From Siphonodentalium dalli (lineage: Eukaryota > Mollusca > Scaphopoda > Gadilida > Siphonodentaliidae), in assembly GCA_032622095.1 (NCBI GenBank), contig CP136064.1, positions 131,943,129-132,007,128 of the forward strand: a DNA stretch of 64,000 bases, read 5' to 3'. The notes beneath the pieces were generated by a model. It searched no databases and was not told the DNA's origin. It was given only the letters and a program-made list of their open reading frames with translations. Shown in pieces: positions 1 to 64,000 of the stretch. A program made the translations under genes and the position numbers. Each line of letters starts with the position of its first letter. Positions within the stretch are counted from its first letter, which is position 1.

Positions 1-842
1 AAACTTCTGCCAATAAGGTGCACAACTCCGGGGAAAAAAGTCGGACGGTGGTATATTATTGCAATAGACCTATATACCAAATATCAATTGAATCCGTTAA
101 TATTTCATTGAGTTATCGCACTAACGGTGATAAAATTGTTATTAAAATAGACAAACTAAGACCCATAACTCCGGGAAAAAAATTAGGACAAACCAGGTTT
201 TCGAACTCGTCCGAGATATTGTTGCAAGAGACTCATATACCAAATATTGTTTAAATAGGTTAATATTTCATTGAGTTATCGCGCTAACTGTGATAACATT
301 GCTAAAAATAGACAAACTAAGACCCATAACTCCGCGAAAAAAATTCGGACAAACCTGGTTTTCGAACTCGTCCGAGATATTGTTGCAGAAGACTCATATA
401 TACCAAATATTGTTGAAATCGGTTAATATTTCATCGAGTTATCGCGCTAACCGTGATAAAATTGCTAAAACAAATAGATAAACTAAGACCCATAACTCCG
501 GGGAAAAAATTCGGACAAACCTGGTTTTCGAACTCGTCCGAGATATTGTTGCAAGAGTCTCATATACCAAATATTGTTGAAATTGGTTAATATTTGCGTG
601 AGTTATCGCGCTAACGGTGAAAAACTTGACTAAAAACCATCTAAGATGGATAACTCTTGTCAAAATGTTTGGGCATGCAGTAAATAGTCATGGGGAGCAA
701 CTCACATACCAAAATGTTTTTGAATCCGTTCACAAATGTCAAAGTTATAAGACATTCTTTATGTCCGCCCGCCGCTCGCCCGACCGCCCGCCCGCCAACC
801 GTCCCTCTTCAAACCATAAGTCGAGTTTTTGAAAAACTCGAC
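1..842. repeat. Degenerate tandem array, period about 150-165 bp, ending in a hairpin
   Basis: The phrase taactccgngaaaaaa recurs at about 21, 168, 329 and 494, followed each time by ttcgaactcgtccgagatat and a gagttatcgcgctaac block. A weaker unit follows at about 649. The array closes with a C-rich cgcccgcccg tract and a perfect 23-bp palindrome at 820-842. The left edge is outside the window. Open frames here are repeat artefacts. Confidence 0.85.
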
Positions 843-1609
843 TAAAAAGTGGCAAACCTCAAACTAATTTCAACGCAATGTTTCTTATCAGGAACATGTC
901 TATAATCCCATCATAAACGTTATACTAAAATAAAAAAAGATGAAGAAAGGAGAAATTGGTGAATTTTGTGGGGGGGGGGGGGGGGGGGAGAATGTCAAAA
1001 TATGGTAAAATACTCAATGTATGGCTTTTCGCGGATGTGCCGGTACGCGTACATCCTATGATCTGTATTGATCATATCCTCTTATGTATAATAGGTTAAT
1101 ACATTGTGATGGAATTGCTAAAATATTGGTAGCAAAATCAACGTATGGCCCCATGAATCCTTACTACCAGTATTGACTCTTTTCCAAAAATGCCATTTCG
1201 GACTATTTCCCACTAATGAAATTGATTTCTTCTGCATTTGTCAGCATTTATTTTAACTTTTCGCATGTCTGTCGTGTGCTTATATACATTTCTTAAACAT
1301 CAGTCAAAATGAATAATATTTACACCAACAAATGTTTATTTCTTATAGTTGACTGGTAATAAAAAAGGGTTATAGCTATACCGTTCCGGTATGTGTTGCC
1401 CACTCGCAACACAAATCCTTGCAGTAGTCATTGTATGGTATCGCTAAGCCCTCAACAAATGACACTATAGCTCAACTTGGGGAGGCGTTAAGAATTTTAT
1501 TCTGAGAAGTCAATAGAATGATAAAGAAGAAGGAAAGTCAAAACGTTTCAGTAAATGGATTATATTGTGTAAATGAAATTATTTTCATTTCAAACATTTC
1601 TACAATAAA
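843..1609. other. No gene recognised; one poly-G tract
   Basis: AT-rich sequence with a run of about 19 G at 970-988. I see no exon, RNA gene or second copy elsewhere in the window. Confidence 0.5.
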
Positions 1610-2145
1610 TGAGGCTGCAGGGTTTACCGATGGATTCAGATGTGAAATCAAATATGGCTGCAGGCGGCCATATTTTAAAACATATTTCGGAAACATTTGC
1701 CAGCTAGAGGTCACTCAAAAGAACAATATGAAGTTTGGATGAGCGATATGGCATGTACCAAATAATTTTAGTCATGAAAAGAGCAAAATCCAAGATGGCT
1801 GTTGGCGCCCATGTTTTTTAAATGAAATTTGGAAATTATCATTGGCTCCCATCTGGAGGTCACCCCGACGATCCTTATGAAGTTTGGTGACGATCGGATG
1901 AGTGATGTAGCCTGTAGGTTGTGCCGAAGGATTTAGTCAAGCGCTGAGTAAAATCAAAGATGACTGCTCGCGGCCATGTTTTATAACGAATTTCAGAAAT
2001 AATCGAAGGCTCACATTTAGAGGTCACAATTAAAGAATAAAATTCAAGATTGCTGCTGACAGCCATGTCTTCTAAGAAATTCGGAAATAATGAACGACTG
2101 ACATCTAGAGATCTAGAGATCCATATGAAGTTTTGTGGCGATCAG
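1610..2145. repeat. Diverged copy of the 'aagatggctg...ggccatgtt' dispersed array
   Basis: Three to four degenerate units carry the phrases aaatcaaatatggctg, ggcggccat, tagaggtcac and gaagtttggtgacgatcgga. The same phrase order occurs in the better preserved array at 57990-58975. No coding signal is visible. Confidence 0.65.
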
Positions 2146-2585
2146 ATGAGGAATTATAATTGTTTTTAGCAATCAAGCCCTTGAAATTGGCATTTTTCTT
2201 CTACAGAATTTCTTTAGCACTGCATTAAATTATGTATGGGCTTCTACAGCTTTTCTATGACATTGCCTAATTTGTCGTAGTTAATTTGGAGAGCTGAGAT
2301 ATCGTCTGGTACGTACTGTACGATAAATAAATGATCTGTTAATAATATATTTCTGTCTGAAAATTATTAATTTAAATGGGAGTATTAACTTTGATAAAAT
2401 AGACTTGTTGACAATTTCATAAATAATAATTCCGCGTTCAAGATTAGATTGATCTGATATTACCATGACATACAGGTGTATATCTTGGCCAGGGTTATCT
2501 TGTGTTCATATATGATCAATTCAGTAAAATATTTATGAAAATAGCATGTAACCAAGTGTTACGCTGTGTGCTATTCAAATTACAG

Positions 2586-2688
2586 CGGTAATGTTATGGC
2601 CCATTACAACCACCCAGCACTATTGTCGCAAGGAAATATGTTTTTTATGGGACATGGCCTCGCACCAGATTGTAACGTCAACAGACGG
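2586..2688 (+). CDS. Possible orphan exon of an unknown gene
   Basis: A stretch of 34 codons reading GNVMAHYNHPALLSQGNM then FFMGHGLAPDCNVNRR is framed by an acceptor-like ctattcaaattacag and a perfect-looking donor, gtaagg, at 2689. Residue composition looks protein-like and the open frame begins and ends at splice-like sites. I do not recognise the family and see no partner exon nearby. It could be chance. Confidence 0.3.
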
Positions 2689-3084
2689 GTAAGGTATCTA
2701 ATAACGAACACTATGCTCCTTCGGTGGTATCTTCTGAACAGCAAACAAGGCTGTCGACCTCATCCTACATGCATCCTCGATCGATAGTTCTGCTTCGTGT
2801 TCGAGGAGAGACACCACCTCCGAAAAATAGTGCTTGTTATTATATACCAGTACCTTGGGTTCATAGAGGATCATACTGTATTTGGGTGAAGCGCCATCAC
2901 GTACCAGAGAGCCGATTTTACTGTTGCCCGACGAGCCAACTATCGCCTGGACTATTGTCTCCGAACGAAAGTTTAGTCGGAATTGGTTGGTACCAACTTG
3001 GTGTGTCGATATTATCTTCTTTGGAATTAATGATCATGAACGCAGATCAGTCACACACGATGACGCTTTTAGTTTAGATGAAAA

Positions 3085-3685
3085 CATTCAAATTGCTCCT
3101 ATTTGGCTATTTTCACCAGATTCACCAGGAGTATGGTTTCAATACTTGAAATGAGATTATATTCATGATGGTTCCACATATGGTGCAAATATGTCAACAT
3201 AATTGCTATTTTAGGGTGCCATGTATTAACAGTGAACCCTATGGGGATAACCAGCGTTGTTCTGTACTGTACTTCGTCGCTAGTGATATTGTTCAACTAG
3301 TTGTCATAAAAATGACAAACATGATTAAAATGGTATTCTTACAAATATTAGCATATCAAAAGTTGCAAAAGGAAATAATATATAAGACATTTGAGCCAAA
3401 AACAAATAACACTGAACCGATTGCATACAATGGCTACACAATGGTAATATCAAAATCCAGTACATTCGCCCCACGTTCTCAAAGAATTCATACCACGTTT
3501 CCATGTGCTGAATGTGTTATTGAATATCTGATTGGCTGAATCCGAATTCACACCCCTGGGGACTTATGATCGGCACTATGGCAGACCCATAATACACGAT
3601 ATACACTAACTCTTGATAACTCGACCACTGAGAACTGACCAAAAAACAGACCATGAACACTAGTGATGTCGTTTGTTCTTATTTG
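3085..3685. repeat. Dispersed repeat, copy A (direct partner at 6508-7065)
   Basis: About 600 bp matches 6508-7065 in the same orientation, from ttcaaattgct to ctagtgatgtc, with small indels and point differences. Shared landmarks include ggttccaca, ggggataacc and the gaatccgaatt block. The open frames within are not conserved between copies, so it is probably a noncoding transposon fragment. Confidence 0.8.
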
Positions 3686-4156
3686 GACACAACTTGGCGT
3701 GTCGATATTATCTTCTTTAGAATTAATTATCACGAACTGACGTGTGAACACAGATCAGTCACTCATGATGCATCATATTCATCTATTTTCACTGAACGAA
3801 AATGTGTGGGCTGGCCATGAGTTGAGAATCATGTCGCAAAATCATCACACAAGTCCAGTTACGGAGTCTGCTGTTGTTTTGAATATTTCTTTGGCATACT
3901 TAGTGATGCTGATATATATGCATGGACTTGTTGTAGGCCGTTAATGACCGCGGCTATACGGTCAATCTAACATGGTCAAGTGGTATATCACCGCGATTAC
4001 GAGCAGCTAATGGACATGTGATATCCTCGGTAATCGTACTACAGTACTAGTAATATTGTGTAACCGCTGTAACCAAGTAAATTACGGCTGTGTTAATTAT
4101 TGCGACCGCCCCCGCATATATGGCAGATTCTGGTGCAGAAAAAAAATACGACCCAT

Positions 4157-4290
4157 TTGTAACCAGTTACTGGGTTACAAATGCGCCCTATTTTTTTTTT
4201 TGGCATTTGGAGTTACATTAGGAAGTCGTTTTGGCATTTGGAGTTACATTAGGAAGTCGTGTGTTAGCTCCGACCAGTAACCCGGTTACA
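4157..4290. repeat. Short hairpin and 31-bp direct duplication
   Basis: An inverted repeat tttgtaacc...ggttacaaa lies at 4157-4182. It is followed by a poly-T run and two adjacent copies of a 31-bp unit, ttttggcatttggagttaca and so on, at about 4198-4228 and 4229-4259. Confidence 0.8.
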
Positions 4291-4307
4291 ACCCGTCCTT
4301 GTTAAAA

Positions 4308-4655
4308 GTTATCAGAATCGATTAATTGCCTAAAAATAATGCTAACTACTGTCAACTATGGGATACAATTGCCAGAAACGTGTTATTTATCAACATGTTG
4401 TTCGACGAAATTTGGCCTTGTTATGAACAGAAAGCCTCTTGATTTTATAGTTATCCATCTCCATCCGCAATAAGCTCATCGGCTGTTTAAAGGGCCACCA
4501 ATAATTATCGAAGGTGAAAAAAAATAGATTTCAAAAATGTATATCTAATAACTCTGAGCTTTGATTGGTGGGTTCATCGACTCTAATCAAATATTGTTTA
4601 CCCCCGAATCAAAATAAATAGCAATTGAGGGGCGCATAATCGGATTAAGCACTAT
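4308..4655 (+). repeat. Dispersed repeat, inverted partner at 41570-41900
   Basis: The block from gttatcagaatcgattaatt to ggcgcataatcgga matches the reverse complement of about 41570-41900, including the strongly conserved gtgttatttatcaacatgtt and ggtgggttcatcgact. The copies differ by indels, and the G/C homopolymer is much longer in the second. Confidence 0.85.
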
Positions 4656-4659
4656 AATA

Positions 4660-6507
4660 CATGTTATTACATTATACGGAATATTTATTATATATAGTTC
4701 ATAGGTCTTTTTTTTACAGCAATTAGATTAACTTAGTACGAACTTCGAAAAAAACAGCGCGTTTGAACTTAAAATTTCGAAACACACGATCGTTCGACGA
4801 TTGGCGCCATTTTCAATCACCACGTTTTCAATTGATAAATACCATATTTAAACCATCAGGGGTATCTTTGTTTTGTAGTTAATTCAGCTCTTGAATTAAG
4901 TTGATATTTTTCTGATATATACGGCATTGTTTTATAATTGCATGACATTCTTATGTCTCATCACAATGGCGCTTCTGGTGCACACCGAAATGTTTTAGCT
5001 TCACAATAGTATATACATTTCTATAAACATTTGTCAATATTTTCTCTCTATAATTTGCATCAAACTGACTTATAGTGCCTCGCCTTAAAACAATCACTAT
5101 GTTGGACGTCATTTTGTCTCGTGCCTTCATTGCCACTTTTTTTCGTGTTAACATTGCTTAAAAGTTTAGGGGCATAATGAGGAAGAATATGTGTGGGTGA
5201 AGTTAGGTCATGTGATGGGGGAGGGGTACACAATCAGCTCACATACTATTAGATTTTTGTTTTCATCGCCGCTGCGTGACATTTTGACCTCTGGTGCCGT
5301 TATCAATGAGAACATCATATCCGATTTGCTACCAATGGATAGATTGTTCAAATACACACACAATGACACATCACCTGTTAACATGCAATCACAATGACAT
5401 AACTTATATTGGATTACCGTTCCCCACCCCATCGTAATAGAAACAACAGTAACTGAGTAAGACTAAACTTTGATCCAGTAGGTACACTGGGACCCAAACT
5501 ATTTGCTGTTAACATCATTAACAATACACACTAGGTTACATGCAAATACCAAAGCAGTTAATTAGTGGGGGGGGGGGGGTGCGCTGTGGTCCTACCAGGC
5601 CATGGACTGCAAACACGAATAACGAGATTTGAGAAACTATATAAAGTATGCACATTAGGAGGTATATGTGTGCGCAGTCAGTGCTTGTGCACCATTTGAA
5701 AAGAAAGTATTCATTTTTTACTCAGAGTCAATGGGGTGTGTTTAAAAATTTATTATCGCTGTTACGGAGAGCACATTTCACTAGAGCTAGTCATTCGCGC
5801 ATCCGACTTATTGCCACATATTGCTCGATGACAAAGCGATGGGATAAGAAGGTTGTATGGAGTGGCCACTCGACGGCTGTTTTTGAATGCCGGACACCGG
5901 TGACAAAATATTTTAAGAGGGAGACATGCACGTGTATGGTATATAAAATCGACATTATCATGACTCATAAGTCCTGAGTCACTAGAACGTGGCGTTATAT
6001 AAACCGTTCCATGTTAACAACCATTTCTTTGTCAATAAATGTATCACTTGAGTACAAGTCTGTAATACTATAATCGTTATCACGTTCAATGCGGTCATGT
6101 TCAATTATGGAAGGAATGGTATAGGAATTTTGAAATGCATGTTACCAATCGTCAGGGTATGTATAGCTCTAGGCCCCTCTTTCAAAATTAAGGAATGCTC
6201 AAAAGTATACTTTGAATCACTTTGTGTTTTCTGAATTGACACATGTGCATGTATGGTCGGTTTAGTTGGATGCTACATTCTTTTGATGGACAAAGCGTGT
6301 ATAACTATTTAAATGAGTAGCATTACTTGCGAAATATAAGTCATATTCCTTATGTAATTAACCTGGCTTTTTTAGATAACGTGGACCTGCATGTTTTGGG
6401 TTCCAGATACTATATTAGGATTGACATGTTTCCAGCTTTGATTTTTCCGAAATCTGGTCAGAGTATTTTACAATTTAAAGAGCGTTTCGCTTTTATTTTA
6501 GTTGAAA
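4660..6507. other. No gene recognised
   Basis: Holds a 13-G run at 5567-5579 and several frames under 110 codons with no recognisable domain and no splice context. I see no structured repeat. Confidence 0.5.
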
Positions 6508-7065
6508 AAATTCAAATTGCTCATATATGGCTATTTTTCTATTTTTCACCAGATCCCCTTCCATACTTGAAATGACATTATATTCACGAAGGTTCCACAA
6601 ATGGTGCAAATATATCAACATAATTGCTATTAAGTGTGCTATGAATTAACACTGAACCACATGGGGATAACCCGCGTTGTTCTGTACTGTACATCGTCAA
6701 TGGTGATATTTTTCAATTAATTGACGCACATGATTAAAATGGTATTCTTCCAAATAATATCATATCAAAAGTTGCAAAAGTCAATAAGTTATAAGTCATT
6801 TGAGCCAAAACAATTAACACTGAACCCGATTGCATACAACAGCTACACAATGGTAATACAAAAATCCAGTATATTTGTCCCATGTTCTCAAATAATTCAT
6901 ACCACGTTTTCAAGTGCTGCTTGATATATGATCGGCTGAATCCGAATTTACATCCTTGGGGATTTATGAACGGCATTATGGCAGGCCCCTAAGACATAAT
7001 AATTCGACCACTGATAACTAATCATAAACAGGCCACGAACACTAGTGATGTCATTTGTTCTTATT
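6508..7065. repeat. Dispersed repeat, copy B (direct partner at 3085-3685)
   Basis: Second copy of the repeat at 3085-3685, slightly shorter, ending at the same ctagtgatgtcatttgttct phrase. It lacks some internal bases of copy A. Confidence 0.8.
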
Positions 7066-7461
7066 AGGATCCTGTTCTATAAGTGTTCGAACCTTGAGAG
7101 CTGGTCGGTTATGGTTCAGAATATTCGAACGCACACACCAAGCACATACAGGAGCAAGTTATGGAAATTTGCATTATTTAGAACATGTAATCCAAATAGC
7201 CCCGGCAGAAACTATATTCAGTTTTGGCGTCTGTGTACTTCAGTCCAATCAGTTCTAGAATTTAAGAAGCATTCGCGGTTCCATGTTAAGTTCTGAGAAG
7301 CCTACTATTATATCCTGATCCAAGACAAAAAATACCCAAGCAAGCCAGATGGGTTATCACAACATGTAATTCTCCGAGACGAAGATTAAAAGTTATATTT
7401 AATTTATTTCGATGGACCAAAATGATTTTTCCAAAGTAGGAATTGCCTATTTTAGACTAAA

Positions 7462-8125
7462 CTAGCTGGGTCCCGGTGTTGCTCGGGCACAGAATGAGTA
7501 AATTATCAGTTCCCCTTCCAGCCATTCATTTTAATTATTCGTCACCTGAGATAAAAAAAATCACCCATTACATTACTCTCTCTGGACAAAGTTACCTCTG
7601 TATTTAAAGTTGACAATAAATGCTATTTATTGCTAATTACTAGTGCAACTTTAAGTCACCTGAGGTCAACTGCATCTATTCCATGACATTTCCCGCGTCA
7701 AATTGCATCTGTGTTTATTCGTCCCCCTTTAAGTCATCTTATATCAAATGCACATATCCAATTATATTCCCCTGTTCAGGTGAACCCTATCTACCAAATT
7801 TCCTAAATCATTATACACATAGACTTCAGCCATGACCATATATAGCCACACTGGATATATCCATACAACAAGGCGTGACCAATCTAAGCGGTCATGATTC
7901 ACACCAGGTATTTCCCTGAAACCCACCATGACGATGTATCACTCGCTGTTTACCTATTCACCACATTCGTGGTTATATAGTCACTCCCCGTATACCTATT
8001 CATCTCACCATACAGTCACTCCATGTAAACCTACTCCCACCACCATGGCCAAAAAACCACTCAAGATATACAGATACACTCAACTTGACCATATGTATAG
8101 TCACTCCATGTATACACATTAACCT
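7462..8125 (-). mobile_element. Helitron-like 3' terminus with a short-period array
   Basis: Read on the minus strand the edge at 7462 is a GC-rich stem-loop (gcccgagcaacaccggg) followed about 8 nt later by CTAG and then T, the known Helitron 3' end layout (hairpin, CTRR, insertion before T). Rightward are degenerate units of about 55 bp built on 'tatagtcactccatgtatac' (about 7830-8125). The 5' end and any Rep/helicase gene are not seen, so a non-autonomous copy is inferred. Confidence 0.5.
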
Positions 8126-8214
8126 CAACTTTTAAACATATTTTATCGTGAATTATTCAATTTACAAAGGGATTGGGGTACAAGTTACAGAAACTGACAG
8201 GAGACCCCTCTCCC

Positions 8215-8944
8215 AATGACAATTCAAAATGGCCGCCATCAGAACAAAGTCTAGATTTTCGTTTACTGTTATATGTTGTTCTAAGACATTTGAATATTAT
8301 GCATTTCCGTACTTTCGAACGAATTGTGACAAGAGACACTATACACAGAACATATGTGGTAATTTAAAGTGAACCTGTTTGACATTTAACCCAATTTATG
8401 CCCAAAAATGACAAAAAACGCGAATTTTATAAATTATTGCGGTCTTAAAAGGCAGAAAGTGAAGTATGCCGGAAATATATCCTTCAAATAGTTTAGACAG
8501 TTGTGTCTAAATGTAATTTGTATTCTGATTCCAAAAAACAGTGTTGGCAACTCGACAAATAATTATTTCTGACATAGAATGACAATTCAAAATGGCCGCC
8601 ATCAGAACAAAGTCTGGATTTTCGTTTACTGTTATATGTTGTTCTAAGACGTTTGAATATTATGCAGTTCCGTACTTTCGAACGAATTGTGACAAGAGAC
8701 ACTATACAAAGAACATATGTGGTAATTTAAAGTGAACATGTTTGACATTTAACCCAATTTATGCCCAAAAATGAAGAAAAAAAACCCGAATTTTATAAAT
8801 TATTGCAGTCTTAAAAGGCAGAAAGTGAAGTATGCCGGAAATATATCCTTCAAATGGTTTAGACAGTTGTGTCTAAATGTAATTTGTATTCTGATTCCAA
8901 AAAAACAATGTTGGCAACTGGACAAATAATTATTTCTGACCTAA
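8215..8944. repeat. Two tandem units of about 365 bp (left arm of the HEEADTR element)
   Basis: Units start at 8215, 8578 and, truncated, 8945 with aatgacaattcaaaatggcc. They are nearly identical over their whole length. The same unit recurs inverted at about 10400-10832, so these units form the outer arms of the element around the decayed gene. Confidence 0.9.
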
Positions 8945-8964
8945 AATGACAATTCAAAATGGCC

Positions 8965-9095
8965 AATGCGACACAATTTGCCATCATATAGCCAAAAATG
9001 GTCACAAAAAAGCCTTAATTATTATTGCAGTCAGTTCCACAATTGCAGAGTAGTGTGCAGGGTAACTCTGATTTTCTGCATGTATACACCCACAT
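8965..9095. repeat. Inner inverted repeat, left copy
   Basis: The sequence from aatgcgacacaatttgccat to the tgcatgtataca block pairs with 10190-10322 in reverse complement. It contains the last codons of the HEEADTR gene (the Cys-rich tail) and the bases following them. Confidence 0.85.
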
Positions 9096-10190
9096 TTGGA
9101 ATGTGTTCTAGTGACATCATGGTTGGATCTAATTTACCATTTTCTTCTTTCCATCCCATTGTCGAAGGATCCGGTAATGTTTGCACAGGGATGGTTACTT
9201 GTTTCCAAACTAAAACCTGGTAGTTTGTTCTCAAAAGGTGGTAATGAAATGAGTCACTGGTTGGTGGAAGCTTTTCAGGAGATTCAGTCCGAGTGAACAT
9301 CCTGAATCTTGCATTGTTGAGTTTTGCATCGGAAACTCCATATAACTTGCGTACAAAATGTTCAGCACTTTCAATTGTTTCAGTGGATATTGCAATATTA
9401 CATATACCCTTTAAGAATTCACAACATTCCAGGTAAATATTCCTTGCGGATCGTTTAGACACCCCCATATATGAACGAAGTTGAATACACCATGTTAAAG
9501 CATGAAACGTGGGAATTGAGTTCAGAGCGTCGCTCGGTATTTGGGTGGCAATATCCCTAAATGGGTATAATTTTAGGGCTTTTGGAAGTTCCAGCCATCA
9601 TGAACACATCACAATCTGCAGGAAATTTGTCTAGGTAACCAAGCAATAACACCAAATCATCGACGTCCCTACTTACCACAATAACTTGTTTCAGATTGCA
9701 CCCCATGCTGACATCAAGTGAATGAAGGATAAGTCTAGTGTCAGCCTCTTCGTGATTAGACTCTAGCCCTTTCAAGTCTGTTCCATCTACCGAACAATCT
9801 ACTCTGCAATATTCTGTGACCCCCCTGCAATAACAACAGTAACACCTTCTGTTTTCGCTTTGGTAACAAGTTCTCGAAACAAGAAACCATTCAAATCGGA
9901 CTTGTTGTCAGACAACAAAATGAAACTTTTCCGATTTTGTGGGATGGGAACATCACGATTTGTTAATGTCCTTCGGATCAATGTACATCGCGACTTCTTC
10001 TCGATCTGTTGGCAGTCTTTATAGATTTATCTGAGTATCTGTCGAACACTACATCAATCCTGACATAGCCTTCGTCCTTCTTCAACACGCACACTGAGAA
10101 TACATCGGCCAAATCTCCAAATATATTTACCTTTTCTGGTTTATCAATGACGATACATGCATGGGGAGATGGTGTAACAGGGGTGTGTAA
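9013..10190 (-). pseudogene. Decayed HEEADTR/HALTxC gene, possible FEN1/PIN-like nuclease of a mobile element
   Basis: Reading right to left, in several frames, are: FGDLADVF; VRIDVVFDRYSDKSIK with RSRR; a spacer; LESNHEEADTRLILHSLD; VVSRDVDDLVLLLG; then SIPTFHALTWC, FVRKLYGV, LPPTSDSFHYHLLRTNYQ and, near 9013-9090, a tail CRKSELPCTLLCNCGTDC. From memory these are, in order, the signatures of a multicopy invertebrate protein group normally reading HEEADTR, SPDTDV, HALTGCDT and a C-terminal Cys-rich tail. The acidic motifs resemble the EAEA, D-x-D and GCDY blocks of FEN1/XPG nucleases; that functional link is my inference. The N-terminal part is absent and the frame is interrupted, so it is not active as it stands. 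Confidence 0.7.
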
Positions 10191-10832
10191 CAGCAAGGTG
10201 TACATGCAGAAAATAAGAGTTACCCTGCACACCACTCTGCAATTGGGGAACGGACTGCAATGATAAATAAGGCTTTTTATGACCATTTTTGGCTATATGA
10301 TGGCAATTTGTGTCGCATTGGGTGTTGATGAACCAGTTTCATAATATTACTGATGATTTTCGAATTTTTAACTGATTAAAATTTTAACTGATTAAAATGA
10401 ATTGTCATTTTAGGTCAGAAATAATTATTTGTCGAGTTGCCAACATTATTTTTTGAAATCAGATTACAAATTACATTTAGACACAACTGTCTAAACTATT
10501 TGAAGGATATATACGTTTCCAGCATATTTCACTTTCTGCCATTTAAGACCGTAATAATTTATAAAATTCGCGTTTTTGTCATTTTTTGGGCATACATGGG
10601 GTTAAATGTCAAACATGTTCACTTTAAATTACCACATATGTTCTGTGTATACTTCTTCTTGTTCCAATTCGTTCGAAAGTACGGAATACTCAATATTCGA
10701 ACGTCATATAGAGCAACACATAACAACAATCGTAAAGTTAGACTTTGTTTTGATGGCGGCCATTTTGAATTGCCATTTTTGACCAGAAATAATAATTTGT
10801 CAACTTGCCAACATTGGTTTTTGAAATCAGCA
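10190..10832. repeat. Right inverted arm of the HEEADTR element
   Basis: 10190-10322 is an inverted copy of 8965-9095. After about 75 bp of unpaired sequence, 10400-10832 is an inverted copy of the 365-bp unit plus part of a second. The retained gene fragment starts exactly where this arm ends. Confidence 0.88.
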
Positions 10833-10869
10833 TAAAAAATACCGTTAGAAACAATTCTCAAAAGCTTTG

Positions 10870-11762
10870 AAAGAAAAATGCCCGCACCTTTGTTTCTAGA
10901 AGCTTTTCAAGATTTTCGAACCTGACTTTGTTTATAAGATGACAGAGTATTTACAATTGTGGTGTAACACAAACTGAAAATAAAGAAGATAGAAGTTATA
11001 ATGGTAAGAGTGTGGACTGGCAGTAAACCAGTAAGGTAGTCTGGGGCTTTATTACACGATTTTTTAGTGTAGGCCAGCCTGCTTCACACATGACGGAACT
11101 ATTTGAGCACGAGCGTGTGAGACCAGTTACAATTTTGGCGGCATCGATGTGAATTCGGTCGAGTTTCTTCAGAAGATAATCAGGGGCATTTTTCCATATA
11201 ACATCAGTGTAATCTAATATTGGTAGAATATAGGCCTTGTATTGTTTATCAAGTGTTCTTCTGTCAAGCTTATATTTATATTTTCTGAGGATTGACAACC
11301 GGGGAGTAATGTGGTGATAGACTCAATGTGCGTGTTCCAGTTTAAGTTGCTTTGAATTGCAAGACCCGAGATGTTTATGCGACTCTATGAGTTCCACTTA
11401 TTTGTTTTGAAAAAGGACACTTAAGGGCATATTAATGGGGGTCAGAGAGAACAATATTGCTTTTGTTTTAATCGGATTGAAATTTACAAGACACTTACGT
11501 GCCCAATCATCAATCTTAATTAGGTCTTCATCTATATTTCTTTCTGACAGATCAATATCATAGGACATCGTCGTGAGACACGTGTCATCAGCATACATTC
11601 TAGTGACTGAGTTTAAATTTTCGGGTAGGCCGTTTATGTATACGAGGAATAGGAAGGTGCCAAGTATTGAGCCTTGAGGGACTCCAGCCGGGATAACTCT
11701 GAAGTTTGAACATGTGTCATTTATGAGAACTCTTTCTATTAGTGAGGTAATCATCTATCCTC
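10870..11762 (-). mobile_element. 5'-truncated non-LTR retrotransposon (CR1/Jockey-like LINE)
   Basis: Minus-strand pieces read RVLINDTCSNFRVIPAGVPQ then GSILG, RMYADDTCLT and WARKCLVNFNPIKTK. Further on are YILPILDYTDVIWKNAP, LLKKLDRIHIDAAKIVTGLT and AGWPTLKNR. VPQGS and YADD are the reverse transcriptase catalytic motifs; the thumb-like LDRIHIDAAKIVTG block is typical of CR1/Jockey-related LINEs. At least two frame changes are needed and everything before the finger domain is missing. The 5' break abuts the array at 11765. Confidence 0.88.
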
Positions 11763-11764
11763 TA

Positions 11765-12115
11765 TTCGGGCCATTGATCCCTTCCGGATATACATATACC
11801 CCGCACACGGCCACCATCCACTCCAGATTTGCATATACACCTCATCAATGACAATACAGCCATTCGATGTATACCCATACATCCCAGCCATCGTCGCATA
11901 ACAATTCCCCGTATACATTTACAACACATCCCACCATTACCACAGGCCACTCCCTGTATATCCATACTCCTCGCCAATGACCACCAAGCTATACACCAGA
12001 TATACAAATACACTTTAACCATGACCGTACATTCATTCCATATACTCCTATACACATTATCCATAACCATACAACCACTCCATATTTTTCCATACACCCA
12101 CCCATGAGCATAATG
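11765..12115. repeat. Degenerate tandem array, period about 55 bp
   Basis: Units carry phrases such as ccatgaccgta, cattccatatac and ccgtatacatttac. The same phrases form 7830-8125, so this looks like the other half of one array separated by the HEEADTR element and the LINE. Opposed open frames here are repeat artefacts. Confidence 0.7.
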
Positions 12116-12125
12116 TCAACACGTG

Positions 12126-12174
<49 letters not shown>

Positions 12175-12461
12175 CTGTTTGTATTACATACGTTGTGGGG
12201 ACATTTCTTTAGAAATTCAAACAATACCGTAGTTGTGAGGACCTCGTTATTTCGTAAATATTACAAACTCGGAGGGTACCTTTAACGAAATAACGGCAAT
12301 CTTTGTAACGCATGCGTAGTATCATTTCCGCCTAGTGCGGACGAAAAAATATCAAAAATTTCTAAAAATACAAATTTCCGTCGCCTTAAGGGAAAAAACT
12401 GTTAACATTGTGAGGACATTGTTTTACTATATGAATGTCCTCACAGAGATGGGTTAACACA

Positions 12462-12495
<34 letters not shown>
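12126..12495. repeat. Two CA microsatellites around a small inverted-end element
   Basis: (CA)n runs at about 12128-12171 and 12464-12494 flank about 290 bp. Its ends carry gtggggacatt on the left and aatgtcctcacag on the right, an inverted pair. This layout suggests a short non-autonomous element with CA-rich flanks. No coding sequence is seen. Confidence 0.6.
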
Positions 12496-12497
<2 letters not shown>

Positions 12498-14384
12498 GGC
12501 AACACAGTATGGAGATTATGCGGCCATTATTCTCCTGTTAGCACAAGTTATACATGTTCACTTTCATTGTGTTCTATATATGTGACCTTTTGACATATTG
12601 ACATTTATGATAATATACTTACAATCACACATACTCTAGTGTTAGGAAAAATTAACACCCTTTCGTTGTGGTATATATCATGTCATAGCATCACTCTTTA
12701 GACACACTTCTTGTCAGAGTATTTTAAATTTCCCCCACCCACTCCCGGTGGAAAAAGGCCAATGCCCAATTTTATGGTTTGCATATACAATTTCATCTGG
12801 AGTGGCCGACACCGTGACAACCCGTTAACCCGGATATATCTACATGTATATGTAAGTTACTTTGTTGATTGTTGTTAAACGTATCCGTTCTTACATATAG
12901 CACGGAAGCATTAATTTATTATGCTGTAACGGCAATCAGTAGTTACGTATTGTACTCTTAGTTTAAACAAATGCGACCGAAAACAACTATGGTCGCTGCG
13001 AGAAACGATGGCAATTTCCATACTTTGCACAGGTATCTCGCAGCGAATTTTGATATGTGGTCAGGAAGAGGCCCCAGCACAGATTAAGAATGAAATAAAC
13101 TCGGTACAAATTTTGTCAAGGTTGAGCCCATATTTGTCGTATTTTGATTGGACTATATATAAGGCCGTTAAAATTACCAAATGGGGCAAATGAGAACACG
13201 TTTGATCAGTGACACCGCTTTAGTCTTGTTAACATTATAATACACAATCAGTACCAATCTGCATCGTGGCATTATAGCAGGACCAGTTGTCCATAATTGT
13301 TGAATACGGAAAAGTTTGTCTAAGGCCTGGAAAAATGATGATGCATTGTTTCATATTTATAACGACAGTATGCATTCAAGCTATACAATTATTCAAGAGA
13401 ACTGGTCTGTTTATCCAAGTTAGAACCGAACTAAACACAACAACTTGAAGTTCCGGAACTAACACACATGTTGGTTGGTTCCTATCCTGGCGATATGTTA
13501 TCTCGTTCACAAACATCTGCAAATACTTCATTGGTTTGTACTGTTATACCACTTCACTCCAATTAGTGATGTATCCCACATGCTTTGGTGATGATTTCTT
13601 TTGGAGGATGAAGAAAACTGATACGCAGCACTGTGTGTGAATATAAGATCGAGCGAAACTTTAATAGGGTAATTGGCCGCTATAACATACTCGATTCCAA
13701 TTTGAGCAGCTCTTTGTGCGCACGAGAAAGAGAAAGAGCTCCATGCATGATCATCGGATGGGATTGAAATTCGGTGATAGCAAGTGTATATTATTCGTCC
13801 CAGTTTAAATGGAATGTGTTTTCGGTAACAATCCTTACAGTTCTTAGGAAGGTGCATGGAGTGCCACCGGAATGCTCACAGGATAAACATGGAATTCATT
13901 CTTATTAAGGTATTAATTTTTAAAACGAAATGACCCGTAAGTAATTAGTCAGATATTAATTTAAGTTTATTGTGCCTGGAGTGCGTACTAATATTTTACA
14001 GTGTGCTTCCAAATTCGACAAACTGACATCAAATGTGAATATTATATTAGTCACTTGTAAGTTGAGCTTCCCAGCATGTGACTATACGGGCCTTCGATTT
14101 TGGTGTTTTTGGGGGTAAAGCTCTGCCCACAGAACTTTCTGTCAAAAATAGGAGTCATTCACTTCCCATTGGAACCTTAATGCTTAAGTATTAAACATGT
14201 AATTCGCTCAAATGTACTGGTTGATATGTAGTATACCATTACTGGTTCGAAGTTGTCTGGCCGTTTGGTGGTCTAAAATATGACCGAACGTTGACAATCA
14301 CGGCTAACTTCTGGTCCGAACACAATTTGTTACATTCAGTTTATTTGTGGTATTTAAATACTTTACACGATGTTCCATCGACGT
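12496..14384. other. No gene recognised apart from an uncertain antisense frame
   Basis: Unstructured AT-rich sequence. The only long frame is the unrecognised one at 13528-13857. A short frame at 13008 starts MAISILCTG and runs into a GT, but its phase does not suit the first recognised astacin exon. Confidence 0.45.
13528..13857 (-). other. Unrecognised 109-codon open frame
   Basis: This is the longest open frame in 12500-17400 not caused by a simple repeat. It begins MHLPKNCKDCYRKHIPFK and ends near VKWYNSTNQ. Composition is not low-complexity, but I recognise no domain, splice context or homologous second copy in the window. It may be a decayed transposon piece or chance. Confidence 0.2.
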
Positions 14385-14496
14385 TGAGAGAGAGAGAGAG
14401 AGAGAGAGTTAGAAGAGAGTGTGAGAGAGAGGGAGAGAGAGAGAGAGAAGAGAGAGTGTGAGAGAGATAAGTGAGAGAGAGAAAGAGAGAGAAGAA

Positions 14497-14547
<51 letters not shown>

Positions 14548-14572
14548 AGAGAGAGAGCGAAGAGAGAGACGT
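14385..14572. repeat. (GA)n microsatellite with a GT insert
   Basis: About 190 bp of imperfect GA repeats, with a (GT)n block near 14498-14511. The opposed open frames rich in Arg/Glu and Ser/Leu are artefacts of the repeat. Confidence 0.95.
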
Positions 14573-15131
14573 AAAATCGATAAATGGGCGAATTTAAAAA
14601 ATGAAGCCAATACAGACCATCTGCACTTACGCATAATAACTATGTATGCACGTAGAGCATTTGCGTTGCCGCGAACATTGTATTACGCACTTACTTAATT
14701 GCTCAAATTAAACACTTTTTATGGTATCCTTTATGTAGAATTGTAATTGTGGTAAATGTTATAACAACTAATATAGCCGTCTTCGCATACAATTACAACG
14801 AAAACGCAACAAGATGTTTGTTACATGTATGTGCGTTACCATATCCGTCCTCCCCAAAGTGAATCCTTCCAATTACTGCGTATATTTAGCTGTGCACTCC
14901 CACACTCACTTGACCTAAGCTTAGTTTAATGTTTATAAGAAAGTGATATACAAGACTACAGTACTATAGGGCACACGTTTTAACAACGTTGTAATAAGCG
15001 GAACTTGTCATACATACATGTCATACATGTATTACATGCCGGTACTCATGTTTTTATCGTGCCACATTGTCAAATAATCCGGTTCTTAAATATGCATTAC
15101 TCTATACTGATATATACACTCCAAGAAATAT
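14573..15131. other. No gene recognised
   Basis: AT-rich sequence with no exon, RNA gene or repeat that I can support. Confidence 0.5.
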
Positions 15132-16414
15132 TTGGTTCCAATTACCCTCTCCTGTAATTACCCTCTCCTGTAATTACCCTCTCCTGTAATGTAATTACCC
15201 TCTCCTGTAATTAACCTCTCCTGTAATTACCCTCTCCTGTAATTACCCTCTCCTGTAATGTAATTACCCTCTCCTGTAATTACCCTCTCCTGTAATTACC
15301 CTCTCCTGTAATTACCCTCTCCTGTAATGTAATTACCCTCTCCTGTAATTACCCTCTCCTGTAATGTAATTACCCTCTCCTGTAATGTAATTACCATCTC
15401 CTGTAATATCCCTCTCCTGTAATTACCCTATCCTGTAATTACCCTCTCCTGTAATGTAATTACCCTCTCCTGTAGTGTAATTACCCTCTCCTGTAATTTC
15501 CCTCTCCTGTAATTACCCTCTCCTGTAATGTAATTACCCTCTCCTGTAATGTAATTACCCTCTCCTGTAATTACCCTCTCCTGTAATTACCCTCTCCTGT
15601 AATTACCCTCTCCTGTAATGTAATTACCCTCTCCTGTAATGTAATTACCCTCTCCTGTAATGTAATTACCCTCTCCTGTAATTACCCTCTCCTGTAATGT
15701 AATTACCCTCTCCTGTAATTACCCTCTCCTGTAATGTAATTACCCTCTCCTGTAATTACCCTCTCCTGTAATGTAATTACCCTCTCCTGTAATTACCCTC
15801 TCCTGTAATTACCCTCTCCTGTAATTACCCTCTCCTGTAATTACCCTCTCCTGTAATGTAATTACCCTATCCTGTAATTTCCCTCTCCTGTAATTACCCT
15901 CTCCTGTAATTACCCTCTCCTGTGATGTAATTACCCTCTCCTGTAATTACCCTCTCCTGTAGTGTAATTACCCTCTCCTGTAATTTCCCTCTCCTGTAAT
16001 TACCCTCTCCTGTAATGTAATTACCCTCTCCTGTAATGTAATTACCCTCTCCTGTAATTACCCTCTCCTGTAATTACCCTCTCCTGTAATTACCCTCTCC
16101 TGTAATGTAATTACCCTCTCCTGTAATGTAATTACCCTCTCCAGTAATGTAATTACCCTCTCCTGTAATTACCCTCTCCTGTAATTACCCTCTCCTGTAA
16201 TGTAATTACCCTCTCCTGTAATTACCCTCTCCTGTAATTACCCTCTCCTGTAATGTAATTACCCTCTCCTGTAATTACCCTCTCCTGTAATTACCCTCTC
16301 CTGTAATTACCCTCTCCTGTAATTACCCTCTCCTGTAATTACTCTCTCCTGTAATGTAATTACCCTCTCCTGTAATTACCCTCTCCTGTAATTACCCTCT
16401 CCTGTAATTGGAAC
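15132..16414. repeat. Minisatellite of a 16-bp unit (attaccctctcctgta), roughly 70 copies
   Basis: The unit taattaccctctcctg repeats for about 1.27 kb, with a frequent 21-bp variant carrying an extra gtaat and a few point variants (accctatcc, accatctcc, tttccctc). The array is bounded by ttggttccaatta at 15132-15144 and taattggaac at 16405-16414, which are inverted complements. Similar variant blocks recur (around 15480-15660 and 15960-16120), pointing to segmental duplication within the array. Confidence 0.97.
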
Positions 16415-17473
16415 AAAAGTTTAGAACTGCATGGTTATGGTGTAAGGACCAATCGAAACCAACACAAAGTGACATAATCAAATGGTTCAGCTCTAGAAAA
16501 TGGAACTAAACAGTTCCTTTGGGTTCACTAAATGCCTGCTTGGAAACAACAATGAGTGCTTCTGGAGACATTGTGATGTGATACTAATATTATGTTACAT
16601 TTATATTAGTACGTTTGAGATGTTGTGGTTTCGGGACGTTCTATTAGTTCGTAAATACGTTAAACTGTTTAAAATTTATACCACACGAAGTTTGTTCACC
16701 GAATAGACCATGACGACGTTCTGATGTCCGAAGGAAATGTCGAATTATATTTATTAAGTTGTTGTTCCATACTTTGTTTCTCCTAGCTGTGATATGACAA
16801 TTAAAGTTACACCGGGCCCACAAGCAATCAAATAATTATTGTCTAAATATGAATGTATAACAGTCTAAGCATCCTGAGTTTTGTAAATTATTGCTCAAAA
16901 TTTGAGTGTTCGAACTTCCATACATAATCTTTTTGACGATAACAATTGCGATATTTCGACAAAACATGAGATTATCAAACGCAGGAAAATAGACGTCCTT
17001 TTATTACCTTCGACGAAATTTTTATTGTGAATATTTTAGCAATTGCATGTTTGTCAAAATATTAATTCTGCTTTCATTAGTGCATAATGATCAGAACAGT
17101 GATACAATCATATGGTTCGCAAAGGCATATAATTCGACCGTATGATATATAGTCTGTATGAAGAAAGGCAATTCGTAAACATATCTATTTTCGGAATAAT
17201 CAGTTGAATGATAACATAACAATAAGCAAAATATATAAGGAATTTAATGTCACAGAAAAAGCCCTAATGAGTTCATGGACAAATAACAATATTTCTGATG
17301 AACTGAACAAGGATAATGATATCATATCATTGACCAACCAAAGTAATCAGTATATCTCACTTATTATAGTATCGTGTTAAAGGGACGCACGGCATTCAAA
17401 GTGGGTTCATGCAAAATAAATTAAATTTTATAAAAGTCTGTAAAACAACTATAATCAACAAGTTCATGTGAAA
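16415..17473. other. No gene recognised
   Basis: Upstream flank of the astacin gene. I found no convincing first exon or promoter here. The 68-codon frame at 16500 has no recognisable domain. Confidence 0.45.
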
Positions 17474-17838
17474 ATAGATACCCAATTATCATCATCTCAT
17501 TCACTATGTATAGATACCCAATTATCATCATCTCATTCACTATGTATAGATACCCAATTATCATCATATCATTCACTATGTATAGATACCCAATTATCAT
17601 CATCTCATTCACTATGTATAGATACCCAATTATCATCATCTCATTCACTATGTATAGATACCCAATTATCATCATCTCATTCACTATGTATAGATACCCA
17701 ATTATCATCATATCATTCACTATGTAAAGATACCCAATTATCATCATCTCATTCACTATGTATAGATACCAAATTATCATCATCTCATTCACTATGTATA
17801 TATACCCAATTATCATCATCTCATTCACTATGTATAGT
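17474..17838. repeat. 36-bp tandem repeat, ten copies
   Basis: Ten head-to-tail copies of a 36-bp unit starting atagatacccaattatcatc and ending cattcactatgt, with only a few point variants. Because 36 is a multiple of three and the unit lacks stops, frames stay open on both strands. Those frames are not genes. The array ends about 80 bp before the first recognised astacin exon. Confidence 0.97.
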
Positions 17839-17918
17839 GTATGTGTTATTTTATATGTGGGAGATCCCAATAAAGTATGTTTAACATATAGAACATATGT
17901 GAATATTTATCATTTTAG

Positions 17919-18072
17919 CTGACCATCCTTATCCAGGTGGTACATTGCCAGTTCATGGCACAGGATTTGCAACAGTTCGGGACTCTCCCTGGAGGATTCC
18001 ATGGTTTACAACAAGATTATACCAACAAGACGATAGATGAAATTCTAACCAAGAAGATGGGTGGCATACATG
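17919..18072 (+). CDS. Astacin gene, exon with signal-peptide end and start of propeptide
   Basis: The acceptor is ttttag at 17913-17918 and the donor is gt at 18073. It encodes 51 residues starting LTILIQVVHCQF, which looks like the hydrophobic end of a signal peptide with cleavage near HC/Q, then a polar propeptide ending KKMGGIH. An in-frame TAG sits directly before the exon, so the initiator Met must be in an earlier phase-0 exon. The 36-bp tandem array ends only about 80 bp upstream. Alternative acceptors exist a few codons downstream (after atccag or ttgccag) and would shorten the exon in frame. Confidence 0.8.
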
Positions 18073-21000
18073 GTAATAATACCTTAGTCTCTTTAATACA
18101 GAGTTAATCCCATTTCATACAATTCCTATATACACTGAAACGGTTCAGTATTCGTTGTATGGCGATTTCAGAACTTCAGATACCAAGGTCTCTATTTTAA
18201 GAAGTATTATTTTTTGTGAACTTATTATAGATAAACAGCTGAAAACAAACAGTGACGATACTAGAGATCTTCGTTTGTGCATGCGGTGCACAATTACAAC
18301 CCTTAGCCATATCCAAATTCTCAACGTATGATTAACTGCAAATAGACGCCCTTCGATTGGACGTTTGCAATTGATATATCAAGCTTTCCAACTGTTGGGA
18401 ATATCCAACCAGATACACCCACTGTGGTTTGATTATGGCTGCTTGATTCCAAATATTTGACCACATGTAAGAATATAATAATTATTCGACATTTGCATAG
18501 CCTAAAAACTACAAAATCCACAATGAATGCTGGTTGAATAATCATACTCTAATTTTGGTCCGAAGTTTCCAACTGTTGTTCCCAGACAGGACATGAATGT
18601 TGACCGAAGATGGACGTGTATGGGGTTAACACACACCAATCCCTTCTACAATATTAATGCCATATATATAATCTATATACCAATATCTAAGCTTTGGGGG
18701 AGAGTCGCACATGACATGTTTTATTCTTTTGTTCACAGGCGTAGCAAATAAGATGATGGATCCTAGTGGAAAGATTTTAGCCGAGCTAGACATGATGCTT
18801 ACTCCATCGCAATACAACATGCTCTACCACAGACCCGGGTAAAGATCACTGTCCAATATTACTATATATTATAGCTCACGTGACTTCTGATTGGTTGTAC
18901 ACTGAAACACTATTTTCCGATAGTATCCTCGTAGGAGTCCTACTCACATACTATTCCTAAATACACGGCCCATCTGAATATATACCGCGAACAGTACTTG
19001 TTGCAATGTCGGCATATCTTCAGAATTATTGATTAATGTTATTCATCTCCGAATAGTTTGCCTGTTTAGTTTGGCAAGCGGCAGCGCTAATTTTTGATTG
19101 AACTGTATAAATTTCTTCTCCATTCTCATCGAAATCAACAATTTAGGCTATCAATGTTTTTGCAGAAATGTCTTTGACGTCTTTGTTACGACGGATTTAA
19201 AGAAATAAAGGCATGAATCACGAAAATATTATGTTCGTTGTAACTATTACCACATCTGTACTCCCCTGTCATCGCTAAAAGCTTGCCGTAATATCTGAGA
19301 CCTATTTCTAAAATTCTTGGAAAACGTACATGTGACAATATCAGACACAGACATTATGTGAGAATTTGTTACACCAGTTCTAAATATAATACATAACACA
19401 TGACTTGTTGACTATACTAAAATAGTGATCCTGTGGATCTCGGATCACTATTTTGACACAGTATAATATATTCACCGTCAATATTAGAACCCATGTTCAG
19501 ACTGATACACGCTTTCCAACTCTCGACGAAGGGCTTCCTTTTAATGGGTGTCGCCGTAGCCGAGGTGGTTGGGTCGTGGATAAGATCATCTCAGTTTGGG
19601 CTAGACGAGGTTGGCGCGGGTTTTCATGCTTGATCCGAGTAGAGGGACTTATCAATGTGCCATTCTGATCGATACATGGCCATTTCGATAAGAGATGGAA
19701 ATTTATTCAAGCACATTTGAAACACTCAACTATAGCGAGTCCGCGCCTCCATAGATCTGATATTATAGACAGAATGAGAGAAAAGAAAAGACTGATTATA
19801 AAGAAAGACTCAAGCTAAAGACTTATTGAACTCATAGAAATTAACACATCAAAGCTACAAAGCGTTCCCCATTTAGAAAACAGCATGCCCTTATAAACAA
19901 CACCCTGGTAAACCATCGTGAAAACACGCTTGTATTTTACCAGAGTGAAATACAAGAGTGAGTGGAACAGCTAATTTTACTCTGGTAAAATACATCTTGT
20001 GAATGGTCACCAAATTATACGCACGCATGATATGATGTAGACACACCTATGTTGTTTTACTCTTGTAAAAAAATTAATGTTCCCATCCATGTGTTTTACC
20101 AAGGTATTATATCGGGATGTAATTATGTATGTGGTGGTTCTACTGGAGTAATTATACCAGAGTAATTGACCTCGATAAATTAACCACGGTTGTACTAAGG
20201 TACGCTAACAAATCAGTTACATATAATGTACTATTGTGAAATAGAGTTATTGCTCATGCCCTTGTAAAATCACTATCAGTGGCCTATACTATAGAATTAC
20301 AATTGCCGTGTTTCTCCACGTGGACAAACTGTCGAATACTATGGATACGATAATTTACAAGTGTGTGCGACTCCCCGTCATTTACAGGAACAGACAAAAT
20401 CCAGTACTATGGATCTTCGTTTTCTACGCGTGGAGGCGAACGCTTGTTAAATGGGTAAAGGGAACTTACTCTAATATTATACATAAATGGATATAGTAAT
20501 GCCTATATATATTTGAGTAATTTGGCGAGTGGTTTAGTGGATGTATAAAGTCAATGTTATGATAGGCAATGGGGAACACGAAAACTATAATCAGGTCGGG
20601 CACACATCCAAAACGGTCTACGTAGCTCGTTTTGTCTACTGTAGCCCGATTGAGCTACGTTTTTAATGTGATTTACACGCCTCCTGCGATTATCGCCATA
20701 CCACGAAAAAAGCGCATTTCAAATTTTGGTTCATTAGTTGTGTACAACTATCACGTCTACAAAGAAGCAAAAAACTCAACGACTCACCACGGCTTTAATA
20801 CCTTTTGAGCGATTCAAAATCAATTTGTTTTGGTCAATTTACCATGAAAAACAATAAGAAATGATCGTCAAAATCTCTTGATCGAAATGTAAATCTTCAT
20901 CAAATCTGAGGTAGTTCCGGTCGAAATTGTGTTCGCAAATATCCGTGTGCAGGCGATACTCTGATTGGTTGCATTTAGCCGGGGATTAATGGTACATTCT

Positions 21001-24000
21001 TAATGGGATTTCAGTGTAACATCTATCTGTTGAAATGTACGGAACGACAAATGGACAACCATATTTGTATAACTGTAATGTTACACGAGGTGCTTCCAAA
21101 TTTCAAAGAAAAATTGTGAATCGTGTTTCCGTAGTTGCCTTCTCTGAATCGCGGTCGCCAAACATTTAACAAATAGTCGTCTCCGAGTGAAGCTGTTCGC
21201 TTTATCCAATCAGGTAAGCCACATAAACGGACGTTCTTGACCTTCAAAAATAAATATCCTGCAAAAACAAATGGATTTTTTCCTACTTTTTATGGCAAAA
21301 TCTGATATTTTCGGGAAAGTCACTACCAAACGCTAACAGGTCTTAATTAAAACATCGTTAATTGCGCCTAAGGCTAAGCCGTGGTGAGTCGTTGAGTTTT
21401 TTGCTTCTTTGTAGACGCAATAGTCGTACACAACTAATAAACGAAAATTCGAAATGCGCTTTTCTCGTGGTATGACGATAATCGATGGAGGTGTGTAAAT
21501 CACATTCAAATCGTAGCTCAATCGGGCTACAGTAGACAAAACGAGCTACGTAGACCATTTTGGATGTGTGCCCGACCGGTAATCCCAATGGCACAAGCAT
21601 CGCGAAAATACACAAACGATTACAACATTTTACGCTGAACACAAGTACAAAATATCGTAAGCGAAAACGCTCTTTATATGAGATATGTTTTATTGACCAA
21701 CATAATAGAAGACAATATATAGCTTTTCATGACTTTCCTTGTATTTACATGGTTCATGGCCAAATATATTTAACGATGTATGTACGAACACAAAGGGATA
21801 GAGACGGATAGAGTGATCACAAATAAACCCCATCGACAGCAGAACCCTACACATGGTGATAATAGTGTCAGATTGAGCAGGGAAATTTTAACTGGTTGTC
21901 GTATACGTAAGATTTCGATACATGTACAATGTAATTGAAAACAAACAGAATTGCCGGAGATAATAGACTGATAAAAATATTTCCAAGTTAAAAGGGTGAA
22001 AATATATATTTCAAGTATATTTTCCAAAGGGTCGGTGTAACTTTTTGTTTAAGTAGAAACTTAGATTTAACAACCAAAATTACACTGAATGTAGGAAAAC
22101 ATCATACTAGTAGTATAAATTATAATTTTCAGTTACATTAGCTGGAAAATTTAGTCATTGTAATGATTATAACCTATTCTCCAGTCTTAATTTTTAAATT
22201 CAGTGCCATTTTCTACCATGGAATCGCGGTAACATTCACGTATAAGGACTTCGCTGCCAGAGTACACCTCCTCCCTGAACCAGAAAACTATATTTGCACC
22301 CCATTCGGTTGAAATTCTGCAATGGTTACTCAAGATTTCCAACTGTTAGAAATCCCCAAACCAACAATTCCAACCGATCGAAACTTCTGAACTAATTTCC
22401 ATTTACCCCATAAATCAATCATCACTAACTTTGGGACGAAGATTATTGTGATGCGCCAACACCCATTGAACGTCCCTGCGTGACATTCCCAATTGTTGAG
22501 TATTTTGATGAGAATCGCCCCCGTCACAACATAATTTATGTGCAAGCCCTTATTTATCAAAGCCAATTTGTCTATGTTTATGAAGCCCATCTCAAAATAT
22601 ATCTATCTACGCACATGCGTAATTTGAACCCATCATCTCAATATGACTACGATTTTATTGACCCGGTGAAACTTCGCACGTCGAGAAAGGGTTAATGCAT
22701 GAGTGCGCAATACCCAAAGCGATAATCCGACATATCGACATTCGCACGAGTTTCATTGCGGTGACAACCACTAATTCAGCCTCGTATACTTGTAATGTTA
22801 ACACCGTGTTCTACCCGATTTGTGTTATGTCTGTACTATGGAACTCCCTAAGTTGGTAATTTATCAGCCCGTCAAGCGAGTTGTTGTTTTTCCCCAAGTT
22901 AGACAATTCGAGTACTATATAATAACAAAAAGATGCAGCGTTGGGATACTCCAAACACCACAAAAACCGAGCAGCTTGCTGCTGAAATGAATCCCAGTTA
23001 CAGAATGGCTCTCCCAGAACATTATATAAGTCAGTTCACAACGATGTATGGTGTGAAAAAGGGTAATCGCCTATTGTTAAATTCCAATATCCAATGCAAG
23101 GAATTTACAAGAACACAATTGCTCGAGTGCTATAGAACACAAGTCTAGCTTTACAAGACTGGGAAATTACCGACTAACGCTGTCCACGTGGAGAAACACG
23201 GCAATTGTAATTCTATAGTATATAGGCCCCTGGTGAGAGGCCGGTATACCATGGTTTACCATATTCTATTCTGATAAAATGTTATCAAGTCAGATAAACA
23301 ATGATATACTCCGGTAAAAACCATGTACAAGGGACACAAAGGCATGGTGATGGTACCCCACTTACATTATACTCTGGTGAATCCTGGTGTAGTACCATTA
23401 CATACAAACATTAACATGGGAGCATATTGACCCGCAATTTTGAAATTGATTTGACTCCACCTTGCAGAGGACTTTAATATACAAAAACCAAAACCACCTA
23501 AATTATTGTCCCTGGTTGAAATTCATACTATCAGTCCCCATATATATTACTTGTATATTATCGTATGGCATTACCCCACCTCATTCGAAATCAAAGGATG
23601 TGTTATTAGCTGTCACATAACATTATTACTAGGGAATGCAGAACTCTGTTCTTCACAAAATCCATTTCTGACTGGATCCTCCCATATAAAAAAAAACACC
23701 ATGGTTATAGTGCCACGTTTTGAAGTACCAGATGACTTTTGAAGTCAAGCATTTTTCAAGGAGTTTTTTTTCTCTCGAAGAAATCTATATTGACTAAATA
23801 ACGGATATATTAAGAAATGAAAAAATAATACAAACATTCAAAGATTAGCGCTTTTTTTCAAAAGTGATTTTTTACTACAGTATATGTTCATATTTACATG
23901 GGTTTTACCCATGCATGTCCTGTTTCACCAGGTTTCAAAAACATTTACGAGAGTGGGGTACACCATGCCTTTACTTGGAATTTATAAGGGTATGTTCTAT

Positions 24001-27000
24001 TTACATTGATTTATCAGAGTATATCATTGTTAACCCGACTTTACCATGCCTTTGCTTGGAATCTACAAGGGTATGTACTTTTTGACATGGGTTTTACATG
24101 GCTTTTACTAGAGTATATCATACCTGACTTTACCATGATTTACTTGGAATTTACAAGGGTGTGTCCTTTTACATGGGTTTTAAATTGCTTTCAACAGAGT
24201 ATATAAGTGTAAACCTGACTTTGCCATGATTTACTTGGAATATACAAGGGTGTGTCCTTTTTACATGTGTTTTATATGGCTTTTACCAGATTATATCATT
24301 GTTAACCTGACTTTACCACATTTTACCAGAGTAGCGCCTGGTAAACCATGGTTTACATGGTTTACCGAGCTTTTACCAAAGTGTTTTATAAGGGTGTAAT
24401 AACGAAGGGTGTCTATAGTATTGGCCTTACATGGTAAAACAATAAAGAGTTCATCATACAGTTGTGCGGACAATTGAACGCACGCGTGAATAAAAATTGC
24501 TGTCACTTTGATGGGAATATAAAGTCAGTATGTGGATATTTCAGGTATTTATAGATCTATTTTGGATTTCCGAAACACGACAGGATTGCACCGACTAGAT
24601 GTAATTTGAGGCTTAAGATTATGTCTTGGGCAACTGCTTTGAAGTTTCAACACTACGGCCTTTACTGTATCATCCCGGATATCCATGCTGAATAACCCCA
24701 CTCACATATGATGACATTATAATATTTCAGCTCTTGTGAAATGTATAATAGTTCATTCTGCAACTAATGTATACGTACCATTGGCCATTTATCTATTATT
24801 TTTTTTTTACAAATGTAAATATATTTCTGAGAAGCCACGCGGAGTGATCGTCAGGATTGTAAGTCACGTTTGCTTTTCTATATATGCATGATTGTGTATG
24901 TGTACGCTGCGATGAAATACAGTTATAAACATCACCCTGTTGTTTAATTTTGATCTTGTTTTGACGTTAGGTCGAGGAAGAAGAGAAAAGCAGCTCGTTT
25001 AGAATCTCTACGTTGGACAGGAGCAGAGCTTCCATACCAGTTCGTAAAAAATGACTTTGGTTAGTAAAATTATCTTTCCTTCATATCGTTGTTCTAAGTA
25101 CGAATTGAGTATAGACATAACCCATATATCAATCGCTGCGATTTGCACATGAGCGCATTTTGTGAAACCAACATACATGATTGTATTTATAACAAATTAA
25201 TGCTTTTTCGAAGATATATACATCAAACTTCCAGTGAGATCTGCTAGAGTTTTATAAAGTTCGTTCCATGCCATCATGCGGATGTCTATTTTCTTTAATA
25301 ATGACGTACTGACTATTGTCGAACGAGGACATACATTGTGAAGCAAAATGGCATTTAGGAACAACTGAAATCCTGTACCAGGTAGAGAGTCAAGGTAAGG
25401 TAACACATGTTAACTTTATAATATAGGGAGTTGATAAGTACATTTACCTGTGTTTATGCCGATTATTTTGTTCCGGATTTGTTATACATCTGGACTACTT
25501 CGTCAGTTGCAGTTTACTGGAGATAGTTGCGTGATAGCGTCGTGATATTACTTTATAGCTGGTGAGAGCGACATATTATCGCAGATTATGAAACAACCCG
25601 ATTATCGATCCGGCAAATACAAATACAATGCAAATATATTACTCTCTTTCAGATGACAGGGAGATTTATTTCATGAAACTCGCTATGACGGAATGGGAGA
25701 AATACACATGCGTACGCTTCAGACCTTACAGGGAAATGGACAGAAATATCGTCCGAATAAAAAACGGGAACGGGTGAGTTTATATTTGGGAAATGCAAAT
25801 TACCACCACATTTGCGCTCATATTCGTTGTGGGGGAGGCTACAATTAGAAAAGAATAGTCAATATGACTAACTAATATAACTAACACAATTTACATTTAC
25901 ATTGTTACGCATAAAAGGACATTTGGCCCATCACATGAGTTTAGCAATCGTGAATTTCTCATTTTTGCGGCACAGTATCGAAAATAAACGAGTAATTCTT
26001 CTTCACCCCCGTGTACGTGGTATCGCCAACACCGAGGGTATCGCCAAAACCGAGAAAATGGGAAAGTCATTTTCACGTATGATATGGGGATATGTTTGTT
26101 TCTCATCGTAAAACAGACAACGAACAACGCATGTCTATGTCCACATGAAGCAGGAGTATTTATCCACCAGCTGTCAATCAGTTTTCCCAGATCAAACCAT
26201 TTAATATTTTTTGGCGAATTTTTTCAATAGTGTTTTTGCTTTTGCTCACTCAAAGTTTCGAGAACATCCACCCACTAGTACATTTCCTGGACTTCCACGC
26301 TGCCAAAACAAATGCCGGTATATAGTTGAATCTGTCAATGAAGCATAGGATTGAACATAATTTAAAAAATCAGTGTCGTTCTCAATATTCGCGCCATATG
26401 GATGGACCACTGTCGGCATAGAAAGATGTTAACGCCGCAGATGAAGATGTCACCAAACGCCGATCATCTGTGCAGTAAATATGCGTATCACTTAAGGAGT
26501 TTTGATGAGTTTTCGAGTGTTTTTATGTGTATCTGAGACTGATCAATTGGACTGCGAATGTCATCTGAAATATGAATCCATAAAATATTCGAAATATTGT
26601 GTACATATCTGTTATGAATGTATTTCAATTGAAATTTATTGAACATCCATCTCAGCATTCAGATTTGCGATTTCAAAAAGGTGAATGAATGATAACGCGA
26701 TGCTGTCGTTCGTATGCATGCAGCTAACTGGATATTCGTTTATTATTAACATGCTTGGAGTTTGTATATAGACCACACATGCAGGACGACACGCTACGAC
26801 GTATCAACGATTTGTTATAATCATGTTTATTTTACAGACTGTATGACTCGTTCCCACTCGAGTAGACCGTTACGCGACAATGAAACCGAATCATATTATC
26901 GAATATACATATATCGTATAGCTACAAATTATGCAATTATGGCTTTTTTAAGAGTCATCAGATAATATTGTAACGATTCTATGTTAACCCTAAACATCCG

Positions 27001-30000
27001 TACACATATGATCACAATGAGCTATGTGTGGAACATGTGTGTGCATTCTCATCTGTAGGTCGATGGGCATCTTTATTGTGTCTATGTAGCACATGTAGTC
27101 AGCTTATCAAGCTACAACACCATGGTTAAACAAAATCAAACCAGACCATGCGGTTTTGATAAATGAACGTATCTTCCTCAGATGAAGCTATATATCTCCC
27201 AGTTAAATTGTGATATCCACTATTCAAAACATATTTTCGCAAAACGGAATGTTCTCTCAATGGGATAGCGAACATAGCTTGCTCTCACCCTGATAAATTT
27301 AATAGAAATTCCTACTCATTTCCGATTTTATCATAAATAGTAGACACTTTTTGACGTTAGGTAGTTCGTTTGAAACATAATTATCAGTCATAGTTGACAG
27401 ATAATGCGTGTATCAATATAAAATATACATGTATGTTTAATTAACCATAAAATTCTCTAACCTGCAGAGCGGTTCGAAAAAATGCTATCTGCGTCCAAAA
27501 GTGTGGGTACCCACCACAATTTCGGATATCAAAGCTGCAGATCGATCCTGCGGTGGGATGTCGCCAAACCAGAGCTGGGATGTCAAAGATGCCGATGATA
27601 TACTTCACATTTTGACCGTTTCTGTTTGAAAATATTCCAAATATCACTCGGACAGACCGGCACATGGATCACCCTTATGGTGGGGGGTGCATGTGCAAGG
27701 GTAAAAATGTGTATATTTGTTTGTGTTTTTATGTTCTAATGTCATAATAATAGTATAGGCTATTATGTTTTATTAGACATTATAGGCCCGGAAATGGGCA
27801 ACGAATGGAAACATTAAATCAGTGTAAATAATGAGTTAGCAGGGACGTGACTTGAGTGTCCCTGTTGGGGTGATCACCTATAGTTTCTTAATACACCCCC
27901 TTTCAGGAACTTCTATATGCACCCCGTGTTATGTTCAAGTTTAGATTTTTCATCTGGTGATCAACGGTCTACTCGAGTGGGAACGAGTCATAAAGTCTGT
28001 AAAATAAACATGATTATAACAAATCGTTGATACGTCGTAGCGTGTCGTCCTGCATGTGTGGTCTGCATGTTAATACTAAACGAATATCCGGTTAGCTGCA
28101 TGCATACGAACGACAGCATTCACGTGCGTGTGATCGAGGCATCGCGTTATCATTCATTCACCTTTTTGAGATCGCAAATCTGAATGCTGAGATGGATGTT
28201 CAATAAATTTCAATTGAAATACATTCATAATAGATATGTACACAATATTTCGAATATGTTATGGATTCATATTTCAGATGACATTCGCAGTCCAATTGAT
28301 CAGTCTCAGATACACATAAAACACTCGAAAACTCACCAAAACTCCTTAAGTGATACGCATATTTACTGCACAGGTGATCGGCGTTTGGTGACATCTTCAT
28401 CTGCGCGTTAACATCTTTCTGGGCCGACAGTGGTCCATCCATATGGCGCGAATATTGAGAACGACACTGATTTTTTAAATTATGTTCAATCCTTTGCTTC
28501 ATTGACAGATTCAACTATATACCGGCATTTGTTTTGGCAGCGTGGAAGTCCAGAAACTGTACAAGTGGGTAGATGTTCTCGAAAATTTGAGTGAGCAAAA
28601 GCAAAAACACTATTGAAAAAAATCTCCCAAAAATATTAAATGGTCTCATGTGGACATAGACATGCGTTGTTCGTCGTCTGTTTTATGATGAGAAACAAAC
28701 ATATCCGGATATCATATACGTGAAAATGACTTTCCCATTTTCTCTGTTTTGGCGATACACTCGGTTTTGGCGATACCACGTACACGGGGGTGTTCTTGAC
28801 GTCTTCATACTCATGAGATAAAAAAAAATATTGCCAGTTTATGCTGCTCAGATCAATGATTGTCGGCAAAATAAATTGAACTTGTGGAAGTCGTGATCTG
28901 GCTGCAATATCTCTATACATATCTATCTGGACTGTGCCCTCTATTGACACTTGACTGAAATTTGTAATTAGGTATCGTTATTGCTGTCTTTTCGTGGTTT
29001 GCTTTGTGGAACGTGAGAATACCTTTAGGAGCCCAGTGGCGCCGGTAGAATTTGTTTTTATACCATTAACCTGAGCGACTATCACTCGGAATGTGCCCGC
29101 GGATATCGGTAATAGACATAATCCACATGTTGTTATCCGTAAATTCCATGTATATATATTCAGACAAGTGTGACTTGCCGAATGAGTAATGTGGTATATG
29201 CTTTAGACGGTAAGTGTTGGCGAAACAGGCCGACAATAGGGGGAGAACATTTGAGTGACATTCGCCTTGGAAAGGATAAACCATGTGCCGAGCATTCCGG
29301 TCTCCCATGATATTCGATAAGTGATTTGGTTGAGCATGTCCTTACTGTCATGAAGGGGGTCGAAAGAAGTACGATTAATCATTGAGGATTAATTAATTTG
29401 GTTCCTTTGTGTACGTCCGCACGTCAACAGAAAATAGTACCTCAACACTACAACGTTGACTATATCGAACATTTGTAATATGTAAACCGTAATATATAAA
29501 TCTATGAATGTCACGGGAAAAGAGTGTGTTGTTATTCAATATAGCTTAGGTTGGTCAAAAGGTTGTCCACATAATGACTATCACATAATTATTATCACAT
29601 AACGACTGAGATCAGCTTAGTCACTGGGAAAATGAAGACAGTAATTTGGTAGATCATTTGCGAAGGTGATTCAAAGATTCGACCAGATATACCGGGCAGT
29701 CCCAGGTGTATCCGCATCGGGGGTATCAGCTGGTTGTGATGCTGTGTGTGGTGAATCCAGCTGGACATAACACCTGGCAGGGACAGCTGTGGTAACATCA
29801 GCGTGCCTTGGAATGTCCTGTCGATGACACCGGACGTAGAAGGCTTAGGATGGTAGTAAAAAAAGTCGTCCGCGAAGATTGTGATTGGTGGTATTTCCAT
29901 TCCGAAAACCTTTCATTTTATGCATTCAATTAATGATCTATCTAAATAATGCGTGGTAGTGAATTGTGTATTTGGGTTGAAAACATCGACTGATCTTCTT

Positions 30001-33000
30001 CACCCCAGTTGGTAGTTGAACATGAACGTGAGTACATAGTTGGACTCAAAGCCCCCGGGGTGGTCGAAAAGATCGAGTGATCTTCTCCTTCACCCAGTTG
30101 GTAGTTTGTGATATATGTTTGTTTAGTTGGTTACTTTCAGTGTTATTTCTGGTGACTATGAAATTACACACTACTGCCACTGTTCTTCCAGGTTGGCAAG
30201 TAACTTACGTAAATTACTTACCAACATGCGACGAGGAGTTGGTAAGCTACTTACCAACCTGCGCTGAGCGGTCGTGCTCAACAATTGCGATTAGCCTATT
30301 GAGTGAGATCATCCCTCGCCACAGCTAATCTGCGTCGGCTGAGTGAACTCTACTCGGGCGAGTAGTATAGGCGGCAGTTGTCAAATAATGGTTACACTCA
30401 TCAGTCGGAGTTGTGTACCAAGAAGAACAACTTGGAACGAGCTATTTGGCATTGCGAGTAGAAGGTTGTTCCACTTGATTCACAACTCCGACTGCGTGGT
30501 GTATCCGTATTACACACTGCTGTTTTTTTCTTATTAACAATATTATATCGGAATATGCAGAATTGAAATTTATTACGATTTATTTAATTAAAAGTTTCCC
30601 CAGATTCGTGGAAGTGTCCCCTAATGAATATTGGCTTCGCGCCCACTATCGTATTACGTTGTCCCATTATTGATCACGAACGAGTCTTTGAAATGGAGGT
30701 GAAGTTCTAGTATATCATTATGCTTTATCGCTTCCAATCACATTCGTGCAATTACAGATAATAAACGAATAACAATGCAATGGCAATTTAGCATCTGCCA
30801 ATTAATATTACAAAAATATTTGAGGCATGCAGTGTTGCAAATAGAGCTTTTCTTCGGTTAACTTAGTCACTGTGGCTAAGTCCACCATATGACCTAGACC
30901 AAGTCTTCTCTGTCCACAACAGCTTGAAATATCGGTCAAAAACAGCATCAACCCAACCGATATCCCAAGCTGAAAACAGGGTCTACACATGACCACCACT
31001 TTAGTGAGTTCGTAATGCAATATCTCATTTATAGGTCCAAAGTTATGTTGGAACTTCAACTCTTAAAATGCGGTCACGTTTTAACAACAATTGCCCACTA
31101 CGGAACATTCTCATACCATGCCTATCTCTATTATGTAGGGGTTACACGCAGTTTGGGTTCTGAACCATAACACCTAGGTGTTAGATATACTAGAACCTAT
31201 ACTTCTAGCGACCATCTGCATACGCACTAAACAACGAATTCACATATTTTCAAAATACACCCAAAGTGCCATGATCCTGATGTGGACAACCAAACCCTAC
31301 CTCACAGATGAATACATGCACAAATAGGGTGATAACCAATTGAATAGGTGTAACCAAGTGATGAAATCCTCACTCCTATGAACACTAACGAAATAACTTA
31401 TTCAAAGTAGAGTTGGCATAGTGACATGCATGCAGATTTGCACGGGTTAGTCGAGTAGAGTTGGTCATAGTGACATGCATGCAGATTTGCACGGGTTAGT
31501 CGATATGACTGAACACGCTTGTGTCTAACCCTAAGTTAGTAATACATTTACCTGATTTTTGACTCGGTGTGTACATTGATATCACATATAATCCGCTACC
31601 AAAACTCCGCCGTCATTTAATAAATTTATTATTTTGAAACATAAATGTTCAAGCCAGTTGTTATAGGAACATACAATTTTAGTATGGGTGCACAATACTC
31701 GGTACATATCGCCGAAGTACTTGCCTATCTAACATTGATATTCTGGTTTCAATATATATATTTTTTGAAATATAGAGGATTTACAACGCGTCCCCAGTTT
31801 ATAGCGGAAATTACAAAACGAGTCCAGTAAATTAGGTCTGGACCGAACCTTTGGCGAGGTCCAGACCTAATTTACTGGACGGGTTTTGTAAATTCCGCTA
31901 TAAACTGGGGACGAGTTGTAGATTATATTTATTACATGTGGATCCAAAACCTCGACAAAACATACTTAAATCAACAAAAGGGACGCGAAACTACATCGGC
32001 TTCTATAAGGCCAGCAATGACGTTTCACATAACTCTGCGTTGTTTGCCCGCGTGAAGAAATAGTCCCAGATAAATAAAGACCCTTTGGCGTATTTAATGG
32101 CGTATATTTACTGACATAACTTTTCAAACTGCTCATTTCATTATATATTATTGGGAAAATATTGGAAGCCATAGTATATTCAGACGTAGCATGTGGAATG
32201 TAAACAGACGACAAACCGGAAGTCAAAGGTCACCTGGCACTATTTCCTGTTATTAAACGAACGTTTAATATCACAATATATAGAATGGGTTTATTGAATG
32301 AAATAAGGCTAGGATCATGTAATAAATAGGCTTATTATTTTGTGCTCGGTTGATGTGTATGTATACTTAATGGATGGTGATTCACTAGAACTTGTGGCTT
32401 AGTATTTACGTTCGCGTGAGTTTGAATGTTTCCGTTCATAAAAATAATGCTGTACACCAGTCAGCAAGCATTGAAATGCAAGTACTTCCAAATATAATTT
32501 GTTTTTATTCTCAACCAACCACCTTCACGTTACGAGACCGAAATTTCCCGTATATTCAGAGATGGACTTTTGTTGCATTGTGTTTGTCTTACATGGTTCC
32601 TATTGCCTATTTTTTCCACTGTCGCCAATCAAATTAAAAGTTAAAAGCGGACATTAGTAGATGACCATCATACCACGTGATAACAAGTCATTCTGTTAAA
32701 TGATAGCTTAATATATAAAAAAAATAAGGAAAAAAAATGGGTTTCTTCCAAACTTTAATTTCGAGTGGACACTCATCGCAGAACCATGTGAGGAAAAATT
32801 ATATTATATGACAGTATTTTCTTCATATGTCATGTAATATCTTTACCTTAAATGTGCTAACAATTTTCATGAAATTGATGTCATTATAGTTTTGTGATTA
32901 TTAAAAAAAAGGAAGACATTTCCCAATATAATTAAAATTAACGTTTATTATTTCACGCCATATGCATAGACTGTTTCTAACTGGATGTTTCAGATGCAAC

Positions 33001-36000
33001 TCCCAGCTGGGGATGGTGGGCGGAATCCAAGAGTTAAACCTGGAACCACCGGGATGCCGATACGTAAGTACACTAACTAGCATATATACGATGCACCTAG
33101 TGAAAGTGAAGTTATATCTTAAAGACATTTTAATTACCATACTTACCAAATATAAATGTATACGTGCCACAAAAATATATCTCTGATAACGGAAGTGTTA
33201 GTTAAAACAACGTCATCCCCCGAAAGTGAAGATAAGGTCGAATGCTATGCTCACACCGCAGCGATATTCCTTTGTATAACCTTCCAATAAAGCCAATAAC
33301 TACCATGCATGGCCTAGAAGATAATAAAATATAAGAGTCATAAAAGCTGACAGATCGTTTGTGGGTATAACCAAATGTAGAGTGTCAACACACTGTGTGC
33401 AATAGCTCTATTATAAGCTTCCACCTTCATCATAATATTGTCTATTATTAACCTTTTACCAGGAAGATAATTAGTCCAGGCACATTAGGTTTCACTAGTG
33501 CAAAAAATCCCGGAAAGCTGAATTTTTCAGGGATTAAAAAGAACATGTTTATGAACAACTTGTCAAAAGTCCCCTAGAATCCGAGTTGAGCTTTTTGAGA
33601 TATCATGATTTTTCGCAATGGTGCAATTTCTGACGAGATTCCATTAGACCATATGCGAATGCAGTCATATATAGGCTAATTTATGGACTCAATCTTCACA
33701 CATACCCGTCCATCATGAAGCATGTGTCGATAGATATGCGTAATTGGTGCTAGAGCTTACTAACAGTCGATATTCCATAATTGTGATGACATTTATTGGC
33801 GAAGAGAGCATATAAATCGCATGGTGATTCAAAATTTTCCTAAAAAAAAGAGGGCGAGTAAAGATATTCAGACGACAATGAGCTAAAATATGAACCATTA
33901 TACTAGAAGAGTGGTTAGTTCAGAACAGGAAAGTGGTGAGATATAGCGAACCATCACCATCTTTAAGATTTTATAGCCGGAACCATAACACTACCCCCTA
34001 AAACGTACCCCATGGCTTTGAGTATATGAAAGGCAAAATACCACATAATAGTCCTGGCGTTTGACGTAACAATTGTACAAATGGTGATAACACTATGAAA
34101 CTTGGCACATAGGTTCCTTATACACTATTAATCATTTTTAGATGTATAGACGTCGCGGCAGGTCAGTCCTTGACAACGGTTGCTAGGCAACTATCCCACA
34201 GCGAAGAAATACAAATATGACTGATATTATGGCAGTTTTAACAATCTAACCTACGTCATGCAGCATTTTTATGGTAAACGTAATACTAGTTATTGTTCGA
34301 GTAGATCTGGCTGGAAAATTACCATAGTTCTTACTTACAGGGGTGGTAACGGTTGCTAGGGACATACCCGAAATCGAAAAATGCCGAGCTGACTGATATT
34401 ATGATAGTAGAGGGGGGGGGGGGGAGGGGCACCAACAAATATAAATATGTTTAGTACTCAATTCCACCAAATACATACACATTATTCTCCAATGATATGA
34501 GGAATAGTTTCATGTTGGTTAAAGCTTGACGACACATTTGGTGCCGTTTGGGTCAGGAATGAAGAGAGGAGGGGCACTAACATTGATCAGACTACTTTAG
34601 TCGCCGTTATCCACCCAAGTTATATGTTGTCGTATCCACAATTCGTTCTATTCGTTCTATTCGTTCAACCTGTTTAGACCAAAATTATTGGAGATTTGTG
34701 GGGGGGGGGGGAGGGGGTGGTGGTAAAAACAATTGGGAGTAAAAAATATGGGTCCCCAATAATGCCAGATTAAAAAAAAAACGGCATACCTTCCTGCAAT
34801 TTGTTTACTATCCTTCCCTGGTTTCAACGCCCGTTGGACACACGGGAATAACCTCGATCCAGAGTGGAAAATGAATTAACAAAGTAACAAAACCAGTTTA
34901 GTTTCCTCTTCGATCAGATTCACAATAGCAGCAATATTAAAATTTAAAAGATAAAATCAACCTTAATAAAACATAAATGAGGAATGAGGATTTAGTTGAA
35001 ATAGGCGCATAGCAGCCGCTCATAATTCGGCAAACAACGCCATTCTCCGTAACCGTATAACCGCGTTTGACTATGAGGCCAAACTCCAGCCAGAGTAAAA
35101 GCTTCGACGATTTAATTACGGAGAGGGTACTGTTAGCCTGACGCTGGCCACATGCCTTCACTACGCAATCACGTAACGTTCTCAACATATGGTTCTGTAT
35201 GCGGGAGCGTTACGTCACGGAGTAGTGAGCGGAGTAAACTGAGGCTGATGGGGTCATTGTCACAAGGCTCCGATCACATTCGTAGCCAGCTTTTTAAATC
35301 GATCACAAATGTAGCCAGCTTTTCTATGGTGATCACATTTGTAGCCAGCTTTTCATATTCATGCGAGTAGTCGGATTCCTTATGTCGAAAAAAATGGTCG
35401 CGCGTTTTCGGAATGTTAAAAGCGATATGAGAACAGTTTCTATACCACCAGTGTGTCTATTTTCAGAATCTACCTGTTTCCAGCTTGATATTTTAGTGGA
35501 AACAGGTTTGTGTGAGGCTTTTGTTTGTGTACCCCTCTATTTTTTCCCCCATCCACCTAGTAATAAAAACATGCTATTACGCATAGCAAGTTCGGTAAGT
35601 GGCTTTCTTTGTTCTTATAAATCGAAAAACATGGAGAGATCTTGCCACAAATTACTTAATTACATATCTTAATGTGGAATTGTATCATAAAATCATCAGA
35701 TCAATTGTATTTATGACTGCATTTTCAATTTTCTTTCCCAAATATTAAGGCATTGTATATTCTTAAAACCAGCTAGATCCCATATAGACGAACATGAAGA
35801 ATCTACAAGGATATCTTGATCATATGCCACAAACAAAACTTCGATGCATCGATTTTTGGTAAAGATATCACAGAAAAGCTAACCCTACCCCCACCCTCAC
35901 TGATTTCACAAGCCAGATTCCTTTGGTCGATAACAACGGTCGCGCAATTTCGGATTGTCTAAAATGACATGCGAACGGTTTATTTATCAATAGCGTGTCT

Positions 36001-39000
36001 ACTTTCAGAGTTTACCTGTGTCTAGTTGAAAATTTATTGGAAAAAAGTGTTTTTGGACTGTTTTAAGAATTTAAAGAGCGTTTGCTTATTATACAAATAT
36101 TAATCCTCATAACTAACCTTCTGGTGGATGTGCGAGTTGAAATTAACAAAAGTATCAAATATAGCGGTCTACTTTCAGAGTCTACTTGTTTCCAGTCTGA
36201 CATTTTAGTGGAAACAAATTGTTTGGACGGTTTAAAAAATTTAAAGAGCGTTTCCTGATTATACATATATTAACTAACACGATTAGCCTTTTCATGAATT
36301 GTGCGAGTTGAAATTATTTTTGAGAATGATTTCGTCAGATAAGTCTCCGCGGGTAGTGTACTAACGTTGGACCCTATATAGAGTTTGACAATTTACTCAA
36401 ATTTTCACATTGGTGGAACTTAATGGCTATCATATATGCATGGCTCTTACATGTAATATATCGTAACTACATGTGATTTTGCCAAATTAACTTGCAATAT
36501 AGTCAAGCCACCAAATACAGTAGTTGATAAAAATGTGGTTCACATCAATCATATACATCACAATCACGTGCTTCAGTGATAATGTCCACTATTCTACAAA
36601 TGTAATGTTTATCATGACTACAGTTTCAGGATTTCGTTGTAAAATTGATTGATTGTTTTTTCATCAATTGACAAAATTAATGTTTATTGCCAGGACGAAG
36701 TAGCGCATAATACGGAGTTGTGTGCTAACAATTCTGCGAGTCATATTTATGTAAGTGTTAGTCAAAACTTTTAGGACATGGGAATAATTAATTCGTGGCC
36801 ACGAAATATCTAATTGTGATATACGATCGTCAGTCCCATTGTCGTAATGGAAGCGGATAGAGATGATCTGGTTGTAGTTGTCCACCATCTTGGCATGAGC
36901 CACGGCGATTTGAGATAAAGGGTGTTGTAAGGTGGCCCGTAAAACAAATTAAGTATCACCCCTTTCACCAACCCGGGGCCACCCTATAAGCACCAATTCT
37001 ACCACATCAAACGGTTAAGGTAGCAGTACACGATTTCACAGGTTGTAGGGGGTCTGAAAAATAGAAATATAAGTATCTGGGGGGGGGGGGGGGCATAACG
37101 GCCAGTGTAGTCTGTGTTAACTGTGTCGTGACTGGTTTGAAGGTTTATTTATTTTACAAAACTGGGAAAGTTCTCAAAAAAGTTAAAAATTTGGATACGC
37201 AACAGGGTTTTCGTATTCAGTGAAGGCCAACTCTGTGTTATTGGTTACAGGAAAATAGCCCGATTTCTCTCCCCTGAATTCTGTCATCTGGCCTCGCAAG
37301 ACTTTTTTTTCAAATTGATACGATAACTTTTTTTCTATTTCAAATATTTCTCAGCTCTATCATAGCTCTATCAGTTGGAAGAATCTTATTTACTGACATT
37401 CGCTCTATCATGGTCTGTTTTTGGGTAGAAAATGGCCAATTTGAGTGAAAAATGGGTAAAATTGAGCGGTTCGTGTGTGCAAACCAAGGGGCATAACTCA
37501 ATGACATATTGTACGAAGAACCAAAAGTACATTTAAATGATTACATCTAAAATTTCTGTCGAAATTAAAACATGCTTGATTGGATATATGCCAACGATAA
37601 TGGCTTAGCATTGATTTGAAGTACAGTACCCCCTCCCAGGTTGGCAAAATTGCTGGAAATCGTGTATTGCTACCTAAGGTGCCGAGAAATTGTATATATA
37701 GATGCCATATTTGAACCATCTGGGGCAGCCATTTTGGATCGGGGATGGTGAAAGCGGGTGAATATTTAGTTTGTCTCATCAGGGGTCACCCTACAACACA
37801 CTGTATTCGACCTAAAATGTGGGGGGGGGGGAATTGCATGGTACCATATATGGTCATTTATCATTTTCGCTCGATTGGGCTGAAGGTGTGAAAATTTAGG
37901 TTGCTTTGTGAGCTACCGTACAAAACCCTTTATTTGATCTATATCGGTCAAGTGACCTAGAAATAATGTATACCCTATTTGGCCCCTTCTCAGCTGCGAC
38001 CATTTTGGATCGGGTATGGTTGAAAGGGGTGAATATTTATAAGTTTGTTTTTGGGCCCACCCTACAAAACCCATTATTTGACTTAAATCGGTCAATATAT
38101 ATGCCGAGTGAAATGTCATTCCCATTCGATCCCTTGTGGTAAAAACTAATGAATATTCAGTTTTTCTTGGAGCCACCTGACCCGTGTTTCCCCGTTCTCT
38201 CTGTGCTAGTTTATATCGGACGTTCATGTCCCCATAGAGCCCGGGGTCCCACGCCATAAGGGGTTTATAGTAGCTTCTCTGCGATCGTACGCATAGTTTC
38301 TAAAACATCATCAAGTGTAACCATACCCTAAGACAGTCTAGCCTGACTATGCCACCCCTCGAATATACAATACAATATTTGTCAAATGTATTGTGTATTA
38401 ATAGGTGTATATTGAAATAAAATATCCTATCCTATCCTATTCAACCGTAAAGGTATCTGGATATATGCAAAGGTCAATCAGTTATAATTTGCCACGAATT
38501 AGTAGTTCGTTGCCACGAATTAGTAATTTCGTGGACACGAATTAGTATTTCGTGGCCACGAAATTAAATAAAAAACAATTTCCCATGTCCTAAACCAGCC
38601 ACCGTAGCTTATGCATGGATCATTCTGTTTTAGTATTAAATTTGGAGAAACCCGACCAGCATCAATGTAACAACTACAACAACTCATATATGCCAATGAT
38701 ATGTTTAGCCATACATGTGGATAGGGTGGTATTGTTAAAAAATGTTATCATGTCCATATGTATTGCTAAATATTGCTGGGCATATATAGATGGTTGTTCT
38801 ATAATTCCTGGTCGGGGTTTATCAAAATTGGGAGATTAAATTATGTTCATCTGATGATAAAGAAAACACTTTCTCCGTCCACTCGATACATCCCCCGGAT
38901 ACATGTTTCACATGCTAAATTAACACCTTAGTCAACATAACTAATCGCTCCCTCAAATCCTTCGCCACATGAATAAAAATAAATTGCCAGTATAAATAGG

Positions 39001-42000
39001 CAAGACATCTCTGGACACTTTCTAAGAGATAATTTATTTATAAGAAGATATATGTGTGCATTATGTGCTTGTCTTATATATAGTACAACACAATAAGATG
39101 CAAGTGACACAGTGCGGGGACAATACTGTGTCGAAGAACATAGTTGAGGGGACCTTTCTATCATCCTTCATAATGTATCATGACTCCATCTGTTGTGAAC
39201 AAACCATCGACTAAGGCTTAATGGATCGTTCTCCCCAATAATATACTTGGCTTTGATCCGATCAACATTCTGGGCCGTGGTATTTTCCCGTAAATTAGAT
39301 AGTGTCTATAGTCGGATGGTATTGGTCATGTTCAAATGGTGACACAGATATGAAACTGGACATGTTAGTGCCCCATGGGCCATTGATCATTATAAGATCG
39401 AGAAACTTAGTCTAGGAAATTACCGGGAATTCACTGGAAATTGTAATTGTAGCTGACAGGGTCGTAATTCAACGTTTGCATTTCCGATGCAGTTAATACC
39501 CAAATGTGAAATTTGTGATATACCTGGACGTCAAAGTGAACCATATGTCTTATTTAAGGTTAGCAACGTTGCTAATCAAATGCCACAATGGTGTACTAAT
39601 CATTCATTGGTATTGCCTTAATTTAGTCAGTGTCTAATCACATGGTTGTGGTTTTGTTAAAAGTTGGGCACTTGTATGTCTAAAACTATGCAGCCATGCT
39701 CTGCATAGGACACTGATCATTATAAGATCGGGAGACTTTGCCACCGGTCCCGATAGCTCATTAGTAACGGTTACTAAGCCCCTACTGGGAATTTGCAGGA
39801 AAATGCAACTATTGTTGATATCTATTTTACACATTAAGCTCTACTTTAGTGGAAATTCGAATTTACTTGATTTTCACAGCTATACACGAAGCGTGGAAAT
39901 TACCTGTGGTCAGAATGTTGATGGTGAATGTTGGGTTTCAGTCGCTGTACTGAAGTTGGCCAAATATAACTGATGTGGGAAGTGCGAAAGCAAAGCCTAT
40001 ACCGCTACAGTAAAGATCTCAGCTGCACCGAAATGTCCATATATCAGTAGCACAAATCCTGCGAAAACACAGATTCTCTCAGTGCATGTGGGATAGACTC
40101 CGAAGACAACGATTGAGTTAATGACAACGAACAACTAACATCTATATACCTGTGTATTTGTGACACTACATCCCGTTATGGTCGACGATGTGGTTTTAAA
40201 AACTAGTCAGTGGACAACAAGACAGACAAGTGTCAAATAAAACAATAATATAATATGTAGTCACATCGTGAACAGTCTTGTTGTGAATATTTTCGTTTGA
40301 TTCAACAGGCTGCATATTATCGAAATTACAAAACCATTCGACAATTACTTTTGCCAATTACTGTATCTTGATGCGTAACTATATCATGTATTGCATCTAT
40401 TAAATCACGGATAGTTACAGTGGGTAAAACACGAGTGTTAGTCTACATATACACGATTGACAATAAGTGATATTATAATTAACGTATGAGCATAACACGA
40501 AATTCTCCATAGGGTTAAGTGTTAAATTTTGATCGCAACTGTACCCAGCAAGAATCATCTGATCACATCCATCCTTTTAAAAACTACGTCTGTGTTTCAT
40601 ACTTAGTATTTCTTGGAAATATCAGTACGCGCATATCATAATACACAAAATGGCGCCATTTATCCAAAGTACTAGAATCCCCATAGGGCTCAGTGTTAAA
40701 TTTTGATCACAACTGTAGCCAAAACGAATTAACCGATCACATAAATTTTTTCAAAAATACATGTAACAGTCATATCTAGTAGTTTGGAGAAGTTTCAAAT
40801 CGCACCGATCACCATACGTCAGATGGCACCATCTATAGTTTTCTGTAAATACGAAACGCTCTCTAAATTATGTTGACCCCGATTTAGGCCGACCCGCCAA
40901 AATTCAAGAATGGAAACAAGAGAATCCTGAAAACACACCTACTAGGCATACATAATCCGTTTTCAGATCGCTTTTAACAAACCAAAAATGCAAAATGACA
41001 TAAGGAATCCGACTAGAGCCTCAATGAACAAGATTAGGTTAAGCTCATTGTTCTGAGTTGATGGATGAAAAACAACTTGAATTTTAATTTGATATTAGTT
41101 CAACTAATAATCTAACGTTTCTGATCAATGTCGTTAGAATGCTCGAATTATATTCCAATATCAGTTAATAAACGAAGTCAGTTTTGGAGAATGACGTCGA
41201 CATTTGAGTCACGAGCGCGATGACGTCGTATTTCGCCATATAAAGCATGCAATTAGAAAAGCTGGCTACGAATGTGATCGCCGGTGAAACGCTGGCTACA
41301 TTTGTGATCGATTAAAAAAGCTGGCTACGAATGTGACCGGAGCCTTGTGACAATGACCCCATTGGCTAGACTGAGCCGGTGATTGGATTATGGCATTCTC
41401 AACAACTCGGCCATTTCCACACTGATGACATAACCTCTTCCATGAATAGAAACTACATCTGCCGATCTATTTCAATCACACAGTTAGCCACGTGCATACT
41501 ACCGGTAAATATACGTCTGTTAAACTAATTATTGCCATGTATTACTATTTATCACTACTTAAATATGTATAATCCGATTAATCGCTCCTCAATTACTATT
41601 TATTTGGTTTGGGGGGGGGGGGGGGGGTGACAAATATTTGATTCGAGTCGATGAACCCACCTGTCGTGGCTCCGGGTTATTATATATCGATTTTTTAATT
41701 CTATTATTTTTCACCATCGACACTTATTAGTGGCACAGTAAAAAGTCAACGATGATTCTAAAATCAAGAGCTTTGTGTTGATAATAAGGCCAAATTTCGA
41801 CGAACAACATGTTGATAAATAACACGTTTTGGTAAATTTTATACTATAGTTGACAGTGGTAAGCATTAATTTTGGGCAAATAATCGATTGTGATAACTGA
41901 AGCGGCATTTCTAAAAAAAATTTATAATTATTGTTGTTGGAATCTGATTATATGGGGACCATCGAATCGGATTGCGTACATCTAATGCATGATCAACTCT

Positions 42001-45000
42001 GGTACTGGCATGCAGGGAATACGTTCTGCTCCAGTCACATAATACGCGTTAACGAGTCAATGTCATCGCCTTATTACCAGGGCCGTATATTGTAGCATTG
42101 CGCGAATATGGTTTCTATTTATGGAAGAGGTTATTTCCTCAGCGAAGCGGAAATTGTCGAGTATACGCCCATATAGGAATGTCTCGGGATCGATCTAACA
42201 ATAGTTTGTCCAGTGTCTGCCCAGACCGAGGCGATCACAAAGAAATCCCTAAATAGCCCGGACGAAGTCGGGCACAGCAGCTAGTAGGCCATAATTCTTT
42301 TTCGAAGTTAAACTTCCGAACTTATGTGCATAGTCATCTCAATGATACAAGGAATCCAATGTTGTTAAATGGTGCCAACATTACGCTTTAATGTGGTGTT
42401 TGAGAGAGTCACCAGAATATATAAACTATTTTTGCGGTCAATTTCCTCCGAACTTACATGTATATATAAAGGCTTCCTCCTCTATGTACCTATGGTAATA
42501 TACTGGTGTGGTTTAAAGTAAATTGATATTGTCAAAATAATTCCGTTGCATATAGTCAGAGATCGAGGGTCGGGATGGATGGAGTCGGTGGATAATTGTT
42601 TACAAGAAAACCATAGTCAGAAATGGTAACGCGCTCAAGATCATATATTATATACCCATGATTGTTATTATAGAATATAAAATATATTGGTTTCACGAAT
42701 GACCAACTCATAGAATTACTGGCCTTGCACCTCTTGGCATCCGAATAACGATTGAAATTGAAATTCCCAACTACACATTTTGCCGGACTAGGCTTCCGGG
42801 TCGCAGGTCGACTTTTAATCCGTCAAAAATTCCCATTCTATAAATAAAACCCCAGCGCCCATATGATACAATAATCTCTACATTAGAAAACACGTGGAGC
42901 GCGGAATGAGAATCCAGACAGGCATCTCCGTGATATGTTGTTAACAATGTGCTTCGAGTTTTTGTACGGTTGGATAAAATAATTATATATCCATCTCATC
43001 GGATGCAGAAAGGTCTATACCTTCACGAGATGGGCCACGCTATAGGACTCGTACACGAACATCAGCTTCCCAACAGAGATGACCACATCGATATTCTATG
43101 GCAAAACGTCGACCCACAGATGAAGATATGGTTTGACAAGTATGATGAGATAGCGGTCAACCAATTCAAAATTCCTTATGAATATTCATCAGTGATGCAT
43201 TACGGAATACATGTAAGTTCTAACTTAAAATTGACTTACTACTATATGGGACATGGAACGAATAAAATTGTTCATGTACCCATGCTATAGTATTGTACAC
43301 ATAGTTTCGACCTTCGGATTGACCACTCATCGTTCGTCTAGCCGTCCATAGATGTCCGTCTGTCTGCATGTTTGTCAGTAAACACTTTACGTATGGTGTT
43401 TTTTGTCCCCCGTAAAATTTATTTTCGGGGGACTATTGTAATCAGCTCTGTCCGTGCGTCCGTGCGTCCGTCCGTCCGTGCGGAGTTAGGCCTATAACTC
43501 CAGTAATTATCATCCGATTTGATTGAAATTTGGTATGTAGGTGTATCAACCAAGAACACAGGTCCTCTGCAATTCTGGGTTTAATCCGATATTCTTTTAT
43601 GGAGTTATTTCCCTTTTTTCAACCGTTTTTTTTACTTAGAAAATTTCTCACTTTTTCGGTTTCCGGATGATATCTCAAGTTTAGACCCTTTAATTGCAAA
43701 TATTTGAGTTCGATCCGATGATTTTTCCTAGAGTTATGGACTTTTTTCGACTTAGAAAATTCAATTTTCTTCTTTTTTCTTTGGTTTCCGGATGATAACT
43801 AAAGTTTGGACTGTTCAATTGAAAATTCCCATATTTTTGTGAGTCATTGATATCAAATTACAGGTCAAGTTCGAATTTCAGTTTAATCCGATGATTTTTC
43901 TCAGAGTTATGGGCTTTTCGACTTGGAAAATACAATTTTCTTGTTTTTTCTTTGGTTTCCGGATGATAACTCAAGTTTGGATTGTTTAATTGGAAATTCT
44001 GTTTTTTTGTGGGTCGTTCATATCAAAATACAGGTCAAGAGTATTGTTACCCACATATGGCAGATGTGCAACATGTATATAGATGACGGAAAAAATATTT
44101 ATTTACGGAATTATTAACCCTTTCGACTTAGAACATTTCAACATTTTTTTTAATTTCTTTAACAAAGTGGCTTCGACTTGCCATGTTGTCGGGGGACACT
44201 GTGGTCGGCCGACCTTTTATTCGACTTAGAATTCACGAATGCTGCGATAACTCAAGCATTTTTATTTTATCGGAATCAAATTTGGTACGTGAGTTTCTCA
44301 GTCGAAAATACAGATCGAGTTCGAATATGGGTTTGGTCCGATTATTTTTAACGGAGTATTGACCCTTTTTCGATTTAGAATTATCCAGATTTGAGGATCA
44401 TGGTGGTAATGCAGGCTGCCAGTCCCACCAGTGCGCCCACTGTAAAATTTAACATAAACTTATCAGAGTTATTACAGTGGTTTATTTTTAGCACCACTAT
44501 CTTCAAGCTTAGAAAATTAGTCACAAAAGGCAAGTGTGATATTTCTCCACAATTCTCATTATGCCTGTTTACTCTGGTTTCATGTCAGCGGCTTTTGTGG
44601 TCTCATATCGGAGGTAACAGAATTCCAGCGTTATGGCCACATAGCATATTTAAAAATAATTCAAAAGTTCTTCTGCAGTCTCACTGGGTGAATTTCCTTA
44701 ATACTTGGTATGGATCAGTGGCATATTAAGACATAGTTTGTTTATTTTATCAATTTATTCTCATTGTTGAGTGCATTTTCGGGGCCGCCGATTAGCATTG
44801 AGGGCTATCCGGTTTTCATTGAATTTATCTCGAGAACAGAAATCAATGATTTTCTAAGTACGAAAATATCTTTTGGGTACTATAGAGAATTTGGAAAAAG
44901 GCTATCTTCAGTTTATCATGTCAGGGGCTTCAGGGTGTCCTAGATAGGAGGGAGGCGACAAAAGGGTCAGATTATTATCATTATTCACATTTGCAGAGCA

Positions 45001-48000
45001 CCTATTTCACGAAATTGTGTTCATATGAGCTTCACACTACATATGGATTTGATTTAAACATATTTTTATTAGTATTATGCATAAATAAAACATTACATAT
45101 AAGGGATTGGACAAGTTCTGTGAAACTTAGATGGACCTCCGCTCCCAACAGATCATACAAGAAACATAAATATAACAATTTATTTTGGATTTATATCAGG
45201 TTTTGGTAGGGCGGGTAGAATATATATATATGTTAGTGCGTGATATTACATGGGGTGAACTATTATAAATCGGTGTTGTGGTGGGGGATAATGAGTATAA
45301 CCATACACGCATATGACTAGTATGACAACTGGCAGCATATATATGTATATGGTGAGGAAAGGGTTAGTTGGTGTGTTCGGGAAATGGTAAATAGAAAGGG
45401 GTCGTTATAAAAACACAATAAAACAGTTATTCGTGTGAGTCCGTGCGCAATTTGAACAGGTGTGTTTTAAGTTCTAACATTCTTAATGGTCTCACGATAA
45501 CTCAAGTTCATCCGGAAGTCTGTTCCGTAGACTTGGCGCAGTGATGCGAAAGGCTCTGTCCTCTAAGGTATAGGGCGGTCAGATTTCGGCAGTGAGAGCA
45601 GCTTCATCCCATCAGACCGTTTCTGCATAGCATGACCTTGTTGAATGAAGCTCACCAACTCATGGATATTAGCAGGCGCTGTTCCACCGATAGCTCGAAA
45701 TGTCAGTACCATGCAGTATATTAAACTTAATTCGGTAACCCGGACAGTTAGCCAATGCACATTGCACACCACAAGAGCAATGTTTGTCCTCGGAACGCAC
45801 GCAACAATATTTGCAGCAGTTTTGAACCTTTTCCATCTTTCTCATCAACGCGTCAGTAATTCCAAATAAACATGCACTCATATAGTCCAACTTGCTGCTG
45901 ACTAACGACATAATGATTGATTTCGTTGCTGACAGTGTCAGGTACTTTCGATTCCTGCATACGTTCATCAGATAGTAGTTGCAAGCACGACATACATTGT
46001 TTACGTCTGTTTCAATATGACAATGGGACCTGCTAGCAAAATGTATGATTAAACTTAATTACGTACACTCTCAACGCGAAGCCATCTGTCGTGATTTCTT
46101 CCAAAAAATTTAGTAAAAATGTATAAAAATAATATGTATTTATGAAAGCAACACCGTTCTGCATTCAGATACCGGCAGCTTTAAGTACATCTTCTGACAG
46201 TTGATATAAGTATTTGTGATACATATGACGGGTAGGGTTTGGAACTTGAAACTAAACCGCTTTATGTTTTATCAAAGTCAGAAACACTATGCGGTTGCAA
46301 ATGTGGATAATTGCTAATATTAATGAGTTCCGTAACCATATCTGTCAAATACCGCAGTATTTTGCTTAGCACGAAAGGGTGCCACCAACTTTGAGAGTCT
46401 ATATCTCAGTAATGTGTTGATATAATCCTGGACAAAGCGTTGGTCTTCTAAATTATTTTAAATATATTTTCGTCTCTCCACATCTTTAATTTCAATCAAG
46501 TGGGTCAAAGATATATGATAACATCGAAAAAAACAAACACATTTTTTGCAATGACCTTGACCTTCCGAAAAGGTGAACTTCGTTTCAAAAGTTAGGCAAC
46601 AATGGGTGTTCATATAAACCAACATAATATTTGAGATAATTTAAATAATTCTTGCCACACACGCAATTTGACACCCATTTTTCACAATCAGTTAAATCAT
46701 CCCTCGTTGCCATGGAATCAGAAATTTAGCTATTTGTCCCAAATATCGTATGTTGTTTTAACTGACTTACTCTATACCATGGCACCTTTGCCATTTGTGT
46801 TGCAATTAGTTTAGGGTTCAACCCTAATTCACCTGTACTAATAGACATGTTGACGTCAAAGAACGCGTGGACCGAGGTTTCGAACGGCTTAACTTGTGCT
46901 GGTGGAATCCGAATCAAGTTTAACAACAAGAGGCGGATTTTCGAAAGCTGTTGTCTGGTTCATCTCTGTTTTTTCATCGTTCAGTTTCAATTTATTGCCG
47001 AACATCAAATAGTCCAGGAGATATTGGTCGACCTCTGCACCCCCATGACTCCACATCACCCCACTAATTTTCTTCCTTACGGTCAAATTTTTTAACAAGA
47101 AAAAAGAAGTGGCCGCAGACTGCGCAGAGACTTCAGACAAGATGGCGTCCACCATGGCGGCCAGTTTTCTTGATATATACCAGGTTTCTTTGATTGTCAT
47201 TATAATAATATAATCACATTCGCTTTTATTTTCCACTCGATTCGTTGTGCCAATATACAACGCTTACAAACGAGCCAAAAGTCCGACAACAGAATCAAAT
47301 ATGGCGGCCAAGATGACGGCCGAAATGTGAACAATTTATAACTTTTCTACATTTTACCACATATCGTTTGTCTCTGTGGAAAACGTAGGCAGCTTGGTGG
47401 ATATTTTACTTTATAATATAGAGGAGTCATTTGCACACATAAATGAGATCATAACTTGCATTCTAGCACGGACATGTTTGCCCGATCTCATGTTTTTTTC
47501 CAAATGCCGGTATAATCGGACCAAAACCAAATCGACGATAATCACGTAATTTCTGTTTCGAATAAGTGGGTGTTATTGCTATTATAAATCCACATAAGCT
47601 TGTACATGTGTAGGAGATACCCGGTCTAGGATTGATCTTAAATTTTAGATGAGGAATATTTACCCACATCCAAGATGGCGGCCAAAATGGCACCAGAAAT
47701 TGAAAAAATCAACGACAATCGCCGATTTTAACATCAGTGAGCGTTATTGTCAGGACAATTCCATCAATGCTTACTGTTGTGAGTTGGGAATACTGAGGCG
47801 AAATACTTACCTTATATCTGATCCAACATCAATCCCCCAAATCCAAAATGACGCCCAAAAACGGCGGACAGATTAAAAAAATTACCGAAAATCCCTTATA
47901 TTCACATCAATTGGCGTTATTGTCATGTCCATTAATGCTTGCAGTTGAGTTGGGAATACTGAGCCGAGGTAATTACCATCCAGCTCATCTAAAAAAACAC

Positions 48001-51000
48001 GCCTCTATTCCTTTAGTTTCTGACAATCGGCATTATTGTTAGCCTATTCTACCCACAACTGCATTTGAGTATGAAGAGTTACCCCATAGAACAAACTTTG
48101 GAAACTTTGGTTTTGCTGTGAGTGTGAATTAGAAATTGTCAGCGACTGCGTGGAATGAACATGCCCTAATGCTGAAGCTGGTGGTGTAACTGTGAGATTA
48201 GTACATGTAGTTGATGACAATGTTGAATTTCCAGTTGACGATAGGGTGGGTGTGGAACTTGCTGCTGTTGCTCGATTTTCAATATTTCCAGCAGGCATAG
48301 ACAGCAATGTTGAATTTTCCTTCTGTCTGTTTATAAACAGCTTTGAATAGTTATTGATGGAAGCCACATTCTTGTGTCCTGTTGTCTGCATGACATCCGT
48401 TGGCGGAACATTCTCATCCCTCAGTTTCTGAATACAATATTTCCTGGTGCTTGTGTATGGTAGTCGCGTTCTAGTTGAGGGCATTTTTATGTTATCAACT
48501 TCATAATTTTCCCAAGTTTGTTTATGCCAACATTTTGCTTGTTAAACCAGTTATCGCTCATCAGACAGAGGTATTGTCATTATAGCTAAATAAAAAAGGA
48601 TATTCTTTTTCTGAGAAACCAACCGGTCGCACTTTTGATGCATAGAGCATATTTATATCATCATTATCTACAGGATCTGCTGCGAACGGTTTGTTTCCAT
48701 TGATACATTTCATCTTCAGAATAATATGTGTTGTCACCATGGTCAGAACTTGTTGTAAAGTCATTCATTAGAGTATCATTTGAAATTAGAAATGTCCTCA
48801 GCAAGTTCAATAACTTCAATACAGGCACCAAATTCATTGTTTGCGTTGCTACTGGGTGGGAGTAGGGTCATTGTCCTGGCTAAAGACTTAACAGATTTGT
48901 GTAGATTGTGACTCCGAAGCATCAGCTTATGCAAAGTCGAACCCCTCAAGAAAATGAGATTCTATATCCTTGGAAGTCATTCCTGACATATCAACATCAC
49001 AATTCTGATTGTTGAGATCCATTATTAAATTTTCATCAGATTACGAATTACGTCGGAATAAAACTTTTAAAAGCAGACGAAAATACTTTTATTCATCTAT
49101 GTCTAGTGTCTTGCATGTGGGTAATATCCCAATATACATTGTGATGGCAGCCCATGACCGAAATGGTGTGGATTCAGCAACCAGTTTGCTTATCACTCCA
49201 TCCAGGCTTTCTCAAAAGACGGCTCATCACAAACAATAAGCGCGAAGGACAAAGAACTGGAGGGCACGATTGGCAACGTGTATAGAAAGGAGTTATCCTT
49301 CACTGACGTAAAGACGGTGAACACAATGTATAACTGTTCGGGTGAGTGTTTATAGTGGTTTTAGCATTTACATTTGAGCTTTTTCTGCATGTATATGTTG
49401 ATGTAATATAGGGATGGTGACTCAGTCCCTAATTTGGTTAACACCAACATTGCGGACGAGTTCATCAGATAGATATGTTCCCTGAAACGGAAGTTAAATT
49501 CTGAAACGTAAGGACAAACATATCAGACTTATATTATGCGTGACAATAATTGACCAGGTTCGTGTGTATATTTGTTAAACGTATTCCATTCTATACGAAG
49601 ACAGTTGGTTTAACCGTTACATGCAAATTGCTATTTTGTTGATGTGCCAACACTGTCATTTCCCGGATTCCCATTACAGCTACTCGACCACCATATGGAG
49701 TTGATGTTACCCGCGACAGAATATTCATCAATATTTATATTTAACGTTTTTATGTTTACCCATACCATGTATGGTAAACATAGTGTCGTTGTCCGGATTG
49801 ACCACTCGTCGTTCGTCCGTCCGTCCGTCCGTCTGTCCGTCCGTCTGTCCGTCCGTCTGTCCGTCCGTCTGTCCGTCCGTAGACACTTTACGTGTAATGC
49901 GATAACTCAAACATTTTTTATCTGATCGGAACCAAATTTTGTATATGGGGTTTTCAGCCCAAAATACAGATCGAGTTCGAATATGGGTTTGATCCAACTT
50001 TTTTGAACAGAGTTATGGCCCTTTTTCGACTTAGAATTAATTAATTCTGCCATAACTCAAACATTTTTTATGTTTACCCATACCATAGTATGGTAAACAT
50101 AGTGTCGTTGCCCGGATTGACCACTCGTCGTTCGTCCGTCTGTCTGTCTGTCTGTCTGTCCGTCTGTCTCTCCGTAGACACTTTACGAGTAATGCGATAA
50201 CTCAAACATTTTCTATCCGATCGAAACCAAATTTTGTATATGGGTTTCTCAGCCCAAAATACGGATCGAGTTCGAATTTGGGTTTGATCCGAGATTTTGT
50301 TACAGAGTTATGGCCCTTTTTTTACTTAGAATTCACGCATTCTGCCATAACTCGAACATTTTTTATCTGATTGGAACCAAATTTGGTATGTGAGTTTCAC
50401 AGCCCAAAATACAGATCGAGTTCGAATATGGGTTTGATCCGATTAATTTTAAAGGAGTTATGACCCTTTTTTGAGAAAAAAATTGAAAAATTGAATCGAT
50501 TTTTTTTAAAATTTATTTTTAACTTTTATAATAATAATAAAAAAAATGTCATTGACATTGTCATTTGTTTTCATTTAGATATTGATGATTATGATAAAAA
50601 GATTTCCAATGTGTCCCTTTAATTTTTTTAAATAAGTTAAAAAAAATTTAAAAACTAACACCATTATAACTCTGCCAAGGGTACCCCGAATCACCACACC
50701 AAATTTGATTAAATCGGTCCAAAATCTTGTGTTATGTACTGGTAAATCTGTTTGGAGCAACATTAAATCCAATTCACCAATTGCCTTTGGACTTATGCCA
50801 ATGTGCAAATAATCTGATACATAAGGCTATGGCATCTAATTTAAAATAAAGATTCAACAATAAACATCACATGCTATTAACAGTAGACATGGACATCTGT
50901 GCTGCTATATAATTGATATTAATGGGTCAGTGGTGAGATTGCTTATCTGTATACTAGGACACATTATTATTGTAAACTTAAATTGGACTCTCTTAACCCA

Positions 51001-54000
51001 AGTATTCCATGTCCAGGTCACACCTACACATTTAACCCATGGGCTTGCTGGCTGTGGCGGTTTAGCATTACAGATTCTGTACCAGTGCATTCTCTTATAT
51101 AAATGCCAGTGACCCATAAATTCCAATAATTTGTGTTATGTACATTTGTCTATAATAGTACATAACAGTATACTCTATAATTGAACACCAAAACTCTCAT
51201 TTATCCGATCATATTAAATTTTTATCGCCAAGGGATGGGTTAACATCTGCCGATCGTGATCGGCCTCTCGTTAATTTATTGTTAACCATTTCTTTACAAT
51301 AAGTGTTCATTTAAATGATAACATACACGTATTAGGAATTGTTCGGATAATAAGTTCAACAAACTCTAAGTAGTTTTTAACATATTATTTGAACGTCGAG
51401 CGTCCATCAACGTTTATAGAACTGAATGGGATAATCCATTTACAACAGAAAGGATTAAATATTTAATAGTTAAGATATAAAGGTTTAGTAGTAAATCCGT
51501 TGTTCTCTTTAAATATTGTGCATGGTGTATGGTAATATATTCGCATCACCTAACTTCTTAAACATTTAGTTGGTATATTAAAACATATTAACGTTAGCTA
51601 AATGATTAAACAGAAAAGTGAATCCAAACCCGGGGAAAATGACGTCACGGTGTAACTGCGGACTATATATATGCTGAGTGTGGGTCACGTCTTGATATAG
51701 GTAGTCTATCGTTAGCGAACATGTTGTACACATGGACGCAGATTGAAAAAACACCCAAACAGTTGACCACAGTGGCGATGTATTAAAATGCGCATCCCGA
51801 TGATGCTCGTCCTGAAATTCGAAACAATTGTTCAATAGCATACTTATTTCAGGCCATTGTTCGTCGAAAATCCGATGCGCAGGCGGAGGCTACGTTGATC
51901 AGACCTGCAAGTGCATTTGCCCGGATGGATCATCAGATTGTGAAGTTGGCAAAGAGCTTAATTATATAGGTAAGACCCTTTCATCTTCTAAAAATCCATA
52001 CTTTGGGATATCCACGTCTCACCTCTTTCGGGGCAACTGAAAACTATATAGATGATTAATAAAGGCGCAACCAAAACATAAGATTTTCAGGGAATTATTA
52101 AAAAATAGCTTATACCGTTCTCCTTTCAAGATTCACATGCATGGCGCCCGCAAATAACTTATACCCTTGAGCGTAACATTTCGAAGTCGTTGTCCGCTCA
52201 ACTATGACAATTAAACATAGTCCAGGAGATATTGGTCGACCTCTGCACCCCCCCCCCCCAGGACTTAACTTCACCCCACTAATTTTCTTCCTTAAGGTCT
52301 CCTCTAATTTTTTTCACTTGTTAACAAGAAAAAAATGTGGCCGCAGAGACTCCAGACAAGATGGCGTCCATCATGGCGGCAATTTTTTTTAAATGCACCA
52401 GGTCTCTTTGATCGCCATTATAGTAAAGATGATAGTAAATGCGGTCTTGTTTTCCGCTCGATTCGTTATGCTAATATACAACCCTTACAAATTAGCCAAA
52501 AATCCGACACCAGAATCCAATATGGCGGCCAAGATGGCCGCCGAAATGTGAAAATATGCTATTTTTCTGACATGTTACCACCTTTCGTTTGTCTCTGTGG
52601 GAAAATGTTAGAATTTTTGCGCCATGTTATACGTTTATCATATTGAGGAGTCATTGGCGAACACATGGGGACCATACTATGCATTTATTGCGGGATATTT
52701 TTGTCCGATATCACGTTTTCCCAAATGCCGGTATCATAGGTCAAAGCCGAATCTCCGTTAATAACGGGATGTTATGTTTCGAATCAATGAATGTTATTGC
52801 TATTATAACAACACCCATGCATATATATTTGCAGGAGATACTCGAGCTAGGATTCCTCTTATACCTGAGTTGAGGAATATTTACCCAAATCCAAGATGGC
52901 GGCCAAAATGGCCACCAGAAATAAAAAATCGCCGAAAATCGCTGATTTTAACATCAGTGAGCATTATTGTCATGACAACTCCACACCTGCCTACTATTGT
53001 AAGTTGGGAACACTTAGGCGAAGAACTTTCCTTGTACCATATCCAAATAAAAGTCCCCCAAATCCAAAATGGCGCCCACAATGGCGGACAGATTTTGAAA
53101 AATTACCGAAATTCCCTCATATTCACATCATTGGGCATTATTGTCGAGACAACTCCATCCATGCGTACAGTTGAGTTGGAAATACTGAGGTAAAGTAATT
53201 ACCTTACATCTCATGCAAGAAATTGTTTTCCAAATCGAAGATGGCGGCCAAAATGGCGACCGAAATTTGAAAACACGCCAACATTCCTTTACTTTCTTAG
53301 GATGGGCGTTATTGTTTCGCGATTTCTACCCACCATTACATGTTGATATATATGAATTATTCATTAGGGTTTGGCAAGTGATACTCACAGTCAATTTGGC
53401 GGCCAAACTGGCGGGCAGAAATTGAAAAGAAGCCGATATTATCACATACTAATTTCAACTTTTTGTCATAATATTGATTTGTATAAACAAAACGGTACAT
53501 AATATAAGCCATATATTAGTTCCAATGTAAGTCGTAGCCTTTTGGAAGGATGAAAACCCACAATCGCAATGTGGCATTTCAAAATCCATTCTCCACTAAG
53601 GGCTCATACTGGCCGTAACCGTATATAGGTGCGCCGAATAGTCATATTATGACTTCCAAGAATCAAAACAACAGTACCTGAGCTTATTCTGAATTGCCAC
53701 ATTCAGCATTATCTAGACTCGTTTCCGTCTCTTCGTCATATTAATCTATCTCACTCACAACAACAGTTCACTACTCTTCTTTGTAGGAGTGTGCCACTAA
53801 TCGCAATGTTTCAAACAATACATATGCCGGTGTCCAGCTCACGTGTTGGTTTCGAAAGCTGCATTCGTGGTATAGCTTATGGTATACTTCAGATGCTACA
53901 TATGGGGTATATGCGTCATCTTGTGCGATACACTATAAAGGTATTCGGTCGATGCGTATACTAGCTTTCATAAGGACCTATCTATCTGCGTATTGTCAGC

Positions 54001-57000
54001 TTTGGTGACCTAATGGGATAACAACGTGTACGCCTGGTGATCTACCCAAACAGCCACTTCTCAATATATGGTTCATCAATTCACATACTCATCTAATGCA
54101 CTGACGTACCCGGACAACTTCTGTATATGGCTTCGAATGTTGAAAGCCCGACATTTGCCGGATGCAATTCTGCTAAGGCGTAGAAGACCATAATGCATAA
54201 TATACCCAAACTCCTTGAACATGATCATAAGAACAAGCTTGTTGGCGTCCAGCAATCGTCTCACCGAACAGATCCAAGCAGATGATAACAATACACACGG
54301 TGCTATTTTGTGGGTATGTATCATGATAGTGGAAATGAAATTGGACCATGACTGTACCGCCCCTTATTTTGTTATGTTTTAGATTCAGACAGGATCTCAT
54401 GTGTGGCTTTGCTTTCCTTGTATGCTAAGATTGTATGTTCCCATCCGTTTGGAAACCGTTCTTAAACAACTGGACCAGGGGTATGTCATTGGCTACTGCT
54501 GTATAAGCCCCACAAAGACTGTGGTGTAGTCTTAAAGGCGTTACCTTTGATAGTTGGTTGATATGTCATACTCACGCTGGGCGGTATGGTTCAAGAAAGT
54601 ACAAATGCCATCAACAAAAGGGTGAAATGTTCAACGCGAAGAACATCCAGAGGAATGTTACGTTGATGAGCTCTTGCATTCAGTTCAACACACGTTGGTA
54701 CACCAAGTGATTTCTTGATAACATCACCAATGCGACCATTTTCCTGCATGAGACATTAACTACTATATTCTAAAGTTATATATATAAAGCTATATGATCA
54801 TAAAGGTCGCGTTCCCCAACGGCCACAGCCATCGCCATCGAGACTGTAAATTGTTCTTTAAACACATAGTGAAATAAATGCACCACAGTTCCTGACATTC
54901 TCTTGAATAATACCGCCCACATACTGACACTAACCCCGAGAGAGGATAACAAAACACGCATACATCCATGCTATAAAGACATTATCCTTTAGTCCATCCG
55001 ACTGTTTTGAGGGAGGCTAGCATATTATTATCCAGACAAAAGTGTACGTAGTTGAATCAGAAAGGCTAAACAAAACCGACACGCATGACATTCGATATCT
55101 TAAACATGCACCAGGTGTAGGGGTGGTGTATACAGTGGCCCATTTCATTCCCACTATCATGGCGCATGTCCACAAACTAGCACCGCGAGCATTGTTCTTC
55201 TCTGCTGGGAGATATTCGACGAGACAACTGCGGGGCGTCACACAGTTTGCTTCGGATAATGGTCAAGAAGTGTGGGTAGTCTGTACACTAGGGTCTTCTC
55301 CTTAGCTGATAGACATCTGTCCAAGGGAATGAGACAGCTAGCAACCTTCGAAACACTGTCGAAGTTGTCCACATATGCCAATGCGTTCGCTGAGTGTGAG
55401 TTGACGAACTATTTATTGAGAAGTGACTAGCTAACTGGTTCGCCAGGTGTACATGTCGTTATCCCATGGGGTATGAGACACATACATAGAGATGACCTTC
55501 TGTAAGCTAGACACCGGAAAATGAATTGTTTGAAACGTTATGATTAGAGGGACCCTACTCCCAGGAAGTTGTGAATACTTTGTCGGTGCGAGCGACCTAG
55601 ATTTATCAGACAAAGAAATGGAAGCTGGTCCAGATCATTATGGACGTGACGTGGCAAATCAGAATCTGTTATCAGGTAATTGTTCTGATATAACTATTCG
55701 GCGCACCTGCGCTTACGGCCATTATCGGCGCTAAGTGGAGACTGGATTTCGAAATGCCACATCGCGATATTAATTGTGGTGTTTCATCTTTCCAGAAGGA
55801 TACGAGCTATGTTATGCGTTTTGATACCTTTAAGTTGAACTAGTAGATGGTTTATGTACAATTTCGTCCATACATACCGATATTATGACAAAAAGTTGAA
55901 ATTAATATGTGAAAATATCGATTTCTTTTCAATTTCTAGCCGCCAATTTACCAGCGATCTTGGCTGTGAGTATCAATTGCCAAACTCTAATGAATACTTC
56001 ATGTCACTATTCCATATCAACATGTAATGGCGGATAGAAATCGCGAAACAATAACGCCCATCCTAAGAAAGTAAAGGAATGTAGATTTGTTTTCAAATTT
56101 CGGTCGCCATTTTGGCCGCCATCTTCGATTTGGAAAACAATTTCTTGCATGTGATGTAATGTAATTACTTCACCTCAGTATTTCCAACTCAATTGTAAGC
56201 ATGGTGGAGTTTTATCGACAATAATGCCCAATGATGTGAATATGAGGGAATTTCGGTGATTATTCAAAATCTGTCCGCCATTGCGGGCGCCATTTTGGAT
56301 TTGGGTGACTTTTATTTGGATATGGTACAAGGAAAGTTCTTCGCCTAAGTGTTCCCAACTTACAATAGTAAGCAGGTGTGGAGTTGTCATGACAATAATG
56401 CTCACTGATGTTAAAATCAGCGATTTTCGGCGATTTTTTATTTCTGGTGGCCATTTTGGCCGCCATCTTGGATTTGGGTAAATATTCCTCAACTCAGGTA
56501 TAAGAGGAATCCTAGCTCGAGTATCTCCTGCAAATATATATGCATGGGTGTTGTTATAATAGCAATAACATTCATTGATTCGAAACATAACATCCCGTTA
56601 TTAACGGAGATTTGACTTCGACCTATGATACCGGCATTTGGGAAAACGTGATATCGGACAAAAATATCCCGCAATGAATGCATATTATGGTCCCCATGTA
56701 TTCGCCAATGACTCCTCTATATGATAAATGTATAACATGACGCAAAAATACTAACATTTTCCCACAGAGACAAACGAAAGGTGGTAACATGTCAGAAAAA
56801 TAGCATATTTTCACATTTCGGCGGCCATCTTGAACGCCATATTGGATTCTGGTGTCGGATTTTTGGCTAATTTGTAAGGGTTGTATATTAGCATAACGAA
56901 TCGAGCGGAAAATAAGACCGCATTTGCTATCATCTTTACTATAATGGCGATCAAAGAGACCTGGTGCATTAAAAACAAATGGCCGCCATGATGGACGCCA

Positions 57001-59758
57001 TCTTGTCTGGAGTCTCTGCGGCCACTTTTTTTTCTTGTTAACAAGTGAATAAAATTAGAGGAGACCTTAAGGAAGAACATTAGTGGGGTGAAGTTAAGTC
57101 CTGGGGGGGTGCAGAGGTCGACCAATATCTCCTGGACTAATAGAACTATATGTGAAATGTGGTGGTAGGTAATTTTCATAATAATTTTTTTTGGTGTTAT
57201 GACTGAGATAAATCCGTTACATGCTATATCTTTGGACATTTTATATCAATACTGAATAAGTGGAACAATTAAATAAACATTATGCAGATGATAAACAATT
57301 TCAAACACGAGGTACATACGTTACAAATACGTTTATGTACTAAGCTCTAAAGTTCAATAATCGCTCTTTATTATGTACTCGTTACACCCCCAGTCTGAGT
57401 TTTTCACAGAGCAAAAACACGGAACTAGCTATTTGACCCGGAGCGTGGGAGGCAAGGAGTGGAGGGTTGTTCCTCTTGGTGAACAACTTAAGGGGGAGAC
57501 GCACGTTTTGCATACATCCAGCAAAAAATGCATCATATGTTCAATAAAGAATTTCTTTAAGATTTTCAGATATGATATCATGGTTATCTGAACTGCACTG
57601 TTCAAAAAGTCCTATATTACAGAAGTCCTTGGTAGTTGTAACGGAAAACATCAACATTTTAAATATTTTTCTTGCGATAAAAGTACAGTAAATGGGGCTA
57701 TCATATCCAACTAGTTGCCAGTTCTTAAATTAGTCGCTTGAACCAAATTTCTAAAAAGAGATTTTGAGAGATTTCATTGTGAAATATCAAGAAATTTTGG
57801 CAAAACGTGCGTGTGACTGTATGGGTGGTGTAACGAACTTGCATTATGCTGTTTTACATATTCACATTGTTAGCTCAACTTTACTTTGTAAAGTTTGAGC
57901 TATTGCTATGGCATGGTAACCGTCGTCCGTGTGTGTGTGTGTGTGTGTGTGTTGGTGCGTGTGTGCGTGATTCGTCAACAATTTCCTTTAGCACGGGCTA
58001 CAGGTCGTACCTTTGGTCGGATCATTATGAAATTTGTCATGGGTGTTGACATTGACATGTAGATGGGAACACTTCATTTTGAGGTCATTCGGCAAAAAAA
58101 CACGGCCGCCAGTGGCCATCTTGGATTTCAAAATTCAATCCATTAGCACGGGCAACAGCCCGGAGTGTTCGTCTGATCATCATGAAACTTGTCGTGGAAG
58201 TTAATATTGACATGTAGAGTAATTTTGGGGTCGTTCGGCCAAAAACATGACCGCCAGCAGCCATCTTGGATTTTACTCTTTGCATGACTAAATCCTTTGG
58301 CATGGGCTACAAGTCGTACCTTTGGTCGGATCATCATTAAATTTGCCACGGATGTTAACAATGACATGTAGATGGGAATGAGTCATTTTGGGGTCGTTCG
58401 GCCAAAAAACATGGCCGCCAGCAGCCATCTTGGATTTTAATCTTTGCATGACTAAATCCTTCGGCACAGGCTACAGATCGTATCTTTGGTCGGATCATTA
58501 TGAAATTTGTCATGGCTGTTGACATTGACATGTAGATGGGAACGAGTCATTTTGGAGTCATTCGGCCAAAAACATAGCCGGCAGCGGCCATCTTGGATTT
58601 CAAAATTCAACCCAGTAGCACGGGCTACAGGCCATACTGTTTGTCTGATCATCATGAAATTTGCCATGGATGTTAATATTGAGATGTAGATGGGAACGAG
58701 TCAATCCTTTGGCACTGGTTACAGAACCTACTGTTCATCTGATCATCATGAAATTTGTCATGGCTGTTAACATTGACAATCATATGGGACTTTGCATGAC
58801 TAAATCCTTTGGAACACCCTACAGTCCACTTCCCCCAAGTTCCCAACCGATCATCACCAAACTTCATATTAATCTTGATATTGATCTACTAGATGGAAGC
58901 TATCAAATGTTTTTGAATTTCATTGAAAAACATATTCACCAGCAACCATCTTGGATTTTACCTTATATATTTCTTCATGTTGATAATCTAGTATTACTTA
59001 GACCATTCAACTTTCCGCATTCCTAATCGCTCCATTGACTGTAACACATGAAATTATTCTCTTTCCAAGTTGAGCTACAGTGTCATTGACACTTTCATTG
59101 GAATGTGCAAAATGGAAATATCGCGATTTATCGAAGCAAAAGTTGCTGAAAATCATGTGTGTGTATATCGTATATAAATATTGGCTTCGTCCGCTATCAG
59201 ATTGTGTTGTCCCATCTGCATTGTTGCCCACGAATGAACTGTGCGTGTTCAACCAGCAGACATGCTCGTGTATACTTAACGGGACGATTAATTAAATTTG
59301 TTGCACTGGTTTGAGTATGAACTCGCTTGTGTTGTTGATTAGGAGTGTCTGTAGTCAAACACTAAATTGTGCGATAGCGGTTAGAGCGAATATATGCAGA
59401 TCACTGAGAGGGCTGACCCAAACTATAGCAGAAAGGCCGCGGTGAACAAATGTATATTTAAAACGTATTTACAGGGACGTGTCCAGAGTTTATCCGAACA
59501 TGAACATGATGTCGCATGGATTAAAGTAGAATTAAATGAATACGGAAGAAAAAATCCAACCAAGATGTCTAAATGACACCCAGTAATTTCCGGGTCTATC
59601 TTTTACAGAGAATTGTGAGAATATTCAGGACAGCTGGCAATGTTACATGTGGGCCAAACAAGGAGAGTGTGTGCGTAATCCAGATTTTATGCGAACACGA
59701 TGCATGCAGGCTTGTGGTCTTTGCGACAAACCGACGGAGGACAAAACTGAAAAGAATG
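17919..59758 (+). CDS. Astacin-family zinc metalloprotease with ShK domain (nine exons, 5' and 3' ends missing)
   Basis: Coding exons are 17919-18072, 18739-18838, 24971-25059, 25653-25773, 32994-33063, 43009-43212, 49206-49341, 51853-51969 and 59609-59758. All junctions are GT-AG and all phases agree, giving 380 residues. Order: signal-peptide tail ending VVHCQ, propeptide with LDMMLTPSQY, basic site RKKRK, catalytic domain from RWTGAELPYQF to MYNC, cysteine-rich linker, ShK domain. The zinc site HEMGHAIGLVHE, the Met-turn SVMHYG and the four conserved astacin cysteines (TCVRF, GCNS, GCRY, YNC) are all present, so the protease looks functional. Family knowledge: secreted zymogen endopeptidases activated by propeptide removal, with the propeptide aspartate acting as zinc switch. 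ShK tails are common in nematode NAS and molluscan astacins. Substrate is unknown. The start exon lies upstream of 17919 and was not found. Confidence 0.93.
18073..18738 (+). other. Astacin intron 1
   Basis: A 666-bp GT-AG intron between the signal-peptide and propeptide exons. No repeat or RNA recognised. Confidence 0.75.
18739..18838 (+). CDS. Astacin gene, propeptide exon
   Basis: Acceptor ttcacag, donor gtaaag at 18839. The phase joins the previous exon through a split Gly codon. It encodes VANKMMDPSGKILAELDM and then MLTPSQYNMLYHRP. The E-L-D-M-M-L-T-P-S-Q core matches the astacin propeptide pattern E-G-D-x-x-L-T-x-x-Q, in which the Asp ligates the catalytic zinc in the zymogen. The usual Gly before that Asp is Leu here. 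Confidence 0.88.
19547..19655 (+). mobile_element. tRNA-derived SINE-like fragment
   Basis: gccgtagccgaggtggttg resembles a tRNA-type A box. About 50 bp later gcgggttttcatgcttgatc sits where a B box (GGTTCGANTCC) is expected but is degraded. This spacing and the 'cgaggttggcgcgggtt' phrase resemble tRNA-headed SINEs. It lies in intron 2. Confidence 0.45.
20594..21577. mobile_element. Non-autonomous DNA element with about 200-bp terminal inverted repeats
   Basis: 20594-20794 and 21378-21577 are inverted copies, starting ggtcgggcacacatcc and ending ggatgtgtgcccgacc. They share phrases such as gagctacgtagac and caacgactcaccacggc. The 580-bp interior has no recognised coding sequence. Target-site duplication is not clear. 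Confidence 0.85.
22933..23148 (+). other. Unrecognised open frame inside the nested element
   Basis: A 71-codon frame starts MQRWDTPNTTKTEQLAAEMN and continues with a protein-like mix. No family recognised. It lies between the inner inverted ends and could be a fragment of an element protein or chance. Confidence 0.15.
24971..25059 (+). CDS. Astacin gene, activation site and N-terminus of mature protease
   Basis: Acceptor gacgttag, donor gttagt at 25060. It encodes SRKKRKAARLESLRWTG then AELPYQFVKNDF. RKKRK is a furin-type basic site placed just before the region matching the mature astacin N-terminus, where W-x-x-G-x-x-P-Y is conserved. It follows a 6.1-kb intron holding a nested transposon. 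Confidence 0.9.
25197..25406 (-). other. Unrecognised open frame inside astacin intron 3
   Basis: A 69-codon antisense frame, MLPYLDSLPGTGFQLFLN onward to LLKKIDIRMMAWNELYKT, fills about a third of a 593-bp intron. The residue mix looks protein-like. No family is recognised. A mobile-element fragment is the simplest reading. Confidence 0.2.
25653..25773 (+). CDS. Astacin gene, N-terminal catalytic subdomain exon
   Basis: Acceptor ctctttcag, donor gtgagt at 25774. It encodes DDREIYFMKLAMTEWEKYTC followed by VRFRPYREMDRNIVRIKNGN. The pattern A-M-x-x-W-E-x-x-T-C-V-R-F is typical of astacins. The Cys is the first cysteine of the long-range disulfide to the C-terminal YNC. Confidence 0.93.
26004..28792. 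mobile_element. Foldback element, 830-865-bp inverted arms around a 1.1-kb spacer
   Basis: 26004-26868 and 27963-28792 are inverted copies, from cacccccgtgtacgtggtat at the outer ends to cactcgagtagaccgtt at the inner ends. Two near-repeats of tatcgccaaaaccgag lie just inside each outer end. The right arm has some bases the left lacks (for example near 28110-28140). The spacer and arms carry frames but no recognised protein. It lies in astacin intron 4. Confidence 0.88.
28793..30180. other. Intronic sequence; unrecognised antisense frames
   Basis: Contains antisense frames at 29066-29308 (ending SITDIRGHIPSDSRSG) and 29595-29900 (with IFADDFFYYHPKPSTSG) with protein-like composition but no recognised family and no matching splice signals. 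No repeat copy was seen. Confidence 0.35.
30184..30494. repeat. Two small hairpins
   Basis: At about 30189-30266 the phrase acttaccaac recurs with its complement, forming overlapping inverted repeats. At 30402-30415 and 30481-30494 a perfect 14-bp inverted pair, cagtcggagttgtg and cacaactccgactg, encloses a gaacaacttgg/gttgttcca pairing. Confidence 0.75.
30625..30690 (+). repeat. Dispersed repeat with a partner at 59170-59240
   Basis: atattggcttcgcgcccact, gttgtcccat and a following cacgaacga phrase recur in order at about 59178-59240, diverged. No function visible. Confidence 0.5.
31405..31503 (+). repeat. Tandem duplication, about 49 bp
   Basis: The block gtagagttggcatagtgaca through gcacgggttagtcga occurs twice in direct succession (about 31405-31454 and 31454-31503), nearly identical. 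Confidence 0.9.
31779..31923. repeat. Near-perfect hairpin, 66-bp arms and 13-bp loop
   Basis: 31779-31844 is the reverse complement of 31858-31923 apart from a few mismatches, with loop gaacctttggcga. Arms include ttataaactgggg-type and taaattaggtctggacc sequence. The size fits a tiny foldback MITE in astacin intron 4. Confidence 0.93.
32994..33063 (+). CDS. Astacin gene, GCxSxxG-GC exon
   Basis: Acceptor gtttcag, donor gtaagt at 33064. After a split Gly codon it encodes CNSQLGMVGGIQELNLEP then PGCRY, matching the astacin segment G-C-x-S-x-x-G-x-x-G-G-x-Q-x-L-x-L-x-x-x-G-C. Both cysteines of the short disulfide are present. This is a very short 70-bp exon between introns of 7.2 and 9.9 kb. 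Confidence 0.93.
33950..34680. repeat. Diverged units of the 'ggttgctagg' dispersed repeat
   Basis: Phrases aaatggtgataacactatga, gacaacggttgctaggcaac and gactgatattatg recur within this stretch and, weakly, in 39340-39830. Two poly-G tracts occur at 34412-34424 and 34700-34711. No coding signal. Confidence 0.5.
35249..35480 (+). repeat. Dispersed repeat with 'gtagccagctttt' triplet, inverted partner at 40915-41365
   Basis: ggggtcattgtcacaaggct, three copies of gatcacatttgtagccagct and then tcggattccttatgtc match the reverse complement of 41365 down to 40915. The partner has about 200 bp of extra sequence between the two blocks. Confidence 0.88.
35925..36325 (+). repeat. Two direct diverged copies related to the 35365-35500 block
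   Basis: Both copies contain gtctactttcagagt, aatttaaagagcgttt, attatacata and gtgcgagttgaaatt, at about 35995-36140 and 36168-36317. The first also repeats the gattcct...ggtcgcgc phrase of 35370-35410. Confidence 0.75.
36774..38592. mobile_element. Candidate inverted-end element containing a degenerate tandem array
   Basis: taggacatgggaa with aatttcgtggccacgaa near 36775-36812 matches, inverted, the ends at about 38535-38592. Inside, 37440-38260 holds three to four degenerate units of about 150-200 bp with gggtgaatattta and caccctacaaaaccc, and two poly-G tracts (37079-37093, 37821-37831). Near 38340-38450 a segment ends in tatcctatcctatcctat, resembling a LINE or SINE tail. No protein recognised. 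Confidence 0.5.
38593..40914. other. Intron 5 sequence; weak internal duplication only
   Basis: 39340-39480 and 39660-39830 share cattgatcattataagatcg-type and agtaacggttac-type phrases and look like diverged direct copies. Around 40500-40800 two near-repeats contain cccatagggytcagtgttaaa. No exon found. Confidence 0.45.
40915..41365 (-). repeat. Inverted partner of the 35249-35480 repeat
   Basis: Three copies of agctggctacgaatgtgatc-like sequence at 41258-41335 and gacataaggaatccgacta near 40998 pair with 35249-35480. The interval 41020-41250 separates the two matching blocks and looks like an insertion, or a deletion in the other copy. Confidence 0.88.
41570..41900 (-). repeat. Inverted partner of the 4308-4655 repeat
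   Basis: Matches the reverse complement of 4308-4655. It includes a 17-G run at 41611-41627 where the other copy has only a few C, so the homopolymer has expanded in one copy or contracted in the other. Confidence 0.85.
42256..42284 (+). mobile_element. Helitron-like 3' terminus
   Basis: gcccggacgaagtcgggc forms a 5-bp-stem hairpin followed by acagcag, CTAG and a flanking T, the canonical Helitron 3' end. The left boundary is not defined; the body probably covers part of 41940-42255. No helicase gene is seen, so a short non-autonomous copy is inferred. It lies in astacin intron 5. Confidence 0.6.
43009..43212 (+). CDS. Astacin gene, zinc-binding active-site exon
   Basis: Acceptor gatgcag, donor gtaagt at 43213, phase 0 on both sides, 68 codons. 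It carries the extended zinc motif HEMGHAIGLVHE with the following NRDDHIDI, and the Met-turn SVMHYGIH near its end. The three His ligands, the catalytic Glu and the Met-turn Tyr are all in place. The open frame runs a few codons upstream and past the donor into intron, which is not coding evidence. Confidence 0.97.
43297..44375. repeat. Degenerate array of the 'ccgataactcaa...ttcgacttagaa' family
   Basis: Opens with cggattgaccactcatcgtt and a gtccgtgcgtccgtc tract, then repeats units with gagttatggcc-, cttttcgacttagaa- and ggtttccggatgataactca-type phrases. The same family forms 49755-50520. No coding signal. Confidence 0.75.
44985..47007 (-). mobile_element. CR1/Jockey-like LINE fragment split by an insertion
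   Basis: From right to left on the minus strand: FGNKLKLNDEKTEMNQTT and VHAFFDVNMSIST (47007-46840); then, after about 0.8 kb, HIETDVNNVCRACNYYLM, RNRKYLTLSATKSIIMSL and ITDALMRKMEKVQNCC (46022-45700); then LTFRAIGGTAPANIHELV and LKTHLFKLRTDS (to about 45440). This is the normal order of the LINE reverse transcriptase C-terminal half. The 3' side ends in a TA-rich tail near 44985. It is frameshifted and 5'-truncated. Confidence 0.82.
46022..46840. other. Insertion interrupting the LINE reverse transcriptase
   Basis: The reverse transcriptase reads NMSIST before this segment and HIETDVNN directly after it, which are adjacent in intact relatives, so the roughly 0.8 kb between was inserted later. 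The segment has no recognised gene. A short inverted ggttcaaccct lies near its right end. Confidence 0.6.
47008..48060 (-). repeat. 165-bp-period tail, same family as the arms of the 52-57 kb palindrome
   Basis: Begins agtccaggagatattggtcg and matches 52213-53340 in order: the gagactccagacaagatggc phrase, the ggtaccaca-like block and degenerate units of about 165 bp containing ccaaratggcggccaaaatgg. It runs directly into the 3' end of the Crypton-like coding remnant, so it probably is that element's downstream region. Confidence 0.8.
48044..48780 (-). pseudogene. Crypton-like tyrosine recombinase remnant
   Basis: Minus-strand pieces: DNDDINMLYASKV; then SDNWFNKQNVGINKLGKIMK; then LPYTSTRKYCIQKLRDENVP, PTDVMQTTGHKNVASINNYS and a Ser/Thr-rich tail to a stop at about 48044. 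R-K, G-H-K-N and the Tyr of NNY fit the C-terminal catalytic R, H and Y region of eukaryotic Crypton recombinases (the KCTD1/QRICH-like group), which excise and integrate DNA through the tyrosine. Most of the preceding catalytic domain is missing and the frame changes, so this is an inactive, internally deleted copy. It lies in astacin intron 6. Confidence 0.75.
48925..49025 (-). pseudogene. Possible N-terminal piece of the Crypton-like gene
   Basis: A minus-strand frame beginning MDLNNQNCDVDMSGMTSKDI and continuing ESHFLEGFDFA sits where the start of the Crypton-like gene would be expected. Position is the main support. The stretch between it and 48780 is out of frame. Confidence 0.3.
49206..49341 (+). 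CDS. Astacin gene, C-terminal catalytic subdomain exon
   Basis: Acceptor ctccatccag, donor gtgagt at 49342. It encodes AFSKDGSSQTISAKDKELEG and continues TIGNVYRKELSFTDVKTVNT, MYNCS. The A-F-S-x-x-G start after the Met-turn and the final M-Y-N-C match the end of the astacin fold. The Cys closes the long disulfide. The exon sits about 185 bp from the Crypton-like remnant. Confidence 0.93.
49745..50530. repeat. Second array of the 'gaccactcgtcgttcgtccg' family
   Basis: Two to three direct units each hold ccataccat..tggtaaacatag, ggattgaccactcgtcgttc, a gtccgtctgtccgtc tract, gcgataactcaaacatttt and cagatcgagttcgaatatgg. Frames such as Ser-Val-Arg-Leu runs are artefacts of the GTCC tract. It lies in astacin intron 7. 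Confidence 0.85.
50531..51852 (+). other. Rest of astacin intron 7
   Basis: Contains low-complexity A/T sequence near 50490-50660 and no recognised gene or structured repeat. Confidence 0.5.
51853..51969 (+). CDS. Astacin gene, cysteine-rich linker exon
   Basis: Acceptor ttatttcag, donor gtaaga at 51970. In the phase set by the previous exon it encodes HCSSKIRCAGGGYVDQTC then KCICPDGSSDCEVGKELNYI, with six cysteines. The C-A-G-G-G-Y-V-D-x-x-C-x-C-x-C-P pattern resembles the short EGF-like region found directly after the catalytic domain in many invertebrate astacins. The frame is fixed by phase continuity on both sides. Confidence 0.88.
   Translation, partial: AIVRRKSDAQAEATLIRPASAFARMDHQIVKLAKSLII
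52213..57137. mobile_element. Palindromic (foldback) element of about 4.9 kb
   Basis: 52213-53660 and 55675-57137 are inverted copies: outer ends agtccaggagatattgg/ccaatatctcctggact, inner parts near 53630 and 55700 (gcgccgaatag/ctattcggcgc). The pairing continues weakly inward (54170-54360 with 55135-55310), leaving a loop of about 0.7 kb near 54400-55070. The arms contain four or five degenerate units of about 165 bp built on atccaagatggcggccaaaa. Arm frames are conserved between arms only because the DNA is. No transposase is recognised; a non-autonomous element related to the Crypton-like one is inferred. Confidence 0.85.
54400..55070 (-). other. Loop of the palindrome; protein-like antisense pieces
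   Basis: Minus-strand frames read VSMWAVLFKRMSGTVVHLFH (54776-54961) and, further on, LMQENGRIGDVIKKSLGVPT with CVELNARAHQRNIPLDVLRV (about 54590-54750). Composition looks protein-like but I recognise no family. These are candidates for a decayed element gene. Confidence 0.3.
57138..57870. other. Intron 8 sequence without recognised gene
   Basis: A 72-codon frame at 57373 (with GKEWRVVPLGEQLKGETHVL) has no recognised family. Part of its DNA (ctatttg...gttgttcc) resembles the hairpin region near 30440, which argues for a repeat. Confidence 0.35.
57872..58980. repeat. Array of about 155-bp units behind a 30-bp hairpin
   Basis: A hairpin agctcaactttac...gtaaagtttgagct at 57872-57901 is followed by (GT)n and then about seven units starting near 57992, 58144, 58297, 58464, 58617, 58710 and 58810. 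Each unit has ggcacgggctacaggtcg, ggtcggatcatcatgaaatt, tgacatgtagatggga and, in the full ones, ggccgccagcagccatcttg. The last units lack the ccatcttgg part except the end. Related to 1610-2145. Confidence 0.88.
59609..59758 (+). CDS. Astacin gene, ShK-domain exon
   Basis: Acceptor cttttacag, probable donor gtgaga at 59759. It encodes ENCENIQDSWQCYMWAKQ and continues GECVRNPDFMRTRCMQACGL, CDKPTED. The spacing C-x(8)-C-x3-W-A-x3-G-E-C-x2-N-P-x-F-M-x3-C-x3-C-G-x-C is a classic six-cysteine ShK (ShKT) domain. If the donor is not used the same frame stays open about 23 more codons to a TGA near 59822, so this could also be the last exon. An AATAAA lies near 59991. Confidence 0.92.
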
Positions 59759-62529
59759 GTGAGAATAAATATAAAAATAAGCACGCATTATCCATAAGTA
59801 CATGTGTTCATAAATTTAATTGATTTAACTTTCCAGCGATGTATCTATAATGTGTGTGGTCTGTTTTTGGAATTCACTCTTCCAATATAGTGATAAAGGG
59901 AATGTTTGCTCCAAATCACGATTATCATTTCCACGCAGGCTGAACTGATTATCAGTGAATAATGTGCGTCGTATACATGTTTTGGGTCACAATAAATCAG
60001 TTCAATATTACCCTTTGACCATATACATCATGTGTCCACTTTCTAGTATGAGAATCATACACACATGACATGCTTCTTATTCTATGCAGGGCTACTGTTT
60101 CTTCTCGATTGACTAATTTACAAACAGCATCACAATTTTGTCATCGACAAACTAATATTTTATCTTTCCAGAGTCAGTATGCATACTTAAATATTACGGA
60201 ATTTGCACTTGCGTGGTTACTATGCTCTATTTTTAACCGTCATTGCTTCTGAGATATAAATACCGACCAATCGCTGACGGCTGTGGTAAAGGAGACCATC
60301 TGTATATGTATATTTCTTAGATATATTAGTATGACCTTTGATTGAATAGCCGGCACCAACGCATCAACTAGTCTGCCTAATAGCTGCATTCTCATTTGGT
60401 ATCTTTTTTTATGAATAGTAGCTCCATAAATTGTTCCATTAACATTTCAGTTACCGCCCGTTTTGTTCTTGCGTGGCAATTATTTTTAACCAATCTCACC
60501 CTCTTTTGTTGATTCTTTCTACGGCGTTGGTGTCGTTTTGGAGGTATGGATCCCAAACGTCAGCTGCATATTCGAGGGTGGATACCACTGTATATTCAAT
60601 TAGCCATCTTTTTGTGTTTTTTTTTGTCAATCTTGGACAAGTGGGATGATCATGTGAGGTTGTTTGTGATGGGTAGCCCTATGTATCGTGTTTTTTCAAA
60701 TTCTTCTATACTGTTTGAAGTATTTGATTTTTCCAGTTAGTACATATGCGTTGACGTGGGTTTTGTTGACAATATGTTACATTTCGAATTGAACGCATGC
60801 CACAAACAACTGCCCATTATGTTTCTAGTGAAACAACTTCTTCTCATGACCATTGGTCATAAGATGTTTAGAACATAGACTTTTGAACATTTAACCATTT
60901 TGATTAAAAAAAAGACATTGTTTTAAATTATTCGTTTTTTAAATTTAATTTTTTAAATGTTATTAGATTCATCTCCTTGATCTAACTATGTCCCTGGTTA
61001 GAAGTACTTGTTTTAAGTGATTTTGACAAGACTAGTATTGACTGTATTTATAATCCCAGTCCTCTCAGTCTGTGCATTCCAGATAGGAATAAGATGTTTC
61101 AGTTATTCAAGCAAAAACACTGTAGTATTCTTTTTCTTATATGCACCTTATTAATGCTCAAAGTTGCTAAGTTATGCGGCATTATTACTATTAATATTAC
61201 AGCAATTTGAACAATATTCGGGAAGAATACTTCTTACACATCATAAGTGCACAATTACCCAGATAAAGCAACGAGACTCGTGCAAGGAAATAAAACTCGG
61301 AATAGAAACAAACAAGTCACCATAGTCGAAATATATAAATATCACGTGCACGGGACACAGCTGCATGGTGTGTGGTAAGTTGAGGCTGGACAATCACTCG
61401 ATCAATCGATAATCAGATGCCAAGATTGTCTGTTTCTTCGGAAAGTGTTCTGCCTTCTGCTAATAGTGGCTCTCCTGTGAAATGACGGATTAAATTATAA
61501 GAAATAATTCTTGTTTCGAATAAGGTTACAACTTAGGGATTGTAATCGATAAGTTTGCAGACAATTTACTATAAGGCGCGGTTACAGAGTTTGTCTTAAA
61601 TTTTTTCGCTCGCGTAAACCACCGACAGGCAGCCACAGGCTACAGTGAAATATATAACGAAACCTACAGTGAAAAAACGAAATCGTATTTCACTTTGGTT
61701 CTGAGAGATACATACGAAGATCTACGTTTCGGTAATTTCCCGCTCTGTTATATGCAAGCAGATAATAAAATGTTATACTTGTAAATTTGTAATACGTGCA
61801 CAGACGACGAAACATATATATTGTCAGATTATAAACACAGAACCGGTCTGTTTGCCTTGATCCTCAACAGTGGATTATACATGTAGTTATATGCGAGTTT
61901 TAACAGAGCACGTGAATTTCCACGCTTTCTGATTCGATCTGAGCACCATCTGACCGCATATAGCGAGGTACGTGACTTATACTAGCTACTACTATATCAT
62001 ACGCTTAAATTTAGTCAATTATAGAACACAACGCGTTCATTTTGAGCAACAATTTCAAATGCGCAAGTCTAGTAACAGCAACCTTTGTGAAAATTGAAGT
62101 TTTTCCTCGAATACGTTCCATGTGCGTGAATTATCAGGAAATCAGACGTGGTTTTTGGTGGGGTGGTGGGGCTTGGGGTTTTTAAGAACCCCTGCCACTC
62201 AATCCTGATAAAATATTTACATCATTGCCTGACACAAGGCCATTTGGAAATTTCAAACCGGAACATAGGCTGATAAGTTTTCCGAAAGTTTAATGTTCCG
62301 ACCAATATTTAGTGTAAACTACGTGGATACCAAAGTCAAATATTTAACTGCATATTCCTCAGCCAAATTTCGGATGTAATGACCGTACCGAACTACCAAA
62401 GGAGGCTTTGATCAATAATACATTTATACACAATCACATAATAAGAAAACATGTTTTAAAAATAGAATTACACCTCGTGAACACAAGTATTCACTGTTAG
62501 AAGAATGTCCGTAAGTTTACGCCAACTTT
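59759..62529. other. Downstream region; no further exon supported
   Basis: Holds the weak terminal-exon candidate at 60171-60238 and an AATAAA near 59991. Otherwise AT-rich sequence with no recognised domain, RNA or repeat. Confidence 0.45.
60171..60238 (+). CDS. Weak candidate terminal exon of the astacin gene
   Basis: A good pyrimidine tract and acceptor (tatctttccag) end at 60170. In the phase left by the ShK exon the sequence reads ESVCILKYYGICTCVVTML and reaches TAA in about 22 codons. The phase match and acceptor are the only support. There is no domain match, and read-through of the ShK exon is an equally short alternative. Confidence 0.2.
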
Positions 62530-62730
62530 ACGGAGCAAAGTACTGAAAATAATATTTGCCAGCACGCGTTCTGTAAAATTGCGAGCTATTAAACGTAATC
62601 TTATAGAACTGTGTTGCGTAATCATCTGTGAAAAAAACCATTTATGGTTCATTTTATTTTTAGGGACTTACGTTCCGTAATTTTACGGTACATTGTGCTG
62701 GCAAATAATTTTTCAGCACTTTGCTCCGTA
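62530..62730. repeat. Inverted repeat of about 50-bp arms
   Basis: cggagcaaagtactgaaaat through ttctgtaaaatt at 62530-62580 pairs with gtaattttacggtacattgt through actttgctccg at about 62675-62730. The outer gtaagttta motifs also pair. Confidence 0.8.
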
Positions 62731-62786
62731 AACTTACAGAAGCTCTGTAACGGAATTGGAACGTCACACAGTGGCGTAAGTTTAAT

Positions 62787-62963
62787 CACAGGAGCTTGGA
62801 ATTTGGTCAAAACCCCTCTTTTATTGGCGGAACCACCACCCGGGACCACAGGTCAAAACCCCTCTTTTATTGGCGGAACCACCACCCGGGACCACAGGTC
62901 ACGGTCCCGGGTGGTGGTTCCATCACTAAAAGAGGGGTTTTGACCAAATTCCAAGCTCCTGTG
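62787..62963. repeat. Hairpin with one duplicated arm
   Basis: The arm cacaggagcttggaatttgg followed by tcaaaacccctctttta pairs with its complement ending at 62963. In the left arm a 46-bp unit, ggtcaaaacccctcttttat through gggaccaca, is present twice (62805-62850, 62851-62896) but only once in the right arm. Confidence 0.92.
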
Positions 62964-64000
62964 GTTTAATACAGTTCCGTTCCATTGCATTGCCTCTTAT
63001 GTGATGTGACGTTACGTTCAACTGGTGGTTTTGTATATGAAACTAATTTGCGCTTATTTCTCGTTCACTCAGTCAAATGATAGTTTGCTCGATATTAAAT
63101 ATTTCACAATCAATATTCGGATTTTTTGGATTCTGATCGCAACATACTCGACATTTAAAACGCATTTATGTTGACTGTATACGCTACAATTTAAGAAAAC
63201 TGACAACTGCTCTGAAAATATTGGTTCAAATGTCCGTAGACTTGATATACGGACCGTTAGTTCGTTAAATGTCTTCCCTTAGGTCCGAAGGTTTAAAGGT
63301 AAATTTTAACAGTGTAGAAAATCGCATTCGCACAAGTCTGTCGCACACTGGGGACCTGTGGAATCTCGATTAAGATAACGGGCATGATCGGTGACGTTAT
63401 AGTTATAATCACCCGCACCTGCACAGTCGTTAGAATAGGAATCTCTATCTCGACTTACGTAATCTCGACTTGCGTATCTCGAGATTTATAGGGCCTGGCT
63501 TCGGTGGCTTCGGTTGCACAATAAGCTAGGTAATTCGGTTACAGAAGCATGCGTATCATGGTGATGATGGCTCATTTCTCTCGTGTCTCTTCTCTATCTC
63601 TCTCACTGACTCAGTCCCTTTCTCTCATTCTCTTAGCCTGTTTTATCACTCGCCTTTGATTGCATTTATCTATTGTTTGATAGCATGTATGTTAAATTCA
63701 ATTTTCGGTTCTTCGTTGCCAGGAAACCATTTCATCACATGGACGTGGCAGTGGATGGGGATGTTTGCTGATATGTTCCCTAAAGACTGGAAGATAGGTT
63801 CCGTCAGTTCACTTAACAAGAACTCATCCATGTATATCGCAATTAATAGTGTTAACCACACCCTGCTGCAGTAATATTAACATAATTAGCCAAAACCCTC
63901 GCTTCATTAATGTAATTATTCACATTCATCCAACATACAGTTTAATATATACACAACTAACCACGATAGCCTAATGTGTATCAAGCGGGGACGTATCGAA
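62964..64000. other. No gene recognised
   Basis: Includes a TC-rich tract near 63575-63635. A frame at 63656-63874 (with ITWTWQWMGMFADMFPKDW) has an acceptor-like ttgccag inside it but no cysteines or known domain, so it is not assigned. Confidence 0.4.

Follow-up and report, generated by a model that had tools for sequence, protein, structure and literature searches.

The window analyzed here is a 64,000-nucleotide stretch of the genome of the scaphopod Siphonodentalium dalli (GenBank contig CP136064.1, positions 131,943,129 to 132,007,128 of the forward strand). It carries a gene with a HEEADTR motif at about 9031–10193 on the minus strand, which is frameshifted and flanked on both sides by inverted repeats. 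HEEADTR, VVSRDVDDLVLL, FHALTWC, and LPPTSD..HLLRTNYQ follow one another in minus-strand order between 9034 and 9820. A first-pass annotation of the window had described a decayed minus-strand gene with its motifs in this order, and this is borne out, though the motifs are spread over more than one frame. The same annotation assigned these motifs to a large uncharacterised group of invertebrate proteins. Inside the window, a single stop-to-stop frame reaches 170 amino acids or more; it has 188 amino acids and lies at 9031–9597. Using tblastn, residues 663–1046 of P0001, a full-length relative of 1090 residues described below, were matched at window positions 10193–9079 in four stretches with 31–38% identity. 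A Cys-rich tail, listed as the last motif of the order, is mostly missing from the window copy. FHALTWC, also on that list, reads FHALTGCDSTS in several other copies and is, to judge from these sequences, itself damage.

The repeats around the gene form two nested sets. The outer arms are built from units of 363–367 nt, with two direct copies on the left and one full plus one partial copy in inverse orientation on the right. Left unit 1 (363 nt; 8215–8577, plus strand) recurs in the outer arms of other copies that we fetched from the genome, and unit 2 (8578–8943, plus strand) is 96% identical to it. The full right unit (10411–10777, minus strand) is 88% identical to unit 1, and the partial, outermost one (10784–10863, minus strand) has its counterpart in the outer arms of other copies. 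The inner arms, at 8963–9087 (plus strand) and 10198–10321 (minus strand), are inverted relative to each other and 92% identical over 125 nt. The left inner arm consists of spacer and the 3′ end of the gene with its last codons. The right inner arm is the 3′ coding tail of the gene, inverted, and in our reading it is what remains of a second gene copy that was divergent from the first. This inverted tail meets the gene body near 10180, at a 9-nt direct repeat, GTGTAACAG, present at 10172–10180 and 10185–10193. From the sequence and the alignment of the arms, 10172–10193 is read as a deletion junction at which the start of the nuclease-like part is joined to the inverted tail. The window copy contains one nearly whole gene part and just 69 nt from the tail of the second gene copy.

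This layout agrees with the first-pass description of the right arm as an inverted copy of the last codons of the gene. The arm had also been described as joined to the middle of the gene. The direct join is there, and the junction is the start of the nuclease-like part, which lies mid-protein in the full-length relative. The first-pass annotation did not regard the inverted repeat as an ordinary one lying beyond the gene; a terminal inverted repeat of that ordinary sort is present there as well. The right terminus, TTCGAACCTGACTT, lies at 10915–10928 on the minus strand and differs from the family terminus by one mismatch. A left terminus was not found within the window, and that of the window copy is lost.

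Beside the right end of the element, at 10931–11790 on the minus strand, lies a remnant of a non-LTR retrotransposon reverse transcriptase, named from its motifs (PQGSILGTFLFLVYINGLPENLNS..MYADDT). Similar repeats of ~42 nt, of the TATAGTCACTCCATGTATACC type, flank the element and this remnant at 7976–8116 and 11855–11875, as if the two were placed inside an older array; a 42-nt repeat array is also seen at 12008–12097. Further along the window, a 16-nt unit, AATTACCCTCTCCTGT, forms a long array of about 71 copies at 15140–16409. The stretches 49810–50472 and 57984–58703 hold arrays built on CGTCCGTCTGTC, in units of 295 and 150 nt, and on a 164-nt unit.

We searched the genome (2.2 Gb in nine contigs) for related copies. 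A DNA search gave at least 68 matches, often several per place (best 40 of 290 candidates scored), and a 77-residue protein query gave at least 150 matches on all nine contigs (best 150 of 981 scored). Given these matches across the genome, the window feature is more than chance. Twenty-four loci with long flanks were fetched (L009–L028 and L039–L042); they are the places that ranked highest among the matches and not a random sample. When their outer ends were aligned, TAGTCAGGTTCGAA was common to 27 arms, after which the flanks diverge. It is inverted at both ends, and the family termini read TAGTCAGG..CCTGACTA. Both ends were located in 11 of the 24 loci. Nine of these 11 copies have a target site duplication (TSD) of exactly 3 bp, or 8 of 10 distinct copies, since L016 and L015 are duplicates (TTA, ATT, TAA, AAA, AGG, ATA, CAT, and ATA). 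A 2-bp duplication occurs in 1 of the 11 and a duplication of 4–8 bp in none, and L019 and L039 have both ends and no TSD. As controls, ends paired across copies matched over 3 bp in 3 of 90 cases, and shifted positions did so in 0, 0, 1, and 0 of 10. Three candidates for a second end with three mismatches (L012, L017, and L018) were excluded before the TSDs were counted; none has a 3-bp TSD, and a lax count that includes them gives 8 of 13. The terminal 15-mer occurs in 309 exact copies in the genome, versus 2 for the reversed pattern. Shared termini with differing flanks, 3-bp TSDs, and the 309 exact terminal 15-mers together identify the family as a mobile transposon, a possibility that the first-pass annotation had raised. 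A retrotransposon-like truncation as the origin of copies with one gene is ruled out by L009 and L015, which have two termini and a TSD. Separately, the region C3:76592580-76620051 contains family termini in two pairs, one nested in the other, with spacings of about 13 and 27 kb; these are perhaps long or nested elements.

A 108-residue query from L024 led to an open frame of 1174 amino acids in L043, whose reading of 1090 residues from the first ATG is P0001. A long conserved part takes up its first 600 residues and precedes the portion matching the window gene. We call this upstream part transposase-like on the basis of its place and its conservation, and the assignment is putative. In Pfam, P0001 matched no model above the cut-off and no transposase model, and the upstream open frame of L043 likewise gave nothing above the cut-off. 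L024 has an upstream part that is 44% identical to residues 1–422 of P0001 and is broken by two stops. It also has the family left terminus, with one mismatch, and holds the upstream and nuclease-like parts in one element. Upstream pieces of the family type (at least 73% identity) occur in at least 10 places among the matches listed (best 150 of 1274), compared with at least 150 nuclease matches listed, so the upstream part is absent from most copies seen. On contigs C1 and C2, the exact HEEADTR codon motif lies downstream in the same orientation, no more than 4.5 kb away, in 12 of 26 places with an upstream part, versus elsewhere nearby in 0 of 26, which indicates that the two parts commonly go together. 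This count omits two second pieces of places already counted (one on each contig), and the 14 places with no exact motif downstream include L024. Genome-wide, the HEEADTR codon motif has 367 exact occurrences, versus 0 for the reversed pattern. Long single genes elsewhere, that of L043 included, could be host genes. Repeated frames of 1467 amino acids were also seen, for example at C5:41244751, C6:182218968, C7:148353033, and C1:221488289, and part of them is 25% identical to the L024 upstream piece; their equal length suggests a young, possibly active family of relatives.

With a probability of about 0.7, we read the feature in the window as a decayed, non-autonomous, palindromic derivative of an AcademX-like transposon that would have been moved in trans, the link to AcademX being drawn from anatomy and published description. 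In Academ proteins, an XPG-type nuclease is accompanied by a Cys-rich finger. AcademX, a lineage of the Academ superfamily (Kojima; Repbase), has terminal inverted repeats, as does the window family in TAGTCAGGTTCGAA. An excerpt of PMC10045372 gives TSDs of 3 or 4 bp for AcademX and of 9 or 10 bp for AcademH, which its author ties to nuclease and helicase, respectively. TSDs of 3 bp are thus common to AcademX and the window family, and the AcademX nuclease of that excerpt would correspond to the nuclease-like part of the family, which we assigned from the order of its motifs. Academ is listed among the DDD/E superfamilies in a portion of PMC9587614, and an extract of PMC10294476 describes Academ elements as abundant in bivalve molluscs, with a mean length of 5565 bp. 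Excerpts of PMC8290104 and PMC10799480 gave nothing further on the nuclease. Unlike AcademX, the window copy and most of the fetched copies have no transposase-like part; many form palindromes, and repeats of 363 nt lie within their ends. Given the fuller relatives with both transposase-like and nuclease-like parts, the element is probably of a kind already described rather than a novel one. The first-pass suggestion of a little-described transposon type is fair in its wording, but AcademX has been described already. The copies also resemble foldback-like elements with long inverted repeats, such as Galileo, in that both have long inverted arms with internal direct repeats; unlike in those elements, coding sequence is included in the inverted arms of the window family, whose terminus and TSD length are its own.

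Two other placements can be considered. It is possible, though we would not favor it, that the HEEADTR genes of this genome belong for the most part to a single transposase-nuclease fusion lineage, which would form its own superfamily beside Academ and would repeatedly yield palindromic elements with two divergent nuclease genes and no transposase, spread in trans. Somewhat less probable is the same anatomy in a different superfamily, of the Harbinger or EnSpm/CACTA type, both of which share with our family a TSD of 3 bp. Harbinger TSDs are of the type TWA, while only 2 of the 8 TSDs here are TTA or TAA and the others lie beyond that type. EnSpm/CACTA termini read CACTA, which the family termini do not, and P0001 lacks a Pfam match to any transposase.

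The reading as an AcademX-like derivative includes the palindrome, and the other copies allowed us to ask how it arose. Among the 150 protein matches listed, 28 pairs of neighbors lie less than 4 kb apart, where about 0.04 are expected; 27 are divergent, 1 is tandem, and none is convergent. A second gene piece is inverted relative to the first in 14 of the 24 fetched loci (L013, L019–L023, L025–L028, and L039–L042). In eight of these loci (L020, L021, L025–L028, L039, and L040), the second copy breaks off at gene position 885, and an end common to 8 of 14 implies one rearrangement that was copied and spread. In the remaining six, the end differs from 885, through later deletion or separate events. 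The insertion of two complete copies head-to-head, which the first-pass annotation had offered as one origin, would give the divergent orientation of 27 of the 28 close pairs listed. We nevertheless consider it improbable. No element terminus was found at the center of any of the 14 palindromic loci, in searches allowing up to three and, in a second search, up to two mismatches. Six loci (L013, L020, L025–L027, and L042) have a single pair of outer ends and a single TSD enclosing the whole palindrome, and the end at position 885 is shared. L019 and L039 also have both ends, without a TSD. The inverted duplication offered as the other origin fares better: derivation of the inverted arm from an internal rearrangement of the element is supported, and the window copy is best read as such a palindrome minus its center.

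Next is the identity of the HEEADTR part, for which kinship to FEN1/XPG nucleases is likely as judged from its motifs. The acidic residues of P0001 (687, 730, 826/827, 850/852, and 911) have the same order and similar spacing as those of Pyrococcus furiosus FEN1 (27, 80, 152/154, 173/175, and 236). A further likeness is a G-K-K stretch after the last acidic motif; unlike FEN1/XPG, P0001 has a long C-terminal extension with a Cys-rich end. A chain of acidic motifs, written after seeing both proteins, matches P0001 and 20 of 24 archaeal FEN1 frames and has no match among 20000 shuffles. Nor does it match any of 43 further open frames longer than 200 amino acids, drawn from the window together with the first 42 loci and including decayed frames of the family. 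A first, stricter version of the pattern had matched 2 of the 24 FEN1 frames before it was loosened, and these 24 include three with an internal stop (L068, L078, and L087). Aligning against archaeal FEN1 with hhalign placed the DxD and GxD motifs in register, with a score that was reached by 31 of 150 column shuffles; global mode aligned unrelated ends, and hhalign found no significant profile-profile similarity to FEN1. Neither P0001 nor profile A1 found a match among PDB sequences. With Pfam, the three window pieces searched separately gave one weak match, to NYN, at an E value of 0.18, below the cut-off; NYN is a PIN-like domain. The first-pass assignment of the acidic blocks to FEN1/XPG agrees with their order and similar spacing, but the profile and PDB searches returned nothing significant in its favor. 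In viral contigs, no relative was found with the P0001 query; with the L041 frame as query, one stretch matched a pattern and none was confirmed. The HEEADTR codon pattern occurs in 10 viral contigs, where neither P0001 nor the L041 frame had a significant tblastn match (best E value 0.15). The string HEEADTR was not found in the literature searched.

We then compared substitutions across 40 aligned gene stretches, omitting CpG sites, alignment columns in which fewer than 15 copies were represented, and variants in two or three copies. Substitutions private to one copy fall on codon positions 1, 2, and 3 in 123, 132, and 129 cases, and those common to at least four copies in 22, 19, and 23. 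This even spread indicates that the nuclease gene is a passenger in this family, and no purifying selection on the nuclease is seen in the sampled copies. In three palindromic copies (L027, L039, and L040), EVD replaces DVD in the DxD motif. These observations bear on the first-pass idea that the family moves through its own FEN-like nuclease, with no DDD/E transposase, which we rate marginally below head-to-head insertion. Such movement would fit the persistence of nuclease codons in mobile copies that have mostly lost the upstream part (10 places versus 150 nuclease matches, among those listed). Against it are the even substitutions, the EVD variants, and the long upstream part in L024 and L043. 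The fixed 3-bp TSD is also more like DDD/E transposases, which usually give such a duplication. The transposase-like part of the fuller copies, taken with the lack of purifying selection on the nuclease codons, leaves mobility via the nuclease unsupported. Least probable is a non-mobile host gene family with a local inverted duplication, which would suit the invertebrate protein group named in the first-pass annotation and the long intact frame of 1090 residues in L043 but not the 309 exact termini, the 3-bp TSDs, or the matches on all nine contigs.

Under the preferred reading, an AcademX-like element moved in trans, the history of the window copy would be as follows. L043, a full-length relative, encodes a single long protein that combines a transposase-like part with a FEN/XPG-like nuclease part and has a Cys-rich end. 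Rearranged derivatives would have lost the transposase-like part and duplicated their left half in inverse orientation, perhaps during interrupted repair. The resulting palindrome would run from terminus through 363-nt repeats and gene tail to the divergent gene copies, then through gene tail and repeats to the other terminus. A transposase from an autonomous relative, probably acting in trans, would cut at the termini and insert the element with a 3-bp stagger. In autonomous elements, the nuclease part would most likely trim or resolve DNA ends. The window copy would later have lost the palindrome center along with almost the whole right gene copy, apparently via a short direct repeat, as well as its left terminus. 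Loss of the center would explain why a coding tail now forms an inverted arm that adjoins the gene body.

In this way, an unusual inverted tail becomes a readable history, in which a coding half was duplicated in inverse orientation, the palindrome spread, and its center was lost in the window. The analysis also suggests that many of the HEEADTR-type genes of this genome may belong to transposons with transposase-like and nuclease-like parts. If true, this would aid the annotation of large invertebrate genomes and would offer a concrete test of the role of the nuclease.
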